Source: Lentisphaerae bacterium GWF2_49_21 (GTDB lineage: Bacteria > Verrucomicrobiota > Lentisphaeria > Victivallales > GWF2-50-93). From it: a stretch of 64,000 nt of DNA. A program made the position numbers and the translations under genes. The stretch spans positions 1 through 64,000 of the forward strand of contig MHBH01000073.1 of the NCBI GenBank assembly GCA_001804805.1. Reading direction: 5' to 3'. This document shows positions 1-64,000 of the stretch, piece by piece (within the stretch, counting starts at the first letter, position 1; each line of letters begins with the position of its first letter). Below the pieces are notes generated by a model that was not told the origin of the DNA, did no database searches, and saw nothing but the letters and a program-made list of their open reading frames with translations.

Positions 1-30
1 ACCCACTCAAAATGAAAACGAACCATTTAT

Positions 31-64
31 TTTTCGTGTAATTCGTGTGCTTCGTGGTTAAAAA
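31..64. repeat. Short dispersed spacer repeat with 9-bp periodicity
   Basis: The hexamer TTCGTG occurs at 33, 42 and 51, exactly 9 bp apart, followed by a short A-rich run. The segment lies downstream of the minus-strand aldolase gene and carries no reading frame. Similar strings are frequent spacer repeats in many environmental bacterial genomes (general knowledge, not checked here). No function is assigned. Confidence 0.5.
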
Positions 65-105
65 TATCTCGCCATAGCTTCTCAGCGACGGTGGATGTTC
101 TGTGG

Positions 106-816
106 TTAGAAGTACATGTCTTCCAAGGACTTGTTCTCTCCTGGCGCACCGAAGAGTGGCAAATTCCTGGTCTTCATGACGTTCCAGAGATTTTTTACCG
201 CCTGCTTGTCCAGTTCCTTCAGGCTTCCGGCTGAAAGACATTTCAGCATCGAGTTTGCCGAACTTTCAAGAAGTTCGACTGTCAGCAAGGTCCAGTAGAT
301 GTCGGCCCTTGTCATAGTCACCAGACCATGGTTCTCCATGATGAAAGAGTTGTACTTCTGCAGGTATGGTGAAAAGTTCTTTGCCAACTGCTGTGTCAGA
401 GGTTCGGCGTAAGGAACCACAGGCACCGGACCAACTTCAGTTGCCGTCTCAGGATAGAAAGGACGCATCAACCAGTTTTTCCCCTTCATGATCGCAAAGG
501 CGCAGACGCATGGCGGATGGCAGTGCAGGACTGAAACGACATCCGGGCGTTCCTCGAAGAATTTCAAATACATCGGTTTTTCGCCGGTCGGTTTCCTTTT
601 TCCTTCGACGGTCTCTCCCTTTCGGTTTATGAAGACGAGATCATCATCTGTGATATCTCCCTTGTTTATCTGCGTGGGGGTTATCAAGATGAGATCCTTT
701 TCAAGCTTCCAGGCGAGGTTTCCACCATATCCTGTTACAAACGTGTTTTTCGCAAGTCTCCCGCAGACCTTGACGAACAGAGACACTTCATTTGAATATT
801 TCTTCGAGAAATTCAT
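106..816 (-). CDS. Class II aldolase/adducin family protein (L-fuculose-phosphate aldolase-like)
   Basis: A 236-residue zinc-dependent aldolase of the class II/FucA type, expected to cleave a ketose phosphate or related hydroxy-keto substrate in the cytoplasm. The metal ligands are visible: HCH at 98-100 and the ENHG motif with His163. Glu123 in YPET may be the catalytic acid. Residues 26-34 (FVTGYGGNL) form the glycine-rich phosphate-binding type loop. Length is normal for the family. It is the last gene of a minus-strand operon, 16 bp after a zinc dehydrogenase, and its Shine-Dalgarno GGAG sits in the loop of an AT-rich hairpin (821-843). The substrate is unknown; no sugar kinase is nearby, so a phosphorylated substrate is not certain. 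Confidence 0.88.
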   Translation of the reverse strand: MNFSKKYSNEVSLFVKVCGRLAKNTFVTGYGGNLAWKLEKDLILITPTQINKGDITDDDLVFINRKGETVEGKRKPTGEKPMYLKFFEERPDVVSVLHCHPPCVCAFAIMKGKNWLMRPFYPETATEVGPVPVVPYAEPLTQQLAKNFSPYLQKYNSFIMENHGLVTMTRADIYWTLLTVELLESSANSMLKCLSAGSLKELDKQAVKNLWNVMKTRNLPLFGAPGENKSLEDMYF

Positions 817-820
817 TTTA

Positions 821-843
821 TAAATTTTTCTCCTAAAAATTTA
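821..843. repeat. AT-rich palindrome, family A, with SD in loop
   Basis: Arms TAAATTTTT and AAAAATTTA flank a short loop. On the minus strand the palindrome includes the TAG stop of the upstream dehydrogenase, and its loop reads AGGAG, which is the Shine-Dalgarno sequence of the aldolase starting at 816. The same design recurs at eight other gene boundaries in this window. It could act as a weak terminator or control translation of the aldolase; this is inference. Confidence 0.6.
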
Positions 844-1879
844 TTACAACCTTCATTGCGCCGGAAGACGGATTTCCCTGGACTTCCACTGCCTTGTTGA
901 AATCATCAAGACCGAACTTATGAGTCACAAGCGAGTCCGCGTTGATCTTGCCGGATTCGATCAGGTCTCTCGCCTCAAGATAGTCCCTTTGCACCGAGCT
1001 GTTCGCCCCGTGCACATGCAGTTCCAGATAATGTATGAGATTCAAATCAATCTGTTCTACTGGATCCGACTTCGGCATTCCTGCGAATATCGAGAGGTGT
1101 CCGGAACGCGCCAGGATCTTGAATCCGAGAGGAACAATTGATTTAACTGAAGCGGCAACGACTACAGCATCAACTCCGCGTCCCTTTGTCTTTTCCTTGA
1201 CCCATTCAACAGGATTTACCTTCATAGTATTCACAAGATTGTCAAAAGGAAGTTTGAGCTTCCTGTGGAGGTCCAGTCGTTCCTGGGACACGTCCATTAT
1301 CGTGACTTCCTTGGCGCCTCTGGCCTTGGCGACAAGAGCATTCAAGACTCCAATTATTCCGCCGCCAAATACGACGACGTGTCCGCCTTTCTCAAACGGG
1401 ATATGCCTCATCCCATTGACGCAGCAGCTCAATGGTTCGATCAGAGTGCCAGCCTCTGCCGACATCTTCTTAGAAATAGGAACCAAGCATCCTTGGTCGA
1501 CTCCGACTTTTGGCATGATCATGTATTCCGCGAACCCACCGTTCCACTGATATCCGATCGCCTTGAATCCCTTTTCGCAAAGGTTTTCCTGATGGACCTT
1601 GCACAAAGGACATCCTCCGCAGCCGATTACTGTTTGTACGGCATATCGTTCACCCTTCTTGATCCCTTTGACCCCTTTGCCGGTTTCAAAAACGGTTCCA
1701 GTTATCTCATGTCCGACGATCGGCACATCCACATGTTTTTCACCTTTCAGAACCCTTTGGTCGGTACCGCATAAGGCACATGCCTCGACCTTCAACAATA
1801 CTTCTCCGTCAGCCGGCTTCGGAGTCGCAACATCTTCAACAACAATCACTCCCGGTTTCTTGATAACAGCAGCTTTCAT
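833..1879 (-). CDS. Zinc-dependent alcohol dehydrogenase, MDR superfamily (threonine/polyol dehydrogenase type)
   Basis: A 348-residue medium-chain dehydrogenase that should oxidise a secondary alcohol with NAD(P). Catalytic zinc ligands are Cys37 (CGTD) and His57-Glu58 (GHE). The structural zinc is bound by Cys87, Cys90, Cys93 and Cys101. The Rossmann turn FGGGIIG is at 171-177 and an acidic residue follows at the end of beta2 (IMD), which favours NAD over NADP. It is the sixth gene of the minus-strand operon and lies between the PHP-domain protein and the aldolase. The exact substrate (polyol, threonine or sugar acid) cannot be read from the sequence. Confidence 0.9.
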   Translation of the reverse strand: MKAAVIKKPGVIVVEDVATPKPADGEVLLKVEACALCGTDQRVLKGEKHVDVPIVGHEITGTVFETGKGVKGIKKGERYAVQTVIGCGGCPLCKVHQENLCEKGFKAIGYQWNGGFAEYMIMPKVGVDQGCLVPISKKMSAEAGTLIEPLSCCVNGMRHIPFEKGGHVVVFGGGIIGVLNALVAKARGAKEVTIMDVSQERLDLHRKLKLPFDNLVNTMKVNPVEWVKEKTKGRGVDAVVVAASVKSIVPLGFKILARSGHLSIFAGMPKSDPVEQIDLNLIHYLELHVHGANSSVQRDYLEARDLIESGKINADSLVTHKFGLDDFNKAVEVQGNPSSGAMKVVINF

Positions 1880-1928
1880 TAAAATCTCCTTGATATTTAG
1901 CCACAGAGATACAAAGTGTTTTATTCTT

Positions 1929-1957
1929 GTTGGAGTTCACAGCTTTAGCGTGGTTTT
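1929..1957 (+). repeat. Dispersed CTTTAG repeat, family B variant
   Basis: The core GTTGGAGTTCACAGCTTTAG followed by CGTGG is repeated almost identically at 7988-8017, and in diverged form at 36211-36234 and, reversed, at 35136-35160. It lies in the 97-bp spacer between two genes of the operon. It is a short mobile-type intergenic repeat, possibly REP-like; no transposase is seen. Confidence 0.65.
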
Positions 1958-1976
1958 TACTAGCTAAATAGTCCCT

Positions 1977-3338
1977 TCAACACATCCATTTCCCATTTCT
2001 GGAAGAATCGTAAATCATCGAATAGGCTTTTTCCTCGCCTGCATTCCTCAACTTGTCAGCCAGTGATTTTGTCACCGGAGCAAGGGAGCCGACTGTCTCG
2101 AAGAACTTGTTCTTGTCGGCAGTCCTGGTTCCATAAATATTTTCAGCCTTGCTTCCCAGATACATGAAATCTGCGAATCTCGCAAGGATTGAATGCCCTA
2201 CAAGTATCCTTGCCCCCTTGATGAAGGTTTTTTTGAATTCCTTCAGAAACGAACCGTTCAACTCGTCTGCGATAGGCTGACCTTTCTTGTTCATTTCCGT
2301 TCCAATGTTCAAAGGAAGGTTCATCGAATCGGCGACTTGAACGATCTCCCTTAAATTCGCCACTTTTTTAGCTCTTATTTCGGGATCCTTTATATTCCAG
2401 TTGCGGTCTGGGATTAAATTGAGGGCGGCAGCTCCCTTTGATACTGAAAATTCGAGGAGTTCCTTCGGACTTGATTCGCCACCGCTTGTACCGTCCAGCC
2501 AGGATTCCATCGGAATCGCTCCGCAGGATTTCACCCACCCAAAGAAATCTTCAACCTTTGGAAAGGTAGTTGCAGTCGGCTGTACGTATCCGAATCCCCC
2601 GCGCTTTGCGAATTTCGCACGCAAGACTTCCTCGAGGGAAGTCCTGCTCTTTAATAAATTATCTGTCTCTTCCTGTGATTTACCTATGGTTTTAGACAGA
2701 AAATTTATTAAGACCAACTTATCTTGGAAGACAGTTTCCGCTTTCCGAAGGTAAGCGGAAATGATATGACGTTCTGTAGCAGAATCAGAAGGACTCAGCG
2801 GTAGAACGTCATTTTCATAATCTATTGCGATTTTCGCAACGTGCGGATTGATTCTTGATATCAGCGCGATGTTCCTGTCCCTGGCGGTCTGCCTGTGCTC
2901 TGCGAGTTTCGCAGACTGTATGAAGGTTTTCGGATACAACTTGGTGAATCCGGAACCGCCGACATAACTGACGCCCGGTTCTCCGGGGGAATCAATCTCC
3001 TTGTCGGAATATTCCTTGAGGAATGCCCGGGTTTCAATGCCGACACTCGTCCTGATCCCGAGGATTTCTCCCGCCTCGTAGAACTCCTGCATGCCGTCAA
3101 GAACATCGAAATCTATGATTGCAGCCGCATAAAGGCCATGCTCATATGCCTCCCAGGCGATCCGGGTGGGAGACCAGCCTTCAGCATTGAAGGAAAAGAA
3201 GCTGTGCAGGTGCATATTGACGTTGTTGACCTGCTTCTCCGGTGTCTGGCTAATTAGAACGAGTTGACGGAGTGCCTGCTGCCGCTCCTTCAGATTAAAA
3301 GAGTTGAGGTTTTCCTTGAAAGTGAAAATGTCTTTCAT
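1977..3338 (-). CDS. PHP-domain metal-dependent hydrolase-like protein
   Basis: A 453-residue protein whose N-terminal half matches the PHP phosphoesterase fold. It has the HLH metal motif at His43-His45, an Asp pair near 76-78 (IDFD) and Glu102 in GIETR. PHP proteins hydrolyse phosphoesters (histidinol phosphate, DNA polymerase PHP domains); the substrate here is unknown. The C-terminal half (about 250-453) has a predicted alpha/beta pattern ending in a Y-G-T-R type motif and is not recognised. The start is fixed by a 4-nt ATGA overlap with the stop of the upstream dehydrogenase, so the two are translationally coupled. In this operon it may act on a phosphorylated sugar or lactone-like intermediate; that is inference. 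Four TGCG-N5-CGCA palindromes fall inside it. Confidence 0.75.
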   Translation of the reverse strand: MKDIFTFKENLNSFNLKERQQALRQLVLISQTPEKQVNNVNMHLHSFFSFNAEGWSPTRIAWEAYEHGLYAAAIIDFDVLDGMQEFYEAGEILGIRTSVGIETRAFLKEYSDKEIDSPGEPGVSYVGGSGFTKLYPKTFIQSAKLAEHRQTARDRNIALISRINPHVAKIAIDYENDVLPLSPSDSATERHIISAYLRKAETVFQDKLVLINFLSKTIGKSQEETDNLLKSRTSLEEVLRAKFAKRGGFGYVQPTATTFPKVEDFFGWVKSCGAIPMESWLDGTSGGESSPKELLEFSVSKGAAALNLIPDRNWNIKDPEIRAKKVANLREIVQVADSMNLPLNIGTEMNKKGQPIADELNGSFLKEFKKTFIKGARILVGHSILARFADFMYLGSKAENIYGTRTADKNKFFETVGSLAPVTKSLADKLRNAGEEKAYSMIYDSSRNGKWMC

Positions 3339-4372
3339 ATTTCAATCATCGCTTTGACAACACCGTCCTTGTAGTCGGCAACGAGATCAAATGCTTTCTT
3401 GGTGTCCTTGAATTTGAAATGATGTGTCGCCATCTTGTTGACGTCGAACAGCTTTTTGTCGATCATGTCAAGGGCGTGCTGAACGCAGTGGTTCTGGCGC
3501 CTTACATTCTGGATGCAGATTTCCTTCCTGCGTGAAAGATCAACGCTGAAAGCCCATTTATCCAAGGCAGGAGGAATTCCTATAAGCATTATTTTTCCGC
3601 CGGGCTTGACGATTTGAACAGCCTGTTCAAAGGCCTCCTGCTGTCCACAGCACTCAAAGACAGCATCAACAAGAAGAGGTTCCTCCTTGGTGATAGTTTT
3701 CACTATGTCATCTTTTGATGGATTGCCGGTCCAGTCAGCACCCATTGACTTTGCAAGCTGCAGACGGCTGTCGATCTTGTCAGATACATAGATTTTTGCT
3801 GCGCCCTGGGCTTTTGCCGACATAAGGACGCTCAATCCGATAGGGCCAGAACCAAGTATTGCGATCTTCGCACCTTTCATGGGAATAGACTGCTTCACCG
3901 CATATACTCCGATCGCCAATGGTTCGGAAATTGCAGCTTCCTGGAAGGTCATGGAATCCTTTATCTTGAAACAGCATTCCTCGGGCATGACAATGTATTC
4001 GGAAAGGCATCCTTCAGCCTGCTTCGGACAGCCAAGGAACCTGAGTTTTCTGCAGGTATGCGGACGTCCAGTCTTGCACTGGTCGCAGATCCAGCATGAC
4101 ATCGCTGGTTCAACGGCTATCCTGTCGCCCGGTTTCACCTTCTTGACTGCCGGTCCGACCTTTTCAACTATGCCAGCTCCTTCGTGTCCGACAGTGAACG
4201 GATATTCAACCACCTGGCTGCCGATCTTGCCTTCGACGTAGTAATGGACATCAGATCCACAGACCCCTACAGTTTTCATCTTTATAAGAACGTCTGTCGG
4301 GCTCTTTATCTCAGGTGAAGGAACCTCCCTCATTTCCATCTTGCGTATTCCGGTGAGTTGCATTGCTTTCAT
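3335..4372 (-). CDS. Zinc-dependent polyol dehydrogenase, MDR superfamily (sorbitol/L-iditol 2-dehydrogenase type)
   Basis: A 345-residue NAD-dependent dehydrogenase. Catalytic zinc ligands: Cys38 in GVCGSDVHY, His63-Glu64 in VGHEGAG, and Glu149-Pro150 near EPLAI. Structural zinc: Cys93, Cys96, Cys99 and Cys107. The nucleotide-binding loop is GSGPIG at 174-179 followed by an Asp in VSDK, consistent with NAD. CGSDVHYY is typical of sorbitol, xylitol and related polyol dehydrogenases. It is the fourth gene of the minus-strand operon and overlaps the PHP gene by 4 nt. A polyol or deoxysugar alcohol is the likely substrate. Confidence 0.9.
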   Translation of the reverse strand: MKAMQLTGIRKMEMREVPSPEIKSPTDVLIKMKTVGVCGSDVHYYVEGKIGSQVVEYPFTVGHEGAGIVEKVGPAVKKVKPGDRIAVEPAMSCWICDQCKTGRPHTCRKLRFLGCPKQAEGCLSEYIVMPEECCFKIKDSMTFQEAAISEPLAIGVYAVKQSIPMKGAKIAILGSGPIGLSVLMSAKAQGAAKIYVSDKIDSRLQLAKSMGADWTGNPSKDDIVKTITKEEPLLVDAVFECCGQQEAFEQAVQIVKPGGKIMLIGIPPALDKWAFSVDLSRRKEICIQNVRRQNHCVQHALDMIDKKLFDVNKMATHHFKFKDTKKAFDLVADYKDGVVKAMIEI

Positions 4373-4403
4373 CGTCTTCTCCGTATTTTTGCTTTCCCTG
4401 GTA

Positions 4404-4431
4404 ATAAAATTTTCCGTCCGGAAAAATTTAT
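4404..4431. repeat. AT-rich palindrome, family A
   Basis: Arms ATAAAATTTTCC and GGAAAAATTTAT enclose a 4-nt loop. On the minus strand the TAA stop of the FAD dehydrogenase forms the first arm, so the hairpin begins exactly at the stop codon. It may cause partial termination or stabilise the 3' end before the next operon gene. Confidence 0.6.
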
Positions 4432-5849
4432 AGATCGAAGATCTTTCCCGGATTCAGTATGTAGTTCGGATCCAGGGCTTTCTTTATAGACTTGATTACA
4501 TTCATATATTCTTCGGACACGACTGTCCGCATGTATTTCTTCCTCTTGTGTCCGATGCCGTGTTCGCCGGAGATCCTGCCACCGAGAGAGGCTGTGACCT
4601 TGTAAAGTTCCTGAAGAATGGATGGCAAAGTCTCCTTCCACTGTTTGTCGGACCAGTCGGGAGGAGGGGATATTCTGGAATGCAGGTTGCCGTCGCCGGC
4701 ATGCCCGTAGCATGGGATTACAACCCCGAACTTTTCAGAGAGTTTTTTGAATTCAATGACGATTTTTGGAATTGACGCCGGCGGTACGACGATATCTTCA
4801 CCGCTCTGGCGTTTTGAAAACACGCTGAACGCCTCGGGAATGTTCCTGCGCACCTTCCATATTCTTTCAGACGTAGTAGGATTGTCGGCCACGTAGACTT
4901 CAATCGCCCCTTCCTTGATGCAGAGCTCTCCTACAAGTTCATAGTCCTTTTCGACCTGTTCCTTGTCAGAACCATCGACCGTTATCAGCAACATAGCTCC
5001 GGACTGCTTGTAAGGAATATTCTCATTGAGATATTCACAGGCGGCCTGTACGGAATCCTTGTCCATGTATTCGATGGATGTCGGAGTGATTCCTGCAGTC
5101 GTCATTATTTTTGGAACTGCGGCAATAGCTTCTTCCGAACTCTTGAACAAGCAGAGCAGATCTACCTGGGCTTTTGGCAGTGGAATCAGCTTTAGGACTA
5201 TCTTAGTGAAGATTCCAAGAGTCCCCTCTGATCCTATCATGAGCTGTACCATGTTATAACCGGTCACATCCTTGACGAGTTTTCCACCGAATTCGACTAT
5301 TTCGCCTGTCGGCATGACAGTTTCAAGCCCAAGGACATACCTTGAAGTGACGCCATATTTTACAGCTTTACCGCCACCCGCGTTCTCAGCGACATTTCCG
5401 CCGATGAAACAAGTCTCAAGGCTCATCGGGTATCCAGCATAGAAAAGGCCGAACTCCCTGATGGCCTCGTTTACCTCGTTGGCAATTACTCCTGGCTCGA
5501 GTACGATCATCAGGTTTTCCCGGTCGATTTCGAGAATGCTGTTCATCCTGTCAACGGATAGCAGAATTCCTCCATTGATTGGAACAGCTCCCCCTGAAAG
5601 TCCGGAACCGGCACCTCGCGGCGTCACAGGAATCATCTCCCTGTTCGCGAGCTTCATTATGGAGGAGATCTCCTCCTTGGTGCGAGGGCGGACCACGACT
5701 TCCGGCATATGCCTGTAATCTTTGCCAGGAATCTCGTCATGAGAAAACGGCTCAAGTTTCTCTGTATCCTTGAAGATCACATATTTTTCGCCGACGATCT
5801 TCTTAAGCTCGTCTACTGTCTTATCTGTAACTTGATTATATTTTGTCAT
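4428..5849 (-). CDS. FAD-linked oxidase, glycolate/D-lactate dehydrogenase (GlcD) type
   Basis: A 473-residue flavoprotein of the VAO/GlcD family that oxidises a 2-hydroxyacid to a 2-oxoacid. The FAD-binding PCMH domain covers about 45-225, with the pyrophosphate loop TPRGAGSGLSGG at 76-87. The FAD-oxidase C-terminal domain follows, with GHAGDGNLHSRI near 383 and GEHGIGHKRK near 430. It lies directly downstream of etfB-etfA. The same order is found in the lactate dehydrogenase-ETF (LctBCD) complexes of acetogens, so ETF is the likely electron acceptor. Whether the complex confurcates with ferredoxin cannot be told from the sequence. The substrate could be lactate from a deoxysugar or a longer sugar acid. 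Confidence 0.9.
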   Translation of the reverse strand: MTKYNQVTDKTVDELKKIVGEKYVIFKDTEKLEPFSHDEIPGKDYRHMPEVVVRPRTKEEISSIMKLANREMIPVTPRGAGSGLSGGAVPINGGILLSVDRMNSILEIDRENLMIVLEPGVIANEVNEAIREFGLFYAGYPMSLETCFIGGNVAENAGGGKAVKYGVTSRYVLGLETVMPTGEIVEFGGKLVKDVTGYNMVQLMIGSEGTLGIFTKIVLKLIPLPKAQVDLLCLFKSSEEAIAAVPKIMTTAGITPTSIEYMDKDSVQAACEYLNENIPYKQSGAMLLITVDGSDKEQVEKDYELVGELCIKEGAIEVYVADNPTTSERIWKVRRNIPEAFSVFSKRQSGEDIVVPPASIPKIVIEFKKLSEKFGVVIPCYGHAGDGNLHSRISPPPDWSDKQWKETLPSILQELYKVTASLGGRISGEHGIGHKRKKYMRTVVSEEYMNVIKSIKKALDPNYILNPGKIFDL

Positions 5850-5876
5850 TTATAAACTCCTGAATTATAAGAAATA

Positions 5877-5949
5877 AGAACATGTCTTGCGACATTGACT
5901 ACGAACAAATTCGAATTCGTTTGTAGTTAAGCTCGCAAGAGCTGTTCTT
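5877..5949. repeat. Dispersed approx. 73-bp intergenic repeat, family C
   Basis: This spacer between etfA and the FAD dehydrogenase begins AAGAACATGTCTTGCGACAT and ends AGCTCGCAAGAGCTGTTCTT, with an inner palindrome around ACAAATTCGAATTCGT. Its ends are roughly complementary (AAGAAC / GTTCTT). Related copies are at 41248-41325 and 53319-53372 (inverted), with a partial one at 38730-38784. It is a mobile-type repeat inside an operon; no coding function is seen. Confidence 0.7.
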
Positions 5950-5956
5950 ATAAATT

Positions 5957-6970
5957 TCATGCTTTTTCAAAACTCAATTTCCCGTCTTTGATTTTTTTTA
6001 TCAGCGCCGGTACGACTTCGAAGAGATCCCCGACGATTCCGAAATCAGCGACTTTGAAGATCTGTGCCTCTGGATCGCTGTTTATGGCAACGATCGTCTC
6101 TGACGTCTGCATTCCGGCAAGATGCTGGATTGCACCGGAAACTCCGACTCCGACATAAAGTTTCGGGCTGATGGTCTTTCCGCTGAGCCCGACCTGGTGA
6201 GGATAGCTCAGCCAGCCTCTGTCAACAACATCCCTTGTCGCGGCAAGAGTTCCTCCGAGAGCTTCAGAAAGTTCTCTTACAAGCTGGACATTCTCCACCT
6301 TCTTGATTCCGCGTCCGGCAACTACGACAATTTCAGCATCATGGAGTGACTGTTTTTCCTCGTTGGGAATGAAACCTGTCCTCAGGATTCTGCTGTTCAG
6401 GAGCTTCTGGTCAGGCTTCAATCTGACTATCTCACCCTTTCTCCCTTTTTGAATGACTGGGGCGGGTTTTGTCGAGTGTGGTCGGACAGTTGCCATCTGT
6501 GGCCGGAAATCGGGAGTCCTGATTGTCGCCATGATATTTCCACCGATTGCCGGACGGGTCTGCAGGAGGTTGTTAGTTCCTTCCTCTATATCAAGACCGG
6601 TACAGTCTGCGGTAAGTCCGGTATATGCGGACATCGCAACATATGGAAGAAGAGTTCTGCCTGTTGATGTTGCTCCTCCAAGAATGATCTCGGGGTTGAA
6701 CTTTGAAAGAATGTCGTGCATGCATGCAGAATATGGTTCGACGAGAAAATGCTGCAGTTCCGGCGCTTCGACGGCCACTACCTTGTCCACTCCCCTGTCA
6801 ATGAGATCCTGGAGATCAGACTCGTTGATTTTGTTTCCAAAGACCATCGCACAGAGCTTGCATCCGCGTTTCTGTGAAAGGACTATGCCACGGGTTATCA
6901 ATTCATGCGAAATCCGCAGGATTTTCCCATCCTGCTGTTCCGCTAAAATCCATACATCTGAACAGTTCAT
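5957..6970 (-). CDS. etfA: Electron transfer flavoprotein alpha subunit
   Basis: A 337-residue EtfA. The N-terminal half is the adenine-nucleotide alpha-hydrolase-like fold; the C-terminal half is the FAD-binding domain, with GVGVSGAIQHLAGM near 276-289 and NSDPEAQIFKVADFGIVGD near 298-316. It pairs with EtfB to carry electrons from a flavin dehydrogenase to another acceptor. There is no N-terminal [4Fe-4S] ferredoxin domain of the kind found in acetogen LctC. It overlaps etfB by 4 nt (ATGA at 6967-6970), so translation is coupled. The FAD dehydrogenase downstream is the obvious partner. Confidence 0.95.
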   Translation of the reverse strand: MNCSDVWILAEQQDGKILRISHELITRGIVLSQKRGCKLCAMVFGNKINESDLQDLIDRGVDKVVAVEAPELQHFLVEPYSACMHDILSKFNPEIILGGATSTGRTLLPYVAMSAYTGLTADCTGLDIEEGTNNLLQTRPAIGGNIMATIRTPDFRPQMATVRPHSTKPAPVIQKGRKGEIVRLKPDQKLLNSRILRTGFIPNEEKQSLHDAEIVVVAGRGIKKVENVQLVRELSEALGGTLAATRDVVDRGWLSYPHQVGLSGKTISPKLYVGVGVSGAIQHLAGMQTSETIVAINSDPEAQIFKVADFGIVGDLFEVVPALIKKIKDGKLSFEKA

Positions 6971-7764
6971 AATATTTCCTTCTTCTTCAGGAACATTTCA
7001 AGTTTCCCTACGGCTTCCTTGATCTTCTCCTCGTCACGGGCGACAATCTTCTCGCATTCCCTTGCGACCTTAGGCTTGAAGATCTTGACGACCTTTGTAG
7101 GAGAGCCCGCGAGCCCGACCTTTTTGGGATCAAGGTTGAGATCCTTTATTCCAAATACAGGAATGGTAGCTTTTCTCGCCTTCTGTTTTCCGCGGAGTGT
7201 CGGGAGACGGGGATCGCTGACTTCCTTTACGACTGTCAGCAGGCACGGCATTTCAGATTCAAGTTTTTCCGATCCTTCTTCGACAAGCCTGTGGGTGGAA
7301 ATTACGCCGTCTGTTATTTTGTTGACCTTGTTCACGTAGGAAACGACAGGCAGCTTCAGGAATGAGGCTATCTCCGGACCGACCTGTCCGGTATCGCCAT
7401 CGGTGGCGCGTTCGCCGCAGATGACGAGATCATAATCGCCGATCTTCCTTATGGATTCCGCGAGCACATAGCTTGTAGCCCAGGTGTCGGAACCCGCAAA
7501 TGCCCTGTCGCTGACAAGCACCGCCGAATCCACACCCATCGCAATTGCTTCCTTGAGAGCGTCAATCGCCTTTGGAGGGCCCATGGACACGGCTATGACT
7601 TCGCCTCCGTTGCTTTCCTTCAGCTGTACCGCTATTTCGATCGCATAGAGATCAAGGGGATTTATGATCGACTCGACCCCCTCCCTGATGACCGTGCCGG
7701 TCTTCTCGTCCATCTTGACGGACTTTGTCTCCGGCACCTGCTTTATCGGAACTATTATTCGCAT
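6967..7764 (-). CDS. etfB: Electron transfer flavoprotein beta subunit
   Basis: A 265-residue EtfB, normal for the family, with the N-terminal KQVPET segment at 8-13 and the nucleotide-binding loop ERATDGDTGQVGPE at 118-131. It is the first gene of the minus-strand operon, divergent from the DeoR regulator with a 256-bp shared control region. The ATDGDTGQVGP form of the loop is shared by several ETFs that bind a second FAD and bifurcate. I regard that as a possibility, not a conclusion. Confidence 0.95.
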   Translation of the reverse strand: MRIIVPIKQVPETKSVKMDEKTGTVIREGVESIINPLDLYAIEIAVQLKESNGGEVIAVSMGPPKAIDALKEAIAMGVDSAVLVSDRAFAGSDTWATSYVLAESIRKIGDYDLVICGERATDGDTGQVGPEIASFLKLPVVSYVNKVNKITDGVISTHRLVEEGSEKLESEMPCLLTVVKEVSDPRLPTLRGKQKARKATIPVFGIKDLNLDPKKVGLAGSPTKVVKIFKPKVARECEKIVARDEEKIKEAVGKLEMFLKKKEIL

Positions 7765-7896
7765 TGAAAACCTGTTTTATTGTTGATTGATCAAAGACCT
7801 GATAATGAACATCAGATTGAAATATTCTCCAATCCAATGATTTGTTTTCCAGACGAATCTACCATGGAATCATATATAGTCAATAGTAATCATAAA

Positions 7897-7939
7897 TAAT
7901 CATAATAAATTTACAAGCAGCCTTGTAAATTTATGATTA
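7897..7939. promoter_or_regulatory. Large inverted repeat in the etfB-deoR divergent control region (candidate DeoR operator)
   Basis: The arms TAATCATAA-(TA)-AATTTACAAG and CTTGTAAATTTATGATTA are complementary apart from a 2-nt bulge, around a 3- to 4-nt centre. The site lies about 135 bp before etfB and 80 bp before the regulator. An imperfect extra ATAATCATAA half-site lies just upstream. DeoR-family repressors often bind such paired repeats and control their own gene plus the divergent operon. Binding by the adjacent regulator is inference; a terminator role is less likely because no run of T follows. Confidence 0.5.
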
Positions 7940-7987
7940 TAAGGTAAATAATCTGAGAACTATGAAGTGAGCAATAATGATTGAAAT

Positions 7988-8017
7988 GTTGGAGTTCACA
8001 GCTTTAGCGTGGGTTTT
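7988..8017 (+). repeat. Dispersed CTTTAG repeat, family B variant
   Basis: Almost identical to 1929-1957 (core GTTGGAGTTCACAGCTTTAG). It ends just before the ATG of the DeoR gene, where a Shine-Dalgarno site would normally be, and none is visible there. The repeat therefore seems to have replaced or displaced the native ribosome-binding region. Confidence 0.6.
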
Positions 8018-8020
8018 ATT

Positions 8021-8785
8021 ATGTTGCAAAAACAGAGACAGGACAAGATTCTGGAATGCCTTGCAGGCGGAGACTATCTATCCGTCGATGAGGCGGTGAA
8101 ACTGTTCAAATCGAGTCCGGCCACAATCCGCAGGGATTTCATGGAACTTGCTGAATCAGGACAAGTCCAGAAGGTCAGGGGAGGTGTAGGATCAAAAAGA
8201 GCATCCTCCACCCTTCCATTTGCCGACAGGGCCGAGTTCTGCTCAGTTGAAAAGGAAAAGATTGCGAAATCCGCAGTTTCAATGATAAAGACCGGTGACA
8301 TCGTGTTCATCGATGGAGGAACTACGACCTTCAACATGGCTTCATATCTTCCTGACATCAACATCAGGATAATAACAAACTCCCTCAGGCTTGCTTCAGC
8401 GCTGGAAGAAAAGAAATCCGATGCAGGATGGGAGATTTATCTTACCGGAGGTTTCCTCTACACGAAATCCGGAATTCTCCTCGGTCCGAACGCGCAGAGC
8501 AGCCTTGCCCAGTACCATGCCAACCTGGCGTTCCTGTCGGTCAGCGGAATTGACGAAAACGGCATCTACAACAACAGCGAGCTTGTGGTCGACATGGAAA
8601 GAGTGATGATAAACAATTCCGACCGGACGGTCATCATGGCCGACCACAGCAAGATAGGCAAGCACGGCCTTGTGAAGGTCTGCGGTCTGGACAGGATCAG
8701 CGTCCTGATAACTGATTCCAGCAGGGAATCAAAGGACTATCTTTTGAAAATCAGGAATGGCATTACTGAACTTGCGCAGGTTTGA
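8021..8785 (+). CDS. DeoR/GlpR family transcriptional regulator
   Basis: A 254-residue repressor with an N-terminal winged HTH (about 4-55; RQDKILECL, then the recognition helix in SPATIRRDFMEL) and the DeoRC sensor domain (about 75-235) with IDGGTTTFNMA and MADHSKIGKHG. DeoRC domains bind phosphorylated sugars. Its position opposite the catabolic operon suggests that it controls etfB to the aldolase gene and itself through the inverted repeat at 7897-7939. The start was set at ATG 8021; a GTG at 8009 is in frame but lies inside a dispersed repeat. No clear Shine-Dalgarno site precedes either. Confidence 0.9.
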   Translation: MLQKQRQDKILECLAGGDYLSVDEAVKLFKSSPATIRRDFMELAESGQVQKVRGGVGSKRASSTLPFADRAEFCSVEKEKIAKSAVSMIKTGDIVFIDGGTTTFNMASYLPDINIRIITNSLRLASALEEKKSDAGWEIYLTGGFLYTKSGILLGPNAQSSLAQYHANLAFLSVSGIDENGIYNNSELVVDMERVMINNSDRTVIMADHSKIGKHGLVKVCGLDRISVLITDSSRESKDYLLKIRNGITELAQV

Positions 8786-8833
8786 TGGAAAATAAATTTC
8801 GAGTTTAAAGAATACATACTTGAAGGATACTGC

Positions 8834-9637
8834 ATGACTTTCAATTGGCTTTCAATACCAGCCTTGCTTGGTGCCTATATACTTTTCTTTCTGGCATTCC
8901 ACTGTTCAGGAAATCTCAAGTCTCCCAAGGCATTGCTATTATGGTCAGCATTATGTCTGGTTTTAGCTGTCCCAGGACTCCTGATAGCCTTTTTCTATAC
9001 CCGGATCATTGAAATCCCCGCCTGGTTCTATGAGTTCAGATCATGGACAGGAAGCGAACTCACGGCTGCAGGTGTCGGATTGCTTGGTGGAACCCTGGCC
9101 TTTCTATCGACAAAAACCCGGAGACTGAAGATAATTTCAACAAGCGGGCTTCTCCTTATAATGACACTGGGTGTATTCCTGCCGTATTCCAAGCCGCTCA
9201 TTGCAGGGGCGGAATTTGATAAGTTCCATGACAGATGGGATGGACAATGCTCTATGCAGAGTACGGGATACTCCTGTGGAGCTGCAAGTTGTGCGACAAT
9301 TTTGAAATATTACGGATTACATGCATCTGAAATTGAAATCGCCAAGGACTGCTATACCTACAATGGCGGTACTGAAGTCTGGTATTTGGCGAGATACGTC
9401 AGAAAAAATGGTTTGAAAGCACAATTCTTGAGCCTTAAGATCCCTTCTGCAGATATCCCGGTTCCATGTATTGCCGGAGTAAAAGTAGGAGGAGTCGGAC
9501 ATTTCATCGCTATTTTAGAGAAATCTGACAAAGGTTATCTTGTAGCGGATCCACTTGTAGGACCCCGATTCAAGGATATTGAAAAGCCCAGTCCGGATCT
9601 TATGTTCACAGGTTTCTTCATGAAGATTACTGACTGA
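8834..9637 (+). CDS. Membrane-anchored C39-like cysteine peptidase family protein
   Basis: A 267-residue protein with three or four hydrophobic segments (about 8-24, 34-55, 76-91, 101-117) followed by a papain-like C39 domain at about 135-265. The likely catalytic residues are Cys148 in GYSCGAASC, His223 in GGVGHFIAI and Asp239 in YLVADPLVG. C39 peptidases mature double-glycine leader peptides during export, but this protein has no ABC transporter domain and no substrate gene nearby. A clear AAGGA lies before the ATG. It may process a membrane or secreted peptide; the partner is unknown. Confidence 0.75.
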   Translation: MTFNWLSIPALLGAYILFFLAFHCSGNLKSPKALLLWSALCLVLAVPGLLIAFFYTRIIEIPAWFYEFRSWTGSELTAAGVGLLGGTLAFLSTKTRRLKIISTSGLLLIMTLGVFLPYSKPLIAGAEFDKFHDRWDGQCSMQSTGYSCGAASCATILKYYGLHASEIEIAKDCYTYNGGTEVWYLARYVRKNGLKAQFLSLKIPSADIPVPCIAGVKVGGVGHFIAILEKSDKGYLVADPLVGPRFKDIEKPSPDLMFTGFFMKITD

Positions 9638-9715
9638 ATATTAATACGGGAATTGTGCTGTAACCTAAAAAAGTCATAATAAAATCCGGTTATAACCTGA
9701 AAATGTCAGAGATGA

Positions 9716-9856
9716 GGCTGGCAAAGACTGGATCTTAAGCTCAACGAAGGTACGTATTCAGTAAACTATGTCGTTTACTTAATCCGTACTAAAAATAGAA
9801 TGCCAAATTTGGCCGGTGACACCATGTCTTTCACGGTGAAAGCCGTTTTGTCATGA
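9716..9856 (+). pseudogene. C-terminal remnant of a decayed protein gene
   Basis: An open stretch of 46 codons ends in TGA at 9854-9856 and starts directly after an in-frame stop, without a start codon. Its translation has the alternating polar/hydrophobic pattern of a beta-sandwich end (LKLNEGTYSVNYVVYLI, then AGDTMSFTVKAVLS). It resembles the C-terminus of a secreted or surface beta protein such as a camelysin-like domain, but the family is not established. The bases around it (9638-9715, 9857-9922) show no other gene. It is probably left by a deletion. Confidence 0.45.
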
Positions 9857-9922
9857 AAAACTGTTGATTTCGCATTTTATTAGATGTAAATATTGACTGA
9901 ACGAACATAGTTCAGTGAATAT

Positions 9923-10249
9923 TTACCAACGAAGGAACCTTCTGTTCATAATCGACTGAACATTCCTTCTTCCATCAATTACGCAGAAGACATGGACGGA
10001 CATTCCTTCGATTGAGTAAATGATCCGATATGGTTTGAAATGGATTTCGAGATAGTTCAAGACAGAGATTCTTTCCAGTTCCAATGGAATATGCCCTTTA
10101 TGGGGAGACTGTTCGAGGGATTTGACGCTATTTTCCAATCCGGCTAGAACGTAATCAGCATTTTCCAGGGAGTCATTTAGGACTATATAAGTCCATATGT
10201 CGTTGATATCCTTTACGGCACCTTCAGTTGCAATGACTTTATATTTCAT
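9923..10249 (-). CDS. RelE/ParE family toxin
   Basis: A 108-residue basic protein with the RelE/ParE pattern: an N-terminal KYKVIATEGAVKDINDI helix-rich part, a central LENSVKSLEQSPHKG and a C-terminal beta sheet with PYRIIYSIEG and CVIDGRRN. RelE toxins cleave mRNA on the ribosome; ParE toxins poison gyrase. The sequence alone does not separate these, though the layout is ParE-like. Its ATG overlaps the antitoxin stop (ATGA, 10246-10249), the usual arrangement with the antitoxin first. Confidence 0.85.
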   Translation of the reverse strand: MKYKVIATEGAVKDINDIWTYIVLNDSLENADYVLAGLENSVKSLEQSPHKGHIPLELERISVLNYLEIHFKPYRIIYSIEGMSVHVFCVIDGRRNVQSIMNRRFLRW

Positions 10250-10539
10250 TTCAAGCCTGAAGATTTTTTTTCAGCAATTCTATCTCGGATAAGTTTAAAA
10301 GCCTCCCTGAAAGGCATGGTTCTTCCTTCATCAATGTCCTTTTTCCCCTGGGCGATAATTTTGAGCATGGCAAGGGATTCCTGCATCTTGTCATATTCTT
10401 CGATATCCTGGATTACGGCCTTTGCTTCGCCGTTCTGGGTAATTACATACGTCGCATGTGAATCGGATATCTTGTTGAGTATTTCTGAAGCATGTGACTT
10501 TACATAGCTGATCGATTTAACCGTATCGTGGAGTTTCAT
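10246..10539 (-). CDS. Phd/YefM family antitoxin
   Basis: A 97-residue antitoxin with the N-terminal Phd/YefM DNA-binding fold (SISYVKSHASEILNKI, YVITQNGEAKAVIQDIEEY) and a charged C-terminal helix that would wrap the toxin. The start was set at the second ATG (10539) because TGAGG lies 7 nt before it; the first ATG at 10551 overlaps that site. A perfect 12-bp inverted repeat at 10560-10590 lies just upstream and is a good candidate for the autoregulatory operator. Confidence 0.87.
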   Translation of the reverse strand: MKLHDTVKSISYVKSHASEILNKISDSHATYVITQNGEAKAVIQDIEEYDKMQESLAMLKIIAQGKKDIDEGRTMPFREAFKLIRDRIAEKKSSGLK

Positions 10540-10559
10540 AACTGGCCTCATTTCTTTAG

Positions 10560-10590
10560 ATGACTATAATTGAGACCGAATTATAGTCAT
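10560..10590. promoter_or_regulatory. Perfect inverted repeat, candidate toxin-antitoxin operator
   Basis: Arms ATGACTATAATT and AATTATAGTCAT (12 bp each, perfect) flank the 7-nt spacer GAGACCG. Each strand contains TATAAT inside the palindrome, so a minus-strand -10 box can overlap the operator about 40 nt before the antitoxin ATG. It also lies 15 bp before the 3' end of the next minus gene, so a terminator role for that gene's upstream transcript cannot be excluded. Confidence 0.6.
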
Positions 10591-10604
10591 TTTCAAATAC
10601 TAAA

Positions 10605-11336
10605 TCACTTTCTTTCGCTGATATTCTTCAGTACGAAAGCCCTGAGCTGGGATGTGAGCTTCGGGAATATTTCACAGAGTTTGACCTCGGCTACAGATGG
10701 GGTGTAGTCCATCTGATAGAATGAGAATTCCGTACATGAGGTTTCTCCACGTATTTTTTCCTTTGCGATGACGTTCTTGGTCTGTGCATCTATGAGTTCG
10801 GCTTCGAATTCCATTGAGACGCTACCGTATGAGACCGGAAACCCAAAATCCCAGAGCATGGTTCCGACGAACATCAGGCCGTAGGTTGTCAAATACCTGT
10901 TCCAGACAGCTTCGGTGATCCACAATTTGATCACATAGCCGAAGACCGGTTTTTCAGAGTTTTCATCGAACCTCACAGGCTTCACATTCTGGAATATCCC
11001 GGATGACCTTAGATCCTTGGATATCAGTATCTGGAACATGTCCTGGAGGTCAAGATGGAAATAGTCATATTTCATCAGCGGATTTAACTCGGATTTCGAG
11101 TATGGCCAGAGGGGGATGTAGCTTACGTAAAGGTCATCGTTTATGTTGGTAGATACGTCCCTCTGTGCTAGTGGACGGATGTCCATGACCGGCATGACGT
11201 AGCAATTGTCGGCAAGAGGCTTGTCAACGACAGGTCCTGCAGGATGGTATTCGTAAATGGTCTCATCGAACGAGCAACAGCCTGACAGAAGGGCTAAATA
11301 CAATCCGTAAAAAATGGAATTGAAATAAATCTTCAT
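10605..11336 (-). CDS. Putative lipoprotein of unknown function
   Basis: A 243-residue protein with a short hydrophobic signal and the lipobox LLSGC near residues 16-20, so it is probably anchored to a membrane. The mature part has an alpha/beta pattern with strings like YVMPVMDIRPLAQRDV and FEAELIDAQTKNVIAKEKI. These recall outer-membrane LpoB/ABC-auxiliary-type lipoproteins, but no family is assigned. ATG 11336 was chosen because AGGGA precedes it; an upstream ATG at 11354 lacks such a site. It lies 30 bp after the giant GH64-like gene on the same strand and is probably cotranscribed. Confidence 0.7.
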   Translation of the reverse strand: MKIYFNSIFYGLYLALLSGCCSFDETIYEYHPAGPVVDKPLADNCYVMPVMDIRPLAQRDVSTNINDDLYVSYIPLWPYSKSELNPLMKYDYFHLDLQDMFQILISKDLRSSGIFQNVKPVRFDENSEKPVFGYVIKLWITEAVWNRYLTTYGLMFVGTMLWDFGFPVSYGSVSMEFEAELIDAQTKNVIAKEKIRGETSCTEFSFYQMDYTPSVAEVKLCEIFPKLTSQLRAFVLKNISERK

Positions 11337-11366
11337 GCAAAATCCCTGTTCCATAATAGGGTTAAC

Positions 11367-14300
11367 TTATTCCATGAAAGAGCCTACGGCAACCGTGATC
11401 CTTCTGACATTCTGATTAATGGAGACATTCATAAATTTGACTGGAAAATCTCCATATTTACGTTCGGCATATGTTGTGCTTGCCGAAACATTGGTATTTC
11501 CCGCCAGCTTGGCAAGAAGTTCAAGCTGTTCCTGGGCATAGAGTGAGACATCATAGTCGAAATTGAATCCCGACTGGTCAGGATTCGATACGGCCGTTAT
11601 CACTACTACGCCTATACCTCCGCCTAGTACCTTGTCTGCAAGTTCATTTTCGATCAGACCGTTGGACTTGAGGTTTCCAAGAACGGCATCCTGTCTTTCC
11701 GGAGACACGTGCATGAGCAGAGGAGTTGAGGTGAATACATTTCCTGCGATGTTCGCATTGCCAACTGCCGCTCCCTCGCTGCCGTAATATATGAAATAGA
11801 GTCCGGAATCCAGCTTGGAGACGATGTTCGTGTCATATGAGCTGGTTGCGATGGTATTTTCAATCCACATATCCTCGTAATCTGAATCAGGAATTCCATC
11901 GGTGAAACCTCTTCTTATGTTGAAATAAGTCTGTAGACCAAAGGCATCATTCTGCGTGATGGAAAGGGATTCCCGCGGCAAGTATCCGGAAAAATCAAAG
12001 AAACCGTTGGATTCCTTGAAACCCCTTGCTGTCTTCAGAGTACAGCTTGCAATGCTTCTCGTCACGTCGGGAATAGTGCTGAGATAGAAATCATATGTGA
12101 ACTCGCCTTCCAAATCAATCTTTCTGGAATAAGTGAAAAGGCCGTTGGCATCTGTCTTCGCCAGCCATGACGTATATCCTGTGACAGGATCTCTCACACC
12201 AACTGTCATTCCAGGTATTCCCGCACCGGCTTCGTCCAGCACTTTTCCTTTGAAGACCGCTGTGAAAGGAACAGGAAGATCGTCAGCCGGCACCTGTGTA
12301 AGGACAATGTCCGTCGCAAAATAATAGCTGGCCGAGAAGTTCACATTTGAGAAGTCCGCCGGGCTCGCTCCGTAGAGAAGTATGTACCAGTCGCCCGGAA
12401 CTGGATTTGTCACAGTGAGGACTTCCCTGTTTGCAGTTCCGGAGAGTTCCACGCCCTTGGCGTAATAGCTTGTCATGGTCGGATACATTCCGAATTTTGC
12501 ATATAGATCGCAATCGCCGGTAGTTCCGGCAACAGGTGTCAAGGTCGCTACAAACCTGGAACAGCCTGCAGGAACGGTTATCCTGTAGATATTCCGGCTC
12601 TGGTATTCTCCTCCTTCAAGTATTGGGGCGTCGCCTTTGGCGAAGTCCGTGCTGTCTCCCGCCTTGTAACCGGACATGGGTGCACTCTTTGCGCTTTCCT
12701 TCGCCCCGTTGACGGAGGACACGCAATACATGTATTTCTGATATTCGAGAGGAGGATTGTCATTGAGGAACAGGTCCGTAGTATTTGCAATTGGTATCCC
12801 CCAAGGATCGGTCGCGAGCACCCTTCTATAGACATTATATGAGACGGCAAGCGGTACTTCCGCCCATGCTACTCTCACAAGATTTGATTCTCCATTGCCA
12901 ACAGATTTCAGGACGGGGGATGCGAGAGTCGCAGGAACCCCTGGTGCCGACCATCCCAGGGCGCCTGGGCCAAGATCAGTCTGGTAGAAACCGTTGTAGT
13001 CAGCCACTACCCAATATACATAAGGAATGCCTGCAAGAGGAGGAGTATCATAATAGACATTTGTACCTGAAGTTCCGACCTGGTCTGTCAGAACATCAAG
13101 GGAATTGGCATCATCGCTCCTGTAAACTATGTATCCTGATGCACCTGCGAGCGAGTTCCAGGTCACCTTGACCTTGTTGAAGTAAGTCCCGCGGCTTGCA
13201 GTGACTCCGGTGACGGGTTTTGAATTCAGAGAACCGGTGGCGGTCCTATACTTGTCCGAAGGTCCTGAGCCATTCTTGGACTTGATGAAATAGTAGTAGG
13301 TGGTGTCGGTGGTCAAGATGGCACTTCCGAGATCGTCATATGAGAGGGTCGTTAATATCTGCTGGGGCACCTCGGCTATCAGGTTTTCATCGATGAAATC
13401 GGGGGTGGTGTTCCTGTAGATCAGGTATGAGGCAGCCGTAGGCGCGGCGGTCCATGTGAGTCTTATCTTGTCAAAATAAATCCCTTTTGTCGCCGTGAAC
13501 GTTCCGGGTGGATTCGGTATGTCTGTAAGCGATCCGGCATTGGACGTGCTGAACAGGCTCGTACCTGCGCCGTTCTTCGCCTTTACCCAGTAGTAGCAGG
13601 TTGAACTGTCAAGAGGGTTTTTCACCGTCGAAATATCGACATGGCTCAGGCCTGGGACTTCTGCGATTTTCACCGCAAGCGCACTGTTCGTCGATGTCCC
13701 CCTCCATACTTCATAAGATGCCGCGCCGGCAGCCGCATTCCACGAGACAAGTATTGAATCGGAGAATTTCCCGTCGCCTGCATTGACACCGGAAGGAGCC
13801 AGCGGTTTTGCATTGTAATATTTCACGAAGAGGGTGACCCCTGAAAAGGCCTTGTTGGCAAAGAGGCTGATCAGATAGTCTCCTGCGGCAGGATTCTCAA
13901 TCCTTATCGTCTCATTGGTTCCGGATCTGACCCCGTTATTCAGTACAGTTCCGTCCTTCTCCGCTGAAAGCTCGCAGTCGCCAGCGCCCCCGCTGGTCCG
14001 GATCTCAAGCAGGACGGCAGGAGGGACAAGAACTGGCACTGTGATCTTGTATTTTGATGTAGTTCCTGCGTCGCCTTTTATTCCGGAAACGACGGAACCG
14101 TTTATCAGGTTCTTTGCTGCAGATTCAAATTCTCCAGCCAAGTCAACATCCTGCAGGCTGTTGCTGAAGTCGCTGATGCCTGATGCGTTGGCCGACTTTA
14201 CCCAGTAATAATAATGTGTCCCAGGTACTGTTGTATTGTCATGATAGTATTTTGAAGCCACTCCATTGACTGAAGTCAGCTGATGGGCCGAGCTTGTAAA

Positions 14301-16679
14301 ATTATCTTCGGAACGGAATACATGGTAGGATTGAGCTCCGGTCCCGGAACAGTCCGTCCAGGTCAGGGCGACGCTTGAAGGAGAGGTCCTGTTGGCAGTC
14401 AGGAGTGTCGGAATTCCCGGGACATCGGCCAGAAGGGTCACATTGAGGGCATATCCGGTGAAATTGCCGTATGCATGGATCAGTATGAACCAGTCTGTTG
14501 CTATGGGATTCAATACAGTGATTGTCTCGGTTCCAGTCGATCCAACGCTTCTGGCATAGAAATTCTCACAGGAAGGAATGAAGTTAGGCTTTGCATAGAT
14601 GTCGCAGTCACCCGCTCCCCCTCCGGTGCTTACGATCAATTTTGTAATTCCTGCCGGAACAGTGACCTTGTAGACAATCTTGTCGTCCTGGCTGCCGTCA
14701 ATCCCGGCTATCGGAGTTCCTGAGACTGCTACATTCGCATCTGCGTGGAAGTTGGCGGTTACGTTTGCATCACCCTTGAGGGAAACTGCCGTATTTGCAG
14801 CTGATGCGTCTGCGATTGTCGCATTTCCTGTGATAGTCCAGTTCACGAAAGTCGATCCTGCATTGGCGTTGGCGGTGATAGGAGTATCCTCATACTGGTT
14901 CACGCTCGTGGTGGTTCCCGCCGCAGGAACTGTGGTTCCATCGCCATTCGCAGCCATTGTCAGGTCGGACTTCAGGTGTTCGAAGTTGGCAGTCAAGATC
15001 CCGATGCCGGTGACGGTCGCTGTAGCGGAGGCCTTGCTTGTATCATCCACCGTAACTCCTTTCGTGACCGTCCAGCCGGTGAATTTGTATCCGTTCGCAG
15101 GAGTAGCCGTCACAGCAACCTTGGAGTTGAGGGTGTATTCCTTGAAACCCTTGGGGCTGACATCCCCTCCTGCCGTGGTAAGGACGGTAATGGCTCCCTT
15201 GCCAGCTGACAAGACAGGATAGAGTGTAAGTTTCACATCAGGCTGGCGGAATGATATTCCTGAATTTGCACCGTAGACATCATCATACGAATATGCGTAG
15301 GCAAATCCACCGCTGGCCGCGCCATGGAGTATCTTCCCATAATAGGAGACCGGCATATCTGATGTGCTTGTGCCGTTGTTCCCCTTGTAATAGGCTGTGC
15401 TGTCGGACCAGCTGTCAATCCATTTGGTCGGATTCTTTGGATCAAATTCGTTAAGGTGCATTACTCCACGGCAGATGGATATTGGTATTGTCATCGCAAC
15501 AGGATCGTCCGCCAGCTTGTATGTTATAAGGTTCTCGAGTCCTGCAGGTGGTTTTGCCTGTCCTGAAATAGCAAAGCCCCAGTCGATCTGGTTCGTGGCA
15601 TGTCCTGTCCCGCCGACGTTCTGCCAGAGAGCAGGGGTGCCTGCGAAATCGGGGCTTCCCCAGGCGTTGCCAGGTCTCTCTATCGTGGGGACTTTTGCAT
15701 ATGGCTTGGTCATCTTGTCATCCGTGTAGAGGTGCAAAGTCTTTCCGTCCGCACTTACTTTCCCATAATAGAAGGTCGTGGCGTTGTCTTTCGGGTGGAA
15801 CTTGATCATCCTGTTGGGCTTCCAACAGTGCTTGTTGATGTAGTCGTCGAAAAAATGGGTGAGTTTCTGCTGTTCGTTCTTTGCGGCGTTCAAGTCGGAA
15901 TAAGCGGGAGCCTTCGGAGCGATTACCCTCACATACTGGCCTGCTTCGTTCTTCACCATCAGCTGCTTGAACAGGTCGGTGTTGCCATAATTTTGCGAGT
16001 CCGGCGAGGAGATTATGGACAGGAAACTGTCGTATATGCTTTCGGAAGGGGACGTAATCCCTGTCGTTACGACCTTTTTGAAATTGCAGTCATACGCCGT
16101 CACCGTGTATGAGATCGCATAGTGGTCCACGTTCGTCTGATTGAGGAAATTGGCATTGGCCGACGGGCCCCCGAGATAGAATTCGAACTTGTCAAACAAC
16201 AGTGTGTTGCCCTTGCCTTCTGGTTGTCCGGACGCCGTAAATGCCGGACCCTTGTCGAAGTTGTCTCCTAAGGAGAAGTAGAGTCTTCCGCTGTTGACCT
16301 GATAACTCGGTTTCGGGATTGCAACTGCCGGATTTCCCTCCTTGTTCAGAGTCTTAATCTTCGCCAGTGATGCGGTCATTGTGGATGCATCGAATGTGAA
16401 GGGATCGCTGTCGACGAAGGACCCGGTGCTGAAATCCAAATAGACGGTCTTGGACGTGTCGGATCTTACACCGGTCAGGATGAAGAACACCATTGAATCG
16501 TCATATCCGCTTTTGTTCTCCAGCGTCAGCACCATTGAATTGCTGTCTTCTGCCATGCTCTCCCATGCCGGGAACAGAATTGCTGACATCATCATTATGA
16601 AGAGTCTGGAAATACGGATCAGCCTTTTTGAGATACGTGATTTTGGAATAAGGGGGGAAAAACATAGATGGTTGTTCAT
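11367..16679 (-). CDS. Giant secreted GH64-like beta-1,3-glucanase with InlB, PPC, Fn3 and carboxypeptidase-regulatory-like domains
   Basis: A 1770-residue exported protein. The signal segment ends near 43. The GH64/thaumatin-like region spans about 45-490; Glu166 (DKFEFY) and Asp185 (TNVDHYA) lie where the family's catalytic pair is expected, and YGKILHGAASGGFAYAYSYD is typical of its C-terminal lobe. Then follow InlB-like repeats (about 495-650; YKFTGWTVT), a PPC domain (655-750), Fn3 (750-850), PPC (851-955), four Fn3 modules (956-1345), a third PPC (about 1360-1455), a carboxypeptidase-regulatory-like domain (about 1470-1560) and an unrecognised C-terminal part. It probably binds and cleaves beta-1,3-glucan outside the cell. 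No PEP-CTERM or sortase tail is seen. Confidence 0.82.
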   Translation of the reverse strand: MNNHLCFSPLIPKSRISKRLIRISRLFIMMMSAILFPAWESMAEDSNSMVLTLENKSGYDDSMVFFILTGVRSDTSKTVYLDFSTGSFVDSDPFTFDASTMTASLAKIKTLNKEGNPAVAIPKPSYQVNSGRLYFSLGDNFDKGPAFTASGQPEGKGNTLLFDKFEFYLGGPSANANFLNQTNVDHYAISYTVTAYDCNFKKVVTTGITSPSESIYDSFLSIISSPDSQNYGNTDLFKQLMVKNEAGQYVRVIAPKAPAYSDLNAAKNEQQKLTHFFDDYINKHCWKPNRMIKFHPKDNATTFYYGKVSADGKTLHLYTDDKMTKPYAKVPTIERPGNAWGSPDFAGTPALWQNVGGTGHATNQIDWGFAISGQAKPPAGLENLITYKLADDPVAMTIPISICRGVMHLNEFDPKNPTKWIDSWSDSTAYYKGNNGTSTSDMPVSYYGKILHGAASGGFAYAYSYDDVYGANSGISFRQPDVKLTLYPVLSAGKGAITVLTTAGGDVSPKGFKEYTLNSKVAVTATPANGYKFTGWTVTKGVTVDDTSKASATATVTGIGILTANFEHLKSDLTMAANGDGTTVPAAGTTTSVNQYEDTPITANANAGSTFVNWTITGNATIADASAANTAVSLKGDANVTANFHADANVAVSGTPIAGIDGSQDDKIVYKVTVPAGITKLIVSTGGGAGDCDIYAKPNFIPSCENFYARSVGSTGTETITVLNPIATDWFILIHAYGNFTGYALNVTLLADVPGIPTLLTANRTSPSSVALTWTDCSGTGAQSYHVFRSEDNFTSSAHQLTSVNGVASKYYHDNTTVPGTHYYYWVKSANASGISDFSNSLQDVDLAGEFESAAKNLINGSVVSGIKGDAGTTSKYKITVPVLVPPAVLLEIRTSGGAGDCELSAEKDGTVLNNGVRSGTNETIRIENPAAGDYLISLFANKAFSGVTLFVKYYNAKPLAPSGVNAGDGKFSDSILVSWNAAAGAASYEVWRGTSTNSALAVKIAEVPGLSHVDISTVKNPLDSSTCYYWVKAKNGAGTSLFSTSNAGSLTDIPNPPGTFTATKGIYFDKIRLTWTAAPTAASYLIYRNTTPDFIDENLIAEVPQQILTTLSYDDLGSAILTTDTTYYYFIKSKNGSGPSDKYRTATGSLNSKPVTGVTASRGTYFNKVKVTWNSLAGASGYIVYRSDDANSLDVLTDQVGTSGTNVYYDTPPLAGIPYVYWVVADYNGFYQTDLGPGALGWSAPGVPATLASPVLKSVGNGESNLVRVAWAEVPLAVSYNVYRRVLATDPWGIPIANTTDLFLNDNPPLEYQKYMYCVSSVNGAKESAKSAPMSGYKAGDSTDFAKGDAPILEGGEYQSRNIYRITVPAGCSRFVATLTPVAGTTGDCDLYAKFGMYPTMTSYYAKGVELSGTANREVLTVTNPVPGDWYILLYGASPADFSNVNFSASYYFATDIVLTQVPADDLPVPFTAVFKGKVLDEAGAGIPGMTVGVRDPVTGYTSWLAKTDANGLFTYSRKIDLEGEFTYDFYLSTIPDVTRSIASCTLKTARGFKESNGFFDFSGYLPRESLSITQNDAFGLQTYFNIRRGFTDGIPDSDYEDMWIENTIATSSYDTNIVSKLDSGLYFIYYGSEGAAVGNANIAGNVFTSTPLLMHVSPERQDAVLGNLKSNGLIENELADKVLGGGIGVVVITAVSNPDQSGFNFDYDVSLYAQEQLELLAKLAGNTNVSASTTYAERKYGDFPVKFMNVSINQNVRRITVAVGSFME

Positions 16680-16806
16680 AATAATCCTTTTCTAAAACAT
16701 GTTAGGGGAGGGAAACAATATGGGAATAAGATAGTTTTGACGCGTTCAATATCAAGGTGCAGGAACAATAAGAAAAGAAATCATATGAAGAGAAAAATAA
16801 AAGAGA

Positions 16807-16841
16807 AGGCCGACATACGTTCTATAAACGAATGCCGGCCT
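16807..16841 (-). terminator. Likely rho-independent terminator after the LysM lipoprotein gene
   Basis: Arms AGGCCGACATACGTT and AACGAATGCCGGCCT pair at 13 of 15 positions around a 5-nt loop. Read on the minus strand, the hairpin is followed by a T-rich run (CTCTTTTATTTTTC) and lies 30 bp past the LysM gene. The rest of the 16680-16870 spacer shows no gene. Confidence 0.7.
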
Positions 16842-16870
16842 GTAATCTTGTTTTGAGAACTGTTAAATCC

Positions 16871-17239
16871 TTATTTTGCAGCTTTTGCAGGAATATTCAG
16901 GACTTTTCCGATTTGCAGAGGCTTCTCAAGGGACATATTGTTGTAGGCTGCAAGTTCCTTCATTCCCACTCCATGATTTTTTGCAATTTTTGAGAAGGAG
17001 TCGCCCTTTACGACGGTATATTTCACAGGTTCGGCCTTGAATTCAGGAATTGCCGGAGTCGGAGCTATTGCAGGGGCCGGAGCTACTGCCGGCTGACTTG
17101 CAGCTGGCTGCATTGCTGGTGGTGGAAGGGTAGGTTCATTTGACGGTGGCTTGCTTTTGCAGCCGGCGAAACCAAGAGTTCCTATTGCAATTGCGGAAAC
17201 TACTGCGGCACTTAATACATTCATACGATTATTCTTCAC
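16871..17239 (-). CDS. LysM-domain lipoprotein
   Basis: A 122-residue protein with a signal peptide and lipobox (LGFAGC), a Pro/Ala-rich linker (about 30-68; PAASQPAVAPAPAIAPTPA) and one LysM domain (about 72-117; YTVVKGDSFSKIAKNHGV to LQIGKVLNIP). LysM binds peptidoglycan or chitin-like glycans, so the protein probably tethers the membrane to the wall. The start is GTG at 17239, preceded by a strong AGGAGG 7 nt upstream; an internal ATG at 17224 has no such site. It is monocistronic, followed by a terminator. Confidence 0.88.
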   Translation of the reverse strand: MKNNRMNVLSAAVVSAIAIGTLGFAGCKSKPPSNEPTLPPPAMQPAASQPAVAPAPAIAPTPAIPEFKAEPVKYTVVKGDSFSKIAKNHGVGMKELAAYNNMSLEKPLQIGKVLNIPAKAAK

Positions 17240-17446
17240 TTCAAAACCTCCTGTTTGTTATTCAAAATTAAGTTAATAAGATGACACAAGCAAGATGATA
17301 TGTCAAACGCATCCGGATATCATTTGAAATCCGGCAGGAAATCTTTCTGGAGGGACAGCATTTCATCCAGCATCTTTTCCGCATTTATGATAAATATAGT
17401 CAACAGGATGTGTATTGGGTAAAAGATGAATTAAATTGTACGTTTT

Positions 17447-20263
17447 ATGTATTTTAAAGAGAACAAATACGGCTTTGTGCCTTTCTGGTTTTGGAATGGA
17501 GATCAGACGGCCCATGAAGTAAGGAGACAGATACGTCTTGCCGCGGAAAGCGGCCTGAACGGTCTTGCCATACATGCACGTGAGGGCAACAGGACCGAAT
17601 ATCTCTCCGGAAAATGGTTCAATCTTGTCAGGATCGCCTGCGAGGAAGCCGAAAAACACGGTCTCAAGATCTGGATCTACGACGAGGAAGGATATCCAAG
17701 CGGAACAGCAGGATACAGGATCCAGAAGATCAATCCCCTGTTCAGACAGCAGCACCTCAGCTTCGCTTATTTTTCTTATGATGAAATCAAAGAACTAACC
17801 AATCCCATTGGTATATTCGACTGCAGGACATACAGGCGTGCCGATGAAGGACGTATCATTTCATCAAAAGAAAAATCAAATAGGAAATATCTGGTTTTCC
17901 AGAGGAAGTTCGTCGACAGATATGTTGACACCATGAATCCCAGGGTGGCCGGTCATTTCATAAGGCTGACGCATGAAAAGTACAGGAAGAAACTCGGAAA
18001 GTATTTCGGATCGACCATCACTCATTTCTACACCGACGATGTCAATTTCCACATGGAAGGATGCAAGGGGCTTCCTTGGACGGACGCCCTTGAATGCGAA
18101 TTTCATGTAAAACATGGATACAGCCTCCTGGAAAAGCTCCCGGCTCTTGTCGAGGATCTTCCGGATTCGGTACAGGTCAGGAAGGATTATTATGGAATGC
18201 TGCTGGACATGTTTCTTGCGAACTTCGCAGAACCAATCTACCTATGGTGCCGGAGGAACGGGGTGAAGTTTACCGGGCATCTCCGCGGAGATGAAGGACC
18301 TATTGACAGGGCGATTATCCAGTTTTCATCGGCGATGCCGTTCTTTGAATATGAGGACATACCGGGGATCGACGATTTCCTTCTCAGGCTTCATGACTGC
18401 CGTTACCTGAGGAAAATCCAGAACAGCATGGGGCTTTATCCTATACCGACCTACAAGCTGGTATCATCGGTGGCAAACCAGCTGAAAAAAGGGGAATGCA
18501 GTGCCGAGGTCATGGCGTCATGCGGCTGGGGATACTCTCTTGCCGAACAGAACGCCCAGTTCAACTTTGAAGCGAACATGGGTATAAACCTCTTTACGCC
18601 CCACGATTTCAGTTATGCTACTGGAGGTGTGACTAAGAGAGACCATCCTCCAAGTTTCTTCCTACAGCAGCCTTACTGGCCCCTCTGGAAGGATCTCCAT
18701 TCCAAATTCGCCCGGATTTCACAGCTTTTATTGAGAGGGAAACATCATGCCGATATCCTGGTTTTACATCCCGAATCGCAATCCTGGTCGGAAATGGACG
18801 GAGAATCAATTGATCCGTCCTTCAAATGCAGGTGCGGAAAATCCAAGTCCATGAAAACCCTTGCGGCTCTCGAAAGAAACATTGCCGGAATCTGTTTCGA
18901 CCTTGTAAAAAGCCATATAGGCTTCGATATGGGCAGTGAACGCATCATGGAAAAACACGGCCATGTCAAATCAGGAAAGATCCATATAGGTGAAATGTCC
19001 TACGGAACCGTCATACTTCCTCCAGATGCAGAATTTTCTTCCGCAATTAGGAATCTTCTTGCGAAATTCGCAGATGCCGGCGGTAAAATAATATCCTATA
19101 GGACGGGTAATAAATACGGCTTGGATAAGGACATAGTCCTGGAAGGAGACATTGACGAAATTGCGGTACATACGAGGATTTATAAAGGGGAAAAAGAATT
19201 CTTCCTCAGTAATTTATCTCCGGAATATAGGAATATAAAAGTATCCGAGCCATACCGCAGGCATGAAGTTTATGATCCTGAGGGAAACTATGTAATTGAT
19301 CATGGGAAGGTATGGGATGGCAGATTATCAATGCCCCCGTTCTCCTGCGTCTGTCTGTTGCCTTCTGGAAACCTGCAGGTGGGGAAGAAGGATCTTAAGA
19401 AAAGCCTTTTCCAGGAAGTATCCATGGGGAATTCAGCCAGATTGGACAACTTGAATGTGAATCGTGAAAATGACAACATCATGCTTGTCGAGTTCTGCCA
19501 TGCTGACGGAAAACATGTTCCGCTTAAAGAAGTACATCTCATGAAACCGCTGACGCGCGAACTCAGATTTAAGTTCAAGCTTCCGGCAGGAGCGGATGTC
19601 CATCGCCTGCTTGGTGAAAACCTCCGGAACTACAGGATAAAGGTGAACGGAAAGAAGGTTTCAGTCGACAACAAATATATGTTTCCGGCAACAAGATGCC
19701 TTGAGTCGGTTCGAATAGGGGAATTCATCCATACTGGAGAGAATGAGATAGTTTTGAGACCCTCCAGAATCGAAGGAAGGATTGAGAACTTCTATCTGAC
19801 CGGAAATTTCACAGCGGATGCCTATAAGGATGGGAAATTCGGATCTTCTGCGAAATTCGCACCTCATGGAAAACTCGGTCTGGGCAATCTCGCAGTCCAA
19901 GGTATGCCATTCTACTGGGGTTCGATCAGATATGACATGGATTTGATGGATAACCGAGGGAAAGGATTTTCATGGATTGACCTGGGGAAGGTGGACGGGG
20001 CTACAGAAGTATTTGTCGACGGACGGAAAACTGGATCGAGATTGTATCCGCCATACAGGATATATATCGGTGATTTGGAATTCAAAAAGCATTCCAAACT
20101 GGAAATAAGGCTTTATAACACGGCCCAGAACATTTTCGGTCCGCACAGATGGGAGAATCTTAATACGGCGATAGTCCATATCGAGCATGAATCTCCTGGT
20201 AAATCCAGGAATTTCAATGTCAAGCCATTTGGCATATATGGGCCAGTAAGATTGATTAAGTAA
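17447..20263 (+). CDS. Large glycoside hydrolase-like protein (alpha-L-rhamnosidase/GH106-like)
   Basis: A 938-residue protein without a signal peptide, so probably cytoplasmic. The N-terminal part is a TIM-barrel-like region (PFWFWNGDQTAHEVRRQI, AAESGLNGLAIHAREG, GLKIWIYDEEGYPSGTAGY, FYTDDVNFHME) as in the large GH106-type and related rhamnosidase families. A beta-rich sugar-binding part follows from about 680 to the end (RYDMDLMD, WIDLGKVDGATEVFVDGRKT). The exact family and substrate are inferred. No Shine-Dalgarno site is obvious at the ATG. The next gene is an alpha-galactosidase-like hydrolase. Three TGCG-N5-CGCA palindromes lie in the gene. Confidence 0.72.
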   Translation: MYFKENKYGFVPFWFWNGDQTAHEVRRQIRLAAESGLNGLAIHAREGNRTEYLSGKWFNLVRIACEEAEKHGLKIWIYDEEGYPSGTAGYRIQKINPLFRQQHLSFAYFSYDEIKELTNPIGIFDCRTYRRADEGRIISSKEKSNRKYLVFQRKFVDRYVDTMNPRVAGHFIRLTHEKYRKKLGKYFGSTITHFYTDDVNFHMEGCKGLPWTDALECEFHVKHGYSLLEKLPALVEDLPDSVQVRKDYYGMLLDMFLANFAEPIYLWCRRNGVKFTGHLRGDEGPIDRAIIQFSSAMPFFEYEDIPGIDDFLLRLHDCRYLRKIQNSMGLYPIPTYKLVSSVANQLKKGECSAEVMASCGWGYSLAEQNAQFNFEANMGINLFTPHDFSYATGGVTKRDHPPSFFLQQPYWPLWKDLHSKFARISQLLLRGKHHADILVLHPESQSWSEMDGESIDPSFKCRCGKSKSMKTLAALERNIAGICFDLVKSHIGFDMGSERIMEKHGHVKSGKIHIGEMSYGTVILPPDAEFSSAIRNLLAKFADAGGKIISYRTGNKYGLDKDIVLEGDIDEIAVHTRIYKGEKEFFLSNLSPEYRNIKVSEPYRRHEVYDPEGNYVIDHGKVWDGRLSMPPFSCVCLLPSGNLQVGKKDLKKSLFQEVSMGNSARLDNLNVNRENDNIMLVEFCHADGKHVPLKEVHLMKPLTRELRFKFKLPAGADVHRLLGENLRNYRIKVNGKKVSVDNKYMFPATRCLESVRIGEFIHTGENEIVLRPSRIEGRIENFYLTGNFTADAYKDGKFGSSAKFAPHGKLGLGNLAVQGMPFYWGSIRYDMDLMDNRGKGFSWIDLGKVDGATEVFVDGRKTGSRLYPPYRIYIGDLEFKKHSKLEIRLYNTAQNIFGPHRWENLNTAIVHIEHESPGKSRNFNVKPFGIYGPVRLIK

Positions 20264-20310
20264 AACAGACATTCCTGTCTGTTTATAAACCGCAGGCAGG
20301 AATGCCTGCG
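20263..20310. repeat. Two adjacent spacer palindromes (REP-like)
   Basis: AAACAGACATTCCTGTCTGT ending in TT (20263-20284) and CGCAGGCAGGAATGCCTGCG (20291-20310) are perfect or near-perfect palindromes in the spacer between the two glycoside hydrolase genes. A related palindrome is at 46749-46768. Such elements resemble REP sequences moved by RAYT transposases; no RAYT gene is present in this window. Confidence 0.65.
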
Positions 20311-20328
20311 CTACCAATAAGAGGAAAC

Positions 20329-21651
20329 ATGAATAAATTGACTCTCGGGAAAATCATTGAAGGACCTTCGGAAATCAAATTCAAGGTCTCTTCATCCATC
20401 TACACGCCGTTTCTTGACTGGAACTACAGGCCTGAAAAGGAGTTCACAGCAAGCATCCTTGATGTAATGACAGGATGGTGTTCTGGTTCTCCTTTTGTAA
20501 TGTCAGAGAAACTTTTCGCCGGATTTGTCGAATGGGACGACGGGGAGGTTTCATATGACGGCAAAAAACAGGTCAAATTCAAGTTTGGAGGAAAGCAGAG
20601 GCTGTACGTCTATGAGGGGAAGGAGACATATTCTGCCCTGGAGGAATATAACAGTATTATTTATGACAACTATTACAGCAGGGAAGACATGTTCTTTGGT
20701 GATCCGGATCTTCTTTCAAGCCATGAATACTGCACCTGGGTGGAACAGAGATACTCACGGACAGCCGGAACCGAAATGGGAATATTGTCGGACAAGTTCC
20801 TCAAGAATTACCTGGATCGTGTCCAAGGGATGAAACTACCTCCGGGAAAGTTCACGATCGATGCCGGATGGTTCAATCTTTCAGGTGAAGGAGGGATTGG
20901 CGACTGGGACAATGACAAGGTGAAATTTCCGGATCTTGCGAAGACCGCAGACATGATAAAGTCATATGGGCACACTCCGGGAATCTGGCTGGCTCCGTCG
21001 CTTGTCAGCAAGAAATCCCGTCTCTATTCTAAGGTCCAGGGAAAGATAAAGGACCATTACAAGTGGCTGAGTCCCGATGTTCCCGGGACGCAGGAGGAAT
21101 ATGGGATCCTGCCGGACTGTGATTACACGAGGAAGCATTATAAGAAGGTGTTGCAGAGGCTTTTTGATGCCGGATACAGGAAGTTCAAGCTGGATATTTT
21201 CTATATTGAGAAACGGAAGATGCTGCCGATCGTAAAGCTTTTCAGGGAAGTCGCCGCTGAAATAGACAGTGGAATCGAACTTGAATCGCATCTTCCCGAC
21301 ATCTTTCTTTCGAAATATATCAACGCTGTCCGGGCCAACGACATCTGGATCAACGATACAAAATCTTTCGCCTATGGTCCTGAGCATTTCAGGATCTGCC
21401 GGCTATGCTCGCCGCACCGCATAACGAACCTTGATCATATCGGGGGTAACGGCTTTCTTTCGGAGAAGGACTATGTGAACGCCCACCTTGGCACGATGTT
21501 CACTGTGCCGGGATATCCGGTTGTCAGTGTGCTGCCTGACAGGTTCGGCAGGAACACAGTCGATCTTGTACGAAAACTTCTTGAGGAATATTCGGCGAAA
21601 AGAAAGCAATACCTGAATCTCGTCTACAGCAGGAAAGCAGGCATTTATTAA
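20329..21651 (+). CDS. Alpha-galactosidase-like glycoside hydrolase (clan GH-D, GH36/GH27 type)
   Basis: A 440-residue protein with a central TIM barrel of the GH-D clan: FTIDAGWFN near 180, then TPGIWLAPSLVS. Asp289 in FKLDIFYIEKR is at the position of the catalytic nucleophile, and ESHLPDIF plus NDTKSFAYGPEH follow. The enzyme should retain configuration and release alpha-linked galactose or a related sugar. It lacks a signal peptide and the full-length GH36 N-terminal domain is short, so it is a compact variant. ATG 20329 follows GAGGA; an in-frame upstream start at 20302 lies inside a repeat and was rejected. Confidence 0.75.
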   Translation: MNKLTLGKIIEGPSEIKFKVSSSIYTPFLDWNYRPEKEFTASILDVMTGWCSGSPFVMSEKLFAGFVEWDDGEVSYDGKKQVKFKFGGKQRLYVYEGKETYSALEEYNSIIYDNYYSREDMFFGDPDLLSSHEYCTWVEQRYSRTAGTEMGILSDKFLKNYLDRVQGMKLPPGKFTIDAGWFNLSGEGGIGDWDNDKVKFPDLAKTADMIKSYGHTPGIWLAPSLVSKKSRLYSKVQGKIKDHYKWLSPDVPGTQEEYGILPDCDYTRKHYKKVLQRLFDAGYRKFKLDIFYIEKRKMLPIVKLFREVAAEIDSGIELESHLPDIFLSKYINAVRANDIWINDTKSFAYGPEHFRICRLCSPHRITNLDHIGGNGFLSEKDYVNAHLGTMFTVPGYPVVSVLPDRFGRNTVDLVRKLLEEYSAKRKQYLNLVYSRKAGIY

Positions 21652-21653
21652 GA

Positions 21654-21677
21654 TAAATTTTCAGGACTGAAAATTTA
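21654..21677. repeat. AT-rich palindrome, family A
   Basis: TAAATTTTCAG-GA-CTGAAAATTTA, a perfect 11-bp inverted repeat, begins 3 nt after the stop codon of the GH36-like gene. It is one of nine similar palindromes at gene ends in this window. Confidence 0.6.
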
Positions 21678-21726
21678 TAAATAAAGGGGGACGACAAACA
21701 TGAATAAAAGAGGTTCCCTGAATAGG

Positions 21727-22995
21727 CTAATCACTAAGGTTGAAGATCCTTTTCGGATTGTCCACGAGAAGGCGTCTGCATATCTCCTTGGCGAAGTCCA
21801 GGTCGAAAACCTCATCATCTACCTTTATTGACAGCGCCTTTGCAATATTCCTGCGGGCTATTTTCTGGTGGCCGTATACTCCGTCGATCGGAATGTAGTC
21901 CCCTCCAAATCCGGAGATTTTGTTTGAAGGTACGGAATCGAGAAATTCAAGAAGTGCATTTACTGATGCTGTTGGTGAAATGATATGAGCCCAGCACATG
22001 TCGATCATCACGTTCTGGAAATTCTTTGCAATGGCCGCAAGGATGTTCTGGTAGGGGTAGGATATGTGGAAAATGTCGAAAGTGATGTTTTCATATTTCA
22101 GGAAAAGGTTGATCAGGAGTTCCGGATTTGAATTTGAGATGATGTTTCCATTACCTTCATGCAGTCCGGTGTGTACCTGGATGACAAGACCTCGTTCATT
22201 GGATATCTTCATGATGTGGTGCATCATATGGTTTTCCAGAGGGGACGTGTCGCATTTCCTGTTCTTCATGATCTCTGAAAAGACTTTGGAGGCGTCTTTT
22301 TCATCCGTTTCAGGAAAATGGAGGCTGCGTCTGTAGGCAACACCTGATTTCAATGCGACAACGCCGTCCTTTATTTTTGTATCAATCTCTATTTCACAGG
22401 CGTTTTTCCAGTCTTCCAGCGAATTCACGTCTGCACCTATCAGGTTTGCGGTAATCCTGATCTCATCGATGTTCTTGGGTGAAAGAAAACGATCCGCCCT
22501 GTAGGCGCACCGAAAAAGGCTGCGGTCGAATTCCTTCTTTCCGTCAAGCCCGTCGACGATTGAAATCTCTATTCCGCTCTTCTCCTTCAGGATGAACTTG
22601 TAATAGCTCTGTCCTTTCAGGGAGTTCTGCCGGCGTTCCCTGAAAATCCGGTCCAGATCTCCGACAGTCCTGGAATTAATCCCTGGTACTCCGTATATGT
22701 CCCTGGACACATGGTCGAAGGTCCGTGCATAGGCGGTGTTTTTCGTAGCATTCCAGAAAGGTTCGAGGATCTTCCATTTTTCATGGACGTCCAGGCCTGT
22801 TCCTCTGATGTCGCGATCCATGATCTCCGCCTTGAGACCTGCTGAGACGATGTCAGAGGAGATGTAATGACGCATCCATTCGGCAAGGATGTCATGGTCC
22901 TGTGCGGCCCAGTCCTTTTCCGTTGGAAGATGTTCATGTGTATCGATTATTTTCAGGGAGGACGTGTATTCAAGAAGTGAATCATATGAGGTCAT
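21727..22995 (-). CDS. Amidohydrolase family protein (amidohydrolase 2/uronate-isomerase-like)
   Basis: A 422-residue TIM-barrel metal hydrolase with the N-terminal metal motif IDTHEHLP (about 17-24), a mid-region VIQVHTGLHEG, DIFHISYPYQN, and GGDYIPIDGVYG near the C-terminal end, where the last metal-binding Asp is expected. Members decarboxylate, hydrolyse or isomerise small carboxylic compounds; the substrate is unknown here. It points opposite to the GH36-like gene and shares no promoter with it. The ATG follows GGTGA on the minus strand. Confidence 0.8.
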   Translation of the reverse strand: MTSYDSLLEYTSSLKIIDTHEHLPTEKDWAAQDHDILAEWMRHYISSDIVSAGLKAEIMDRDIRGTGLDVHEKWKILEPFWNATKNTAYARTFDHVSRDIYGVPGINSRTVGDLDRIFRERRQNSLKGQSYYKFILKEKSGIEISIVDGLDGKKEFDRSLFRCAYRADRFLSPKNIDEIRITANLIGADVNSLEDWKNACEIEIDTKIKDGVVALKSGVAYRRSLHFPETDEKDASKVFSEIMKNRKCDTSPLENHMMHHIMKISNERGLVIQVHTGLHEGNGNIISNSNPELLINLFLKYENITFDIFHISYPYQNILAAIAKNFQNVMIDMCWAHIISPTASVNALLEFLDSVPSNKISGFGGDYIPIDGVYGHQKIARRNIAKALSIKVDDEVFDLDFAKEICRRLLVDNPKRIFNLSD

Positions 22996-23163
22996 GATAA
23001 GTGTTCACCGGTTATTTTTATATTTGGAAATTCCAAGGATAAGATACCATGCCGGATGCAAATTTCATCCTGATTTTTAAATATGTAAATTGGGCAAAAT
23101 GCGCAAAGAGGTATATCGTAGGGTTCGTTATGAAAAAACAGGGGGGGGCCCTAAAAAGGTCAA

Positions 23164-23760
23164 ATGTATCAGAGAGTAATACATCACCGCTACCGGGGGA
23201 AGAGATTTGGGATATTGATTCTTATTCTGACGGCGGTAATATTTATTACATGGGGCCTTGGCAGGGTTACTTATGATTATTTTTTCAGGAAAAACACATA
23301 TGATGCCCTGATAAAGGAGGCCGCGAGGAAATATTGCATAGATTCCTGCCTTTTGAAGGCCGTAATCTGGAAGGAAAGCAGATTCAATCCAAATGCGAAG
23401 GGGAGCAGTGGAGAAGTGGGCCTCATGCAGATAAGGCCGTCGACCGCGGCAAAGGAATGGGCCGAATTCAACCATGTTGACATTGAGGCGGAAGGAATAC
23501 TTTTCTATCCAAGGGTGAACATAGACATCGGCGCATGGTATCTTTCAAGGGCCTTGAAGAGATGGGAGAAATATGAACACCGCGAGGAACTCGCTCTTTC
23601 CGAATACAACGCGGGTCTCAAGGGGATGAGTTCATGGAGGCCGAAGGAATATAATGGGGAGGTCCTGAGCAAAATAAGGATCAAGTCCACTAAACTCTAC
23701 GTGTCGGACATTATGAAGAAATATAACCAGTCTATCCTCGACAGGCCGGCGGAGGAATAA
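23164..23760 (+). CDS. Membrane-anchored lytic transglycosylase (SLT domain)
   Basis: A 198-residue protein with one N-terminal membrane segment (about 15-33) and an SLT domain at about 45-185. Glu71 in IWKESRFNP is the catalytic acid, followed by GEVGLMQIRPSTA and a YNAG motif (LSEYNAGL). It cleaves peptidoglycan between MurNAc and GlcNAc with 1,6-anhydro formation. It heads a plus-strand run of envelope genes. A run of eight G at 23141-23148 lies just upstream; an in-frame TAA at 23152 separates it from this gene. Confidence 0.88.
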   Translation: MYQRVIHHRYRGKRFGILILILTAVIFITWGLGRVTYDYFFRKNTYDALIKEAARKYCIDSCLLKAVIWKESRFNPNAKGSSGEVGLMQIRPSTAAKEWAEFNHVDIEAEGILFYPRVNIDIGAWYLSRALKRWEKYEHREELALSEYNAGLKGMSSWRPKEYNGEVLSKIRIKSTKLYVSDIMKKYNQSILDRPAEE

Positions 23761-23785
23761 GGATGCCAAAAAGGGGAAAATAATT

Positions 23786-24487
23786 TTGAGGAGAGCGATA
23801 GCCATAAGTTGTTTCACAGCCTCCGTTCTTGTGGCGGGCGTGACAGCGTCAAATACCGTCACACAATGGAAGGAGAATTTCCAGTTTGACGGTAAAGCAG
23901 CTGGAAAAATCCTTCCCAAGGGATGGGAGATCAAGTCTAAAATAGGAACTCCAGCCGCCGAATTCTATCTTGTGAAGGATGGAAAGGAAAATCTGAACTA
24001 CCTTCACATGGAGTCCGACAAGTCTTCCGCCAGCGTGATATGCAGTCCGGAGAAGATCAATTTGAAGGAGACACCGATAATCAAGTGGAGATGGAGGGTC
24101 AGTTCCCTTCCTGAAGGAGCGGACGGCAGGGAGGAGAAGAAGGATGACCAGGCGATCGGGATATATATAGGAACTGGCAGCCTGCTGTCAAAGAAGAGCG
24201 TATCCTACAGATGGGATACCGAGACTCCCAAGGGGGCCGAAGGGAACTGTTCATATGGGGCAGGAACCATCAGGATAAAGTGGTTCACCCTGAGGAACAA
24301 GGATGATGCTGCAGGAGAGTGGTTTACTGAGGAGAGGAATGTAGGAGAGGATTTCAACAAGGCGTGGGGCTACTATCCTGATGAGATATATGTGAGCATT
24401 TCATGCAACAGCCAGTATACCGGTACAAAGTCGTCCGCCGATCTCAACTGGATTGAGCTGCTGCCGGCTTCCGAGGGGAAGAAATAA
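23786..24487 (+). CDS. DUF3047-like exported protein
   Basis: A 233-residue protein with an N-terminal signal-like segment (about 1-22) and the beta-rich DUF3047 pattern: INLKETPIIKWRWRV, KKDDQAIGIYIG, ISYRW-type strands and AWGYYPDEIYVSISCN. The function of the family is unknown; it is probably periplasmic. The start is TTG at 23786, preceded by AAGGGG. It lies 25 bp after the transglycosylase gene. Confidence 0.75.
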   Translation: MRRAIAISCFTASVLVAGVTASNTVTQWKENFQFDGKAAGKILPKGWEIKSKIGTPAAEFYLVKDGKENLNYLHMESDKSSASVICSPEKINLKETPIIKWRWRVSSLPEGADGREEKKDDQAIGIYIGTGSLLSKKSVSYRWDTETPKGAEGNCSYGAGTIRIKWFTLRNKDDAAGEWFTEERNVGEDFNKAWGYYPDEIYVSISCNSQYTGTKSSADLNWIELLPASEGKK

Positions 24488-24498
24488 GAAGTCTGCAA

Positions 24499-25143
24499 AT
24501 GGATGAATTAAAAATTTTTATGGCGTCCTTGTGTGCCGGGATCATCCTTGGTGCGCCGGTCGGAATCGCAGGGGCGATGGTTGCTGATGCCGCCCTTGCA
24601 TATTCTAAAAAAAGAGTGTATGCCACAATAATTGCCGCAGCCCTTGGTGATGCGACACTCGCCGCCCTGTCAACTCTTTTCTCAATTTCCCTCCAAAGCT
24701 TCCTGCAGAGCTATGAGAAGGCATGTCTTTTTATCGCCGGGCTTGCAATCATTGCAGCCGGGGTCTCCATCATAATAGTGACATATGTCACCCATAGAGG
24801 CATTGGTTCAAGGAAAGATGTCAAAAATCCGTCGTCAAAATGGATAATAGGTCATTTTGCGCCAGTGCTGGCAGCATTTCTGACTGCAGTGATCCATCCG
24901 GGGAACATAGCGGCATTTATGGCGCTGATGACCGTGTTTTCACTTTATTTCCCGAATTTTGAAAGCTTCAAGTTATCTTTCATAGCCGGAATTTTTACAG
25001 GATCATTCCTCGTTTTCAGCCTTGCCGGTTTCCTGTTCTGGAAGATAAGGAAGAAGGCCGATAGATTTGTTCACTATTTGAGATATACCCTTGCTGTAAT
25101 TATCATTGTAGCCGGAGTATATTTGGTCATTAGGCATATTTGA
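24499..25143 (+). CDS. LysE/RhtB-type membrane exporter
   Basis: A 214-residue inner-membrane protein with about six hydrophobic helices (8-35, 40-62, 72-92, 115-140, 153-172, 192-212). The first helix has the typical LGAPVGIAGAMVADAALAYS, like the LysE/RhtB signature GPxxxxVxxxxxxxG. These proteins export amino acids and related small molecules. It starts 12 bp after the DUF3047 gene and is followed by the OlsB-like gene, so it is probably cotranscribed. Confidence 0.7.
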   Translation: MDELKIFMASLCAGIILGAPVGIAGAMVADAALAYSKKRVYATIIAAALGDATLAALSTLFSISLQSFLQSYEKACLFIAGLAIIAAGVSIIIVTYVTHRGIGSRKDVKNPSSKWIIGHFAPVLAAFLTAVIHPGNIAAFMALMTVFSLYFPNFESFKLSFIAGIFTGSFLVFSLAGFLFWKIRKKADRFVHYLRYTLAVIIIVAGVYLVIRHI

Positions 25144-25171
25144 ACAAAAACTGGGACGGGGGATTCAGGAA

Positions 25172-25978
25172 GTGATTCTCAACAGATATTCAATCAAGCA
25201 TATTGTCTCACCTTCTGTCCTGCTTGAAACGGATCAGTTTTTGGTCAAGCTTGCGGAAAACCAGCAGGAAATACAAAAAGCCCTCCGCCTCCGCTACGAG
25301 GTTTTCAACGTCGAAAAGGGAAAAGGGCTCAGGAATCTGGACCACAAGGGCATTGATTCCGATGAATTCGATGAGTTCTGCCTGCATCTTCTTGTTATAG
25401 AAAAAGAAACTGAAAAGGTGATCGGAACCTACCGCGTACACCTCGGGTCCATAGCAAATACCGCAAAAGGATTCTATTCATCCAGGGAATATGATATTGT
25501 AGGACTCCGGGAGATTGCCAATTACTGCATGGAACTTGGAAGATCCTGTGTTGCTCTGAAATACCGCACCGGGGCGATTGTAGCTCTGATGTGGGGTGGA
25601 ATAGGGGAACTTCTCAACAGGGCCGACCTTCGTTTCATGCTGGGATGCGTCAGTCTGGAGGACTTGAGTCCTGTGTCGGGCTGGAGCCTTTACAGGTACT
25701 TCCTGAAAAAGCATCTCATTTCGGAGATCCTTTCGGCACGGCCCAGACCGGAGTATGAGCTCAAAAATGTTTCTGAACAGGAAATCCAGAAGTTTTCTTC
25801 GGACGAAGTAGCGATCAGGAAATTCATACCTCCACTGTTCAAGGGGTATCTGAGAATTGGCTGCAAGATCTGCGGGGAGCCCGCCCTTGACAGTGAATTT
25901 GGTACAATTGACTTCCTCATAATTGTTGACAAGCAGAAAGTCCCGGAACGTTATATCAGACATTTCAATTCAGAATAA
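25172..25978 (+). CDS. Ornithine-acyl-ACP N-acyltransferase-like protein (OlsB family, GNAT)
   Basis: A 268-residue GNAT-fold enzyme with the OlsB/hemolysin-like signature RLRYEVFNVEKG (about 39-50), FDEFCLHLLVIE, GTYRVH and CMELGRSCVALKYRTG. It should add a 3-hydroxyacyl group from ACP to an amino acid such as ornithine, the first step of ornithine-lipid synthesis. The start is GTG 25172. It overlaps the next gene by one base (TAATG), which encodes the expected partner acyltransferase. The amino acid specificity cannot be read from the sequence. Confidence 0.85.
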   Translation: MILNRYSIKHIVSPSVLLETDQFLVKLAENQQEIQKALRLRYEVFNVEKGKGLRNLDHKGIDSDEFDEFCLHLLVIEKETEKVIGTYRVHLGSIANTAKGFYSSREYDIVGLREIANYCMELGRSCVALKYRTGAIVALMWGGIGELLNRADLRFMLGCVSLEDLSPVSGWSLYRYFLKKHLISEILSARPRPEYELKNVSEQEIQKFSSDEVAIRKFIPPLFKGYLRIGCKICGEPALDSEFGTIDFLIIVDKQKVPERYIRHFNSE

Positions 25979-26721
25979 TGCCACACATAAGACGCATATA
26001 CAGACTTTTCCTTATTTCGCTGTGGTTTCCGCTCACAGCAACCATAGGTTTTTTTGCAGGCATCGGAGGTTGGAACGGAATAAGGAGGGTGACAAGAATA
26101 ACCCGGCTTTGGGGATATGGAAATGCCAGGATCATCGGGATAAAGCTCAAAGTCCATGGTGATCCAGGAAAAGTTCGGGGCGGCATCATAATAGCCAACC
26201 ACCAGAGCTACATAGACATCCTTGTCCATGCATCAATTTTCCCCATAAGATTTGCCCCCAAGGCTGAAATTGCATCCTGGCCGGTGCTCGGATGGGTATT
26301 GGGGGTAAGCCGTCCCATCTGGGTAAACAGGGAATCAAAGCAGAGTTCCCATGGGACGCTTATCGAATATCGAGAGACCCTCGAACATGGAATAAACCTG
26401 ATCATCTATCCGGAAGGTACTACTTCCGATGGAAAAGGACTTCTGCCTTTCAAGTCCACCCCTTTTGAGGCGGTCTCTTCAGGGGAATTCAAGATTTTTC
26501 CGATCCTGGTGAAATATGTCCAGGATCTCGGAGAACCGACAGTGTGCTGGTACGGAGACATGACATTCCCTCCTCACTGCTGGCAGATTCTTGGAAGAAA
26601 ATCAATTGAAGCCGAAGTTTATATTCTAGATCCTATTCCGGCGGAAGGCAGGAACCGGAAGGAACTCGCCGTCTTTGTCCATGACTACATGGCGGAGGAA
26701 TACAGGAAGATTCTCAAATAA
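25978..26721 (+). CDS. 1-acyl-glycerol-3-phosphate/lyso-ornithine-lipid acyltransferase (PlsC/OlsA family)
   Basis: A 247-residue membrane-associated acyltransferase with an N-terminal hydrophobic stretch and the PlsC motifs NHQSYID (about 70-76) and YPEGTTSDG (about 142-150). It transfers an acyl chain to a hydroxyl; coupled to the OlsB-like gene by TAATG, it is best read as the second enzyme of ornithine-lipid (or other acyl-amino-acid lipid) synthesis. A role in ordinary phospholipid synthesis cannot be excluded. Confidence 0.88.
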   Translation: MPHIRRIYRLFLISLWFPLTATIGFFAGIGGWNGIRRVTRITRLWGYGNARIIGIKLKVHGDPGKVRGGIIIANHQSYIDILVHASIFPIRFAPKAEIASWPVLGWVLGVSRPIWVNRESKQSSHGTLIEYRETLEHGINLIIYPEGTTSDGKGLLPFKSTPFEAVSSGEFKIFPILVKYVQDLGEPTVCWYGDMTFPPHCWQILGRKSIEAEVYILDPIPAEGRNRKELAVFVHDYMAEEYRKILK

Positions 26722-26850
26722 GCAATTTCCTGAAGTGATTGCAAAATCCCGCCCTGACAGTACATTAATAAAATTTTCAACGGCGTAAAACTGTCATTGA
26801 ATGTGCTGAAGCTGTTGAGGTGGTGACTCGTTTAGGATAAGGGCAGGCCT

Positions 26851-26878
26851 GAAAATTTTATAAACGGAAAATTTTATA
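26851..26878 (+). repeat. AT-rich direct repeat before the CobS-like gene
   Basis: GAAAATTTTATA occurs at 26851 and again at 26868, reaching the ATG at 26878. It resembles the family A palindromes but is a tandem of one arm. No Shine-Dalgarno sequence precedes this ATG. The rest of the 26722-26850 spacer shows no gene. Confidence 0.4.
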
Positions 26879-27666
26879 TGGAAAGAACCTGGATGGGAGC
26901 ATTTGTATCGGCATGGAATCTCCTCCTTGAGATTCCTTTCCCGAACATAGGCCTTTGGTATGAGGACGAAGAACCCAAGGGGGATTCGTTGCGCACCCTT
27001 GCCTGCTTTCCTGTTGTCGGGGCCTTGCTCGGATACGGGGCATACTGCATAATCTGGCTGCTCGACAAGTTCCAGGCGCCTCCGTCGGCAGCCGCAGTCT
27101 CGGCAATCCTAATAGTTATAGGCATCGAAATAGTTACTCTCGGCAAGAACTTCAACGCCCTCATCTCATTTTTCGAGGCAAGACTCCAGGGGCTGAAGGA
27201 TCTCGAGCTTGTCGCGGCAGTTGAAAAAGAGCCGTCAATGTGCAAGACCAGCATTGGACTCATGTTCTTCTTTTCAGTTTTCCTCCTCAAGATCGCCTGC
27301 GTCGCCCTTCTTGTCTATTATGACCGCACCACCTGGCTGATCGTCACAATGGCCGTTTCATACGCGGTAGTGGCGAAAATGGCGACGGCGAACGATCTGC
27401 GGACTTCGCAGCCGTTCTTCGAGACCGAAGGCCGCGCCGAAAGACTAGCCTGGCTTTTCGCCGGCGTGATATCGTTGATCGTAGGATGGAGCTATTCACC
27501 AGCGATAGTCATAGTCATAATACTCGCCTATTATTTCTCCGACAAGTTCAGGCTGTACTGCGAAACGAGATTCGGCGGAGTAACCGGAAAACTTATCGGC
27601 ATGTCAGGAACCGCCGCCGAGACCCTGATACTCCTCGTAGGAGTGATCCTGCTTGTCCGAGTTTAA
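26878..27666 (+). CDS. CobS-like membrane protein lacking the family's acidic motifs
   Basis: A 262-residue polytopic protein that follows the layout of adenosylcobinamide-GDP ribazoletransferase (CobS, last step of cobalamin assembly): an N-terminal segment ending FPVVGALLG (44-52), several hydrophobic helices and the C-terminal RFGGVTGKLIG with a trailing Glu (231-249). The usual acidic motifs are gone: HLDGLADTxDG is replaced by GKNFNALISFFE (89-100), the RDSRxG region by EKEPSMCKTS, and GDxxG by GKLIG. It is therefore unlikely to be a normal CobS and may be a diverged paralogue or pseudoenzyme. No other cobalamin gene is in the window. Confidence 0.65.
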   Translation: MERTWMGAFVSAWNLLLEIPFPNIGLWYEDEEPKGDSLRTLACFPVVGALLGYGAYCIIWLLDKFQAPPSAAAVSAILIVIGIEIVTLGKNFNALISFFEARLQGLKDLELVAAVEKEPSMCKTSIGLMFFFSVFLLKIACVALLVYYDRTTWLIVTMAVSYAVVAKMATANDLRTSQPFFETEGRAERLAWLFAGVISLIVGWSYSPAIVIVIILAYYFSDKFRLYCETRFGGVTGKLIGMSGTAAETLILLVGVILLVRV

Positions 27667-27712
27667 AAGAATATTGACAGGATAACAGGATTTGCAGGAT
27701 AAAATCCAGATA
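27667..27712. repeat. Common spacer repeat (GACAGGATAACAGGATT type)
   Basis: The segment ATTGACAGGATAACAGGATT followed by TGCAGGATAAAAT lies in the 60-bp spacer before argS. Strings of this kind (repeating ACAGGAT) are widespread intergenic repeats in many phyla, from general knowledge. No gene is present. Confidence 0.4.
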
Positions 27713-27726
27713 ATTCGAAAGAAAAG

Positions 27727-29529
27727 ATGAACTACAAATGCCTTGATGCCCTGAAGAGTTTCCTTGCTGGAGCCTATCCTGATATAAAAACCGGAGATTG
27801 GAACATCATTCCTGAGTCATGTCCTCCCGAAATGAACGGCGACATCACCGTCAATTGTTTCCGCTTCGCCAGGATTTTCCGGAAAAGCCCCGATGAGATC
27901 GCACAGAAGTCGGCCGAATTCCTTTCCAGCCATCCCGACGTCGAAAAAGCCGAGAAGATAAAGGCTTTCGTGAATGTCACCATCAAAGGAGAGGCCCTCC
28001 ACAGGGATACTGTGGGCAAATTCGATGAGATCATGGCGGCCTGCAAGGTAGATGTAGACAGGAAGAAAAAAGTAATTGTCGAGTTTTCAGCGCCGAACAC
28101 GAACAAGCCCCAGCATCTGGGCCATGTCCGCAACAATACCATTGGAATGTCCCTGGCATCACTTATGAAAAGGGTCGGGCACGATGTCTTCAGGATAAAT
28201 CTTGTGAACGACCGCGGAATCCACATCTGCAAATCGATGATTGCATACCAGCGTTTCGGAAACGACTGTACTCCCGAAAGCACAGGGAAGAAGGGGGATC
28301 ATCTTGTCGGAGACTACTACGTGAAATACGATGAGGTGCTGAGAAGCCAGCTCAAAGAGCTCAAGGAGAAGGATCCGGGCCTCAAGGACAAGACGGATGA
28401 GGAACTTTTCCTCCAGACCGAGATCGGACGTTCCGCCCAGGAAATGCTGTTGAAATGGGAGGCGGGAGATAAGGAGACAGTCGACCTCTGGAAGAAGATG
28501 AACGGCTGGGTATTTGCGGGATTCGCACAGACCTACAAGAGGATGGGAGTCGAATTCGAGAGAACCTACCTTGAAAGCCAGACCTATCTGCTTGGCAAGG
28601 ACCTTGTGGAGGAGGGGGTGAAAAAGGGGACTTTCATCAAAAGGGATGATGGGGCGATATTAATAGATCTTGAGGATGTAAAACTCGGGAAAAAGGTTCT
28701 GCTCCGTTCCGACGGGACAAGCGTCTACATGACACAGGACCTTGGGACGACACTTTTGAAATACAGGGATTACACTCCGGACATACAGATATGGGTAGTG
28801 GGAGACGAGCAGATACATCACTTTAAGACCCTTTTCGCCATCCTGAAGAAGATGGGATATGCCTGGGCGGACAACCTTCATCACCTTTCATACGGAATGG
28901 TCAATTTGCCCACCGGTAAGATGAAGAGCCGCGAGGGAACTGTCGTCGATGCAGATGATCTTTTCGACGAGATGGTTTCTCTTGCGAAATCCGCAGCAAT
29001 GGAGCGTGTAAAGGAAGATGGCAAAGTTCCGGACGACATTGACAGGAGATCGGAAATAATCGGCATTGGAGCAATCAAGTTCAACCTGCTGAAATTCAAT
29101 CCGAAGACGACGATCATGTTCGATCCCCAGGCTTCGATCAAGTTCGAGGGCGACACCGGTCCTTATGTGCAGTATGCCTGTGCAAGGATCAATTCCATCG
29201 AAAGAAAGGCGAAGGAGATGGGACTTCTGGAGCAGACCGATGTGAAATGGGGGCTTGCATCGTCCCGCGAGGAAAAGGAGCTTTCGGTGCGGATTTCGCA
29301 ATATCCGGAGATTCTCAAGGCGGCTGCTGAAAAGATGGATTGTTCCATGGTTTCCGAATATCTTCTCGACCTTGCAAAGGCGTTCAACCGCTTCTATCGG
29401 GAGCACTCCGTCCTGAATTCTGATAATGACGATCTCAAGAAAACCAGGATTGCCCTGAGTTTCCGGACGAGGGACATACTCGCTGACGGGCTCAGGACAC
29501 TTACGATAGATGTTCCTGACACAATGTAG
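27727..29529 (+). CDS. argS: Arginyl-tRNA synthetase
   Basis: A 600-residue class I synthetase that charges tRNA-Arg. The N-terminal Arg-tRNA additional domain is followed by SAPNTNKPQHLGHVRNN (about 117-133, with HLGH as the HIGH motif), then the class I KMSK-like GKMKSREGTVVDADDL near 397, and the anticodon-binding DALR domain at the C-terminus (about 480-600). The NTNKPQHLGH form is typical of the Bacteroidetes/PVC-type ArgRS. Length is normal. Three TGCG-N5-CGCA palindromes occur in it. Confidence 0.97.
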   Translation: MNYKCLDALKSFLAGAYPDIKTGDWNIIPESCPPEMNGDITVNCFRFARIFRKSPDEIAQKSAEFLSSHPDVEKAEKIKAFVNVTIKGEALHRDTVGKFDEIMAACKVDVDRKKKVIVEFSAPNTNKPQHLGHVRNNTIGMSLASLMKRVGHDVFRINLVNDRGIHICKSMIAYQRFGNDCTPESTGKKGDHLVGDYYVKYDEVLRSQLKELKEKDPGLKDKTDEELFLQTEIGRSAQEMLLKWEAGDKETVDLWKKMNGWVFAGFAQTYKRMGVEFERTYLESQTYLLGKDLVEEGVKKGTFIKRDDGAILIDLEDVKLGKKVLLRSDGTSVYMTQDLGTTLLKYRDYTPDIQIWVVGDEQIHHFKTLFAILKKMGYAWADNLHHLSYGMVNLPTGKMKSREGTVVDADDLFDEMVSLAKSAAMERVKEDGKVPDDIDRRSEIIGIGAIKFNLLKFNPKTTIMFDPQASIKFEGDTGPYVQYACARINSIERKAKEMGLLEQTDVKWGLASSREEKELSVRISQYPEILKAAAEKMDCSMVSEYLLDLAKAFNRFYREHSVLNSDNDDLKKTRIALSFRTRDILADGLRTLTIDVPDTM

Positions 29530-29575
29530 GAATTTGAATATCCAATATCGAACAAGGAATTTCGAATATCCAAGT
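29530..29575. repeat. Common spacer repeat (GAATATCCAATATCGAAC type)
   Basis: The 49-bp spacer between argS and the next gene consists of GAATATCCAATATCGAAC, then AAGGAATTTCGAATATCCAA. The GAATATCCAA unit occurs twice. Such spacers recur in many environmental genomes (general knowledge). It runs up to the next ATG with no Shine-Dalgarno sequence. Confidence 0.4.
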
Positions 29576-29578
29576 TAA

Positions 29579-30301
29579 ATGCTTCAACCTGTGGCAAATG
29601 CAATTTCCGAAATAACCGACGGCGGTCCGATCTATACGGAGACCGTTGCCGGAAGGTTTCCTGTCGAACCCATCAACACCATCAGCAACTTCATTTTTCT
29701 TTTCATAATCATCTACTGGGCTTATAAGACCCGGATGAATATCATCAGATATCCGATGGTCGTGATAGGAATAGGGATACTTGTCATAGGCTTTATCGGA
29801 GGGACTCTCTACCACGCTACAAGAGGAAGTGAAGTGTGGCTGGTGAGCGACTACATGGCAATTTATCTCTCAATAATCACGGCTTGCATCTATCTGTGGT
29901 TCAGGATAACAGGGAACTGGTTCCTAGTCCTATTGTTCTCAGTCCTGCCTGCTCTGGCTTTGAGAATCATTGCAGGAGTCATGATAGTTCATGACAAACA
30001 TTTCATAGCGGCATCATATGCAGTCCAGGCATTGCTGATCCTTGTTCCAATATTCATACACTGTTACCTGAACAAGTTAAGATATTTAGGCATTCTCTGT
30101 ATGGCCCTTGGTTCGTTTGCCCTGGCTCTGGCGTTCAGGGAGCTGGATGGGCATCTTGGGCAATACATTTCTTGCGGAAGCCATTTCCTCTGGCATATAT
30201 TCGGCGGAATTTCGGCATTCCTCCTTTTCCATTATATTTACAATACCTCTGACTTTTTTTATAGAAAGAAATCCGTTGGATGTTCAGAAGATAAAGTTTG
30301 A
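29579..30301 (+). CDS. Ceramidase/CREST-family membrane hydrolase-like protein
   Basis: A 240-residue protein with about seven hydrophobic segments and the polar pattern of the CREST superfamily (alkaline ceramidases, PAQR receptors): an N-terminal acidic part with PINTISNFIF, GGTLYHATRGSE with a conserved His, LVSDYMAIY with Ser-Asp, and SHFLWHIFGG with the His pair near the C-terminus. These residues bind zinc in the family. It probably hydrolyses an amide or related bond of a lipid; the substrate is unknown. A sphingolipid role is not supported by any neighbour. Confidence 0.75.
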   Translation: MLQPVANAISEITDGGPIYTETVAGRFPVEPINTISNFIFLFIIIYWAYKTRMNIIRYPMVVIGIGILVIGFIGGTLYHATRGSEVWLVSDYMAIYLSIITACIYLWFRITGNWFLVLLFSVLPALALRIIAGVMIVHDKHFIAASYAVQALLILVPIFIHCYLNKLRYLGILCMALGSFALALAFRELDGHLGQYISCGSHFLWHIFGGISAFLLFHYIYNTSDFFYRKKSVGCSEDKV

Positions 30302-30326
30302 ACGATATTAAGTTGATTCAATAAGA

Positions 30327-30373
30327 GTATGTTGGACTTTAGTCCGACATTTTACGGCGGTTTAAAAACCGCC
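30327..30373. repeat. Two spacer palindromes, family B plus GGCGGTTT type
   Basis: GTATGTTGGACTTTAGTCCG continuing to ACAT (30327-30350) and GGCGGTTTAAAAACCGCC (30356-30373) lie in the 97-bp spacer between two membrane-protein genes. The same pair, in the same order, follows rsmD at 41911-41969. They form strong hairpins and are dispersed elements. Confidence 0.7.
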
Positions 30374-30398
30374 ATACTTATGTGGAAGTTTATATAAA

Positions 30399-30860
30399 AT
30401 GCTTGTATTCACACATTCCCTGGGACCTGTCGCCGTGAAGCAGATGACAGAGATCATGCATCCGGAGAAATACGAATACTTCAACCAACTCAGGGGATGG
30501 CTGGTGATTGCGGCTGCAGGAGTGCTCCCTGACGTGCTTACGCCGCATATTACGCTCGGAGACCGTTACAACTCATTCTCACACACATGGGTGTTCACAG
30601 GTATTTTCGTAGGATGCTGCATCCTATGTTCTGCGATACTGTTCAGGAAGAACTACAGGAGCATACCTCTCTGGTGTGCCGCCGCCTACCTGCTGCATCT
30701 TGCTGAGGACCTTATAAGCGGAGGGATAGACTTCTTTTCGACAGGACACGTGATAGGAGATTACTATGTCAGCCCGATCTACTGGCCGCTCATAGACCTG
30801 TACATAGTCGTGATAGTCATCCTGCTGGACAGGAAGATCAGGAAGCAGCACAAGATATAA
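30399..30860 (+). CDS. Metal-dependent membrane hydrolase-like protein (YdjM/DUF457 type)
   Basis: A 153-residue protein with four hydrophobic segments and the conserved polar residues of the YdjM/DUF457 group: FTHSLGP near the N-terminus, AGVLPDVLTPH, SHTWVFT and LLHLAEDLISGG. These His and Asp residues would bind a metal near the membrane. E. coli YdjM is a LexA-controlled inner-membrane protein of the same group; no substrate is known. It converges on the isomerase gene, and the stop codon lies inside the palindrome at 30858-30883. Confidence 0.72.
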   Translation: MLVFTHSLGPVAVKQMTEIMHPEKYEYFNQLRGWLVIAAAGVLPDVLTPHITLGDRYNSFSHTWVFTGIFVGCCILCSAILFRKNYRSIPLWCAAAYLLHLAEDLISGGIDFFSTGHVIGDYYVSPIYWPLIDLYIVVIVILLDRKIRKQHKI

Positions 30861-30883
30861 ATTTTTCCTCCAGGAAAAATTTA
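30858..30883. terminator. Stop-codon-embedded AT-rich palindrome, family A, between convergent genes
   Basis: TAAATTTTTCCTCCAGGAAA followed by AATTTA is a near-perfect inverted repeat. Its first three bases are the TAA stop of the plus-strand gene, and it ends one base before the TGA of the minus-strand gene. As it is symmetrical it could terminate both transcripts. The A-rich and T-rich arms resemble bidirectional terminators. Confidence 0.6.
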
Positions 30884-32014
30884 TCAGTTCACCAGAACTT
30901 CGACCTTCTTGTCCTTTTTCTCGGCCTCGATGATTCCGCGGACAGTTTCAGAAAGCTTCTGTTTCTTCAAGTTCTCACTGATGAAATTCTTGACTTCGGC
31001 GAATGGGACGACGCCTGCTTCATTCTTTTCAGCGAGTTTTATAATATGATACCCGTATTTTGTCTCGACGATATCGCTCAATTCGCCGGGCTTCATGGAG
31101 AATGCGGCCTTTTCAAATTCCGGTACCATGTTCCCTTTTCCAAAAGTCCCCAGGTCCCCGCCCTTTTCCTTGCTGGGGCATGCGCTGTTTTCAGATGCGA
31201 GTTTCGCAAAATCTTCGCCCTTTTTGATCTTGGCAAGTATATCCTGGGCTTTTTGAAGAGTTTTCTGTTTCGTCTCATCAACAGCCTTTTTCTTCTCCTC
31301 GTCGGTCATGGTCTTTAATTTTTCGGCATCGAGATCATCGGGTTTTATAAGAATATGGAAAGCGTGGACGGTTTCAGGTTTCTTGAATCGGTCCTGGTTG
31401 TCCTTGTAGAATTTTTCCGTTTCCTCGTCCGTGATTTTTATGCCAGCGAGGATTTTTTCATCCACCCATTTCTGTATGGCAAGACCAGTTGCAATCCTTT
31501 CCTTTATGACTTCAGGCTTCATACCCTGTTTTTCAAGTGTCTCGGCCACCTGTTCCGGGGGCATCTGGGCGGTGATTTTCTTGAACTCCTCTTCTGCAAG
31601 GGCAGGATCCGGCTTGTAGCCGTTCGCTTCGGCAAGCTTGCTGAGAAGTTTTGTGGCAATCATGTCGTTGATGCCTGTCAAGACCTCTTTTTTCCAGATC
31701 TCAGGAGGTATCTTTCCCAGCTGTCCGTTTTCCTTCATCATCGCAATTATGGGTTTGAATTCGGTCTCAATTTCCGCCCTGCTGATCTTTTCATCGCCAA
31801 TTTTAGCGACAGGATCAGGAAGGAATGCCAGAGGGTTTGCATCCGCTTTTTTCGAGGATGGATCAGCAGAAGTCTTTTCATCGGCCTTGAATAATTCTTC
31901 TGGTTTTACCTTAGCCGCCTTGGATGGAGTGAAATTTTTCTCCTCCGGCTTGGAACAGCCGCAGACGAAACAAAAGATCGACATAGCCAATAGTAGAGGA
32001 AGTGTTTTATTCAT
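30884..32014 (-). CDS. Parvulin-type peptidyl-prolyl cis-trans isomerase lipoprotein (SurA/PrsA-like)
   Basis: A 376-residue exported chaperone. The signal peptide ends in the lipobox VCGC with Cys20. A charged linker leads into a SurA-N/PrsA-like helical part (about 65-205) with VAKIGDEKISRAEIETEF. The parvulin domain (about 208-345) contains VHAFHILIK, KLASENSACPSKEKGGDLG and MKPGELSDIVETKYGYHIIK. It probably assists folding of exported proteins in the periplasm. One TGCG-N5-CGCA palindrome lies in the parvulin domain (FAKLAS). Confidence 0.9.
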   Translation of the reverse strand: MNKTLPLLLAMSIFCFVCGCSKPEEKNFTPSKAAKVKPEELFKADEKTSADPSSKKADANPLAFLPDPVAKIGDEKISRAEIETEFKPIIAMMKENGQLGKIPPEIWKKEVLTGINDMIATKLLSKLAEANGYKPDPALAEEEFKKITAQMPPEQVAETLEKQGMKPEVIKERIATGLAIQKWVDEKILAGIKITDEETEKFYKDNQDRFKKPETVHAFHILIKPDDLDAEKLKTMTDEEKKKAVDETKQKTLQKAQDILAKIKKGEDFAKLASENSACPSKEKGGDLGTFGKGNMVPEFEKAAFSMKPGELSDIVETKYGYHIIKLAEKNEAGVVPFAEVKNFISENLKKQKLSETVRGIIEAEKKDKKVEVLVN

Positions 32015-32113
32015 AAGTACCTGCCTTTTCAGATTTTTAAATTCCTTGAAAACCGGCCAATATAATATGTTTACATCGATTTGGACAGCTAATAATCGAT
32101 TATGTTCAGTTTT

Positions 32114-33121
32114 TTATGGAAATGCCTTCCCATAGGCGGTAATTATCTTGTCGAACATCTTGTCGGCTTCCTTGTCAATCGCACACCGTCCCGGGGCTCG
32201 CTCGTGCCATTTGACTGACTTCTTAACTCCTTCTGCCCATTTGACATCCGCCTTGAAGCTAGGGACAAATCGCTTGATCTTGGAATTGTTAAATACCAGA
32301 CTGTTTATCTTGTCGCCAATCAGACTTCCCGAAAGGCGGGGGATGTATGCCGAAAGGAGATCTGATGGAATATGTATAAGTTCAGGTTCCACCCCTGCAG
32401 CCCTTCCTGCTTCGAGATATATCTGGTTCCAGCATTGAACCTCGTCCGAGGTTATATGGAAAGACTCCCCAATCGCCTTATTATTGCCAAGTAGTCCGAC
32501 GAGTCCTTTTGCGAAATCCGCATTCCAGGTAAGAGTCCAAAGAGACGTCCCATCCCCGGGTACTATGACTTTCTTTCCCCTTTTCATTCGGTTGATGACA
32601 GTATACGGATAGTTCCAGCTTCCGATGCAGAGGGGTATCTGTGAAAGACCATAGGTCAGTGAAGGGCGGATGATCGTTACGGGAAATTTCTTCTTCCTGT
32701 ATTCCTTCATCAGTCTTTTTTCGCATGCGATTTTATTTCTAGCATATTCCGAGAAAGGATTGCCGAGAGGAGTGTCCTCTGTAATGAGATAACTTTTAGG
32801 AGGTTTCTGATATACAGTTGCTGAACTTATGAACACAAACTGTTTCGTTCTGCCGGAAAAGATTTGAATATCCTGTTCAATGTCCTTGGTTGTGAATGCG
32901 ACCCAGTCGACAACCGCGTCAAAGGAATTGTGTTTCAGGTAGCCGGAAACCTTTTCCGGCTCCTTCCTGATGTCCGCATGGAATATGACCGCCTTTTTCG
33001 GGGCGTCGATCTTCTTTGACAATCCCCTGTTGAGGATATGGAGTTCGATCCCGTGCTTTACTGCAAGATCCGAACACGCAGAACTTATTATGCCCGTCCC
33101 GCCGATGAATAAGACTTTCAT
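32114..33121 (-). CDS. NAD-dependent epimerase/dehydratase family protein
   Basis: A 335-residue extended short-chain dehydrogenase. The N-terminal GGTGIIS loop (about 7-13) binds NAD(P), ISSATVYQ carries the catalytic Ser region and YARNKIACEK gives the Tyr-x3-Lys pair (near 126-130). The substrate is unknown, most likely a nucleotide sugar or related sugar. The start ATG 33121 overlaps the stop of the Fic gene (ATGA 33118-33121) and is preceded by GGTGG; the longer frame from 33151 has no such support. Confidence 0.85.
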   Translation of the reverse strand: MKVLFIGGTGIISSACSDLAVKHGIELHILNRGLSKKIDAPKKAVIFHADIRKEPEKVSGYLKHNSFDAVVDWVAFTTKDIEQDIQIFSGRTKQFVFISSATVYQKPPKSYLITEDTPLGNPFSEYARNKIACEKRLMKEYRKKKFPVTIIRPSLTYGLSQIPLCIGSWNYPYTVINRMKRGKKVIVPGDGTSLWTLTWNADFAKGLVGLLGNNKAIGESFHITSDEVQCWNQIYLEAGRAAGVEPELIHIPSDLLSAYIPRLSGSLIGDKINSLVFNNSKIKRFVPSFKADVKWAEGVKKSVKWHERAPGRCAIDKEADKMFDKIITAYGKAFP

Positions 33122-34011
33122 GAGTCCACCACCAATTTCCCGATTTTCCAAACACCTTTTTCGCGGAAAGCTGGAATTGTCTGCCTGCGCGCGGCATTAA
33201 GAAGTGCGTTTACTGATTTTTTGTTGGTTTTTGCGAACTCCGCAAGAGTGTTTATGCTGTCACCGTGGAGATAGGCTATTCTCTTATGGAGGGATTCTAT
33301 TATTGCAAGAGTTATGATTTTCTCCATTATCCTGGTGTTTTTTGAATTCCTATAGTCGTCAAATGACTTGTAATAAATCCTCTTCTCCTTATCCCTGATG
33401 ATTATATTCGGGAATCCAATCCTTGAGAGCTGATGGTTTATTATAACGCGTCCCATCCTGCCATTGCCATCGCAAAATGGATGGACAGTTTCAAAATCCA
33501 GATGGAACTTTGCAATCTTGTCGGCAAAATAGCTTATAAGATCCGATGAATATTCCAGCATGATTTCCCCGATCATCCTCTCCACTTGTTCCGGCGCAGG
33601 CGCAATGTGTGAGCCCACTCTCACGTATTCTCCTGCCGTGCGGAATCGGCCGGAAATGGCATCATTTATGTTTTCAATGAGCATTCGATGAAGCAGCAAT
33701 ATGAGATCAGTGGAAAGTTCTGCCTCTCCGGACTTGTTTCTTATGTATTCCATTATCCTTGCAAGATTTTTCGCTTCAAAAACCTCGCGCACTGATATGG
33801 TTCGTGAAACTTCAAGTTCGAGCAATATTCTCTCGGTCTCTTTCAGAGTAAGAGTCGAGTTTTCTATGGCATTTGAGTTGAAAACGCTTTCAGAGAGCTC
33901 GGATTCGTCAATGATCTTCAGAAGCGAATCCTTGCCCTTGCGGAGACGATCATATTCCGTCTTTAGATCCTTGATGGTTTCTTTTGTTAGATTAGATGTT
34001 GCCATGACCAT
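33118..34011 (-). CDS. Fic-domain protein with N-terminal inhibitory helix and C-terminal winged HTH
   Basis: A 297-residue Fic protein that transfers AMP (or another nucleotide part) to target proteins. The Fic motif HPFCDGNGRMGR is complete at 177-188. An inhibitory motif of the S/T-x3-E-G/N form is present as SNAIEN at 46-51, in the N-terminal part, which places it in class II, self-inhibited by its own helix. The C-terminal segment (about 255-297) looks like a winged HTH (LAEFAKTNKKSVNALLNAARRQ). A strong palindrome lies 11-41 bp before the start, suggesting autoregulation. No separate antitoxin gene is seen. Confidence 0.92.
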   Translation of the reverse strand: MVMATSNLTKETIKDLKTEYDRLRKGKDSLLKIIDESELSESVFNSNAIENSTLTLKETERILLELEVSRTISVREVFEAKNLARIMEYIRNKSGEAELSTDLILLLHRMLIENINDAISGRFRTAGEYVRVGSHIAPAPEQVERMIGEIMLEYSSDLISYFADKIAKFHLDFETVHPFCDGNGRMGRVIINHQLSRIGFPNIIIRDKEKRIYYKSFDDYRNSKNTRIMEKIITLAIIESLHKRIAYLHGDSINTLAEFAKTNKKSVNALLNAARRQTIPAFREKGVWKIGKLVVDS

Positions 34012-34021
34012 AGTATATCAG

Positions 34022-34052
34022 ATTAACGTATATTTGTCAAATAAACGTTAAT
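34022..34052. promoter_or_regulatory. Palindromic operator candidate upstream of the Fic gene
   Basis: ATTAACGTATATTTG-T-CAAATAAACGTTAAT: 14 of 15 positions pair. A third half-site (ATTAACGATATTTGTC) lies at 34073-34088. The palindrome is 11 bp upstream of the Fic ATG at 34011; on the minus strand TATACT (34012-34017) could be an extended -10 box lying just before the ATG. Several winged-HTH Fic proteins control their own promoters; binding here is inference. Confidence 0.55.
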
Positions 34053-34180
34053 AATACTATTAAATAGAGATAATTAACGATATTTGTCATTTCCATTACG
34101 AATGACAGTTTTCGGGACAGGTCTTGATTCTTCACTATTTTCAGATTACTTTCCCTGTCAATAACCAAGGAGAACCATCC

Positions 34181-35110
34181 ATGAACTATCCGATACTGTC
34201 CGATGATCTGCGCACTGAACGACTGACTCCTCCCGGTCCCGGAAAACTGCGCATGATCCTTGATACCGACACCTACAATGAGGTGGACGACCAGTTTGCC
34301 TTGTGTCAGGCGGTTCTTTCTCCGGATCGACTCGAGGTGGAAGCCATCTATGCCGCACCGTTCCATAATTCACGGTCAAGCGGTCCGGCCGACGGCATGC
34401 AACGCAGCTATGAAGAGATTCTACGCGTCCTCAAGATGCTCGGAAAATCTGATTACTGCCCGGTCTATAAGGGTTCTGACCGATGGATGAAGGCAGATCG
34501 AAAGCCGGTGGAAAGCGATGCCGCCCGTGACTTGATCCGCAGGGCAAAGTCTAAAGACAAGCGTCCGCTTTATGTCGTTGCCATTGGCGCGATTACCAAT
34601 GTGGCGTCTGCCATCCAGATGGATCCGGGTATTATCGAACGGATAGTCGTTGTCTGGCTCGGAGGACATGACCACGGTCAGGACGATACCCGTGAATTCA
34701 ACCTGAAACAGGATCCGGACGCCGCCAGCGTCATCCTCGATTCCGGAGTTCCTTTCGTGCAGATTCCCTGCTGCAATGTGGCATCGCACCTGAACACCAC
34801 CGTCGCGGAACTTAACCAGTATCTCAAGGGCAAGAACGCCATCGGCACATATCTGGCAGATATTGTGGAAGGATATATCGGGAAAAGCGATCCTTACGCT
34901 TGGTCGAAGGTGATCTGGGACATCTCCGCGACAAGCTGGCTTATAGAGCCGAAATGGCTGCCTTCCAGGCTCGTTCCTACACCCACTTTGACCAGTGATG
35001 TCACCTGGGGTCCTTCGACAGGGAGACATATGATGCGAGTCGTGACGAGGATCCAGAGAGATCCGATTTTCCGGGACGTGTTCAAGAAAGTAACTGCTGT
35101 CGGTTCTTGA
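34181..35110 (+). CDS. Nucleoside hydrolase (IUNH family)
   Basis: A 309-residue hydrolase that splits N-glycosidic bonds of ribonucleosides or a related substrate. The metal-binding motif near the N-terminus reads ILDTDTYNEVDDQFAL (about 26-41), with Asp28, Asp30, Asp36 and Asp37; this is the longer variant of the usual DTDxGxDD. LYVVAIGAITNVASAI and WLGGHDHGQDDTREFNLKQD follow, as in the family. The start ATG 34181 has AAGGAGA 9 nt upstream. The codon choice is unlike its neighbours: Arg is mostly CGN rather than AGG/AGA, and C/G endings are frequent, suggesting recent acquisition. Confidence 0.9.
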   Translation: MNYPILSDDLRTERLTPPGPGKLRMILDTDTYNEVDDQFALCQAVLSPDRLEVEAIYAAPFHNSRSSGPADGMQRSYEEILRVLKMLGKSDYCPVYKGSDRWMKADRKPVESDAARDLIRRAKSKDKRPLYVVAIGAITNVASAIQMDPGIIERIVVVWLGGHDHGQDDTREFNLKQDPDAASVILDSGVPFVQIPCCNVASHLNTTVAELNQYLKGKNAIGTYLADIVEGYIGKSDPYAWSKVIWDISATSWLIEPKWLPSRLVPTPTLTSDVTWGPSTGRHMMRVVTRIQRDPIFRDVFKKVTAVGS

Positions 35111-35135
35111 AAATCGGAATAGCACTAGGGAAAGA

Positions 35136-35160
35136 AGACACAACTAAAGTTGTGAACTCC
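35136..35160 (-). repeat. Family B CTTTAG repeat, reverse orientation
   Basis: On the minus strand it reads GGAGTTCACAACTTTAGTTG, a diverged copy of the repeats at 1929 and 7988. It lies between the nucleoside hydrolase and dehydrogenase genes together with a CACGTG array. No gene is present in 35111-35264. Confidence 0.5.
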
Positions 35161-35190
35161 TACAAATGGAAGTTCTATTCGTTGGAGTAT

Positions 35191-35228
35191 CACGTGACCA
35201 CGTTGACACGTGGAACGTGACTCACGTG
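35191..35228. repeat. Three CACGTG palindromes at exact 16-bp spacing
   Basis: CACGTG occurs at 35191-35196, 35207-35212 and 35223-35228. The intervening segments (ACCACGTTGA and GAACGTGACT) contain further ACGT cores, so the array forms overlapping hairpins. The array lies 40-75 bp before the dehydrogenase ATG. It may be a regulatory array or a REP-type repeat; it is unlike anything else in the window. Confidence 0.6.
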
Positions 35229-35264
35229 GCAAGCTTCAGCTTGAAATATTTTAGAGGAGGAAAC

Positions 35265-36086
35265 ATGAAAATCACAATGATAGGACTTGGAATTATCGGA
35301 GATATCTGGGCGCGGAATCTCCAGAAGGACGGCTTCGAAGTTCGTTCATGGAACAGGACACCGAAAGATTTTCCCGGATTTGAACCTGATTTGGCGAAAG
35401 CGGTTAAAGGATCCGAGATAATCTTTATTGTGGTAGCGGATCCGCCTGCTGTCCAGCAGGTACTTGATATCATCCTGCCAGTTCTCAAAAAAGGACAGAC
35501 AGTTGTCCAGAGCAGCACAATTTCCACAAAATGGACTTTGGAATTTGCGCGGCAGGTAATGAAGACAGGCGCAAAGTTCGTTGAGGCCCCGTTTACCGGA
35601 AGCAAACCTGCGGCGGAAAACCGCAAGACCGTATTCTATCTCGGTGGAGAGAAAGAAGATATCGAAGCTGCAAATCCGGCTCTTGAACGCCTTTCGAGCC
35701 ACCGGCTCCATATCGGGCCTCTTGGAACTGCAAGCGCATTGAAGCTGGCTATGAACATGAACATCGCCATGGTGTTCGAAGGATTGAGCGAAAGCTTGAG
35801 CTTTGCTAGAAAACAAGGAATTTCAGATGAAACATATTTCGAAGCCCTGCATCTCAACGCCTCCCGTTCCGGACTCAGCGATCTCAAGGAGGAAAAGTTG
35901 AAGAAGAGCGATTTTTCTCCGCAGTTCTCGCTCAAGCACATGGACAAGGATCTGCGCCTTGCCTTAGAAGACGCAGGAAACATCCGCCTTCCCCAGCTGA
36001 GGGAGACAAAGAAGATCTATGATGAAGGAATGTCCAAGGGACTTGGAGACAAGGATTTCTCTGTGCTGTCAACCTTGCTGAAATAG
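35265..36086 (+). CDS. NAD(P)-dependent beta-hydroxyacid dehydrogenase (3-hydroxyisobutyrate/6-phosphogluconate dehydrogenase family)
   Basis: A 273-residue enzyme with the N-terminal Rossmann motif MIGLGIIGDIWA (about 4-15), the substrate motif region QSSTISTKWT, and KLAMNMNIAM near 163-172, where the catalytic Lys is found. It should oxidise a beta-hydroxyacid or reduce the matching semialdehyde; the substrate is unknown. The start was set at ATG 35265, preceded by the best Shine-Dalgarno in this area (GAGGAGG). The longer frame from 35166 runs through repeats. Confidence 0.88.
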   Translation: MKITMIGLGIIGDIWARNLQKDGFEVRSWNRTPKDFPGFEPDLAKAVKGSEIIFIVVADPPAVQQVLDIILPVLKKGQTVVQSSTISTKWTLEFARQVMKTGAKFVEAPFTGSKPAAENRKTVFYLGGEKEDIEAANPALERLSSHRLHIGPLGTASALKLAMNMNIAMVFEGLSESLSFARKQGISDETYFEALHLNASRSGLSDLKEEKLKKSDFSPQFSLKHMDKDLRLALEDAGNIRLPQLRETKKIYDEGMSKGLGDKDFSVLSTLLK

Positions 36087-36497
36087 GTTGATAGCCCAAA
36101 ATTCCTTGAAATCTGATACTGCCAGTACTGATTATCAAGGGAAAAGGGATTTTCAGAACGGAGAGTTGATTGAAAAAATACTGAAAACGCTTGTTTTGGA
36201 AATATTCATTGTTGGAGTCCAAACTTTAGTTTGCTATTGTATTTCCCGACACCCATTGGGGCCGGGATCTTCGACAACAGGTTACACAAGCTGAAGATTG
36301 CTTCAGTCTCTTGTCCTGAGCAACGTCGAAGTGTGTTCCCTGGGAAGCAAGCTTCGCAGAAGAAAGGCGGTACTCAGTCTTCGCCAAGAGGCTACGCCCG
36401 ACACAGCAAGGTACTCCAAGTGATTCGTCCTAGACGAATCAAAAATTCATGATTCTGTGACTTTCTGTCGTCTGCCAACTGTCATCTGCTTTCTGAA
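36087..36497. other. Repeat-rich 411-bp spacer without a gene
   Basis: It contains a family B repeat at 36211-36234 (GTTGGAGTCCAAACTTTAGT), a CCTGAGCAACGTCGAAG-type string near 36319, a family D copy at 36379-36407 (CTTCGCC...GGCTACGCC...GACACAG) and a perfect palindrome GATTCGTC-CTA-GACGAATC at 36422-36440. The open frames across it read repeat sequence and are not credible genes. Confidence 0.6.
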
Positions 36498-37340
36498 TCA
36501 ATTTATCTTCGACGGCGGGAATCCCCTGTATTTCCTGAAGATCCGCGAGAAGTAGAATTCATCGTCGAATCCGACCTTTGACGCGGCCTCCTTCACTGTC
36601 GTACCGGGATTGTTCCTGAGGATTTCCTCGGCGCGGTCAAGCCGCAGGTCTATCACACAGGACTTGAAGGATTTTCCAAGCTTTGCCTTGAAGATATGAG
36701 ACACTGACGACTTGCTCCGTCCGACAAGATGTGCGGCTTCGGCAAGGGTAGGGGGATTTTCCAGATTGCATCTTATCCTGTGGAGTATCTTCTCGACCAC
36801 CGTATCGCCCTGGATGGAGGCAATTCCCTCCTTGGCGATCGAACGGACCAGCATCGAGAAAAGTCCAAGCATGTTCGGGAGTTTTGCAGGAGAGATCTCT
36901 GGAACTGCAGAGAAAGCCGACATCAGCTCCTGATCGTCTTTGAATTTCCTTTTCCAGTCTTCAATGATGCTTTTAGGTGGAGCGGACGCGGTGCGGAACT
37001 GTCCGGCCATTACGAAGCCAGCAGGTACATTGTCGACATAGACCGGAAATATGACTTCAACGAGTCCTCCATGGCAAGTATAGGATACCAGAGTCTTCCT
37101 CTCAGACGCTTCCTTGAGTTTTTTGCGGTCCTGTTCCAGGCAGCGTCCGTTGCCGTAGAGCTTCAAGCGGATCAGGGAGCAGTATCTGCACATCTGCTGT
37201 TTCTGTCCGACCTTTAGTTCTCCCATGTCGGTTGCGAAATACGCAATCCTGGCGCCGAAACAGCCGGAGAAATTGTCCAGGGCGGTCTGGACATTCTCAT
37301 TCAGCAGTACCCTGAGATTTTCCATTTCCTTGCGTGCCAT
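36498..37340 (-). CDS. AraC-family regulator with PocR sensory domain
   Basis: A 280-residue regulator. The N-terminal PocR ligand-binding domain (about 10-115) has the conserved cysteines: CRYCSL (Cys51, Cys54), GRCLEQD (Cys67) and YTCHGGLVEVIFPVYV (Cys89), and GFVMAGQFR. The C-terminal AraC double HTH covers about 180-280 (LVGRSKSSVSHIFKAKLG and VGFDDEFYFSRIFRKYRG). PocR itself senses 1,2-propanediol; the ligand here is unknown. It is divergent from a UroD-family enzyme gene. Start positions are uncertain: ATG 37340 is used, but longer starts up to 37397 are possible and none has a clear Shine-Dalgarno sequence. Confidence 0.87.
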   Translation of the reverse strand: MARKEMENLRVLLNENVQTALDNFSGCFGARIAYFATDMGELKVGQKQQMCRYCSLIRLKLYGNGRCLEQDRKKLKEASERKTLVSYTCHGGLVEVIFPVYVDNVPAGFVMAGQFRTASAPPKSIIEDWKRKFKDDQELMSAFSAVPEISPAKLPNMLGLFSMLVRSIAKEGIASIQGDTVVEKILHRIRCNLENPPTLAEAAHLVGRSKSSVSHIFKAKLGKSFKSCVIDLRLDRAEEILRNNPGTTVKEAASKVGFDDEFYFSRIFRKYRGFPPSKIN

Positions 37341-37402
37341 GGATATAATATTGCACAATATTGCATAAAAGTCCATGTTTCTTACGGTTATATCCATTCC
37401 AA

Positions 37403-37450
37403 ATAAATGTTTTTCATCATATCTTGAAGGATAAGATGAAAAACATTTAT
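37403..37450. promoter_or_regulatory. Long perfect inverted repeat between divergent regulator and UroD-family gene
   Basis: Arms ATAAATGTTTTTCATC and GATGAAAAACATTTAT (16 bp, perfect) flank a 16-nt centre that itself contains TATC and GATA. It lies between the PocR/AraC gene and the UroD-family gene, ending 14 bp before the latter's ATG. It may be the operator of the adjacent regulator or, as RNA, a hairpin directly before the Shine-Dalgarno GGAGG. Confidence 0.65.
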
Positions 37451-37464
37451 AAATGGAGGAAGCC

Positions 37465-38487
37465 ATGAAGATAACAAAAAGGGAAGTCGTGAAACTCGCC
37501 GTTGAAGGTAAAAGCGTACCTTATTCCCCGTGGAGCTTCGGGTTCACTCATGAGCCTGCAGAAATGCTGTTCAAGCATTATGGGACAAAGGATCTTGACC
37601 AGTTCCTTCATCCGCACCTCTATGGTATTGGAGGAGGCAATGGGTTTTTTACCAAGCTTGGAGATGATTGCGTGAAGGATATTTTTGGAGTTGTCTGGGA
37701 CAAAAGCGTCGACAAGGACATTGGGATTGTCAAAGGGTGCGTGATTCCGGAACCGACTCTCAAGGGATATTCATTTCCTGATCCCGACAATCCAGTTTTT
37801 TGGGCTGGAAATGACAGCCTCAAGAGCGAAAAAGCCCAGGGAAGATACCGGGTCTACAGCATCGGATTTTCCCTTTATGAGCGTGCCTGGACACTTCGCG
37901 GCATGGAAAACTTAATGATGGACTTCATTGACCATCCGGAGTTCGTAGAGGAATTCTTGAAGCGTATTGCTGATTTCAATATTGAGCTCGTAAGAAGGGC
38001 CGTGAAACTTGACGTTGACGCGGTTTATTTCGGGGACGACTGGGGACAGCAGATAGGGCTTCAGATGGGACCGGAACTGTGGAGGCAGTTCATCAAGCCC
38101 CAGCTCAAGAGAATGTACGGGGAAGTCCGTGGTGCCGGTAAGAAGGTTTTCATTCATTCCTGCGGCGACGTGGATGAACTTTTCGACGAACTGATCGATA
38201 TTGGACTAAACTGCTTCAATCCGTTCCAGCCCGAGGTAATGGATGTGTTCGCACTTATGGACAAATACCATGGCAAGCTGGCTTTCCACGGGGGATTGTC
38301 GACACAGCAGACCCTTCCCAAGGGATCAGTCGAAGACGTGAAGGCAGACAGCGACAAGCTGCTGAAAAAAGGTCTGAAGGGCGGATATATCTTCGCGCCG
38401 GCCCATGCAGTCGAGGGTGATGTCCCGCTCGAGAATATTCTTGCTTTCATCGAATCCGCGACAAGCCAACCAGGATTCAAGACTTAA
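37465..38487 (+). CDS. Uroporphyrinogen decarboxylase (URO-D) family protein, methyltransferase-type
   Basis: A 340-residue TIM-barrel protein of the URO-D superfamily, which includes corrinoid methyltransferases such as MtaA as well as HemE. Visible motifs are YSPWSFGFTHEPAEML near the N-terminus, DAVYFGDDWGQQIGLQMGPE, KVFIHSCGDVDELF and KLAFHGGLSTQQTLP. HSCGD holds a Cys in the zinc-binding region of the methyltransferase type. Its partner regulator has a PocR domain. A heme role is unlikely given this context. ATG 37465 follows GGAGG by 5 nt; the upstream in-frame ATG at 37453 overlaps that site. Confidence 0.85.
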   Translation: MKITKREVVKLAVEGKSVPYSPWSFGFTHEPAEMLFKHYGTKDLDQFLHPHLYGIGGGNGFFTKLGDDCVKDIFGVVWDKSVDKDIGIVKGCVIPEPTLKGYSFPDPDNPVFWAGNDSLKSEKAQGRYRVYSIGFSLYERAWTLRGMENLMMDFIDHPEFVEEFLKRIADFNIELVRRAVKLDVDAVYFGDDWGQQIGLQMGPELWRQFIKPQLKRMYGEVRGAGKKVFIHSCGDVDELFDELIDIGLNCFNPFQPEVMDVFALMDKYHGKLAFHGGLSTQQTLPKGSVEDVKADSDKLLKKGLKGGYIFAPAHAVEGDVPLENILAFIESATSQPGFKT

Positions 38488-38889
38488 AATCCAAATAGGT
38501 ATGTTGGGCTTTAGCCCGACAATCTTGAATTCAAAACAGTTGTATAAAAATCATGGTGTCGGGCTGAAGCCCAACATACTTCAGAGATAAGCTTTAAAGA
38601 AACCAGCCCGCAATGGCTGTTCTTAGTAGGTACGTGCTTTAGCATGTACCATCTTAATTTCTAAGAATGGGACAGGCTTCCGTCTTCGCCCAAAAGCTAC
38701 GCCGGACACAGAAAGCCCGTCCCTACTTTAAGAACGTGTCTTACGAAGCTTGTTCTCCGCAGGAGAATTGACTACGGACAAGTCAAATATATTGAAGAAT
38801 TCATATACTTCTAACTTCCCATGTTATCCTGATTTCCTCTTTTAAAAGAACAAATAAGAGGTAAATTTATTTTTTTGGGACAAAAAAAT
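38488..38889. other. Repeat-rich 400-bp spacer without a gene
   Basis: It holds two family B palindromes in inverted order (TATGTTGGGCTTTAGCCCGA at 38500-38523 and TGTCGGGCTGAAGCCCAACA at 38557-38579), a third, GGTACGTGCTTTAGCATGTA ending CC (38629-38650), a family D element with arms GGGACAGGCTT / AAGCCCGTCCC (38669-38723), and a partial family C copy (38730-38784). No protein gene is seen. Confidence 0.65.
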
Positions 38890-39669
38890 ATGATGAACGG
38901 TAAAAAAATAGTTGTCGTGATGCCGGCATATAATGCCGAAAAGACGCTGCTACCTACTTATGAGGAGGTTATGGCACAGGGCTGTGTCGATCTGGTAGTG
39001 CTTGTCGATGACGCAAGCCATGACAATACCGTTGAAATAGCAAAGACCCTGAAAAATGTAAAAGCCTTCAAAAACGAAAAAAATCTAGGATATGGAGGAA
39101 ACCAGAAGATCTGCTACCGCCATGCGTTGGAAGAGGGGGCGGACATTGTCATAATGGTGCATCCCGACTACCAATACACTCCGAAGCTCATTCCTGCGAT
39201 GGCTTCCCTTATATCCAACGGGGTCTACCATTGTGTCCTGGGCTCCAGAATCCTTGGCGGGTATTCCATAAAAGGAGGAATGCCCAGATGGAAATATGTG
39301 AACAACAGGTTGCTGACCATGATAGAGAACATCTTCCTTGGTGCGAAGCTTTCCGAATACCATACCGGATACAGGGCGTTTTCAAAAGAACTGCTGATGA
39401 AACTGCCTCTTGACACGAACAGCGATGATTTTGTGTTCGACAACCAGATGCTTGCGCAGATAGTATGGAGCGGCTGCAAGATAGCCGAGATAAGCTGTCC
39501 CACGAAATATTTTCCTGAAGCCTCCAGCATAAATTTCACACGCAGTGTCGTCTATGGGCTGGGCTGCCTGAAAACATCACTTGAATTCTCATTTTCCAAT
39601 ATCGGAATTTCCAGAAGCGGAAGGTTTCCGTCCGGACTGAAAAACTGTCTCCAGGACAAGACTGAATGA
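38890..39669 (+). CDS. Glycosyltransferase family 2
   Basis: A 259-residue GT-A fold enzyme similar to polyprenyl-phosphate sugar transferases. It has the N-terminal VVVMPAYNAEKTL, LVDDASHDNT, NLGYGGNQK, then VMVHPDYQYTP where a DxD-like acidic patch occurs, and GYRAFSKELL. It has no membrane helices of its own. Its stop overlaps the ATG of the TPR glycosyltransferase (39666-39669), so the two form a translationally coupled pair. An upstream in-frame TTG at 38875 is less likely than ATG 38890. Confidence 0.85.
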   Translation: MMNGKKIVVVMPAYNAEKTLLPTYEEVMAQGCVDLVVLVDDASHDNTVEIAKTLKNVKAFKNEKNLGYGGNQKICYRHALEEGADIVIMVHPDYQYTPKLIPAMASLISNGVYHCVLGSRILGGYSIKGGMPRWKYVNNRLLTMIENIFLGAKLSEYHTGYRAFSKELLMKLPLDTNSDDFVFDNQMLAQIVWSGCKIAEISCPTKYFPEASSINFTRSVVYGLGCLKTSLEFSFSNIGISRSGRFPSGLKNCLQDKTE

Positions 39670-41240
39670 ACCAAATTGTCAAATGGAAATATTTCCCTCA
39701 TTTCCTTCTCGTCCTGCTTACTGCAGCGGTTTATTCCAATTCCATGAATTTCCCTCTTCTTGAAGGATGGGATGACCATATTTATATTTCCTGCAATACT
39801 GAAAGACTGTCTTTCAGCGCCGGAAATATGATTTATTGGCTCACACACTCATGTGAATGGTGCTATCTGCCTCTTACGATGTACTCCTACATGTTTGATT
39901 ATGCGATATGGGGCCTCAACGGGATTGGATACCATCTCCAGAACGTTTTCTGGCATATCCTTGCTGTTCTCGCGGTCTTCGGCCTGATGAAACATTTCGG
40001 ACTGAACCCGTGGCTGGCGTTTGCACTTTCACTTGTCTTCTCTATCCATCCCCAGAGGGTTGAATCTGTCGTATGGATATCGGAAAGGAAGGACGTCATG
40101 TGCGCGGCATTCTACCTCTGGAGTGTTTTTTTCTGGGTTTCAGGGAAAAGCAAGAGAATTTCCTTCATCCTTTTTATAGCAGCAATGCTTTCCAAGTCGA
40201 TGGCGATAAGCCTGCCTTTCGTGCTGGCTGCCTGTGAATTCTACGGAGATGGCAAATTCAATCCAAAGGCTTGGCTTAAAAAACTCTGGCCTTTCTTCCT
40301 AGTATCCCTGATTTTCATTCCGGTCACGATCTTCTCCCAGGATATTAACAGGGGAGGGATTATATTCCTGAGACAGTCATATGTCCTGATACATAATATC
40401 GCCTGGTATGTCCAGACGTGCTTCTTCCCCGGACGGCTTTCCCCCCTCTATCCCAAGGTGATCCTGTCTTACTGGGAAATAACCCAGATTCTGCTGACAT
40501 ATGCCATAATCATCGCGATTGGAATACATCTTTACATGAGAAGCAGGGAGTTTTTCATGAATAAGATGATTCCGCTGTCATGCTGTTTCCTGGTATCCAT
40601 AGGGCCTGTGGCCGGATTTCTGCCGCTCGGGGCGATTGACTATGCCGACAGATATAGCTACATACCTTCGGTGTTCCTATGGATCGCATTTGGAGCTTTG
40701 CTGACGCAATCATTGAACAACATCAATGCTGTCACTGAAAAGAAAAAAAGTTCCAGATCCTATTTGATGATCTTGATGATTGCCGGATTTTCATATGTCA
40801 TTCTGCTTGCCGGAATCAACTGGATTTATTCGAATGTCTGGAAGAGCTATTATTCAGTGCTTTCCGCGGCATGCATGAACAATCCTCCAAGCTATATTGC
40901 ACTGGGGGCGAGAGGGGATCTTGAGCTGTCGCTTGGCAACTACAGTGAAGCCATCAGTACCGCAGACATGATCCTGACCCGCCAGAAAGGATGGGAGACG
41001 GAGGAAGGTTATAGGAAAATAGTCCTGAAGGCGAAGTATACAAAGGCGTTTGCATCCTACAACCTCGGCAATAAGAAGGAGGCCTTGAAAATTTTTGAGG
41101 AGATTAAACCGGATCTGGATGTAAATTTATTCGGATCAGCTGAAGGATACAGCAGATTGATAAAAATGATGATCGACTGCTGTTATTCCATAGGTGACAA
41201 GGGAAAAGCTGAAAAACTCAAGAGCGAAATGAAGAAGTAA
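39666..41240 (+). CDS. Polytopic glycosyltransferase-like protein with C-terminal TPR (PMT/TMTC-like)
   Basis: A 524-residue protein with about ten membrane helices in the first 390 residues and a TPR-like helical tail (about 415-524; LSLGNYSEAISTADMILT, ASYNLGNKKEALKIFEEIK). GWDDHIYIS near the N-terminus places an acidic pair in the first loop, as in GT-C enzymes, and SIHPQRVESVVWISERKDV resembles the second conserved loop of TMTC-type proteins. It probably transfers a sugar from a polyprenyl-phosphate donor made by the GT2 upstream. The acceptor is unknown. Confidence 0.75.
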   Translation: MNQIVKWKYFPHFLLVLLTAAVYSNSMNFPLLEGWDDHIYISCNTERLSFSAGNMIYWLTHSCEWCYLPLTMYSYMFDYAIWGLNGIGYHLQNVFWHILAVLAVFGLMKHFGLNPWLAFALSLVFSIHPQRVESVVWISERKDVMCAAFYLWSVFFWVSGKSKRISFILFIAAMLSKSMAISLPFVLAACEFYGDGKFNPKAWLKKLWPFFLVSLIFIPVTIFSQDINRGGIIFLRQSYVLIHNIAWYVQTCFFPGRLSPLYPKVILSYWEITQILLTYAIIIAIGIHLYMRSREFFMNKMIPLSCCFLVSIGPVAGFLPLGAIDYADRYSYIPSVFLWIAFGALLTQSLNNINAVTEKKKSSRSYLMILMIAGFSYVILLAGINWIYSNVWKSYYSVLSAACMNNPPSYIALGARGDLELSLGNYSEAISTADMILTRQKGWETEEGYRKIVLKAKYTKAFASYNLGNKKEALKIFEEIKPDLDVNLFGSAEGYSRLIKMMIDCCYSIGDKGKAEKLKSEMKK

Positions 41241-41247
41241 AAAAAAG

Positions 41248-41325
41248 AAGAACATGTCTTGCGACATTGACTACGAACGAATTCAATTTCGAATTTGTTT
41301 GTAGTCAAGCCCGTAAGGGCTGTTA
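41248..41325. repeat. Dispersed intergenic repeat, family C
   Basis: Begins GAAGAACATGTCTTGCGACA and includes an inner palindrome around GAATTCAATTTCGAATT, ending CCGTAAGGGCTGTTA. Compared with the copy at 5877-5949 the outer stem has changed in a compensatory way (CTCGCAAGAG against CCCGTAAGGG). It lies immediately before the palindrome preceding rsmD. Confidence 0.7.
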
Positions 41326-41348
41326 TAAATTTTTCGGAGAAAAATTTA
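41326..41348 (+). promoter_or_regulatory. AT-rich hairpin with the rsmD Shine-Dalgarno in its loop (family A)
   Basis: TAAATTTTTC-GGA-GAAAAATTTA. The 3-base loop with its flanks presents CGGAG, the only Shine-Dalgarno-like sequence before ATG 41352. The same design occurs before the aldolase gene at 816. It may influence translation; this is inference. Confidence 0.5.
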
Positions 41349-41351
41349 TTT

Positions 41352-41924
41352 ATGCAGATAATCAGTGGAATAGCATCAGGGATCCAGCTTTCGGTTCCGA
41401 AGGGGCTTTCGGTAAGACCGACCGTCGGCAGATCGAGGAAATCCCTTTTTGACAGCATAGGCAGCTTGTCAGGATGTTCCGTTGCGGATTTTTTTGCCGG
41501 CAGCGGGGCGCTGGGACTGGAAGCCGCTAGCCGCGGGGCGGAAAATGTCTATTTTCTGGAATCCGACCAGAGGAACTGCCGGATAATTTCTGAAAATATT
41601 GCGAAAGTCGCAAAGTCCGGTGTTACATCCGAAATGAAAGTGATATGTTCCGATGTGCTTTATGGATATGGGAGATTGCCCCCTGCTGACATGATATTCG
41701 CGGATCCGCCATATGATATCACTGTGGACATGCTTTCAAGACTTCTTTCGGATGCGAAATTCGCAGAATGGGCAGGGTCGGCAGTTCTTATATGGGAACT
41801 GCCTGATGACAGCAGGGCAGGCGAGATCAATAATCTGCTTCTGGAAAACAAAGGATGGAAGATTTTAAAGAAACGCCGGTTTGGCGACGCGGATTTTTTG
41901 TTTTTGAAGTATGTTGGGCTTTAG
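41352..41924 (+). CDS. rsmD: 16S rRNA (guanine966-N2)-methyltransferase
   Basis: A 190-residue SAM-dependent methyltransferase. MQIISGIASGIQLSVP and RPTVGRSRKSLFDSI form the N-terminal RsmD signature; DFFAGSGALGLEAASRGA binds SAM, and FADPPYD is the catalytic NPPY-type motif. It methylates G966 in the small-subunit rRNA. The longer reading frame from 41295 crosses a repeat and was rejected. The stop codon TAG is supplied by the inserted family B palindrome: the last codons KYVGL and the stop lie in it. Confidence 0.93.
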   Translation: MQIISGIASGIQLSVPKGLSVRPTVGRSRKSLFDSIGSLSGCSVADFFAGSGALGLEAASRGAENVYFLESDQRNCRIISENIAKVAKSGVTSEMKVICSDVLYGYGRLPPADMIFADPPYDITVDMLSRLLSDAKFAEWAGSAVLIWELPDDSRAGEINNLLLENKGWKILKKRRFGDADFLFLKYVGL

Positions 41925-41969
41925 CCCGACAATTCTTAAGATTTATAATAGGCGGTTTAAAAACCACCT
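41911..41969. repeat. Family B palindrome plus GGCGGTTT palindrome at the 3' end of rsmD
   Basis: TATGTTGGGCTTTAGCCCGA ending in CA (41911-41932), then GGCGGTTTAAAAACCACC (41952-41969), the same pair as at 30327-30373. The first element overlaps the last four codons and stop of rsmD, so it was inserted or captured at the gene's end and changed its C-terminus. Confidence 0.7.
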
Positions 41970-41987
41970 TACTCATTAGGGAGTAAT

Positions 41988-42308
41988 ATGAGAATGAAAT
42001 TATACAAGATTGAATTCTACGTTCCGGGCTCACACCTTGAGAAGGTGAAATCTGCGATTTTCGCAGCCGGAGCCGGCAGGATCGGCAATTACGACTGCTG
42101 CTGCTGGGAGACCAGGGGCAAAGGACAATTCCGTCCGTGCAGTGGAAGCAATCCATTCATAGGTAAAAAAGGTAAAACAGAAAAGGTGCAGGAATACAAG
42201 GTTGAACTTGTCTGCAGTTCAAAATACATTAAAAAAGTGATAAGAGCACTGAAGAAGGCGCATCCCTACGAGGCTCCGGCGTATCAATATTGGGAAGTGA
42301 AAAGCTAA
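41988..42308 (+). CDS. NIF3-like/YqfO-type small protein
   Basis: A 106-residue protein matching the small YqfO/NIF3-associated domain: YKIEFYVPGSHLEKVKSAIF, AGRIGNYDCCCWETRG, a central NPFIG and the C-terminal HPYEAPAYQYW. The fold resembles the PII/CutA ferredoxin-like barrel. Standalone versions exist in many bacteria and have no clear function. The ATG follows AGGGAG 4 nt upstream. It lies 14 bp before the site-2 protease gene. Confidence 0.85.
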   Translation: MRMKLYKIEFYVPGSHLEKVKSAIFAAGAGRIGNYDCCCWETRGKGQFRPCSGSNPFIGKKGKTEKVQEYKVELVCSSKYIKKVIRALKKAHPYEAPAYQYWEVKS

Positions 42309-42322
42309 AAACGGAATAAATT

Positions 42323-42979
42323 ATGTTCATAGAACTTCTTGGTTCAAATCCTAATTTTTATTTCATGTGCGTGCTGATAGTCATTTTTTCAGTATGCTGC
42401 CATGAATACATGCATGCAAGGGCTGCGCTGTGGCAGGGTGACAGCACCGCCGCCGATCTGGGGCATCTGACACTGAATCCTTTAAAGCAGATGGGGGCTT
42501 TTCCGATAATCATGCTTCTTATCATAGGTATAACCTGGGGGCAGGTGCCTGTTAATCCATCGAGAATGAAGCACAGGTACAGCGACGCACTTGTCTCATT
42601 TGCAGGGCCATTTGCAAACCTCATGCTTTTCCTGGTTTTTTCCATTGCAACGGCTGTTGTGCTGGTAAAATACCCGCAGACAGTTCATTTAACGAGCAGT
42701 TCTGCATTCGGAGCCTTGCTGCTCTTCTATCATGCAGCGATGTTGAACATTCTACTCTTTATCTTTAATATGCTCCCCATTCCTATACTTGATGGATATA
42801 ACGTCTTCTCATTTATGTTTCCGGGGGTGCACAATATTAATCAGGAACTTAAAAACGGTATGATTGCCATACTTTTCATATTGGTTCTTTTTACTTTTGA
42901 CAAATTACAGAATTTATGTTATTTGATAACGCAGTTCGCAGTTGATATCTTCAGGAATGTTCTGGGTTTTATAGCGTAA
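42323..42979 (+). CDS. Site-2 protease family protein (peptidase M50)
   Basis: A 218-residue inner-membrane zinc protease with about five or six helices. The metal site is HEYMH (HExxH, about 28-32) in the first long helix and the third ligand is Asp in LPIPILDGYN (about 157). Such short M50 proteins lack a PDZ domain. They cleave transmembrane substrates such as anti-sigma factors, but no such gene is adjacent. It overlaps none of its neighbours; xseA follows after 15 bp. Confidence 0.9.
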   Translation: MFIELLGSNPNFYFMCVLIVIFSVCCHEYMHARAALWQGDSTAADLGHLTLNPLKQMGAFPIIMLLIIGITWGQVPVNPSRMKHRYSDALVSFAGPFANLMLFLVFSIATAVVLVKYPQTVHLTSSSAFGALLLFYHAAMLNILLFIFNMLPIPILDGYNVFSFMFPGVHNINQELKNGMIAILFILVLFTFDKLQNLCYLITQFAVDIFRNVLGFIA

Positions 42980-42994
42980 TGAGCATTATTGATT

Positions 42995-44191
42995 ATGGAA
43001 GAAGAGAAAATCTGGTCGGTGTCAGAGGTTAATTCCGCGATCCGGGAGGTGCTGGAGGGCGGATTCATGCCTTTCTGGCTGGAAGGGGAGGTTGGAAACC
43101 TCAGCATCCAACGTTCCGGACACGTCTACCTGACCCTGAAGGACCAGAAGTCACAGATAAGGGCTGTTTATTTCGGTGGTGCAGAAATTGCGAAAAAGCT
43201 CGATTTGAATGTCGGAACCAAAGTCGAAGCCTTCGGCAAGCTATCCGTTTATGAAGTCCGCGGGGAATATCAGTTCATAGTGAAGTCAATCAGGGCGAAG
43301 GGGATTGGAGATCTCCACAGGCTTTTCGAGGAGATGAAGAACAAGCTTGCTGCGGAAGGGCTCTTCGATGAATCAAGGAAAAAACCGATTCCTCTCCTGC
43401 CGGGAAAAATAGGAATAGTGACATCTCCGGACGGCGCCGCCATCCGGGACATCCTCCAGATAATCAGCAGGCGCTTTCCGAACCTGAACATTAAGATATA
43501 TCCTTCGCCTGTTCAGGGGAAAGGCGCCGAAAAGGAACTTGCCGCCGGAATAAAGTTCTTCAATGAAAAATGCATGGTCGATGTGATAATCATAACCCGT
43601 GGTGGTGGAAGCCTGGAAGATCTGTGGCCGTTCAATGAGGAAGTACTTGCCAGACAGATTGCCTCAAGCGGAATTCCTGTCATAAGCGCTGTCGGGCATG
43701 AAATTGACTTTACCATCTGCGATTTTGTATCCGACATGCGTGTTCCCACTCCTTCCGCGGCAGCAGAGCTTGTTGTCGGAAAACAGGAGGAGTTTCTTGG
43801 GGCAATAACCGAGTATCGTCGCAGGCTCAGAGGTTCATTCGATCTTTATCTGGAAAGGCTGAAGAACCGTTTCCAGAAGGCTGCCCAGAGCCATGTGTTC
43901 AAAGAACCCCTCTATCTGATCAGGGAACGACAGCAGAAGGTAGACGAAATCTCCAAAAGGATGGAGAACTCGCTGAAATTTTTCATTGAAAAGTTGAAGT
44001 CAAAGTCCACTGAGTTTAAAAGCAGGCTGAGAAACCTCAATCCCGAAGCAGTCCTCGAAAGGGGATATGTGATAGTCACCAGCAGTGCAGATGGTACCGT
44101 AGTGACCTCTCCAGATGTGCCGGAAGGCACGCTCCTTGATGCGAAATTCGCAAAAGGAGTCCTGCAGGTGAAAGCCCTCCGGAAGAAATAA
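42995..44191 (+). CDS. xseA: Exodeoxyribonuclease VII large subunit
   Basis: A 398-residue subunit of the single-strand exonuclease complex. The N-terminal OB fold covers about 5-100 (WLEGEVGNLSIQRSGHVYLTL) and the catalytic domain has GIVTSPDGAAIRDIL, RGGGSLEDLWPFN and SAVGHEIDFTICDFVSDMR. The coiled-coil C-terminus ends with NPEAVLERGYVIV. ATG 42995 is preferred over TTG 42989. The small subunit gene xseB was not recognised nearby; the small gene downstream does not match it. The stop TAA is inside the palindrome 44189-44211. Confidence 0.96.
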   Translation: MEEEKIWSVSEVNSAIREVLEGGFMPFWLEGEVGNLSIQRSGHVYLTLKDQKSQIRAVYFGGAEIAKKLDLNVGTKVEAFGKLSVYEVRGEYQFIVKSIRAKGIGDLHRLFEEMKNKLAAEGLFDESRKKPIPLLPGKIGIVTSPDGAAIRDILQIISRRFPNLNIKIYPSPVQGKGAEKELAAGIKFFNEKCMVDVIIITRGGGSLEDLWPFNEEVLARQIASSGIPVISAVGHEIDFTICDFVSDMRVPTPSAAAELVVGKQEEFLGAITEYRRRLRGSFDLYLERLKNRFQKAAQSHVFKEPLYLIRERQQKVDEISKRMENSLKFFIEKLKSKSTEFKSRLRNLNPEAVLERGYVIVTSSADGTVVTSPDVPEGTLLDAKFAKGVLQVKALRKK

Positions 44192-44211
44192 TATTTTCAA
44201 GGAAAATATTA
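44189..44211. repeat. Stop-codon-embedded AT palindrome, family A
   Basis: TAATATTTTC-AAG-GAAAATATTA: a perfect 10-bp inverted repeat whose first three bases are the TAA stop of xseA. One of nine such elements in the window. A spacer repeat of ATGGATTGATGGATG type (44222-44254) follows. Confidence 0.6.
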
Positions 44212-44257
44212 TTTCAAACATAGATGAATGGATTGATGGATGAAAGGATGATTGGGT

Positions 44258-44413
44258 ATGAATTGCAAAATGTCCCGAAATACATCAGGTAAAAAGACAG
44301 TTCTTGATTTCAAGACAGCTTTTAAAGCTGATAGGGCCGCTGTTGATTATGAAACAGTCAGGAAGAAGGTCCGGCGAAAGGTTGCGGAGAAAATTTCAGA
44401 ACTGTCCCGATGA
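44258..44413 (+). CDS. Small basic hypothetical protein
   Basis: A 51-residue reading frame starting ATG 44258 (or ATG 44270) and ending TGA. It is rich in Lys, Arg and Ala with a helix-like C-terminal half (YETVRKKVRRKVAEKISELS). It does not match the small exonuclease VII subunit, which would be expected after xseA. There is no strong Shine-Dalgarno site. It may be a small regulatory or DNA-binding protein, or chance. Confidence 0.35.
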   Translation: MNCKMSRNTSGKKTVLDFKTAFKADRAAVDYETVRKKVRRKVAEKISELSR

Positions 44414-44456
44414 CGGGAATTTGCATATGATCTTATTTTTGAAGAATGATAAATCA

Positions 44457-44483
44457 TAAATTTTTAACTTTGTGAAAAATTTA
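44457..44483. terminator. Stop-codon-embedded AT palindrome after the MFS gene, family A
   Basis: Arms TAAATTTTTAAC and GTGAAAAATTTA pair with one mismatch around a short loop. On the minus strand its first bases are the TAA stop of the MFS transporter, followed by ATTTTTCAC. It would fold at the 3' end of that transcript. Confidence 0.5.
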
Positions 44484-45749
44484 TTTCTTCTTCCCGAACT
44501 CCGGATCGATCTTCAGGAACAGTATGGCAAGGAATCCGGGTATTGTACAGATGCAGACCCAGATGAAAAAGAGGGGATATCCCATTGATTCCTGTATTTT
44601 ACCGCTGAACATCCCAGGAACCATCATTCCCAATGCCATGAAACCGGTCATTATTGCGTAATGAGCCGTCTTATACTGGCTGTCTTCCGCAAAATAGACC
44701 ATGTAAAGCATATAGGCGGCAAATCCAAATCCATATCCAAGCTGTTCAAAGGCTACACATGATGCTATGATTGCCAGGTTTTCCGGCATGCAATAGGACA
44801 TATAGACGTAGACAAGGTCCGGCAGGTTGATTGCCAGAGCCATCCACAAGATGCAGGATTTAAGACCGAACCGTGCGATTGTGAATCCTCCCAGGATTCC
44901 TCCCAGCAGCAGCATCGCAACTCCTATTGTACCGTAGATCACACCGATGTTTTCCGTAGCCAGCTGCAGTCCCCCGCTGGCGCGTTCATCTAGCATGAAG
45001 GGGGTTGCAAGCTTGAGGAGTTGGGATTCGCCGAGACGGTAGAGCAGGATGAATGCAATCGCTGACAAGACATATTTCTTCCTGAAGAAATCGGCAAAGA
45101 CTTGTACTGAATCAATGAAAAATTCTCTTGTACTTCCGACCACTTTGGACGGTACATCCGTTTCCGGCCTGGGGAGGATGAACATATGATAAAGTGCGAA
45201 TATCGCAAAAAGCACGGCAAGTATGACAAAGACCACCGACCATGCATACTGCATGTTTCCTGTCAACTTTGCAAGTTTGCCGGCAAGTATGACAAGAAGT
45301 CCCTGTCCGGTTATTGAAGCAAGCCTGTAGAAAGTATTCCTGATCCCTACAAACCATGCCTGATCGTGAGTGTCCAGACCCATGATATAGAAACCGTCTG
45401 CTGCGATGTCATGGGTTGCTGAACTGAAAGCCATCAGCCAGAAGATCACAAGCGTTATTTTAAAGAAATCAGGAGCTGGAACTGTAAGTGCAACCGAAGC
45501 AAAGGCTGCAGCGACAATGAACTGCATTGTATAGATCCAGAACCTTTTTGTCCTGAATATCTCGACAATCGGACTCCACAGGGGTTTTATTACCCATGGG
45601 AGGTAAAGCCAGCTAGTATAAAATGCGATGTCATTGTTTGAGATCCCCAGATTCTTGTACATGATGACGGAGACCGTCATTACAAGTACATAGGGAAGAC
45701 CTTCGGCGTAGTAGAGGCTGGGCACCCAGAACCAGGGAGAGCGGGACAT
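44481..45749 (-). CDS. MFS transporter, AmpG/PAT-like
   Basis: A 422-residue polytopic transporter of about twelve helices. SLYYAEGLPYVLVMTVSVIMY and WVIKPLWSPIVEIFRTKR near the N-terminus and ATHDIAADGFYI in helix 4 are the AmpG/PAT family pattern (import of muropeptides or acetyl-CoA). ATG 45749 is used; the frame upstream from 45803 runs into a GATTGTCGATTG-type spacer repeat. The substrate is uncertain, though a cell-wall fragment is plausible. It is divergent from prmA. Confidence 0.85.
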   Translation of the reverse strand: MSRSPWFWVPSLYYAEGLPYVLVMTVSVIMYKNLGISNNDIAFYTSWLYLPWVIKPLWSPIVEIFRTKRFWIYTMQFIVAAAFASVALTVPAPDFFKITLVIFWLMAFSSATHDIAADGFYIMGLDTHDQAWFVGIRNTFYRLASITGQGLLVILAGKLAKLTGNMQYAWSVVFVILAVLFAIFALYHMFILPRPETDVPSKVVGSTREFFIDSVQVFADFFRKKYVLSAIAFILLYRLGESQLLKLATPFMLDERASGGLQLATENIGVIYGTIGVAMLLLGGILGGFTIARFGLKSCILWMALAINLPDLVYVYMSYCMPENLAIIASCVAFEQLGYGFGFAAYMLYMVYFAEDSQYKTAHYAIMTGFMALGMMVPGMFSGKIQESMGYPLFFIWVCICTIPGFLAILFLKIDPEFGKKK

Positions 45750-45863
45750 TTTCGATTTTTGATTGTCGATTGCCAAATAAAATCCTTGCGTTGAAAGAAC
45801 CAAGATGAAAGGTAGATTAATTTCCGCTTGTTTTTATGAACTTCAACGCAAGGAATTTATATT

Positions 45864-46748
45864 TTGAAGGAAAAATTATATTGCCTTAAGGTATCTTTCC
45901 TGTCCGGAGATCCAGATTTCGCCGAAAAGGCGTTCATTGGATCAGATCTGAAGTTCAGTACGTGGATGGATGTGGAAAGAAAAAGCATTGAGCATATTTT
46001 TTATGCCGATGATCCTAAGTCTGCCGTCGAAACGGCTTTGGAAATAAAACTGATCGCAAAAAATCTCAGGAGGAAGAATACAAGAATTTCAAGGCCGAGT
46101 CTCGAAGTCTTGAAGAAGAAGGACTGGGCGGAGGCCTGGAAGAAGCATTTCAAGGTCCAGCATGTTACAAAAAGGGTCGTCATAAAACCTTCCTGGCTGA
46201 CATATAAGGCTAAAAAGGAGGATGTTGTCATAGAGATCGATCCCGGAATGAGCTTTGGTACGGGAAAACATGCGACCACAAGGTTCTGCCTGAAAATGCT
46301 CGACCGTATCGCAGAAGAAGCGGATATATCGAAAATGAAGGTCCTCGATGCAGGATGCGGATCAGGAATATTGAGCATAGGGGCAGTAAAACTGGGATTC
46401 AAAAATATCACCGCATTCGACTTTGATCCTGAATCTGTAGTAGTTGCAAAGGAAAATTTCGGTATTAACAGGATTTCCAGGAACAAGGCGTCAGTTGCAG
46501 AAGCTGAACTGTCAAAACTCAAGACAGTTGAAAAATTCGACGTCGTGGTAGCCAATATAATTTCAGATGTTTTGATCAAGAACAGGAAAAAACTCGATTC
46601 TCTCCTGAAAACAGGTGGATATCTTGTGCTAGCCGGAATACTTTCAACCGATTATTGCGGACTTCGCAAGGCTTTCAAAGAGGTTGGATATAAAGAAATT
46701 AAAAAGTCTTCCGAAGACGAATGGACAGGAGGATTGTTCAGAAAGTAA
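45864..46748 (+). CDS. prmA: Ribosomal protein L11 methyltransferase
   Basis: A 294-residue SAM-dependent methyltransferase. The N-terminal substrate-binding domain is followed by KKDWAEAWKKHFK, IDPGMSFGTGKHATTRFCL, the SAM motif VLDAGCGSGILSIGAVKLG and VVVANIISDVL, all diagnostic of PrmA. It trimethylates ribosomal protein L11. The start is TTG 45864, with AAGGA 9 nt upstream. It is divergent from the MFS gene. Confidence 0.95.
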   Translation: MKEKLYCLKVSFLSGDPDFAEKAFIGSDLKFSTWMDVERKSIEHIFYADDPKSAVETALEIKLIAKNLRRKNTRISRPSLEVLKKKDWAEAWKKHFKVQHVTKRVVIKPSWLTYKAKKEDVVIEIDPGMSFGTGKHATTRFCLKMLDRIAEEADISKMKVLDAGCGSGILSIGAVKLGFKNITAFDFDPESVVVAKENFGINRISRNKASVAEAELSKLKTVEKFDVVVANIISDVLIKNRKKLDSLLKTGGYLVLAGILSTDYCGLRKAFKEVGYKEIKKSSEDEWTGGLFRK

Positions 46749-46797
46749 GACAGGCATTCTTGCCTGTCAATTTAAGAAATACGGACTGGAAAGTCCG
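46749..46797. repeat. Two spacer palindromes
   Basis: GACAGGCATTCTTGCCTGTC (46749-46768, perfect) and CGGACTGGAAAGTCCG (46782-46797) lie in the 75-bp spacer after prmA. The first is related to the pair at 20263-20310. They may be REP-like elements or hairpin terminators. Confidence 0.6.
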
Positions 46798-46823
46798 CCT
46801 TACTTCAATAAGGATTATAAAAG

Positions 46824-47747
46824 ATGGATCCTCTGTTTTCAATTTTAATTGTAGTGATAGGCTTTGTCGCCTCGGTTTCCGGAGGTTTCTGGGGGCTTGG
46901 CGGCGGCTGGTTCATTCTGCCATGCCTGTTCCTTGCGAATATTGATGTCAGGATTGCCGTCGGAGCCTGCCTTCTCCAGATGATCCCATCGACCTTTCCC
47001 ACTGTCCTGAGGCAGTTCGGAGACATTGGATGGAAAAAAGGAGGATGGGGAATGGTTGTCGCGGTTCCCCTGTGCATCGCCTGTACGGTCGGAGGACTGC
47101 TTGGAGATCCGGCCGGTGTACTATTGGAGAAGCTTTTTGAAAGCCGGAAGTTGCATCAGTCCCTCTACCTTCTTCTTCTCGCCTGGGTGCTCTATGATCT
47201 CTACAAGCAGAGCGGAGTAGATCTTGCTGCGAATGAGAAGAACGACAAACCCCTCAATAAAATGCCGCAGACATTGATCGGTGGATTTGTGACAGGACTC
47301 GTATCCGGATTTCTGGGAATAGGCGGAGGCTCCCTGACACGTCCTCTTATGACGAGTGTTCTGAAAATGCCTGAGAAGCAGACCGGACAGATTGCGAGAC
47401 TCGCAATTCTTGTGACCGCCATCGCCGGAAGCCTTCCATATCTCCTTACCAGCGAGGGAGAAATAAGAAATAAAATGCTGATAGTCGGCGCGCTTTTGAC
47501 AGTTGGTGGAATAGTCGGTTTTTCCATAGGCGCCAAAATGCACTCGGTGGTCCTGAAAGCTGGAAAAGATCAGACGGCCCGGAAAAGTTTCGGGCTGATC
47601 GTTGTCATGGTAATGGCCGGATTGATCTGCAAGCTCATGGAAATGATACATACCGGACAGGTGATCATGATAATATCCGGTGTTTTCATGCTTACTTATC
47701 TCAGTATAATCACATTCAAATGCCGGGAAAGTAGACTTGTAAGATGA
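46824..47747 (+). CDS. TauE/SafE family sulfite/anion exporter-like membrane protein
   Basis: A 307-residue protein with eight hydrophobic segments in two homologous halves; the paired motifs GFWGLGGGWFILPCLFL (about 21-37) and GFLGIGGGSLTRPLM (about 162-176) mark TauE/SafE. These proteins move sulfite, sulfoacetate or other organic anions out of the cell. Nothing nearby points to the substrate. AAGGA is 9 nt before the ATG. Confidence 0.85.
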   Translation: MDPLFSILIVVIGFVASVSGGFWGLGGGWFILPCLFLANIDVRIAVGACLLQMIPSTFPTVLRQFGDIGWKKGGWGMVVAVPLCIACTVGGLLGDPAGVLLEKLFESRKLHQSLYLLLLAWVLYDLYKQSGVDLAANEKNDKPLNKMPQTLIGGFVTGLVSGFLGIGGGSLTRPLMTSVLKMPEKQTGQIARLAILVTAIAGSLPYLLTSEGEIRNKMLIVGALLTVGGIVGFSIGAKMHSVVLKAGKDQTARKSFGLIVVMVMAGLICKLMEMIHTGQVIMIISGVFMLTYLSIITFKCRESRLVR

Positions 47748-47797
47748 AAATAGGCTTGTATGATAATATAAACAAGGCACAAATTTAAATACAAGTC
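47734..47797. promoter_or_regulatory. Inverted repeat upstream of the AbrB/VapC-like pair (weak operator candidate)
   Basis: GACTTGTA (47734-47741) and TACAAGTC (47790-47797) are exact complements, with another GCTTGTA copy at 47754. The right half lies 18 bp before the antitoxin ATG. AbrB-type antitoxins bind such sites as complexes. The 48-bp gap between arms makes this weak. Confidence 0.3.
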
Positions 47798-47814
47798 ATA
47801 AAAGGATATGCATT

Positions 47815-48045
47815 ATGATAACAACAGTTACAAGTCGTGGACAGACAGTTGTTCCAGCAAGGATACGACATTTCTTCAAGATTAAGAAGAATTCCCGGAT
47901 TGACTGGGTAATGGAAAATAATTCCATAAAGGTCTATCCTCTTCCGGACGACACCATAAAAGCTGCAAGGGGGATGTTTGCAGGAGGGGCACCTCTGAAC
48001 GATGTCCTGCTTGAGGAAAGAAGAAAAGAGAGGATCCGGAAATGA
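47815..48045 (+). CDS. AbrB/MazE-like antitoxin (VapB type)
   Basis: A 76-residue protein with an N-terminal swapped-hairpin SpoVT/AbrB DNA-binding domain (ITTVTSRGQTVVPARIRHFF, IDWVMENNSIKVYPL) and a basic C-terminal tail (LLEERRKERIRK) that would contact the toxin. It overlaps the PIN toxin gene (ATGA at 48042-48045) and precedes it, the usual antitoxin-toxin order. It should repress its own promoter as a complex. Confidence 0.87.
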   Translation: MITTVTSRGQTVVPARIRHFFKIKKNSRIDWVMENNSIKVYPLPDDTIKAARGMFAGGAPLNDVLLEERRKERIRK

Positions 48046-48467
48046 GCGGAAATATCCTCTTGGATACATCAGCTATCCTTTGTCTAGTCTTAGATGAGGA
48101 AGGGGCGGGAACTGTTGAAAGATCCCTTTTGTCCGCTAAATCAGGGCATTGCATGCTTTTTCTCAGCTTTGCCTCGATTACTGAATTGAAATACATTATC
48201 TGGCGCCAGCGGTCTGAAGCTGATGCCGATAAACTAATGAAGCTGATGAAGACATGGAATCTGGAGATTATCTATCCTGACGAGGAATTATGTCTGCTTG
48301 CGGCAAAATTGAAGAAGGAGTACCCCCTCTCTTTTGCTGATGCTTTCATTGCTGCGACTGGAATAATGAACAAACTTGTTCTTATGCATAAGGATCCGGA
48401 ATATGATCCACTTGGAGAAATCCTTGAAATGCAGAGACTTCCTTATAAAAAAACAAAGGCGATTTAA
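48042..48467 (+). CDS. PIN-domain ribonuclease toxin (VapC type)
   Basis: A 141-residue PIN domain with the acidic residues expected for metal-dependent RNA cleavage: LLDTSAILCLV (Asp8), a Glu in ITELKY and SFADAFIAA (two Asp-type residues near 108). VapC toxins cut tRNA or rRNA. The start overlaps the antitoxin by 4 nt. It sits at the left edge of the polysaccharide locus. Confidence 0.88.
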   Translation: MSGNILLDTSAILCLVLDEEGAGTVERSLLSAKSGHCMLFLSFASITELKYIIWRQRSEADADKLMKLMKTWNLEIIYPDEELCLLAAKLKKEYPLSFADAFIAATGIMNKLVLMHKDPEYDPLGEILEMQRLPYKKTKAI

Positions 48468-48561
48468 ATAAGTTTTTGAAATATGGTTTAATCCTTTTCA
48501 CCTTGCAAATTTAAAGTTGAGGTTTGAATTTACTAGGTAACAGCAATAGGGAATTGTGCAT

Positions 48562-49623
48562 ATGAAAAGAATACTCATTACAGGCGGAGCCGGTTTTGTA
48601 GGTTCGAACATCGCGGTTGCGCTGAAACAGCATATGTCCGTGGCCGAAATTGTTGTCCTGGACAACCTATATCGGAAAGGTTCCTCTCTTAATCTCCCTA
48701 GACTTGAGAAAAACGGGATCAAGTTCATAAAAGGGGATGTACGAAATCCGCAGGATATCGCTACTGCTGGTAAAATTGATTTTCTCATTGAATGTTCCGC
48801 CGAACCTTCCGTGCTTGCCGGAAAAGATGGAGACACGGATTATCTTGTCCAGACAAATCTCTACGGGGCTATCAACTGCGCCGAATACTGCAGGAAGAAC
48901 AATGCCGGCATGATTTTCCTTTCCACAAGCCGCGTTTATCCCATTGATCCTCTTCTGAACTGCAAGCTGGTGGAGAAATCTTCCAGATTTGAACTTTCCG
49001 ACAAACAGGATGTTCCTGGATTGAGTTCAAAGGGAGTTTCCGAGGAATTTCCGATGACAGGCGCAAGATCTATCTATGGAGCGACAAAATACGCCGCCGA
49101 GATCATGCTTGAGGAATACAGGCAGGCCTTTTCTCTTCCGATAGTCATCAACCGCTGCGGCGTGATAGCGGGCCCTTGGCAGTTTGGGAAAGTCGATCAG
49201 GGGATCGCTGTGTTCTGGCTGGCATCGCACATGTTTGAAAAACCTTTGAAATACATTGGATTCGGCGGAGCCGGGAAACAAGTTCGTGACATGGTTCACA
49301 TTGATGATCTGATAAAACTTGTCATTCTCCAGCTCTCAGATCCTGCGAAATTCGCAAAAGGCATCTGGAACGCCGGCGGCGGTCGAAACATAAGCGTGTC
49401 ACTTCTTGAACTGACCGAGATCTGCAGTAGGATAACTGGGAATAAAGTTCAGATCGGATCTGAGCCTCAGACAAGATATGCAGATATTCCGGTCTATATC
49501 AGCGATACCCGCAAATTGAATTCATTCTGTGGATGGAAGCCTGCGAAATCCATTGAAAAGATAATTGAAGACATCCATAACTGGCTAAAGGACAACAAGG
49601 AAGCCAGGCAAGTCCTTGGATGA
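48562..49623 (+). CDS. NAD-dependent sugar-nucleotide epimerase (CDP-paratose 2-epimerase-like)
   Basis: A 353-residue extended SDR enzyme. ITGGAGFVGSNIA binds NAD, FLSTSRVYP carries the catalytic Ser/Thr region and IYGATKYAAE gives Tyr-x3-Lys. NRCGVIAGPWQFGKVDQG and VRDMVHIDDL are typical of the CDP-paratose/tyvelose epimerase subgroup. Here it starts a surface-sugar cluster, so a similar nucleotide-sugar role is likely. ATG 48562 is used; a GTG at 48556 is also possible, with AGGG in front of both. Confidence 0.85.
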   Translation: MKRILITGGAGFVGSNIAVALKQHMSVAEIVVLDNLYRKGSSLNLPRLEKNGIKFIKGDVRNPQDIATAGKIDFLIECSAEPSVLAGKDGDTDYLVQTNLYGAINCAEYCRKNNAGMIFLSTSRVYPIDPLLNCKLVEKSSRFELSDKQDVPGLSSKGVSEEFPMTGARSIYGATKYAAEIMLEEYRQAFSLPIVINRCGVIAGPWQFGKVDQGIAVFWLASHMFEKPLKYIGFGGAGKQVRDMVHIDDLIKLVILQLSDPAKFAKGIWNAGGGRNISVSLLELTEICSRITGNKVQIGSEPQTRYADIPVYISDTRKLNSFCGWKPAKSIEKIIEDIHNWLKDNKEARQVLG

Positions 49624-49779
49624 TAGGATGAATGGATGACTGGGTTTAAAAAGGATTGAAGATATGAAAATATTGGAAAAGCATTTATTGAATATTACAT
49701 GTTCCATATTGTTCTTAACTTCTTCATGCGCAACCATCCAACCATCCAGCAATCCAATCATCCAGAGGTGCATATTCGT
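49621..49779. repeat. Spacer with ATCC/GGAT repeats
   Basis: The spacer contains GATGAATGGATGACTGGG at 49627 and an inverted ATCCAACCATCCAGCAATCC at about 49738, related to 44222-44254. An open frame through it would give the following glycosyltransferase an extra N-terminal 27 residues made of repeat sequence; this was rejected. Confidence 0.5.
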
Positions 49780-50508
49780 ATGAAATATTCTGTCGTAATA
49801 CCCGCCCACAACGAAGAAGGAGTGATAAAAGGAACCCTTGAGAAGCTTGTCGAGAAGCTTAAGGGTGAGAATTTTGATTTTGAGATAGTTGTGGTCGCAG
49901 ATCATTGCTCGGACAAAACCGAAGAGATACTTGAAGGATTTTCAAAGGCCGACAGCAGGATCAGATGGGTCAGAAACAAGGAGAAACCGGGTTTTGGAAT
50001 GGCAGTACGTACCGGATTGGATGAATATAAAGGTGACGCAGTGGCGATATTTATGGCTGACGCCAGCGACAGCCCGGATGATCTGTGCAAATACTTCAAG
50101 AAGATAGGGGAGGGTGCGGAGTGCGTATTTGGATCAAGGTTCATAAAAGGTTCTCGTGTAGTGGATTACCCAAAGCATAAGTACCTGCTTAATCGGTTTG
50201 TGAACTGGCTTATCCGGATCATGTTCAGGCATGGCCTTAACGATACCACGAACGCATTCAAATGTTATCGCCGCGAGGTGATTGATGGATGTAGACCGCT
50301 GCTTTCTCCACATTTCAATCTTACCGTTGAACTTCCCCTTAAATCCTTCATCAGGGGCTATAAGTTTGAAGTGGTCCCGATCAGCTGGGAGAATAGGAAA
50401 GCTGGCATTTCCAAGCTCAAACTGAAGGAAATGGGCTCCAGATATTTCTTCATAATCCTGTACTGCTTCCTGGAAAAATACATGGTCGGAAAAGACTACC
50501 ACAAATAA
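49780..50508 (+). CDS. Glycosyltransferase family 2 (polyprenyl/dolichyl-phosphate mannosyltransferase type)
   Basis: A 242-residue GT-A enzyme. VVIPAHNEEGVI, VVADHCSDKTEEIL, FIMADASDSPDD (acidic metal site) and SRFIKGSRVVDYP match the Dpm1-like family; RKAGISKLKLKEMG resembles its conserved RxxxxSKL. It should make a polyprenyl-phosphate-linked sugar for the surface polymer. ATG 49780 begins the conserved fold; the longer frame from 49699 was rejected. Confidence 0.87.
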   Translation: MKYSVVIPAHNEEGVIKGTLEKLVEKLKGENFDFEIVVVADHCSDKTEEILEGFSKADSRIRWVRNKEKPGFGMAVRTGLDEYKGDAVAIFMADASDSPDDLCKYFKKIGEGAECVFGSRFIKGSRVVDYPKHKYLLNRFVNWLIRIMFRHGLNDTTNAFKCYRREVIDGCRPLLSPHFNLTVELPLKSFIRGYKFEVVPISWENRKAGISKLKLKEMGSRYFFIILYCFLEKYMVGKDYHK

Positions 50509-50530
50509 AATTTCCAGTTGAAAATTTTAT
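50505..50530. repeat. Stop-codon-embedded AT palindrome, family A
   Basis: ATAAAATTT-CCAGTTG-AAAATTTTAT around the TAA stop of the glycosyltransferase gene. The arms are about 9 bp with one bulged base. Confidence 0.5.
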
Positions 50531-50553
50531 GCTGAAAAAAAGCCAAATACCTC

Positions 50554-50600
50554 TTGACAATCAATAGCTTATATGGTATCGTTACTTCAGGTAACGTTAC
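50554..50600 (+). promoter_or_regulatory. Candidate promoter with nested GTTAC palindromes
   Basis: TTGACA at 50554-50559 and TATCGT 17 bp later give a fair -35/-10 pair. The same CTTGACAATCAATA string occurs at 54933. Immediately downstream GTTAC-TTCAG-GTAAC and GTAACGTTAC form overlapping palindromes, a possible operator. The next gene starts at 50833, with a 134-bp element in between. Confidence 0.4.
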
Positions 50601-50656
50601 TTATAGAATGCATAAGCGACGGGGCGAAGCGCGGATACCTTGCAATAAAAACTTCA

Positions 50657-50790
50657 CCACTAATCCACACTAATCTGTCACTAATTAAGAATCGAAACAT
50701 AAAACATGCTGTGAGTTTATTCTACTTTGGAGAAGAAAATCACAGCAGATGATATTGTTAGTGTCTAGTTTTGTTAGTGAAGATTAGTGG
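50657..50790. mobile_element. MITE-like 134-bp element with nested inverted repeats
   Basis: Perfect 9-bp ends CCACTAATC and GATTAGTGG are followed inward by CACTAA/TTAGTG and by TGCTGTGA...TCACAGCA (8 bp, perfect). A related element lies at 56663-56780 with the same order of parts. There is no coding sequence. It sits between a candidate promoter and the regulator gene at 50833 in an otherwise gene-free 324-bp spacer. Confidence 0.6.
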
Positions 50791-50832
50791 TTTATAAAAT
50801 TCTCTTTTCTTAGTTTCCTTTGCGAAAACAAA

Positions 50833-51864
50833 ATGGCATCAATTGAAAAAAACGAACTTCTCGAGCTTGAGATCCTCAAGCATGTCGAGACTTCCCCGCG
50901 TCTGAACAACCGCATGGCCGCTTCCAAGCTCGGATGCAGTGTAAAACTTGCCCATGTGCTATTGTCAAAGATGGTCGACCGCGGACTTCTCCATGTCAAG
51001 AAACACCACTCCAGGCGCTGGGATTATTTCCTTACTCCTGGCGGAATTGCCGAAAAAGCCAGGATCACCTATGAATTCATTGATTTCTCAATGCAGTTCT
51101 ACCATGAGGCAAGACGTGAAAGTTCCAGGGTCTGCAGGGATATAGCTGAATCCGGAAAGGAAACAGTCGCATTTCTCGGCGATGGCGAACTTGCAGAAAT
51201 AGCATATCTGGGAGTGAAAGAGTGGGGCCTTGAGTTAAAGGAAGTTTTTGGAGAGGAGAAGGACAATTTTCTCGGTCTGAAGGTTCAGCCATATGATTCA
51301 GCGGATTCCTCCAGCTCGGATGCTCTCATTGTGTGCCTTTATGACAAGACCATCCCCATGAGAGCCGACTACCTGCCGAACGGAATGATGAAAAATGACA
51401 AGATGGTCTGGGTGTTCTCTGGAAAGTATTACAACGAACATGGAATGAAAAGGAAAGACACCTTGAATGCCGGAGATATCAGGACGGTGGTTTCTTCAGC
51501 TTTGGCAAAGGAGAATGACATAAGAATCTGCTTCCTCTACGGATCTTCCTCCAATGGAAGACTTACTTCCTCGAGCGATATAGATGTGGCCGTTGCGGCG
51601 GCCGGGCTGTTAGAACATGAAAGACTGCTCGAACTGGCGGCAATGATTTCAATATCAGCAGGAAGAGAAGTCGATCTTGTCGATCTCCATTCAGTCCACG
51701 GGGAAATATTGAAGCAGATTATTTCCAGAGGAAGGCCTGTTTTTATCAAGGACAAAAACATGTATGCAGATATAATTGACAGGATGCTCTTCAACGAGGC
51801 CGATATGATTCCCAATTACAATATGATACTGTCAAAGAGGAGGCAGGTTTTTATCAATGGATAA
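50833..51864 (+). CDS. Three-domain protein: wHTH + Rossmann-like sensor + MntA-type nucleotidyltransferase (antitoxin-like)
   Basis: A 343-residue protein. Residues 1-75 form a winged HTH of the EPS-associated MarR-like type (LNNRMAASKLGCSVKLAHVL, YFLTPGGIAEKARITYEF). About 108-200 is a Rossmann-like domain (VAFLGDGELAEIAYLGVKEW). The C-terminal 230-343 is a minimal nucleotidyltransferase with GSSSNGRLTSSSDIDVAV (G-S-x10-D-x-D, near 237). The next gene is a HepT-type toxin overlapping by 8 nt, so this is a MntA-like antitoxin fused to a polysaccharide-locus regulator. MntA inactivates HepT by AMPylation. I know of wHTH-Rossmann proteins and of MntA, but not this three-part fusion. Confidence 0.82.
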   Translation: MASIEKNELLELEILKHVETSPRLNNRMAASKLGCSVKLAHVLLSKMVDRGLLHVKKHHSRRWDYFLTPGGIAEKARITYEFIDFSMQFYHEARRESSRVCRDIAESGKETVAFLGDGELAEIAYLGVKEWGLELKEVFGEEKDNFLGLKVQPYDSADSSSSDALIVCLYDKTIPMRADYLPNGMMKNDKMVWVFSGKYYNEHGMKRKDTLNAGDIRTVVSSALAKENDIRICFLYGSSSNGRLTSSSDIDVAVAAAGLLEHERLLELAAMISISAGREVDLVDLHSVHGEILKQIISRGRPVFIKDKNMYADIIDRMLFNEADMIPNYNMILSKRRQVFING

Positions 51865-52306
51865 TATGCTGATAATGAACAAGATAGAAAGTTTACGCCG
51901 CTGCATCGGAAGGATCAGGGAGAAGACACCTGAAACTTCTGCACAACTTGAATCCGATCTTGACCTCCAGGATATTGTCACTGTCAATCTCGAAAGGGCC
52001 GTACAAGCGTCTGTGGATATTGCAGCCCACATTATAGCGGACATTGAATCACCAGCCCCCGAAACGATGTCTGAGGCATTTGTCATAATTGAGAAGAAGG
52101 GATTCATTTCCAAGGACGTGTCCGCAAGAATGCAAAAGGCTGTCGCGTTCAGGAATATAGCGGTACACGCATATCAGAAGATGAACTGGAACATTGTCCA
52201 TAAGATTGCAACTGAAGGAATCAGGGATTTCGTTGAATTCACAAGGCAGATCTCGGAGAAACTTGAAAATGCTGCCGACCGACGACCGACAACTGAAAAC
52301 AGATAA
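51857..52306 (+). CDS. HepT-type HEPN ribonuclease toxin
   Basis: A 149-residue all-helical HEPN protein. The catalytic RNase motif R-x4-H-x-Y is exact: RNIAVHAY with Arg99, His104 and Tyr106. HepT toxins cleave RNA and are inactivated by AMPylation of the Tyr by MntA; the nucleotidyltransferase domain encoded just upstream is the expected partner. The frame overlaps its upstream gene by 8 nt. The last residues ([11 protein letters not shown]) are read from a CCGACGACCGACAACTG-type spacer repeat, so the native C-terminus has been altered. Confidence 0.88.
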
Positions 52307-52314
52307 GGATAATA

Positions 52315-53319
52315 ATGAGAAAAGCTCTTATCACAGGTATTACCGGACAAGATGGTTCGTATCTGACGGAACTACTTCTCAAGAAAGGGTATGAAGTCTA
52401 CGGAATCATCAGGAGATCCTCCTCCTTCAATACTGAGAGAATAAACCATCTCTACAAGGATCCGCACGAGAAACCCAATCTCAAGCTCCTTTACGGTGAT
52501 CTGAATGACTCCAGCAGTCTTGCAGAAATTCTTCACTCGTTAAAACCCAACGAGATTTACAATCTTGGTGCACAGAGCCATGTAAGAGTATCCTTTGATA
52601 TTCCGGAATATACCGGGGAGATAACTGGAATGGGCACTCTCAGGATGCTTGAGGCAATCCGCAGGACCGGTTGCAAGGCCCGTTTCTACCAGGCAAGCAG
52701 CAGCGAGATGTTCGGGAAAGTCGCTGAAACCCCTCAGACGGAAAAAACTCCTTTCTATCCGAGAAGCCCCTATGGTGCCGCAAAGGTGTTTTCACACTGG
52801 CTGACAGTCAATTACAGGGAAAGCTATGGCATTTTCGCGTGCAGTGGAATACTTTTCAACCATGAGTCTCCCCGGCGCGGCGAAACATTTGTCACCAGGA
52901 AAATAACAAGGGCGGCCACACGTATCAAGCTTGGTCTCCAGAACAAGCTTTATCTCGGTAACTTGGATGCGAAACGCGACTGGGGTTATGCCGGCGACTT
53001 TGTCGAAGCCATGTGGCTCATGCTCCAGGCTGACAAGCCCGATGACTTCGTTATCTCCACCGGAGAAACGCATTCGATAAAGGATTTCCTTGATGAGACT
53101 TTCGGACTGCTTGATATCGACTGGAAGAAATATGTTGAAAAAGATCCAAGATATTACAGGCCTGCTGAAGTCGATATTCTTCTCGGTGACAGCTCAAAGG
53201 CCAGGAAGAAACTCAAATGGAAGCCCAAGGTCAACTTCAAACAGCTGGTGAAAATGATGGTCGACAATGATCTTGATCTGGCGAAGAAAGAGAAGCTTCT
53301 GCAGGATCATAGGCAGTAG
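52315..53319 (+). CDS. gmd: GDP-mannose 4,6-dehydratase
   Basis: A 334-residue SDR enzyme that converts GDP-mannose to GDP-4-keto-6-deoxymannose. [17 protein letters not shown] binds [14 protein letters not shown] holds Ser/Thr, Glu and [12 protein letters not shown] gives Tyr-x3-Lys. [19 protein letters not shown] is the signature of the family. The next enzyme of the pathway, GDP-L-fucose synthase, is at 53913-54854, so GDP-fucose is the expected product. AAGGATA precedes the ATG. Confidence 0.96.
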
Positions 53320-53372
53320 ACTACAGCGGAATTGAATTCCGTTTGTAGTTAATGTCGCAAGACATGTTCTTA
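53319..53372. repeat. Dispersed intergenic repeat, family C, inverted copy
   Basis: AATGTCGCAAGACATGTTCT occurs at the right end and GACTACAGCGGAATTGAATT at the left, an inverted version of the copies at 5877 and 41248, starting at the gmd stop codon. The inner palindrome GGAATTGAATTCC is perfect. Confidence 0.65.
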
Positions 53373-53388
53373 AGAGAATTCATAATTT

Positions 53389-53607
53389 ATGATTAAAAAC
53401 TACCATCTGGTCAAAGAAGCGGAAGCAGAATATCAGTCCAAGCATAAGCCTTCCCTTGAGGAAAGGTTCAAGCTTTTGAATGACATGTATGTCTTTTCAA
53501 AGGAGTTTGAAAAAGAAGGATTACCTCCGGAGGAAACTTCCCACGTTAAAATGCTGATCAGGCTTGCGAATACATTCAAAAAAATAGGGGAATTCAAGAA
53601 TGATTGA
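53389..53607 (+). CDS. Small protein upstream of a broken nucleotidyltransferase gene (possible antitoxin partner)
   Basis: A 72-residue helical, charged protein (EAEAEYQSKHKPSLEERFKL, FSKEFEKEGLPPEETSHVKM). It is not recognised as a named family. Its stop overlaps the start of a damaged nucleotidyltransferase-like gene by 8 nt, an arrangement seen for two-gene AbiEii-like or MNT-type modules. It may be the partner or antitoxin. Confidence 0.5.
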   Translation: MIKNYHLVKEAEAEYQSKHKPSLEERFKLLNDMYVFSKEFEKEGLPPEETSHVKMLIRLANTFKKIGEFKND

Positions 53608-53780
53608 AAAGACCCTTCTTAAAATCACCAAGATTCTTGATAACAGCAAAATTCCATACATGCTGATAGGTGGGTATGCCATGGTCATACACGGATTTCC
53701 CCCGTCTGACCCAGGACTTGGATATTTCCCTTGGAATTGATACGGATCGTATAGATGATGTTTTAAAGGCTGTAAAATGA
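53600..53780 (+). pseudogene. Frameshifted and truncated nucleotidyltransferase (AbiEii/DUF6036-like) gene
   Basis: The frame from ATG 53600 reads IPYMLIGGYAMVIHGFP and then shifts in a run of five C (53699-53703). Removing one C restores RLTQDLDISLGIDTD, the GG-x-A...HG-x-R-x-T-x-DLDI pattern of AbiEii-type nucleotidyltransferases, up to TGA at 53778-53780. Even corrected it is only 59 residues, so the C-terminal part is missing. The C-run could be a real mutation or a sequence error; the truncation is separate from it. Confidence 0.6.
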
Positions 53781-53852
53781 TTCATATAAGAACTGGATTT
53801 CAATCCTCAATAAAAGTAAATGAAACATCTTTTTGGATAAATATTTAACCAC

Positions 53853-53912
53853 TAACGTGTGGTAAAATAGTTGTCTTTTCCAAGTCCGTGTAAGTCTGTG
53901 GCAAAAAATCTT
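53853..53912. repeat. Spacer repeat (CCACTAACGTGTGGT type)
   Basis: The segment with CCACTAACGTGTGGTAAAAT and then TCCAAGTCCGTGTAAGTCTG precedes the fucose synthase gene. CCACTAACGTG recurs at 56592. Because it is read open in the frame of the gene, the extra N-terminal residues before ATG 53913 are not trusted. Confidence 0.5.
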
Positions 53913-54854
53913 ATGGGTATGAACAAAAATTCCAAAATCTACATCGCAGGGCACACCGGCATGGTCGGTTCAGCCATTTATAGGTTGTTGAAATCAAAAG
54001 GCTTCCGTAACCTAGTTGTTCGTACAAGCAAACAACTTGATCTACGTGACACTCAAAAAGTCATAAGGTTCTTCAAGGCTGAAAAACCTTATTATGTTTT
54101 TTTCTGTGCAGGCAGGGTAGGTGGCATCAAGGCAAACAATGAGAAGCCGGCGGATTTCCTGTACGACAATATGATGATGGCGTCAAATATCATTCATCAG
54201 TCATATATTAATAAAGTAAGGAAACTTTGCTTCCTCGGAAGTTCATGCATATATCCGCGCGAATGCTCTCAGCCCATGAAGGAGGAATATCTTCTTACGG
54301 GACCGCTTGAACCCACGAATGAAGGATATGCCGTTGCGAAGATCGCAGGATATAAGCTTGCCTATTATTATGCCAAGCAGCATGGGATGAACACAATATC
54401 GATCATGCCATGCAACCTTTACGGGGAAAACGATCATTTCGACCTGAAAAAGTCCCATGTCCTTTCGTCTCTGGTAAAAAGATTTGTAGACGCTGCCGAC
54501 AAGGGCAGACCCGAGGTAAAGCTATGGGGGACTGGCAGTGCGAGAAGGGAATTCATGAATGTCGATGATTTTGCCGAAGCTGCTCTCCTCTTGATGGGGA
54601 AAAGGACAGATCCTGAAATAATAAATGTTGGAACTGGAACGGATCTCACCATCAAGGAACTTGCCCTGAAAATTGCGAAATCCGCAGGATACAAGGGTAA
54701 AATCCTCTGGGACAGTTCCATGCCTGACGGAATGCCCCGGAAATGCCTGGACATCTCAAAAATCAGACGACTCGGTTTCAAACCGCAAATCACCCTCGAT
54801 GTCGGAATCTCGCAAATGATAAGTGAATATAAACGGATGGCAGAAGTCAGATGA
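53913..54854 (+). CDS. fcl: GDP-L-fucose synthase
   Basis: A 313-residue bifunctional epimerase-reductase that makes GDP-L-fucose from the Gmd product. IAGHTGMVGSAIYRLL binds NADPH, FLGSSCIYPRECSQPM is the highly conserved Ser-containing segment and YAVAKIAGYK gives Tyr-x3-Lys. NLYGENDHFDL is family-typical. Two start codons, ATG 53913 and ATG 53919, are close; the upstream frame is repeat sequence. Two TGCG-N5-CGCA palindromes lie inside. Confidence 0.95.
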   Translation: MGMNKNSKIYIAGHTGMVGSAIYRLLKSKGFRNLVVRTSKQLDLRDTQKVIRFFKAEKPYYVFFCAGRVGGIKANNEKPADFLYDNMMMASNIIHQSYINKVRKLCFLGSSCIYPRECSQPMKEEYLLTGPLEPTNEGYAVAKIAGYKLAYYYAKQHGMNTISIMPCNLYGENDHFDLKKSHVLSSLVKRFVDAADKGRPEVKLWGTGSARREFMNVDDFAEAALLLMGKRTDPEIINVGTGTDLTIKELALKIAKSAGYKGKILWDSSMPDGMPRKCLDISKIRRLGFKPQITLDVGISQMISEYKRMAEVR

Positions 54855-54967
54855 CAGATTACAGACAATAACTGACTACGGAGCGCTGGCATCCTGCCGG
54901 CAATTCATCAATAGGGTTGAGAATACAAAAGCCTTGACAATCAATATACTATGAATAAATTAAAACC

Positions 54968-55240
54968 ATGAATACTCTTGCAAAACGGCTTGGCATGACA
55001 ACCCATGTATCTGTTTTGGAACGCCGGTTGCGTTCTCTGGTACAGGAATATCCATCCAATACGGCATTGGCTTTGGAAGATTGGCTTCTGGATCTTGCGA
55101 ATGCGCGTAGAGCAAGAATAGTACAGTGGGACAATCCACCGAAATCATTCATGCCTCCCCCGCAAGAGAAAATTTCAAATGAGGAGCTTGTAGTGGCAAT
55201 TTGCATGATGCAGAGGTTGGATCGTCCTTTGCATTATTGA
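54968..55240 (+). CDS. Small hypothetical protein
   Basis: A 90-residue protein with a basic helical N-terminal part (MNTLAKRLGMTTHVSVLERR), a middle LEDWLLDLANARRARIVQWD and a C-terminal KISNEELVVAICMMQRLDRP. The family is not recognised. CTTGACAATCAATA lies upstream, as at 50554. It could be a small regulatory or toxin-antitoxin component because a MNT/HEPN pair follows 62 bp later. The spacer 54855-54967 shows no gene. Confidence 0.5.
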   Translation: MNTLAKRLGMTTHVSVLERRLRSLVQEYPSNTALALEDWLLDLANARRARIVQWDNPPKSFMPPPQEKISNEELVVAICMMQRLDRPLHY

Positions 55241-55302
55241 CATAAGACGCTAAGTTACGATTTAGAGTTTGACGAGAGAAGATAAAATATAAGTAGAATG
55301 TT

Positions 55303-55614
55303 ATGGTAAGAATAAATCAAATAAAGAATTATGTGAAGAGGATATCAGAGGAATTTCACCCTCAAAAGGTTATTCTTTTTGGATCATACGCCTATGGGAA
55401 GCCAACTTCAGACTCTGATGTTGACTTGCTTGTGGTGATGGAAGATATCAATCATATGGAGAGGCCCTCTCTTGAAATTCGCAGACGGATAAAAGCTCCA
55501 TTCCCTCTTGATTTGTTAGTGAAATCGCCAAGCCATATAAGGAAGCGTCTGAAGATGCGTGATTATTTCATAAGAGATGTCTTTAAAAAGGGTGTTGTCT
55601 TATATGAGAGATGA
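55303..55614 (+). CDS. Minimal nucleotidyltransferase (MNT, MntA-type antitoxin)
   Basis: A 103-residue nucleotidyltransferase of the smallest type: VILFGSYAYGKPTSDSDVDL carries G-S-x9-10-D-x-D, and the second Asp in LDLLV follows. Members pair with HEPN proteins; most act as antitoxins by modifying the toxin. Its 3' end overlaps the HEPN gene by 11 nt. Confidence 0.88.
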   Translation: MVRINQIKNYVKRISEEFHPQKVILFGSYAYGKPTSDSDVDLLVVMEDINHMERPSLEIRRRIKAPFPLDLLVKSPSHIRKRLKMRDYFIRDVFKKGVVLYER

Positions 55615-55987
55615 AACTCTAGAATGGATTCAGAAGGCGGAAGGAGATTTTGCAAGCGCTACAAGGGAAATACGCGCTAGGAAGAACAGGAACGAGGATT
55701 CTGCCTGTTTCCATTGCCAACAGTGCATTGAAAAATATCTGAAGGCGATGCTTGTTGAGAAAAACATTCAGTTCCCAAAGACGCATGATCTTGGAATTTT
55801 ACTTGATTTGCTCTTGAAGTCTAGCGCAGACATGGAAATATTCCGTGATGGAATGGCCCTTCTAACGGATTACGCTGTTGTCTTCAGATATCCGGGAGAA
55901 TCTGCAACAAAAGAGCAATCTCGCGAATCATATCTCAAATGCATCGAAATACGTGCATCTATTAGGGACAAGCTGAAACTTTCTTAA
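55604..55987 (+). CDS. HEPN-domain protein (toxin partner)
   Basis: A 127-residue helical HEPN-domain protein (ETLEWIQKAEGDFASATREI, SACFHCQQCIEKYLKAMLVE), with the FHCQQ-EKYLKA signature of the PF05168-type HEPN group. HEPN proteins are often RNases; the strict R-x4-6-H motif is present only as R-x7-H here, so activity is uncertain. It forms a unit with the MNT gene upstream. ATG 55604 is used; the frame from 55577 lies inside the partner gene. Confidence 0.85.
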   Translation: MRDETLEWIQKAEGDFASATREIRARKNRNEDSACFHCQQCIEKYLKAMLVEKNIQFPKTHDLGILLDLLLKSSADMEIFRDGMALLTDYAVVFRYPGESATKEQSRESYLKCIEIRASIRDKLKLS

Positions 55988-56271
55988 TTTCATAGCTGCA
56001 GACGTCACCAATAATGTGTCCCCCCAGCCTGTCCCCCGAAGCCTTGGCGTAGGAGGAAGCGCTTTGGCGAAGACTGGTGGTTTAAATAAATCCATGGTGT
56101 CCGTTCACGCTCAAGGAGCGACTGATATGCTTATTACTGCTGTTTATGATGCTGATATCAGCATCATTGGAGATCCTGGGAAAAGTCGGTGATGAGATGA
56201 TCGTTCTTGATAATTAATGCCTGACGGATATATTTTTAAAGGCGAAATAACAAAATATGGAGGATTTTCAA
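55988..56271. other. Spacer with family D repeats, no gene
   Basis: Family D sequence is at 56021-56090, with GCCTTGGCGTAGGAGGAAGC and the end GGCGAAGACTGGTGG. ATGATGCTGATATCAGCATC at 56144 is a palindromic stretch (GATGCTGATATCAGCATC). No reading frame looks coding. Confidence 0.55.
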
Positions 56272-56493
56272 ATGATAAAAACATTGAATCCATTGATGGA
56301 TAAAATTGATGTCCTTTCAGACTATGATAAAGCCATGCTTGTTGATATAATCTTAAAAAAATTATTTACGCCTGATCCGGAAATTGACAAAATCTGGGCA
56401 CATGAAGCAAGAAAAAGATGGAATGCATATAAAAAGGGTGAAATAGGATATGTTTCCTATGAGAAGGCGATGGCGAAACATAGGATTAAATGA
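56272..56493 (+). CDS. Addiction-module antitoxin component (TIGR02574-like)
   Basis: A 73-residue protein of the small addiction-module component family: LDKIDVLSDYDKAMLVDIIL, then IDKIWAHEARKRWNAYKKGE and the C-terminal VSYEKAMAKHR. These proteins pair with a RelE/ParE toxin located just downstream. ATG 56272 follows GGAGG by 8 nt. The toxin gene that should follow is present only as a fragment, so this antitoxin is now an orphan. Confidence 0.8.
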   Translation: MIKTLNPLMDKIDVLSDYDKAMLVDIILKKLFTPDPEIDKIWAHEARKRWNAYKKGEIGYVSYEKAMAKHRIK

Positions 56494-56575
56494 AGATAAG
56501 ATAGTAATTATTGCGATTGCGCATCTTCGGCGCAAGCCAAATTATTGGGTTGATAGATTGCATAATTTAGATTGA
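56492..56575 (+). pseudogene. C-terminal remnant of a RelE/ParE toxin
   Basis: Directly at the antitoxin stop an open stretch reads EDKIVIIAIAHLRRKPNYWV followed by DR, the typical C-terminal strand and RR-KPxYW-xxR end of plasmid-stabilisation ParE/RelE toxins. The first two thirds of the toxin gene are missing. It indicates an internal deletion that left the antitoxin intact. Confidence 0.6.
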
Positions 56576-56591
56576 TGGCTAAAAAACGACA

Positions 56592-56790
56592 CCACTAACG
56601 TGTCCTCCAGCCTGTCTCTCGTAGCCTTGGCGCAGTGGGAAGCCTTGGCGACGGAGGATTGACACTAACCTATCTCTAACAAGATTTTATGATACAAAAC
56701 TTGCTGTGAATTTGATTTTACAGCGTAAAATAAAACTCACGTCAAATATTCGTTAGTGTAAGATTAGTGTAGATAAGTGGTTAAAGATTT
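56592..56790. mobile_element. MITE-like element copy with an inserted family D repeat
   Basis: CCACTAACG (56592) and CACTAACC (56663) face GTTAGTG (56752) and GATTAGTG (56762). TTGCTGTGAA at 56701 matches the inner arm of the element at 50657-50790. A family D segment (TCCTCC ... GGAGGA, about 56604-56660, containing GTAGCCTTGGCGCAGTGGG) lies between the two left ends, as if inserted there. No gene is seen in 56576-56818. Confidence 0.5.
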
Positions 56791-56818
56791 TATGTTAAAT
56801 TTAAAGAGAGGTATATAA

Positions 56819-57661
56819 ATGAGCATATTTATTATCGCAGAAATCGGGATCAACCACAATGGAGACATCAATATAGCAAAACAGCTGGTTGATGTTGCGA
56901 AGGAATGTGGTTGTGATGCAGTGAAATTCCAGAAAAGGACAATAGAGACTGTTTATCCCAAGGAAGTTCTTGATGCTCCTCGTGAGAGTCCATGGGGGAT
57001 GACAAATAGAGATCAGAAAATGCATCTGGAATTTGGGCAGAAAGAATACGACATAATCAATGATTATTGCAAGGAGAAGCAGATTGATTGGTTTGCTTCC
57101 GCATGGGACTACAAGTCCTTGGAATTCCTCAGGAAGTATAATCTTAAATATAACAAGATAGCATCCGCAATGTTAGTTGATCTGGATTTTCTCAGGGAAG
57201 TTGCTTCGGAGAAGAAGCATACGTTCATTTCAACGGGTCTGTCGGAGATCGAGGACGTCGACAAGGCTGTTGAAGTCTTCAAGAAAGCCGGTTGTCCATT
57301 CGAACTCATGCATTGTGTCGGCACCTATCCCATGAACGAGGAACAAGCAAATTTGAATATGATAAACACTTTGAAAAAACGTTATAATTGTCCCGTAGGA
57401 TATAGTGGACATGAACCAGGACTTGCTGTTTCCTATGCTGCCGCAACTTTAGGTATAAGTTCACTTGAACGGCATATCACAATTGACCGGACAATGTATG
57501 GATCTGACCAGGCGGCCTCGGTTGAGCCGGGAGGATTAAGGACGCTCATAGGAGCGGTAAGGAAAATAGAAAAAGCAATGGGTGATGGTGTCAAGAGATT
57601 TCTTCCTGAAGAAAAGGCCGTTGCAAAAAAACTCAGAGTGCATCTTCCTTTGAAAAAATAG
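56819..57661 (+). CDS. neuB: N-acetylneuraminate synthase family protein (NeuB-like, without SAF domain)
   Basis: A 280-residue TIM-barrel synthase that condenses phosphoenolpyruvate with an N-acyl amino sugar or related aldose to give a nonulosonic acid. IIAEIGINHNGD, CDAVKFQKRTIETVY and FISTGLSEIEDV match NeuB/SpsE; LERHITIDRTMYGSDQAASVEP is near the C-terminus. The usual C-terminal SAF/antifreeze-like domain of NeuB (about 60 further residues) is absent, so the protein is a short form. Its product is unknown. GAGAGG lies before the ATG. It starts the nonulosonate part of the locus. Confidence 0.87.
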   Translation: MSIFIIAEIGINHNGDINIAKQLVDVAKECGCDAVKFQKRTIETVYPKEVLDAPRESPWGMTNRDQKMHLEFGQKEYDIINDYCKEKQIDWFASAWDYKSLEFLRKYNLKYNKIASAMLVDLDFLREVASEKKHTFISTGLSEIEDVDKAVEVFKKAGCPFELMHCVGTYPMNEEQANLNMINTLKKRYNCPVGYSGHEPGLAVSYAAATLGISSLERHITIDRTMYGSDQAASVEPGGLRTLIGAVRKIEKAMGDGVKRFLPEEKAVAKKLRVHLPLKK

Positions 57662-57676
57662 TTGGGGCTGATAGAC

Positions 57677-58393
57677 ATGGGGAAAAACATTTTAGAAGAC
57701 AAATCCTATCTGGATGTAACTTATTCCTTTAAGACACATCCCAAAGGACCATATCCAAACCGGCTGGCCTGTCACCTAATCAAGAATTACTACGGCAAGC
57801 CCGGGAAAATACTTGATATCGGCTGTGGGAGAGGGGACTATCTGGAAGTTTTCCGGGAATTGGGATTCGAAGTGTCAGGAATTGACATATCTCCATCGGT
57901 GGAGAGCATGTCCGTAAAATATGATGTCAGGCGTATTGATCTTGAAAAGGATGATTTTCCTTATTCCCCGGAGACATTCGATTTTATTTTCAGCAAGTCC
58001 GTAGTGGAGCACATGAGAAATCCGTTTGCTCTGATGGAGAAATCTTTTTCAGGTCTCAAAAAGGATGGAATAGCGGTTATTATGACTCCCAGCTGGGAGC
58101 ATAATTATTGGGGGCCGTTCTACATAGATCATACGCATGTTACTCCTTTTACGAGGACATCTCTATCTGAAGCCATGATCATCGCGGGTTACAAGGATGT
58201 CAAAGTCATATATTTCCATCAGCTTCCTTTTGTATGGGAATATCCTTTCCTTAAACCGCTTGTGAAGATGTTATCAATCATGCCTTTCTCATACAGGCCT
58301 TTTAAACAGGATTCAAAATGGCCGGAAGGGTTCAACAAGTTAATTAGATTTTCAAAGGAAGTCATGCTTCTCGGAGTCGGGTATAAAAAATAA
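57677..58393 (+). CDS. Class I SAM-dependent methyltransferase
   Basis: A 238-residue methyltransferase with the SAM motif ILDIGCGRGDYLEVFRELGF (about 44-63), the acidic end of beta2 in GIDISP, and FDFIFSKSVVEHM. Its neighbours (NeuB and NeuA) suggest O- or N-methylation of a surface sugar or of its precursor. ATG 57677 is used; an upstream TTG at 57662 is in frame but has no support. Confidence 0.85.
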   Translation: MGKNILEDKSYLDVTYSFKTHPKGPYPNRLACHLIKNYYGKPGKILDIGCGRGDYLEVFRELGFEVSGIDISPSVESMSVKYDVRRIDLEKDDFPYSPETFDFIFSKSVVEHMRNPFALMEKSFSGLKKDGIAVIMTPSWEHNYWGPFYIDHTHVTPFTRTSLSEAMIIAGYKDVKVIYFHQLPFVWEYPFLKPLVKMLSIMPFSYRPFKQDSKWPEGFNKLIRFSKEVMLLGVGYKK

Positions 58394-58406
58394 TATTTGG
58401 AGAGAC

Positions 58407-59165
58407 ATGAATACCGATATGGAAAAAGTCTACTCGATTATTCCTGCCAGAGGAGGGAGCAAAGGTGTTCCCGGGAAAAATATCAAACCTCTAAAGGGGC
58501 ATCCTTTGATAGCCTACAGTATTGCCGCCGCTAGGCTTTCCAAAACTATTGACAGGGTGATCGTTTCTACGGATTCGGCAGAAATAGCTGAAATCTCGAT
58601 GAATTATGGCGCGGAGGTGCCTTTCATCAGGCCTGCAGAATTCGCAAAGGACAACTCATCCGACAGGGATTTCATGGTCCATGCGATCCAATGGTTCGAA
58701 TCAAATGAAAAGATGATACCTGAATACTGGGTCCACCTGCGTCCCACGACACCTTTGAGGGATTCCTCTCTGGTTGATGAAGCGATAGGAATCATCCGGA
58801 AAAATAAGAATGCTACCTCGTTGAGGTCAGGACATGAGGCTACCGAATCCCCGTTCAAGTGGTTTCTGGCCGATGAAAAGGGATTCTTCGTCCCTTTCAG
58901 GTCTCCGGAAGGGAAGGACTATTCGAATATGCCAAGACAGATGTGTCCTAAGGTTTACATCCCTGACGGATATGTTGATATACTTCTTAGCTCCGTAATT
59001 GCCGGAGGGGAAAGCATACACGGAAGGAATATCCATGGATATATAAGCCCGTATTGCGTGGAAGTTGATTCGCAGAACGACTTCGACATCCTTGAATACG
59101 CTCTTGGCAGGAAAAGTTCGCCAATATTGGATTATCTCAATAATAATTATAAAGGAAAGGAATGA
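58407..59165 (+). CDS. neuA: CMP-N-acylneuraminate cytidylyltransferase family protein
   Basis: A 252-residue cytidylyltransferase that activates a nonulosonic acid to its CMP form. IIPARGGSKGVPGKNIKPL (about 8-26) is the CTP-binding loop; VIVSTDSAEIAEI, then HLRPTTPLRDSSLVDEAI follow as in NeuA. Asp in VEVDSQNDFDILE near the C-terminus would bind metal. GGAGAG precedes the ATG. It is the expected partner of the NeuB-like synthase. Confidence 0.9.
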   Translation: MNTDMEKVYSIIPARGGSKGVPGKNIKPLKGHPLIAYSIAAARLSKTIDRVIVSTDSAEIAEISMNYGAEVPFIRPAEFAKDNSSDRDFMVHAIQWFESNEKMIPEYWVHLRPTTPLRDSSLVDEAIGIIRKNKNATSLRSGHEATESPFKWFLADEKGFFVPFRSPEGKDYSNMPRQMCPKVYIPDGYVDILLSSVIAGGESIHGRNIHGYISPYCVEVDSQNDFDILEYALGRKSSPILDYLNNNYKGKE

Positions 59166-59168
59166 TTT

Positions 59169-60542
59169 ATGGCTGGGCACGGATTCAGCTTCAAACCAGT
59201 CAAGGTTCCGAAGGTAAATACAAAACACAGGAGGATTGCAACATCCTTGCCGGTTCCTCAAAGCCTGCCGCTTCTGAGGAAAATAGAGAAGTATGAGACA
59301 AGGGCGATGCACGGACAGCTTCCTATAGTGTGGAAAAAGGCGTTGGGATTTTCGGTTGAAGACTTCTGGGGGAACAAATGGATTGACTTTACATCCACCA
59401 TATTCGTCACTAATTCAGGTCATGGGAACAGGAAGATAATAGCAGAACTCAAGAAGCAGATTTCAAGTCCGCTTCTTCATACTTATACATTTGCATCTGA
59501 AATCAGGGCGAAATACCTCGAGCTGCTCATCAGGAGCACCCCGGGGCAGTTCGAGAAGGCATTTCTGCTTTCCGCCGGCACTGAAGCTACGGAATGTGCC
59601 CTCAAACTGATGAGGCTTAATGCATCAAAGACAGGCAAGAGGCGCCCCGGAATCATAGGATTCGAGGGAAACTGGCATGGTCGGACAATGGGGGCGCAGA
59701 TGATGAGCTATAATCCTGCCCAGAAAGAGTGGATCGGGTTCCAGGATCCGAATATCTTCCATCTTCCGTTTCCATATCCATGGAGGAAGGAAGCCATGCA
59801 AAATCCAAGGGGTTATTTCCGCAAAGGCATAAATCAGCTCATGAAGGAAAAGGGATTGTTGCCAAAAAAGGATATCTGTGGTTTCATGATAGAGACGTTC
59901 CAAGGATGGGGAGCGGTTTTCTATCCGATGGAGTTTATGAAGGAACTAGAACGTTTTGCCAGGGAGAACGGCATATTGATCGCATTTGATGAAATGCAAT
60001 CCGGTTTTGGCAGGACAGGAAAACTTTTTGGATATATGAATTATGGAATTGAGCCCGATCTGCTCTGCTGTGGAAAAGGAGCAAGCTCAAGCCTACCTCT
60101 TTCGATCGTTCTTGGAAGTAAGGAGATCATGGACCTTCCTGATATCGGATCCATGAGCTCAACCCATTCAGCAAATCCACTGAGCTGTGCCGCAGGATAC
60201 GGGAATCTCAAATCCCTCTTTGAAGACAACCTCATCAGGAAATCTGAAGGACTTGGAAGACTGTTCCATCATGAGCTGGATAAGATAAAGGGAAGATTCC
60301 CAGAGCATCTTGCTTACATAAACGGAAAGGGCCTTCTGGCAGGACTTGTTTTCTGGGACAAGAAAGGAAATCCTCTCTCTTCCCTATGCGACAGGATTGC
60401 TGAACTTTGCATGCAGAGAGGACTTCTTGTAGTCCATACAGGGCGCGAATCCATAAAACTTGCTCCACCCCTGTGTATTACAAAGGCGGCCCTGCATGAA
60501 GGATTGGAAGTGCTGGAAAGCTCCATCAGGGATTCCATCTGA
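59169..60542 (+). CDS. Class III PLP-dependent aminotransferase
   Basis: A 457-residue fold-type I aminotransferase of the acetylornithine/GABA class. FDEMQSGFGRTG contains the Asp that contacts PLP, and Lys303 in CCGKGASSS is the Schiff-base lysine. LLSAGTEATECALKLMRL and GFEGNWHGRTMGAQ are further class III motifs. Its place between neuA and a VOC protein suggests that it introduces an amino group into a sugar or acyl side chain. Ordinary amino-acid metabolism is also possible. It starts 3 bp after the neuA stop with AAAGGA upstream. Confidence 0.9.
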   Translation: MAGHGFSFKPVKVPKVNTKHRRIATSLPVPQSLPLLRKIEKYETRAMHGQLPIVWKKALGFSVEDFWGNKWIDFTSTIFVTNSGHGNRKIIAELKKQISSPLLHTYTFASEIRAKYLELLIRSTPGQFEKAFLLSAGTEATECALKLMRLNASKTGKRRPGIIGFEGNWHGRTMGAQMMSYNPAQKEWIGFQDPNIFHLPFPYPWRKEAMQNPRGYFRKGINQLMKEKGLLPKKDICGFMIETFQGWGAVFYPMEFMKELERFARENGILIAFDEMQSGFGRTGKLFGYMNYGIEPDLLCCGKGASSSLPLSIVLGSKEIMDLPDIGSMSSTHSANPLSCAAGYGNLKSLFEDNLIRKSEGLGRLFHHELDKIKGRFPEHLAYINGKGLLAGLVFWDKKGNPLSSLCDRIAELCMQRGLLVVHTGRESIKLAPPLCITKAALHEGLEVLESSIRDSI

Positions 60543-60543
60543 C

Positions 60544-60990
60544 ATGATAAAGACAGTCAAAATCAGGCACTTTGGCATAGTTGTAAAGGATATGGAGAAA
60601 TCCTTAATATTCTACAGGGATCTGCTTGGGCTTAATATTGTCGCCGACAATATGGAAACAGGGGATTTTATTGACAGAATATTAGGTCTCAAGGAAGTCG
60701 AAGTACATACGGTAAAGCTGGGTGTTTCCAAGGATAGCACGTTAGTGGAACTACTTGAATTCAAATCACATAATGGCGTAACATCAGCCAAAAACCGGAT
60801 TTATGATATGGGGCCAAGGCATTTGGCAATCGAGGTTGAGGATATCGATTCGGCATATCGTTCCCTGGTCGACAAGGGGATCAGTTTCATATCGGCCCCT
60901 GAAATCGCACCTGAAGGCAGGGCAAAGGTGGCTTTCTGCCATGATCCGGATGGAATGCCTGTGGAAATAGTACAAGTCATTGGAAGGTGA
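60544..60990 (+). CDS. VOC (glyoxalase-like) family protein
   Basis: A 148-residue two-domain VOC protein: IRHFGIVVKDMEKSLIFYRDLLG at the N-terminus, whose His is a metal ligand (RHFGIVV), a Glu in VELLEF, PRHLAIEVED and a C-terminal CHDPDGMPVEIVQV with Glu. The fold can epimerise, isomerise or cleave small substrates. It begins one base after the aminotransferase stop (TGACATG), so the two are cotranscribed. A sugar epimerase role is inference. Confidence 0.85.
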   Translation: MIKTVKIRHFGIVVKDMEKSLIFYRDLLGLNIVADNMETGDFIDRILGLKEVEVHTVKLGVSKDSTLVELLEFKSHNGVTSAKNRIYDMGPRHLAIEVEDIDSAYRSLVDKGISFISAPEIAPEGRAKVAFCHDPDGMPVEIVQVIGR

Positions 60991-60993
60991 ATT

Positions 60994-61800
60994 ATGGCTG
61001 GTAAAGGTTTAAGCGGACTTGCGAACATCAATATTGAGCTTACCAGCAGATGCAACAAGAACTGCTGGATCTGCGGACGACGCAAGGTTGAAAGGGACAT
61101 GCCCGAACTTGCGCTGAAGTATGGAGACATGCCTTTTGAACTGGTCAGGAAGATCGTAAGGCAGTTGCCGAGGAACGTGGTGGTGCAGCTGCACAACAAT
61201 GGAGAGCCTCTCCTTTATCCTGAATTTGGAAAGGCGGTCGCTCTATTCAAAAACCAGATAACCAATATAGTCACCAACGGAAAACTTCTGCTTGAGAAGG
61301 CCGATGAGATCATAGGGAATCTTGACACCATGGCGATATCAGTCTTCGAGAAGGATCCCGAAGCCGATGAGCAATTTAGAATCATTGAAAAGTTCTTTGA
61401 GATCAAGAGGGACAGGAAACCTTATACGATCCTGCGTCTCAATGGAGATGTAGATGAAGCCAGATATCAGAAATTCGGGTCTGTCTTCGCGAAAAGGGCT
61501 CTCCATGCAGCTATGGGAAGCTTCAGTTATAAGAAGGCAAGCCCCACGGTCCCTGAAATAGGGATATGCCTGGACTTTCTCCATCATCTTGCCATAAACA
61601 GCCTAGGGGAAGTGTCAATATGCGTAAGATTCGATCCTAAGAGGCTTGGGGTCATAGGGAATGTGAATACCCAGACGCTTGATGATATATGGAACAGTGA
61701 TAAAAGATTGAAATGGCTTGGACTTCACAAATCAGGTAAAAGAAAAAATATTCCATTGTGCTCCTTTTGTGAATTTTGGGGAGTCCCGACAGGAGTATGA
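60994..61800 (+). CDS. Radical SAM protein
   Basis: A 268-residue radical SAM enzyme. The cluster-binding CNKNCWIC (Cys20, Cys24, Cys27) is of the CxxxCxxC type; NNGEPLL and VTNGKLL are the following SAM-binding motifs. The C-terminal third has ICLDFLHHLAINSLGEVSIC and PLCSFCEFWG, a short SPASM-like Cys-rich end that could bind a second cluster. It lies between the VOC protein and the ABC exporter, with GAAGGTG before the ATG. It may modify a sugar or a lipid carrier; the substrate is unknown. Confidence 0.88.
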   Translation: MAGKGLSGLANINIELTSRCNKNCWICGRRKVERDMPELALKYGDMPFELVRKIVRQLPRNVVVQLHNNGEPLLYPEFGKAVALFKNQITNIVTNGKLLLEKADEIIGNLDTMAISVFEKDPEADEQFRIIEKFFEIKRDRKPYTILRLNGDVDEARYQKFGSVFAKRALHAAMGSFSYKKASPTVPEIGICLDFLHHLAINSLGEVSICVRFDPKRLGVIGNVNTQTLDDIWNSDKRLKWLGLHKSGKRKNIPLCSFCEFWGVPTGV

Positions 61801-61826
61801 AAGGGCAGTAGCATTTAAATATATTT

Positions 61827-63539
61827 ATGTTTGATATATTAAAGAAAATCTGGTCGATACTTAATCCAAAGGAAAGAATTACTGCGGTTCTAATCTTTGT
61901 TTTGATGATATTTAGTGCGGCTCTCGAAATTGTCGGGATTGGGCTAATTATGCCGGTCATTGCTTTATTGTCAAAACCAGAGTTGATTGATCATAATAGA
62001 TTTTTTAAAATCATCCATGATTTTGTCAATCCCGAATCTACAAAAAGCTTCATTATTATACTTTCCGTGAGTCTTATAATACTTTATATACTAAAAAATA
62101 TATTTATGATGTGGTTTACATTATATCAAAGTAAATTTATCTTTAATAAAACATCGGAATTGTCAAACAAGCTATATGAGAATTATATCAATGCTCGATA
62201 TTCATTTCATCTAAAAAACAATTCTACCCATCTTCTCAATAATTTAAATCAAATAAGTGGAATCGGAATCGGAATACTTCTTCCCTTTATGATCCTCTTG
62301 ACAGAAGGGATTGTAGCCTTTTCAATAATATTGCTCTTATTTCTTATGAATCCAATAATAACATTAAGTGTATCCGGAATAGGATCTGTTATTATTGCAA
62401 CGTCATACCTGCTTTTAAAGAAAATAAATTATCAGCTTGGTGAAAGAATTAGATTTCATGGAGCATATGTGTTTCAATTTGCCATGCAGGGATTTGAGGC
62501 TATAAAGGAATGCAAGGTTCGCAACAAAGAAACATATTTTTGTAATGAATATAGGAGGCATCTGTTTTTAAGGAATGATGCTATGGCATTGAGCAATGCG
62601 CAGGTCAATTATCCTCGTTTCTTCATAGAGGCTCTTGTCATAGTAATTGGACTTTCTACCTTGATAATTCTTCTTGAATTTGGAAATACGAATGAATCTG
62701 CATTACTTACATTATCATTGTTTAGTGTTTGCCTTTTGAGAATCATGCCATCAATGAGCCGTATTCAATACAACATGACAATTATTCGTCAAAATCTTTA
62801 CACATTTAATGAACTATATCACGATCTTACATCATTTCAGATTGATAAACGGCATAATGATGGCGACCCCATTGTTTTAAATGATACGATTCTTATAGAC
62901 AATATATCTTTTTCATATCGAGATGAATCAACGCCTATATTTAAAGATTATTCCCTTTCCATCAAAAAATATTCATCAGTAGTATTTATGGGAACAACGG
63001 GATCTGGGAAAACAACATTAATAGATATTATATTGGGATTACTGAAACCTCATCAAGGTGTTATTCGAGTTGATGGAAGAAACATTGAAGAAAATATTTC
63101 CTCCTGGCAGATAAAAATTGGTTATGTACCACAATTTATTTATCTTATGGATAGTACGATTAAAAATAATGTTGCTTTTGGTGTAAAACCTGAAGAAATT
63201 AATGATGAACGTGTAAGAGAATGCCTTAAAACAGCACAAATCATCGATTTTATTGATTCACAGAAAGATAGGCTCAATACTATGGTGGGAGAGAAAGGTG
63301 TAAGGTTATCAGGTGGACAGAGACAAAGAATAGGAATAGCCAGGGCATTGTATCATCAACCTGAAGTATTGATTCTCGATGAGGCTACATCTGCTCTTGA
63401 CAACGAGACTGAAAAAGCATTTATAGATGCTGTTAATGTCTTGAAGGGAAAGATTACAATTATAATGATAGCTCATCATCTTGCAAGTGCGAAACACTGT
63501 GACAGGATCATAGAAATAAATGGTTTAAATAAGGACTGA
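61827..63539 (+). CDS. ABC transporter with fused permease and ATPase domains
   Basis: A 570-residue exporter half-transporter. Six membrane helices span about 20-320, followed by an ATPase domain with Walker A GTTGSGKTT (about 386-394), the signature LSGGQRQRIGIARAL and Walker B VLILDEATSALD. Such type IV exporters flip lipids, lipid-linked sugars or export polymers; its place in a polysaccharide locus supports a lipid-linked sugar. The base composition from here on is visibly AT-richer than in the preceding 60 kb, suggesting later acquisition. There is no clear Shine-Dalgarno site. Confidence 0.92.
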   Translation: MFDILKKIWSILNPKERITAVLIFVLMIFSAALEIVGIGLIMPVIALLSKPELIDHNRFFKIIHDFVNPESTKSFIIILSVSLIILYILKNIFMMWFTLYQSKFIFNKTSELSNKLYENYINARYSFHLKNNSTHLLNNLNQISGIGIGILLPFMILLTEGIVAFSIILLLFLMNPIITLSVSGIGSVIIATSYLLLKKINYQLGERIRFHGAYVFQFAMQGFEAIKECKVRNKETYFCNEYRRHLFLRNDAMALSNAQVNYPRFFIEALVIVIGLSTLIILLEFGNTNESALLTLSLFSVCLLRIMPSMSRIQYNMTIIRQNLYTFNELYHDLTSFQIDKRHNDGDPIVLNDTILIDNISFSYRDESTPIFKDYSLSIKKYSSVVFMGTTGSGKTTLIDIILGLLKPHQGVIRVDGRNIEENISSWQIKIGYVPQFIYLMDSTIKNNVAFGVKPEEINDERVRECLKTAQIIDFIDSQKDRLNTMVGEKGVRLSGGQRQRIGIARALYHQPEVLILDEATSALDNETEKAFIDAVNVLKGKITIIMIAHHLASAKHCDRIIEINGLNKD

Positions 63540-63586
63540 CTCTAAGTAAAAATAGTTATTATAAAAGTATAAAAATGGAATAATAT

Positions 63587-64000
63587 ATGAATATGCATAA
63601 ATGGCTTGACGAAACAAATAAATTAAACACACTACTTTCTTCATTGTGTTTTACTGATAAAAATAGAGATAATATTGATGTTGACCTTGCCTTCAAATTA
63701 TGGTACGAATTAACAATTAAACTAAAAAATGATTCAAGAACAATTTATCTTATTGGAAATGGTGCAAGTGCTTCAATGGCCAGTCATTTTTCAGCAGACT
63801 TGGCGAAAAATGCTGGATTACATACGGAAGTATTTTCAGATTTGTCTCTGATAACGGCCATTTCAAATGATGTAGGATATGAGCATGTTTTTGCTGAACC
63901 TCTGAAGAGAAGAGGCAAAAAAGGCGATATTTTGGTAGCTATTAGCAGTTCAGGGAGATCTCCCAATATTATCCGTGCTGTCAGAATGGCTTCTAAATTA
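63587..64000 (+). CDS. SIS-domain phosphosugar isomerase, GmhA-like (cut by window end)
   Basis: The first 138 residues of a SIS-domain protein. IYLIGNGASASMASHFSADL (glycine-rich SIS loop with Ser cluster), SDLSLITAISNDVGYEHVF and ILVAISSSGRSPNIIRAV match GmhA, the sedoheptulose-7-phosphate isomerase. Metal-binding His of GmhA is expected at SHF. The gene continues beyond the window. It is AT-rich like the ABC exporter and belongs to the same polysaccharide segment; a heptose or related sugar precursor is suggested. Confidence 0.85.
   Translation, partial: MNMHKWLDETNKLNTLLSSLCFTDKNRDNIDVDLAFKLWYELTIKLKNDSRTIYLIGNGASASMASHFSADLAKNAGLHTEVFSDLSLITAISNDVGYEHVFAEPLKRRGKKGDILVAISSSGRSPNIIRAVRMASKL

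Follow-up and report, generated by a model that had tools for sequence, protein, structure and literature searches.

The fusion gene, its HepT partner and the surrounding locus

The window, a 64,000-nt stretch of a Lentisphaeria-type metagenome-assembled genome (MAG) that is 95% complete, carries a polysaccharide locus in which a single reading frame encodes a regulator and an MntA-type antitoxin domain and is followed directly by the toxin gene hepT. The features discussed below are as follows.

50554..50559, + strand: -35 hexamer TTGACA of the predicted promoter, kept in four genus members
50577..50582, + strand: -10 hexamer TATCGT, overlapping the predicted operator; TATNGT stands there in nearly all relatives
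50581..50600, + strand: predicted operator GTTACTTCAGGTAACGTTAC, a perfect copy of a class-wide footprint
50611..50630, + strand: conserved leader element CATAAGCGACGGGGCGAAGC, also found before other polysaccharide operons
50833..51864, + strand: regulator-MntA fusion gene, 343 aa (open reading frame list)
50833..51036, + strand: MarR/EPS-type winged helix-turn-helix (HTH), residues 1-68
51037-51150, + strand: long connecting helix of 38 residues, residues 69-106 (AlphaFold model)
51160..51417, + strand: Rossmann-like domain, residues 110-195 (AlphaFold topology, weak profile matches, family alignment)
51475..51861, + strand: MntA adenylyltransferase domain, residues 215-343
51541-51585, + strand: GSx10DxD sequence motif of the MntA domain
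51857..52306, + strand: hepT, RNase toxin
52151-52174, + strand: R-x4-H-x-Y motif of HepT
52315..53319, + strand: gmd, GDP-mannose 4,6-dehydratase-like gene (open reading frame; same order in genus and family)
53871..54854, + strand: fcl, GDP-L-fucose synthase-like gene (open reading frame; conserved order)

Both open reading frames that an earlier note on this DNA had described were found at the same positions, and the three-part architecture that it had read in the upstream product (regulator-type HTH, Rossmann-like domain, nucleotidyltransferase) was upheld by domain searches and a structural model that agree with one another, the Rossmann part being model-based. Residues 10-104 matched TIGR04176 (MarR_EPS) with an E-value of 1e-14 and 54-56 bits against a curated cut-off of 88, which makes the N-terminus a relative of MarR_EPS and not a formal member; the same profile was matched by all 14 aligned relatives of the regulator part. 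An AlphaFold model of residues 1-205 (mean pLDDT 76) comprised a winged HTH, the 38-residue helix, and a Rossmann-like sheet, with a beta-alpha-beta(-beta) arrangement at residues 90-160 (pLDDT 75-90), and a Foldseek search with this model returned MarR winged HTH structures first, with winged HTH plus Rossmann methyltransferases among the next matches. Profile searches with the middle part gave no significant Pfam or PDB sequence match and weak matches to PglD_N, NeuD, and Rex; the top PDB matches to the Rossmann part were designed helical proteins and were discarded. The domain's motif reads GDGELAE in the fusion and GxGxLAE across the family alignment, and 'Rossmann-like' seems a reasonable description of the modelled fold.

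The C-terminus matched NF047752 (MntA_antitoxin) over residues 224-325 with 71.7 bits (cut-off 60) and an E-value of 4e-20, as well as PF18765 (E 2e-16), and its residues G237-S238, D249, D251, and D281 align with the catalytic GSX10DXD motif and D71 of Shewanella oneidensis MntA (5yep_A), which gives all three catalytic Asp a counterpart. An AlphaFold model of the full-length fusion, built from a 4-row alignment, was weak in this half (pLDDT 57); despite that score, the sequence profiles leave little doubt about the identity of the predicted MntA (MNT) domain. HepT matched NF047751 with 134 bits (cut-off 60) and aligned to 5yep_B, and its exact R-x4-H-x-Y motif, as previously reported, places R99, H104, and Y106 on the catalytic residues R97, H102, and Y104 of SoHepT. 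The 8-nt overlap noted earlier between hepT and the upstream gene is ATGGATAA, and it does not vary among the four genus members; the genes thus stand adjacent, coupled, and antitoxin-first, as in type VII pairs.

The setting in a polysaccharide locus was likewise corroborated, with glycosyltransferase, epimerase, gmd, and fcl genes around the fusion gene. Because gmd starts 8 bp past the hepT stop in the window and hepT overlaps the fusion gene, the fusion, the toxin, and the GDP-fucose genes probably belong to a single autoregulated operon, and co-transcription of hepT and gmd in the window is likely; the hepT-gmd gap is 62-283 bp in the other three genus members, so co-transcription is uncertain there. 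The locus gathers many toxin-antitoxin-like genes. A PIN-domain protein gene (48042-48467) lies just upstream of the polysaccharide genes and is kept in G001 (L021 2664-3095), and a second, different MNT-HEPN pair (NTP_transf_2 plus HEPN PF05168) occupies 55303-55987, with 96% and 90% identity in G003. A 72-aa open reading frame at 53389-53607 has a homologue in G002 (L022 2064-2291) that overlaps a DUF6036/AbiEii-like nucleotidyltransferase gene, and the window copy, which has no such gene, is seemingly an orphan partner.

Predicted promoter and operator, and a leader element

Alignment of upstream regions within the genus yielded a predicted promoter of the form TTGACA-N17-TATCGT, with a spacing of N16 in one member. 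Over this promoter lies a conserved inverted repeat, GTTAC-N5-GTAAC, that begins inside the -10 box and together with an abutting palindrome GTAACGTTAC makes up the predicted operator. Upstream of the regulator genes of the class, the repeat was present in 28 of 41 regions (15 exact, 13 with one mismatch), compared with chance expectations from dinucleotide shuffles of 0.02 exact, 0.34 one-mismatch, and 0.36 in total; the count covers 41 of 42 regions, the remaining one being too short or weak to alter the result. TAT precedes nearly all of these sites, so that the -10 box reads TATNGT, and a further GTTAC often follows. The long exact motif occurred in 14 of 198 class genomes; the regulator is present in 13 of these 14 (Fisher p 6e-9), and the motif mostly lay just upstream of its gene. 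This class-wide footprint suggests that members of the family regulate their own genes, most simply by repression, and that the DNA target was retained in the fusion; the comparative evidence for such autoregulation through an operator at the regulator's own promoter is strong.

The earlier note had also proposed that the fused protein controls transcription of the surface-sugar genes. This stands in part: the operator signature at 50581 points to control of the operon that it heads, and no second close copy of the operator was found in the 64,000-nt window, the scan of the whole genome having returned this single site plus one match with two mismatches. In some other genomes, GTTAC-N5-GTAACGTTA also lies upstream of a nucleotidyltransferase-like gene in a polysaccharide locus (G004, L151) and of an unclassified gene (G432, L149), which suggests a regulator with a few extra targets there. 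In G130, in which the search did not find the regulator, the operator motif is present, and at G130:C1:370660-370770 (L144, L161) it and the element GACGGGGCGAAGC are about 100 bp from each other, one on each strand.

That second conserved element, GACGGGGCGAAGC, follows the operator by 10-30 nt and recurs before other polysaccharide genes. In Lentisphaeria the element, of the form (TGCATAAN)TGACGGGGCGAAGC, is sometimes preceded by a hairpin, and it precedes several polysaccharide genes (for a pseB-like dehydratase, a sugar dehydrogenase, an ABC permease, and a glycosyltransferase) at loci besides the window (L135-L141, L161-L163, L171, L174, L182, L185-L188). Exact matches numbered 31, against 8 for a reversed control, and some of them fall within open reading frames. 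This leader element looks like an ops/JUMPstart-like element. A second NusG was considered as its reader and rejected, the window genome holding a single NusG-family match, and an Rfam search returned nothing relevant.

Conservation, distribution and origin of the fusion

The full 343-residue fusion and hepT were present in all four sampled genomes of the genus, a group of environmental bacteria, with 73-80% identity, the named close relatives being Lentisphaerae bacterium GWF2_50_93, a GL140 MAG, and a MAG labelled Victivallis vadensis; an assembly or frameshift artefact is ruled out by its presence in four separate genomes. Each of the four genomes retains complete MntA and HepT motifs. Pairwise dN within the genus was 0.04-0.07 for the HTH, 0.03-0.20 for the Rossmann-like domain, 0.04-0.23 for the MNT domain, and 0.03-0.13 for HepT, with dS at or near saturation in most pairs, and all four are under purifying selection. 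The 18-residue hinge that connects the regulator to MntA (residues 205-222) is the fastest-evolving part of the protein and nearly unconstrained, with a dN of 0.25-0.66, a pattern more in keeping with domains on a loose tether than with tight allosteric coupling. Sequence comparison found no start codon in the linker common to the four genus members; ATG191, inside the Rossmann-like domain, is kept in all four, and a shorter internal product containing MntA may start there.

The HTH-Rossmann protein was found in 43 of 198 class genomes and, within a sample of 388 genomes of the phylum, is confined to class Lentisphaeria; outside the genus it is stand-alone and mostly 195-215 aa long. The survey of fusions beside HepT suggested by the earlier note placed fused MntA in this genus alone, since among the 388 phylum genomes it alone had MntA matches above cut-off in open frames longer than 300 aa. 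Other long MntA-like frames were set aside: L122-L124, L127, and L128 read as false 5' extensions or as the remnant of an unrelated nucleotidyltransferase, L125 had a HepT-like neighbour alone, and L126 gave no match. Beyond the phylum, the survey consisted of exact-pattern scans and plasmids: exact heptapeptide patterns, whose reach is close relatives, returned the same genus alone from the genomes of 84,980 species, plasmids yielded the regulator part alone, and viral contigs gave no match to the fusion.

These distributions bear on how the fusion arose. In the family members G004 and G007 the regulator lies upstream of gmd without MntA, and on a Chelatococcus plasmid the gene of a distant homologue (BOQ54_RS18870, 29% identity over 135 residues) shares 4 nt with gmd, fcl coming next. 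Elsewhere in the phylum, an mntA-hepT pair that stands on its own (L127) has an 8-nt overlap too, ATGGATGA, as would be expected if the module had been inserted whole. The simplest and most likely history is that a whole mntA-hepT module was inserted between the regulator and gmd and became fused in frame.

Other toxin-antitoxin-like modules take the same place behind the regulator in other genera, namely DUF6036-type nucleotidyltransferases (L023, L025, L028, L097), an RHH-PIN-like module (L027), and a Phd-PIN-like module (L117), those at L027, L028, L097, and L117 having been classed by eye from their sequences. At L023 (2162-3420, G007) the regulator carries a 52-residue C-terminal extension, YGFDLSLLDANLKKTPEQRI, and its gene is overlapped by 4 nt by a nucleotidyltransferase-like gene, with gmd after it. 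The extension matches a small gene that precedes the nucleotidyltransferase at L028 (68-1535, G019), with 58% identity over 36 residues, and is probably a second, independent fusion of the same regulator. The 72-aa frame at 53389-53607 of the window was considered as a relative of this fused partner and rejected, since the two gave no alignment.

The fusion might also be passive, both halves working as before and the tether having no regulatory meaning beyond the shared promoter, a reading to which we give a minor but appreciable chance. The fast-evolving linker and the unfused modules behind the regulator at L025, L027, L028, and L117, which make the site seem to accept inserts, speak for it. 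Against it, the two halves have not separated again in any of the four sampled species (73-80% identity), the linker holds no start codon common to them, and sharing an autorepressed promoter is itself a functional consequence.

Proposed mechanism and comparison with known systems

The reading that we favor, with moderate confidence, is that a mobile mntA-hepT pair landed behind the autorepressor of a GDP-fucose/polysaccharide operon and was fused to it, so that one protein represses the operon and AMPylates HepT. In this sequence of events, a type VII mntA-hepT module would have inserted directly downstream of the gene encoding the autorepressor of this GDP-fucose/surface-polysaccharide operon, and mntA would then have fused in frame to that gene. 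The winged HTH would then bind GTTAC-N5-GTAACGTTAC over the -10 box and repress the fusion gene, hepT, gmd, and probably more, and the MntA domain would add AMP to Tyr106 of newly made HepT, so that the RNase stays off. With repressor and antitoxin in one molecule, toxin supply and antitoxin level would be set by one feedback loop, and a cell that lost the gene would face both a derepressed operon and an unrestrained HepT, which would make it dependent on the locus. The architecture, its conservation, the catalytic motifs, the operator and promoter signature, and the gene order are observed; DNA binding, repression, AMPylation, co-transcription, and locus addiction we infer from sequence. That a single protein both controls expression of the operon and keeps the toxin off is probable.

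A ligand-gated toxin switch, the idea of the earlier note, goes further, in that the Rossmann-like domain would bind a nucleotide sugar (GDP-mannose, GDP-fucose) or NAD(P) and alter both DNA binding and MntA, with the corollary that a stalled sugar pathway releases HepT. The domain is conserved, with its GxGxLAE-type motif and weak similarity to PglD_N, NeuD, and Rex, and the order regulator-gmd-fcl is shared by Lentisphaeria and an alphaproteobacterium; however, the HTH-Rossmann family also heads operons without gmd (with a flippase, an ABC transporter, and others), and the hinge, being flexible and unconserved, speaks against a tight link to MntA. We consider such a switch unlikely, and slightly more so the full proposal, in which the polypeptide that represses the pathway operon also recognizes a nucleotide sugar from the GDP-fucose pathway and controls whether HepT is AMPylated. 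If true, a block in surface-sugar synthesis would derepress the operon and arm the RNase, making this a metabolite-gated type VII system that monitors the cell surface.

It is highly improbable that the MNT domain has been domesticated for another target (itself, RNA polymerase, or a sugar enzyme), leaving HepT a bystander or inactive. MNT/HEPN pairs have been exapted elsewhere into regulatory nucleotidyltransferases, in most cases losing the catalytic residues of the HEPN part, according to one survey (PMC3710099), whereas here the R-x4-H-x-Y motif of HepT is present in each of the four genomes, the protein is under constraint, and hepT still overlaps the MNT coding region.

Under the favored reading, a dedicated autorepressor with a readable operator would be joined to MntA, giving a predicted type VII antitoxin with a DNA-binding domain, and a toxin and antitoxin heading a surface-sugar operon would be a concrete example, open to experiment, of how a host regulatory circuit takes in a toxin pair. 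Through the class-wide operator, a family of polysaccharide regulators that seems not to have been described before likewise becomes accessible to direct tests.

Known MntA proteins are shorter than 150 aa and lack a DNA-binding domain, and MntA adds three AMPs to the HepT tyrosine (PMC7641770). The MntA of S. oneidensis (SO_3165) binds its own promoter with no recognised DNA-binding domain (PMC4621449), and Makarova et al. (2009) speculated on a DNA-binding partner acting in trans, which would make a three-component system (PMC2701414). MNT-HEPN fusions appear in the available part of Anantharaman et al. (2013), which has no HTH-MNT antitoxin beside HepT (PMC3710099). The earlier note knew of no system with a regulator-MntA fusion next to HepT, and we too found no description of this arrangement in the open literature, subscription papers and preprints lying outside the search.

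The pair resembles HepT/MntA type VII (SO_3166/SO_3165) in its RX4HXY and GSX10DXD motifs, antitoxin-first gene order, and aligned catalytic residues, but differs in that MntA makes up the last third of a 343-aa regulator for which an operator is predicted; we call it a variant because its antitoxin has three parts, whereas the usual, though not strictly defining, antitoxin is small (<150 aa) and single-domain. With TIGR04176 MarR_EPS it shares a similar winged HTH sequence and the polysaccharide-locus setting, but to the 105-aa model the Lentisphaeria family adds a Rossmann-like domain and this genus MntA as well. The Rex redox repressor (winged HTH plus Rossmann) has a comparable domain order, with no significant match to the regulator, one weak NCBIfam match (E 0.16) in one relative, and no place among the best 50 Foldseek matches. 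The stand-alone winged HTH-Rossmann regulators of Chelatococcus (BOQ54_RS18870) and the Lentisphaeria relatives have the same two domains, before gmd/fcl in Chelatococcus, and unlike the fusion locus they have neither MntA nor HepT.
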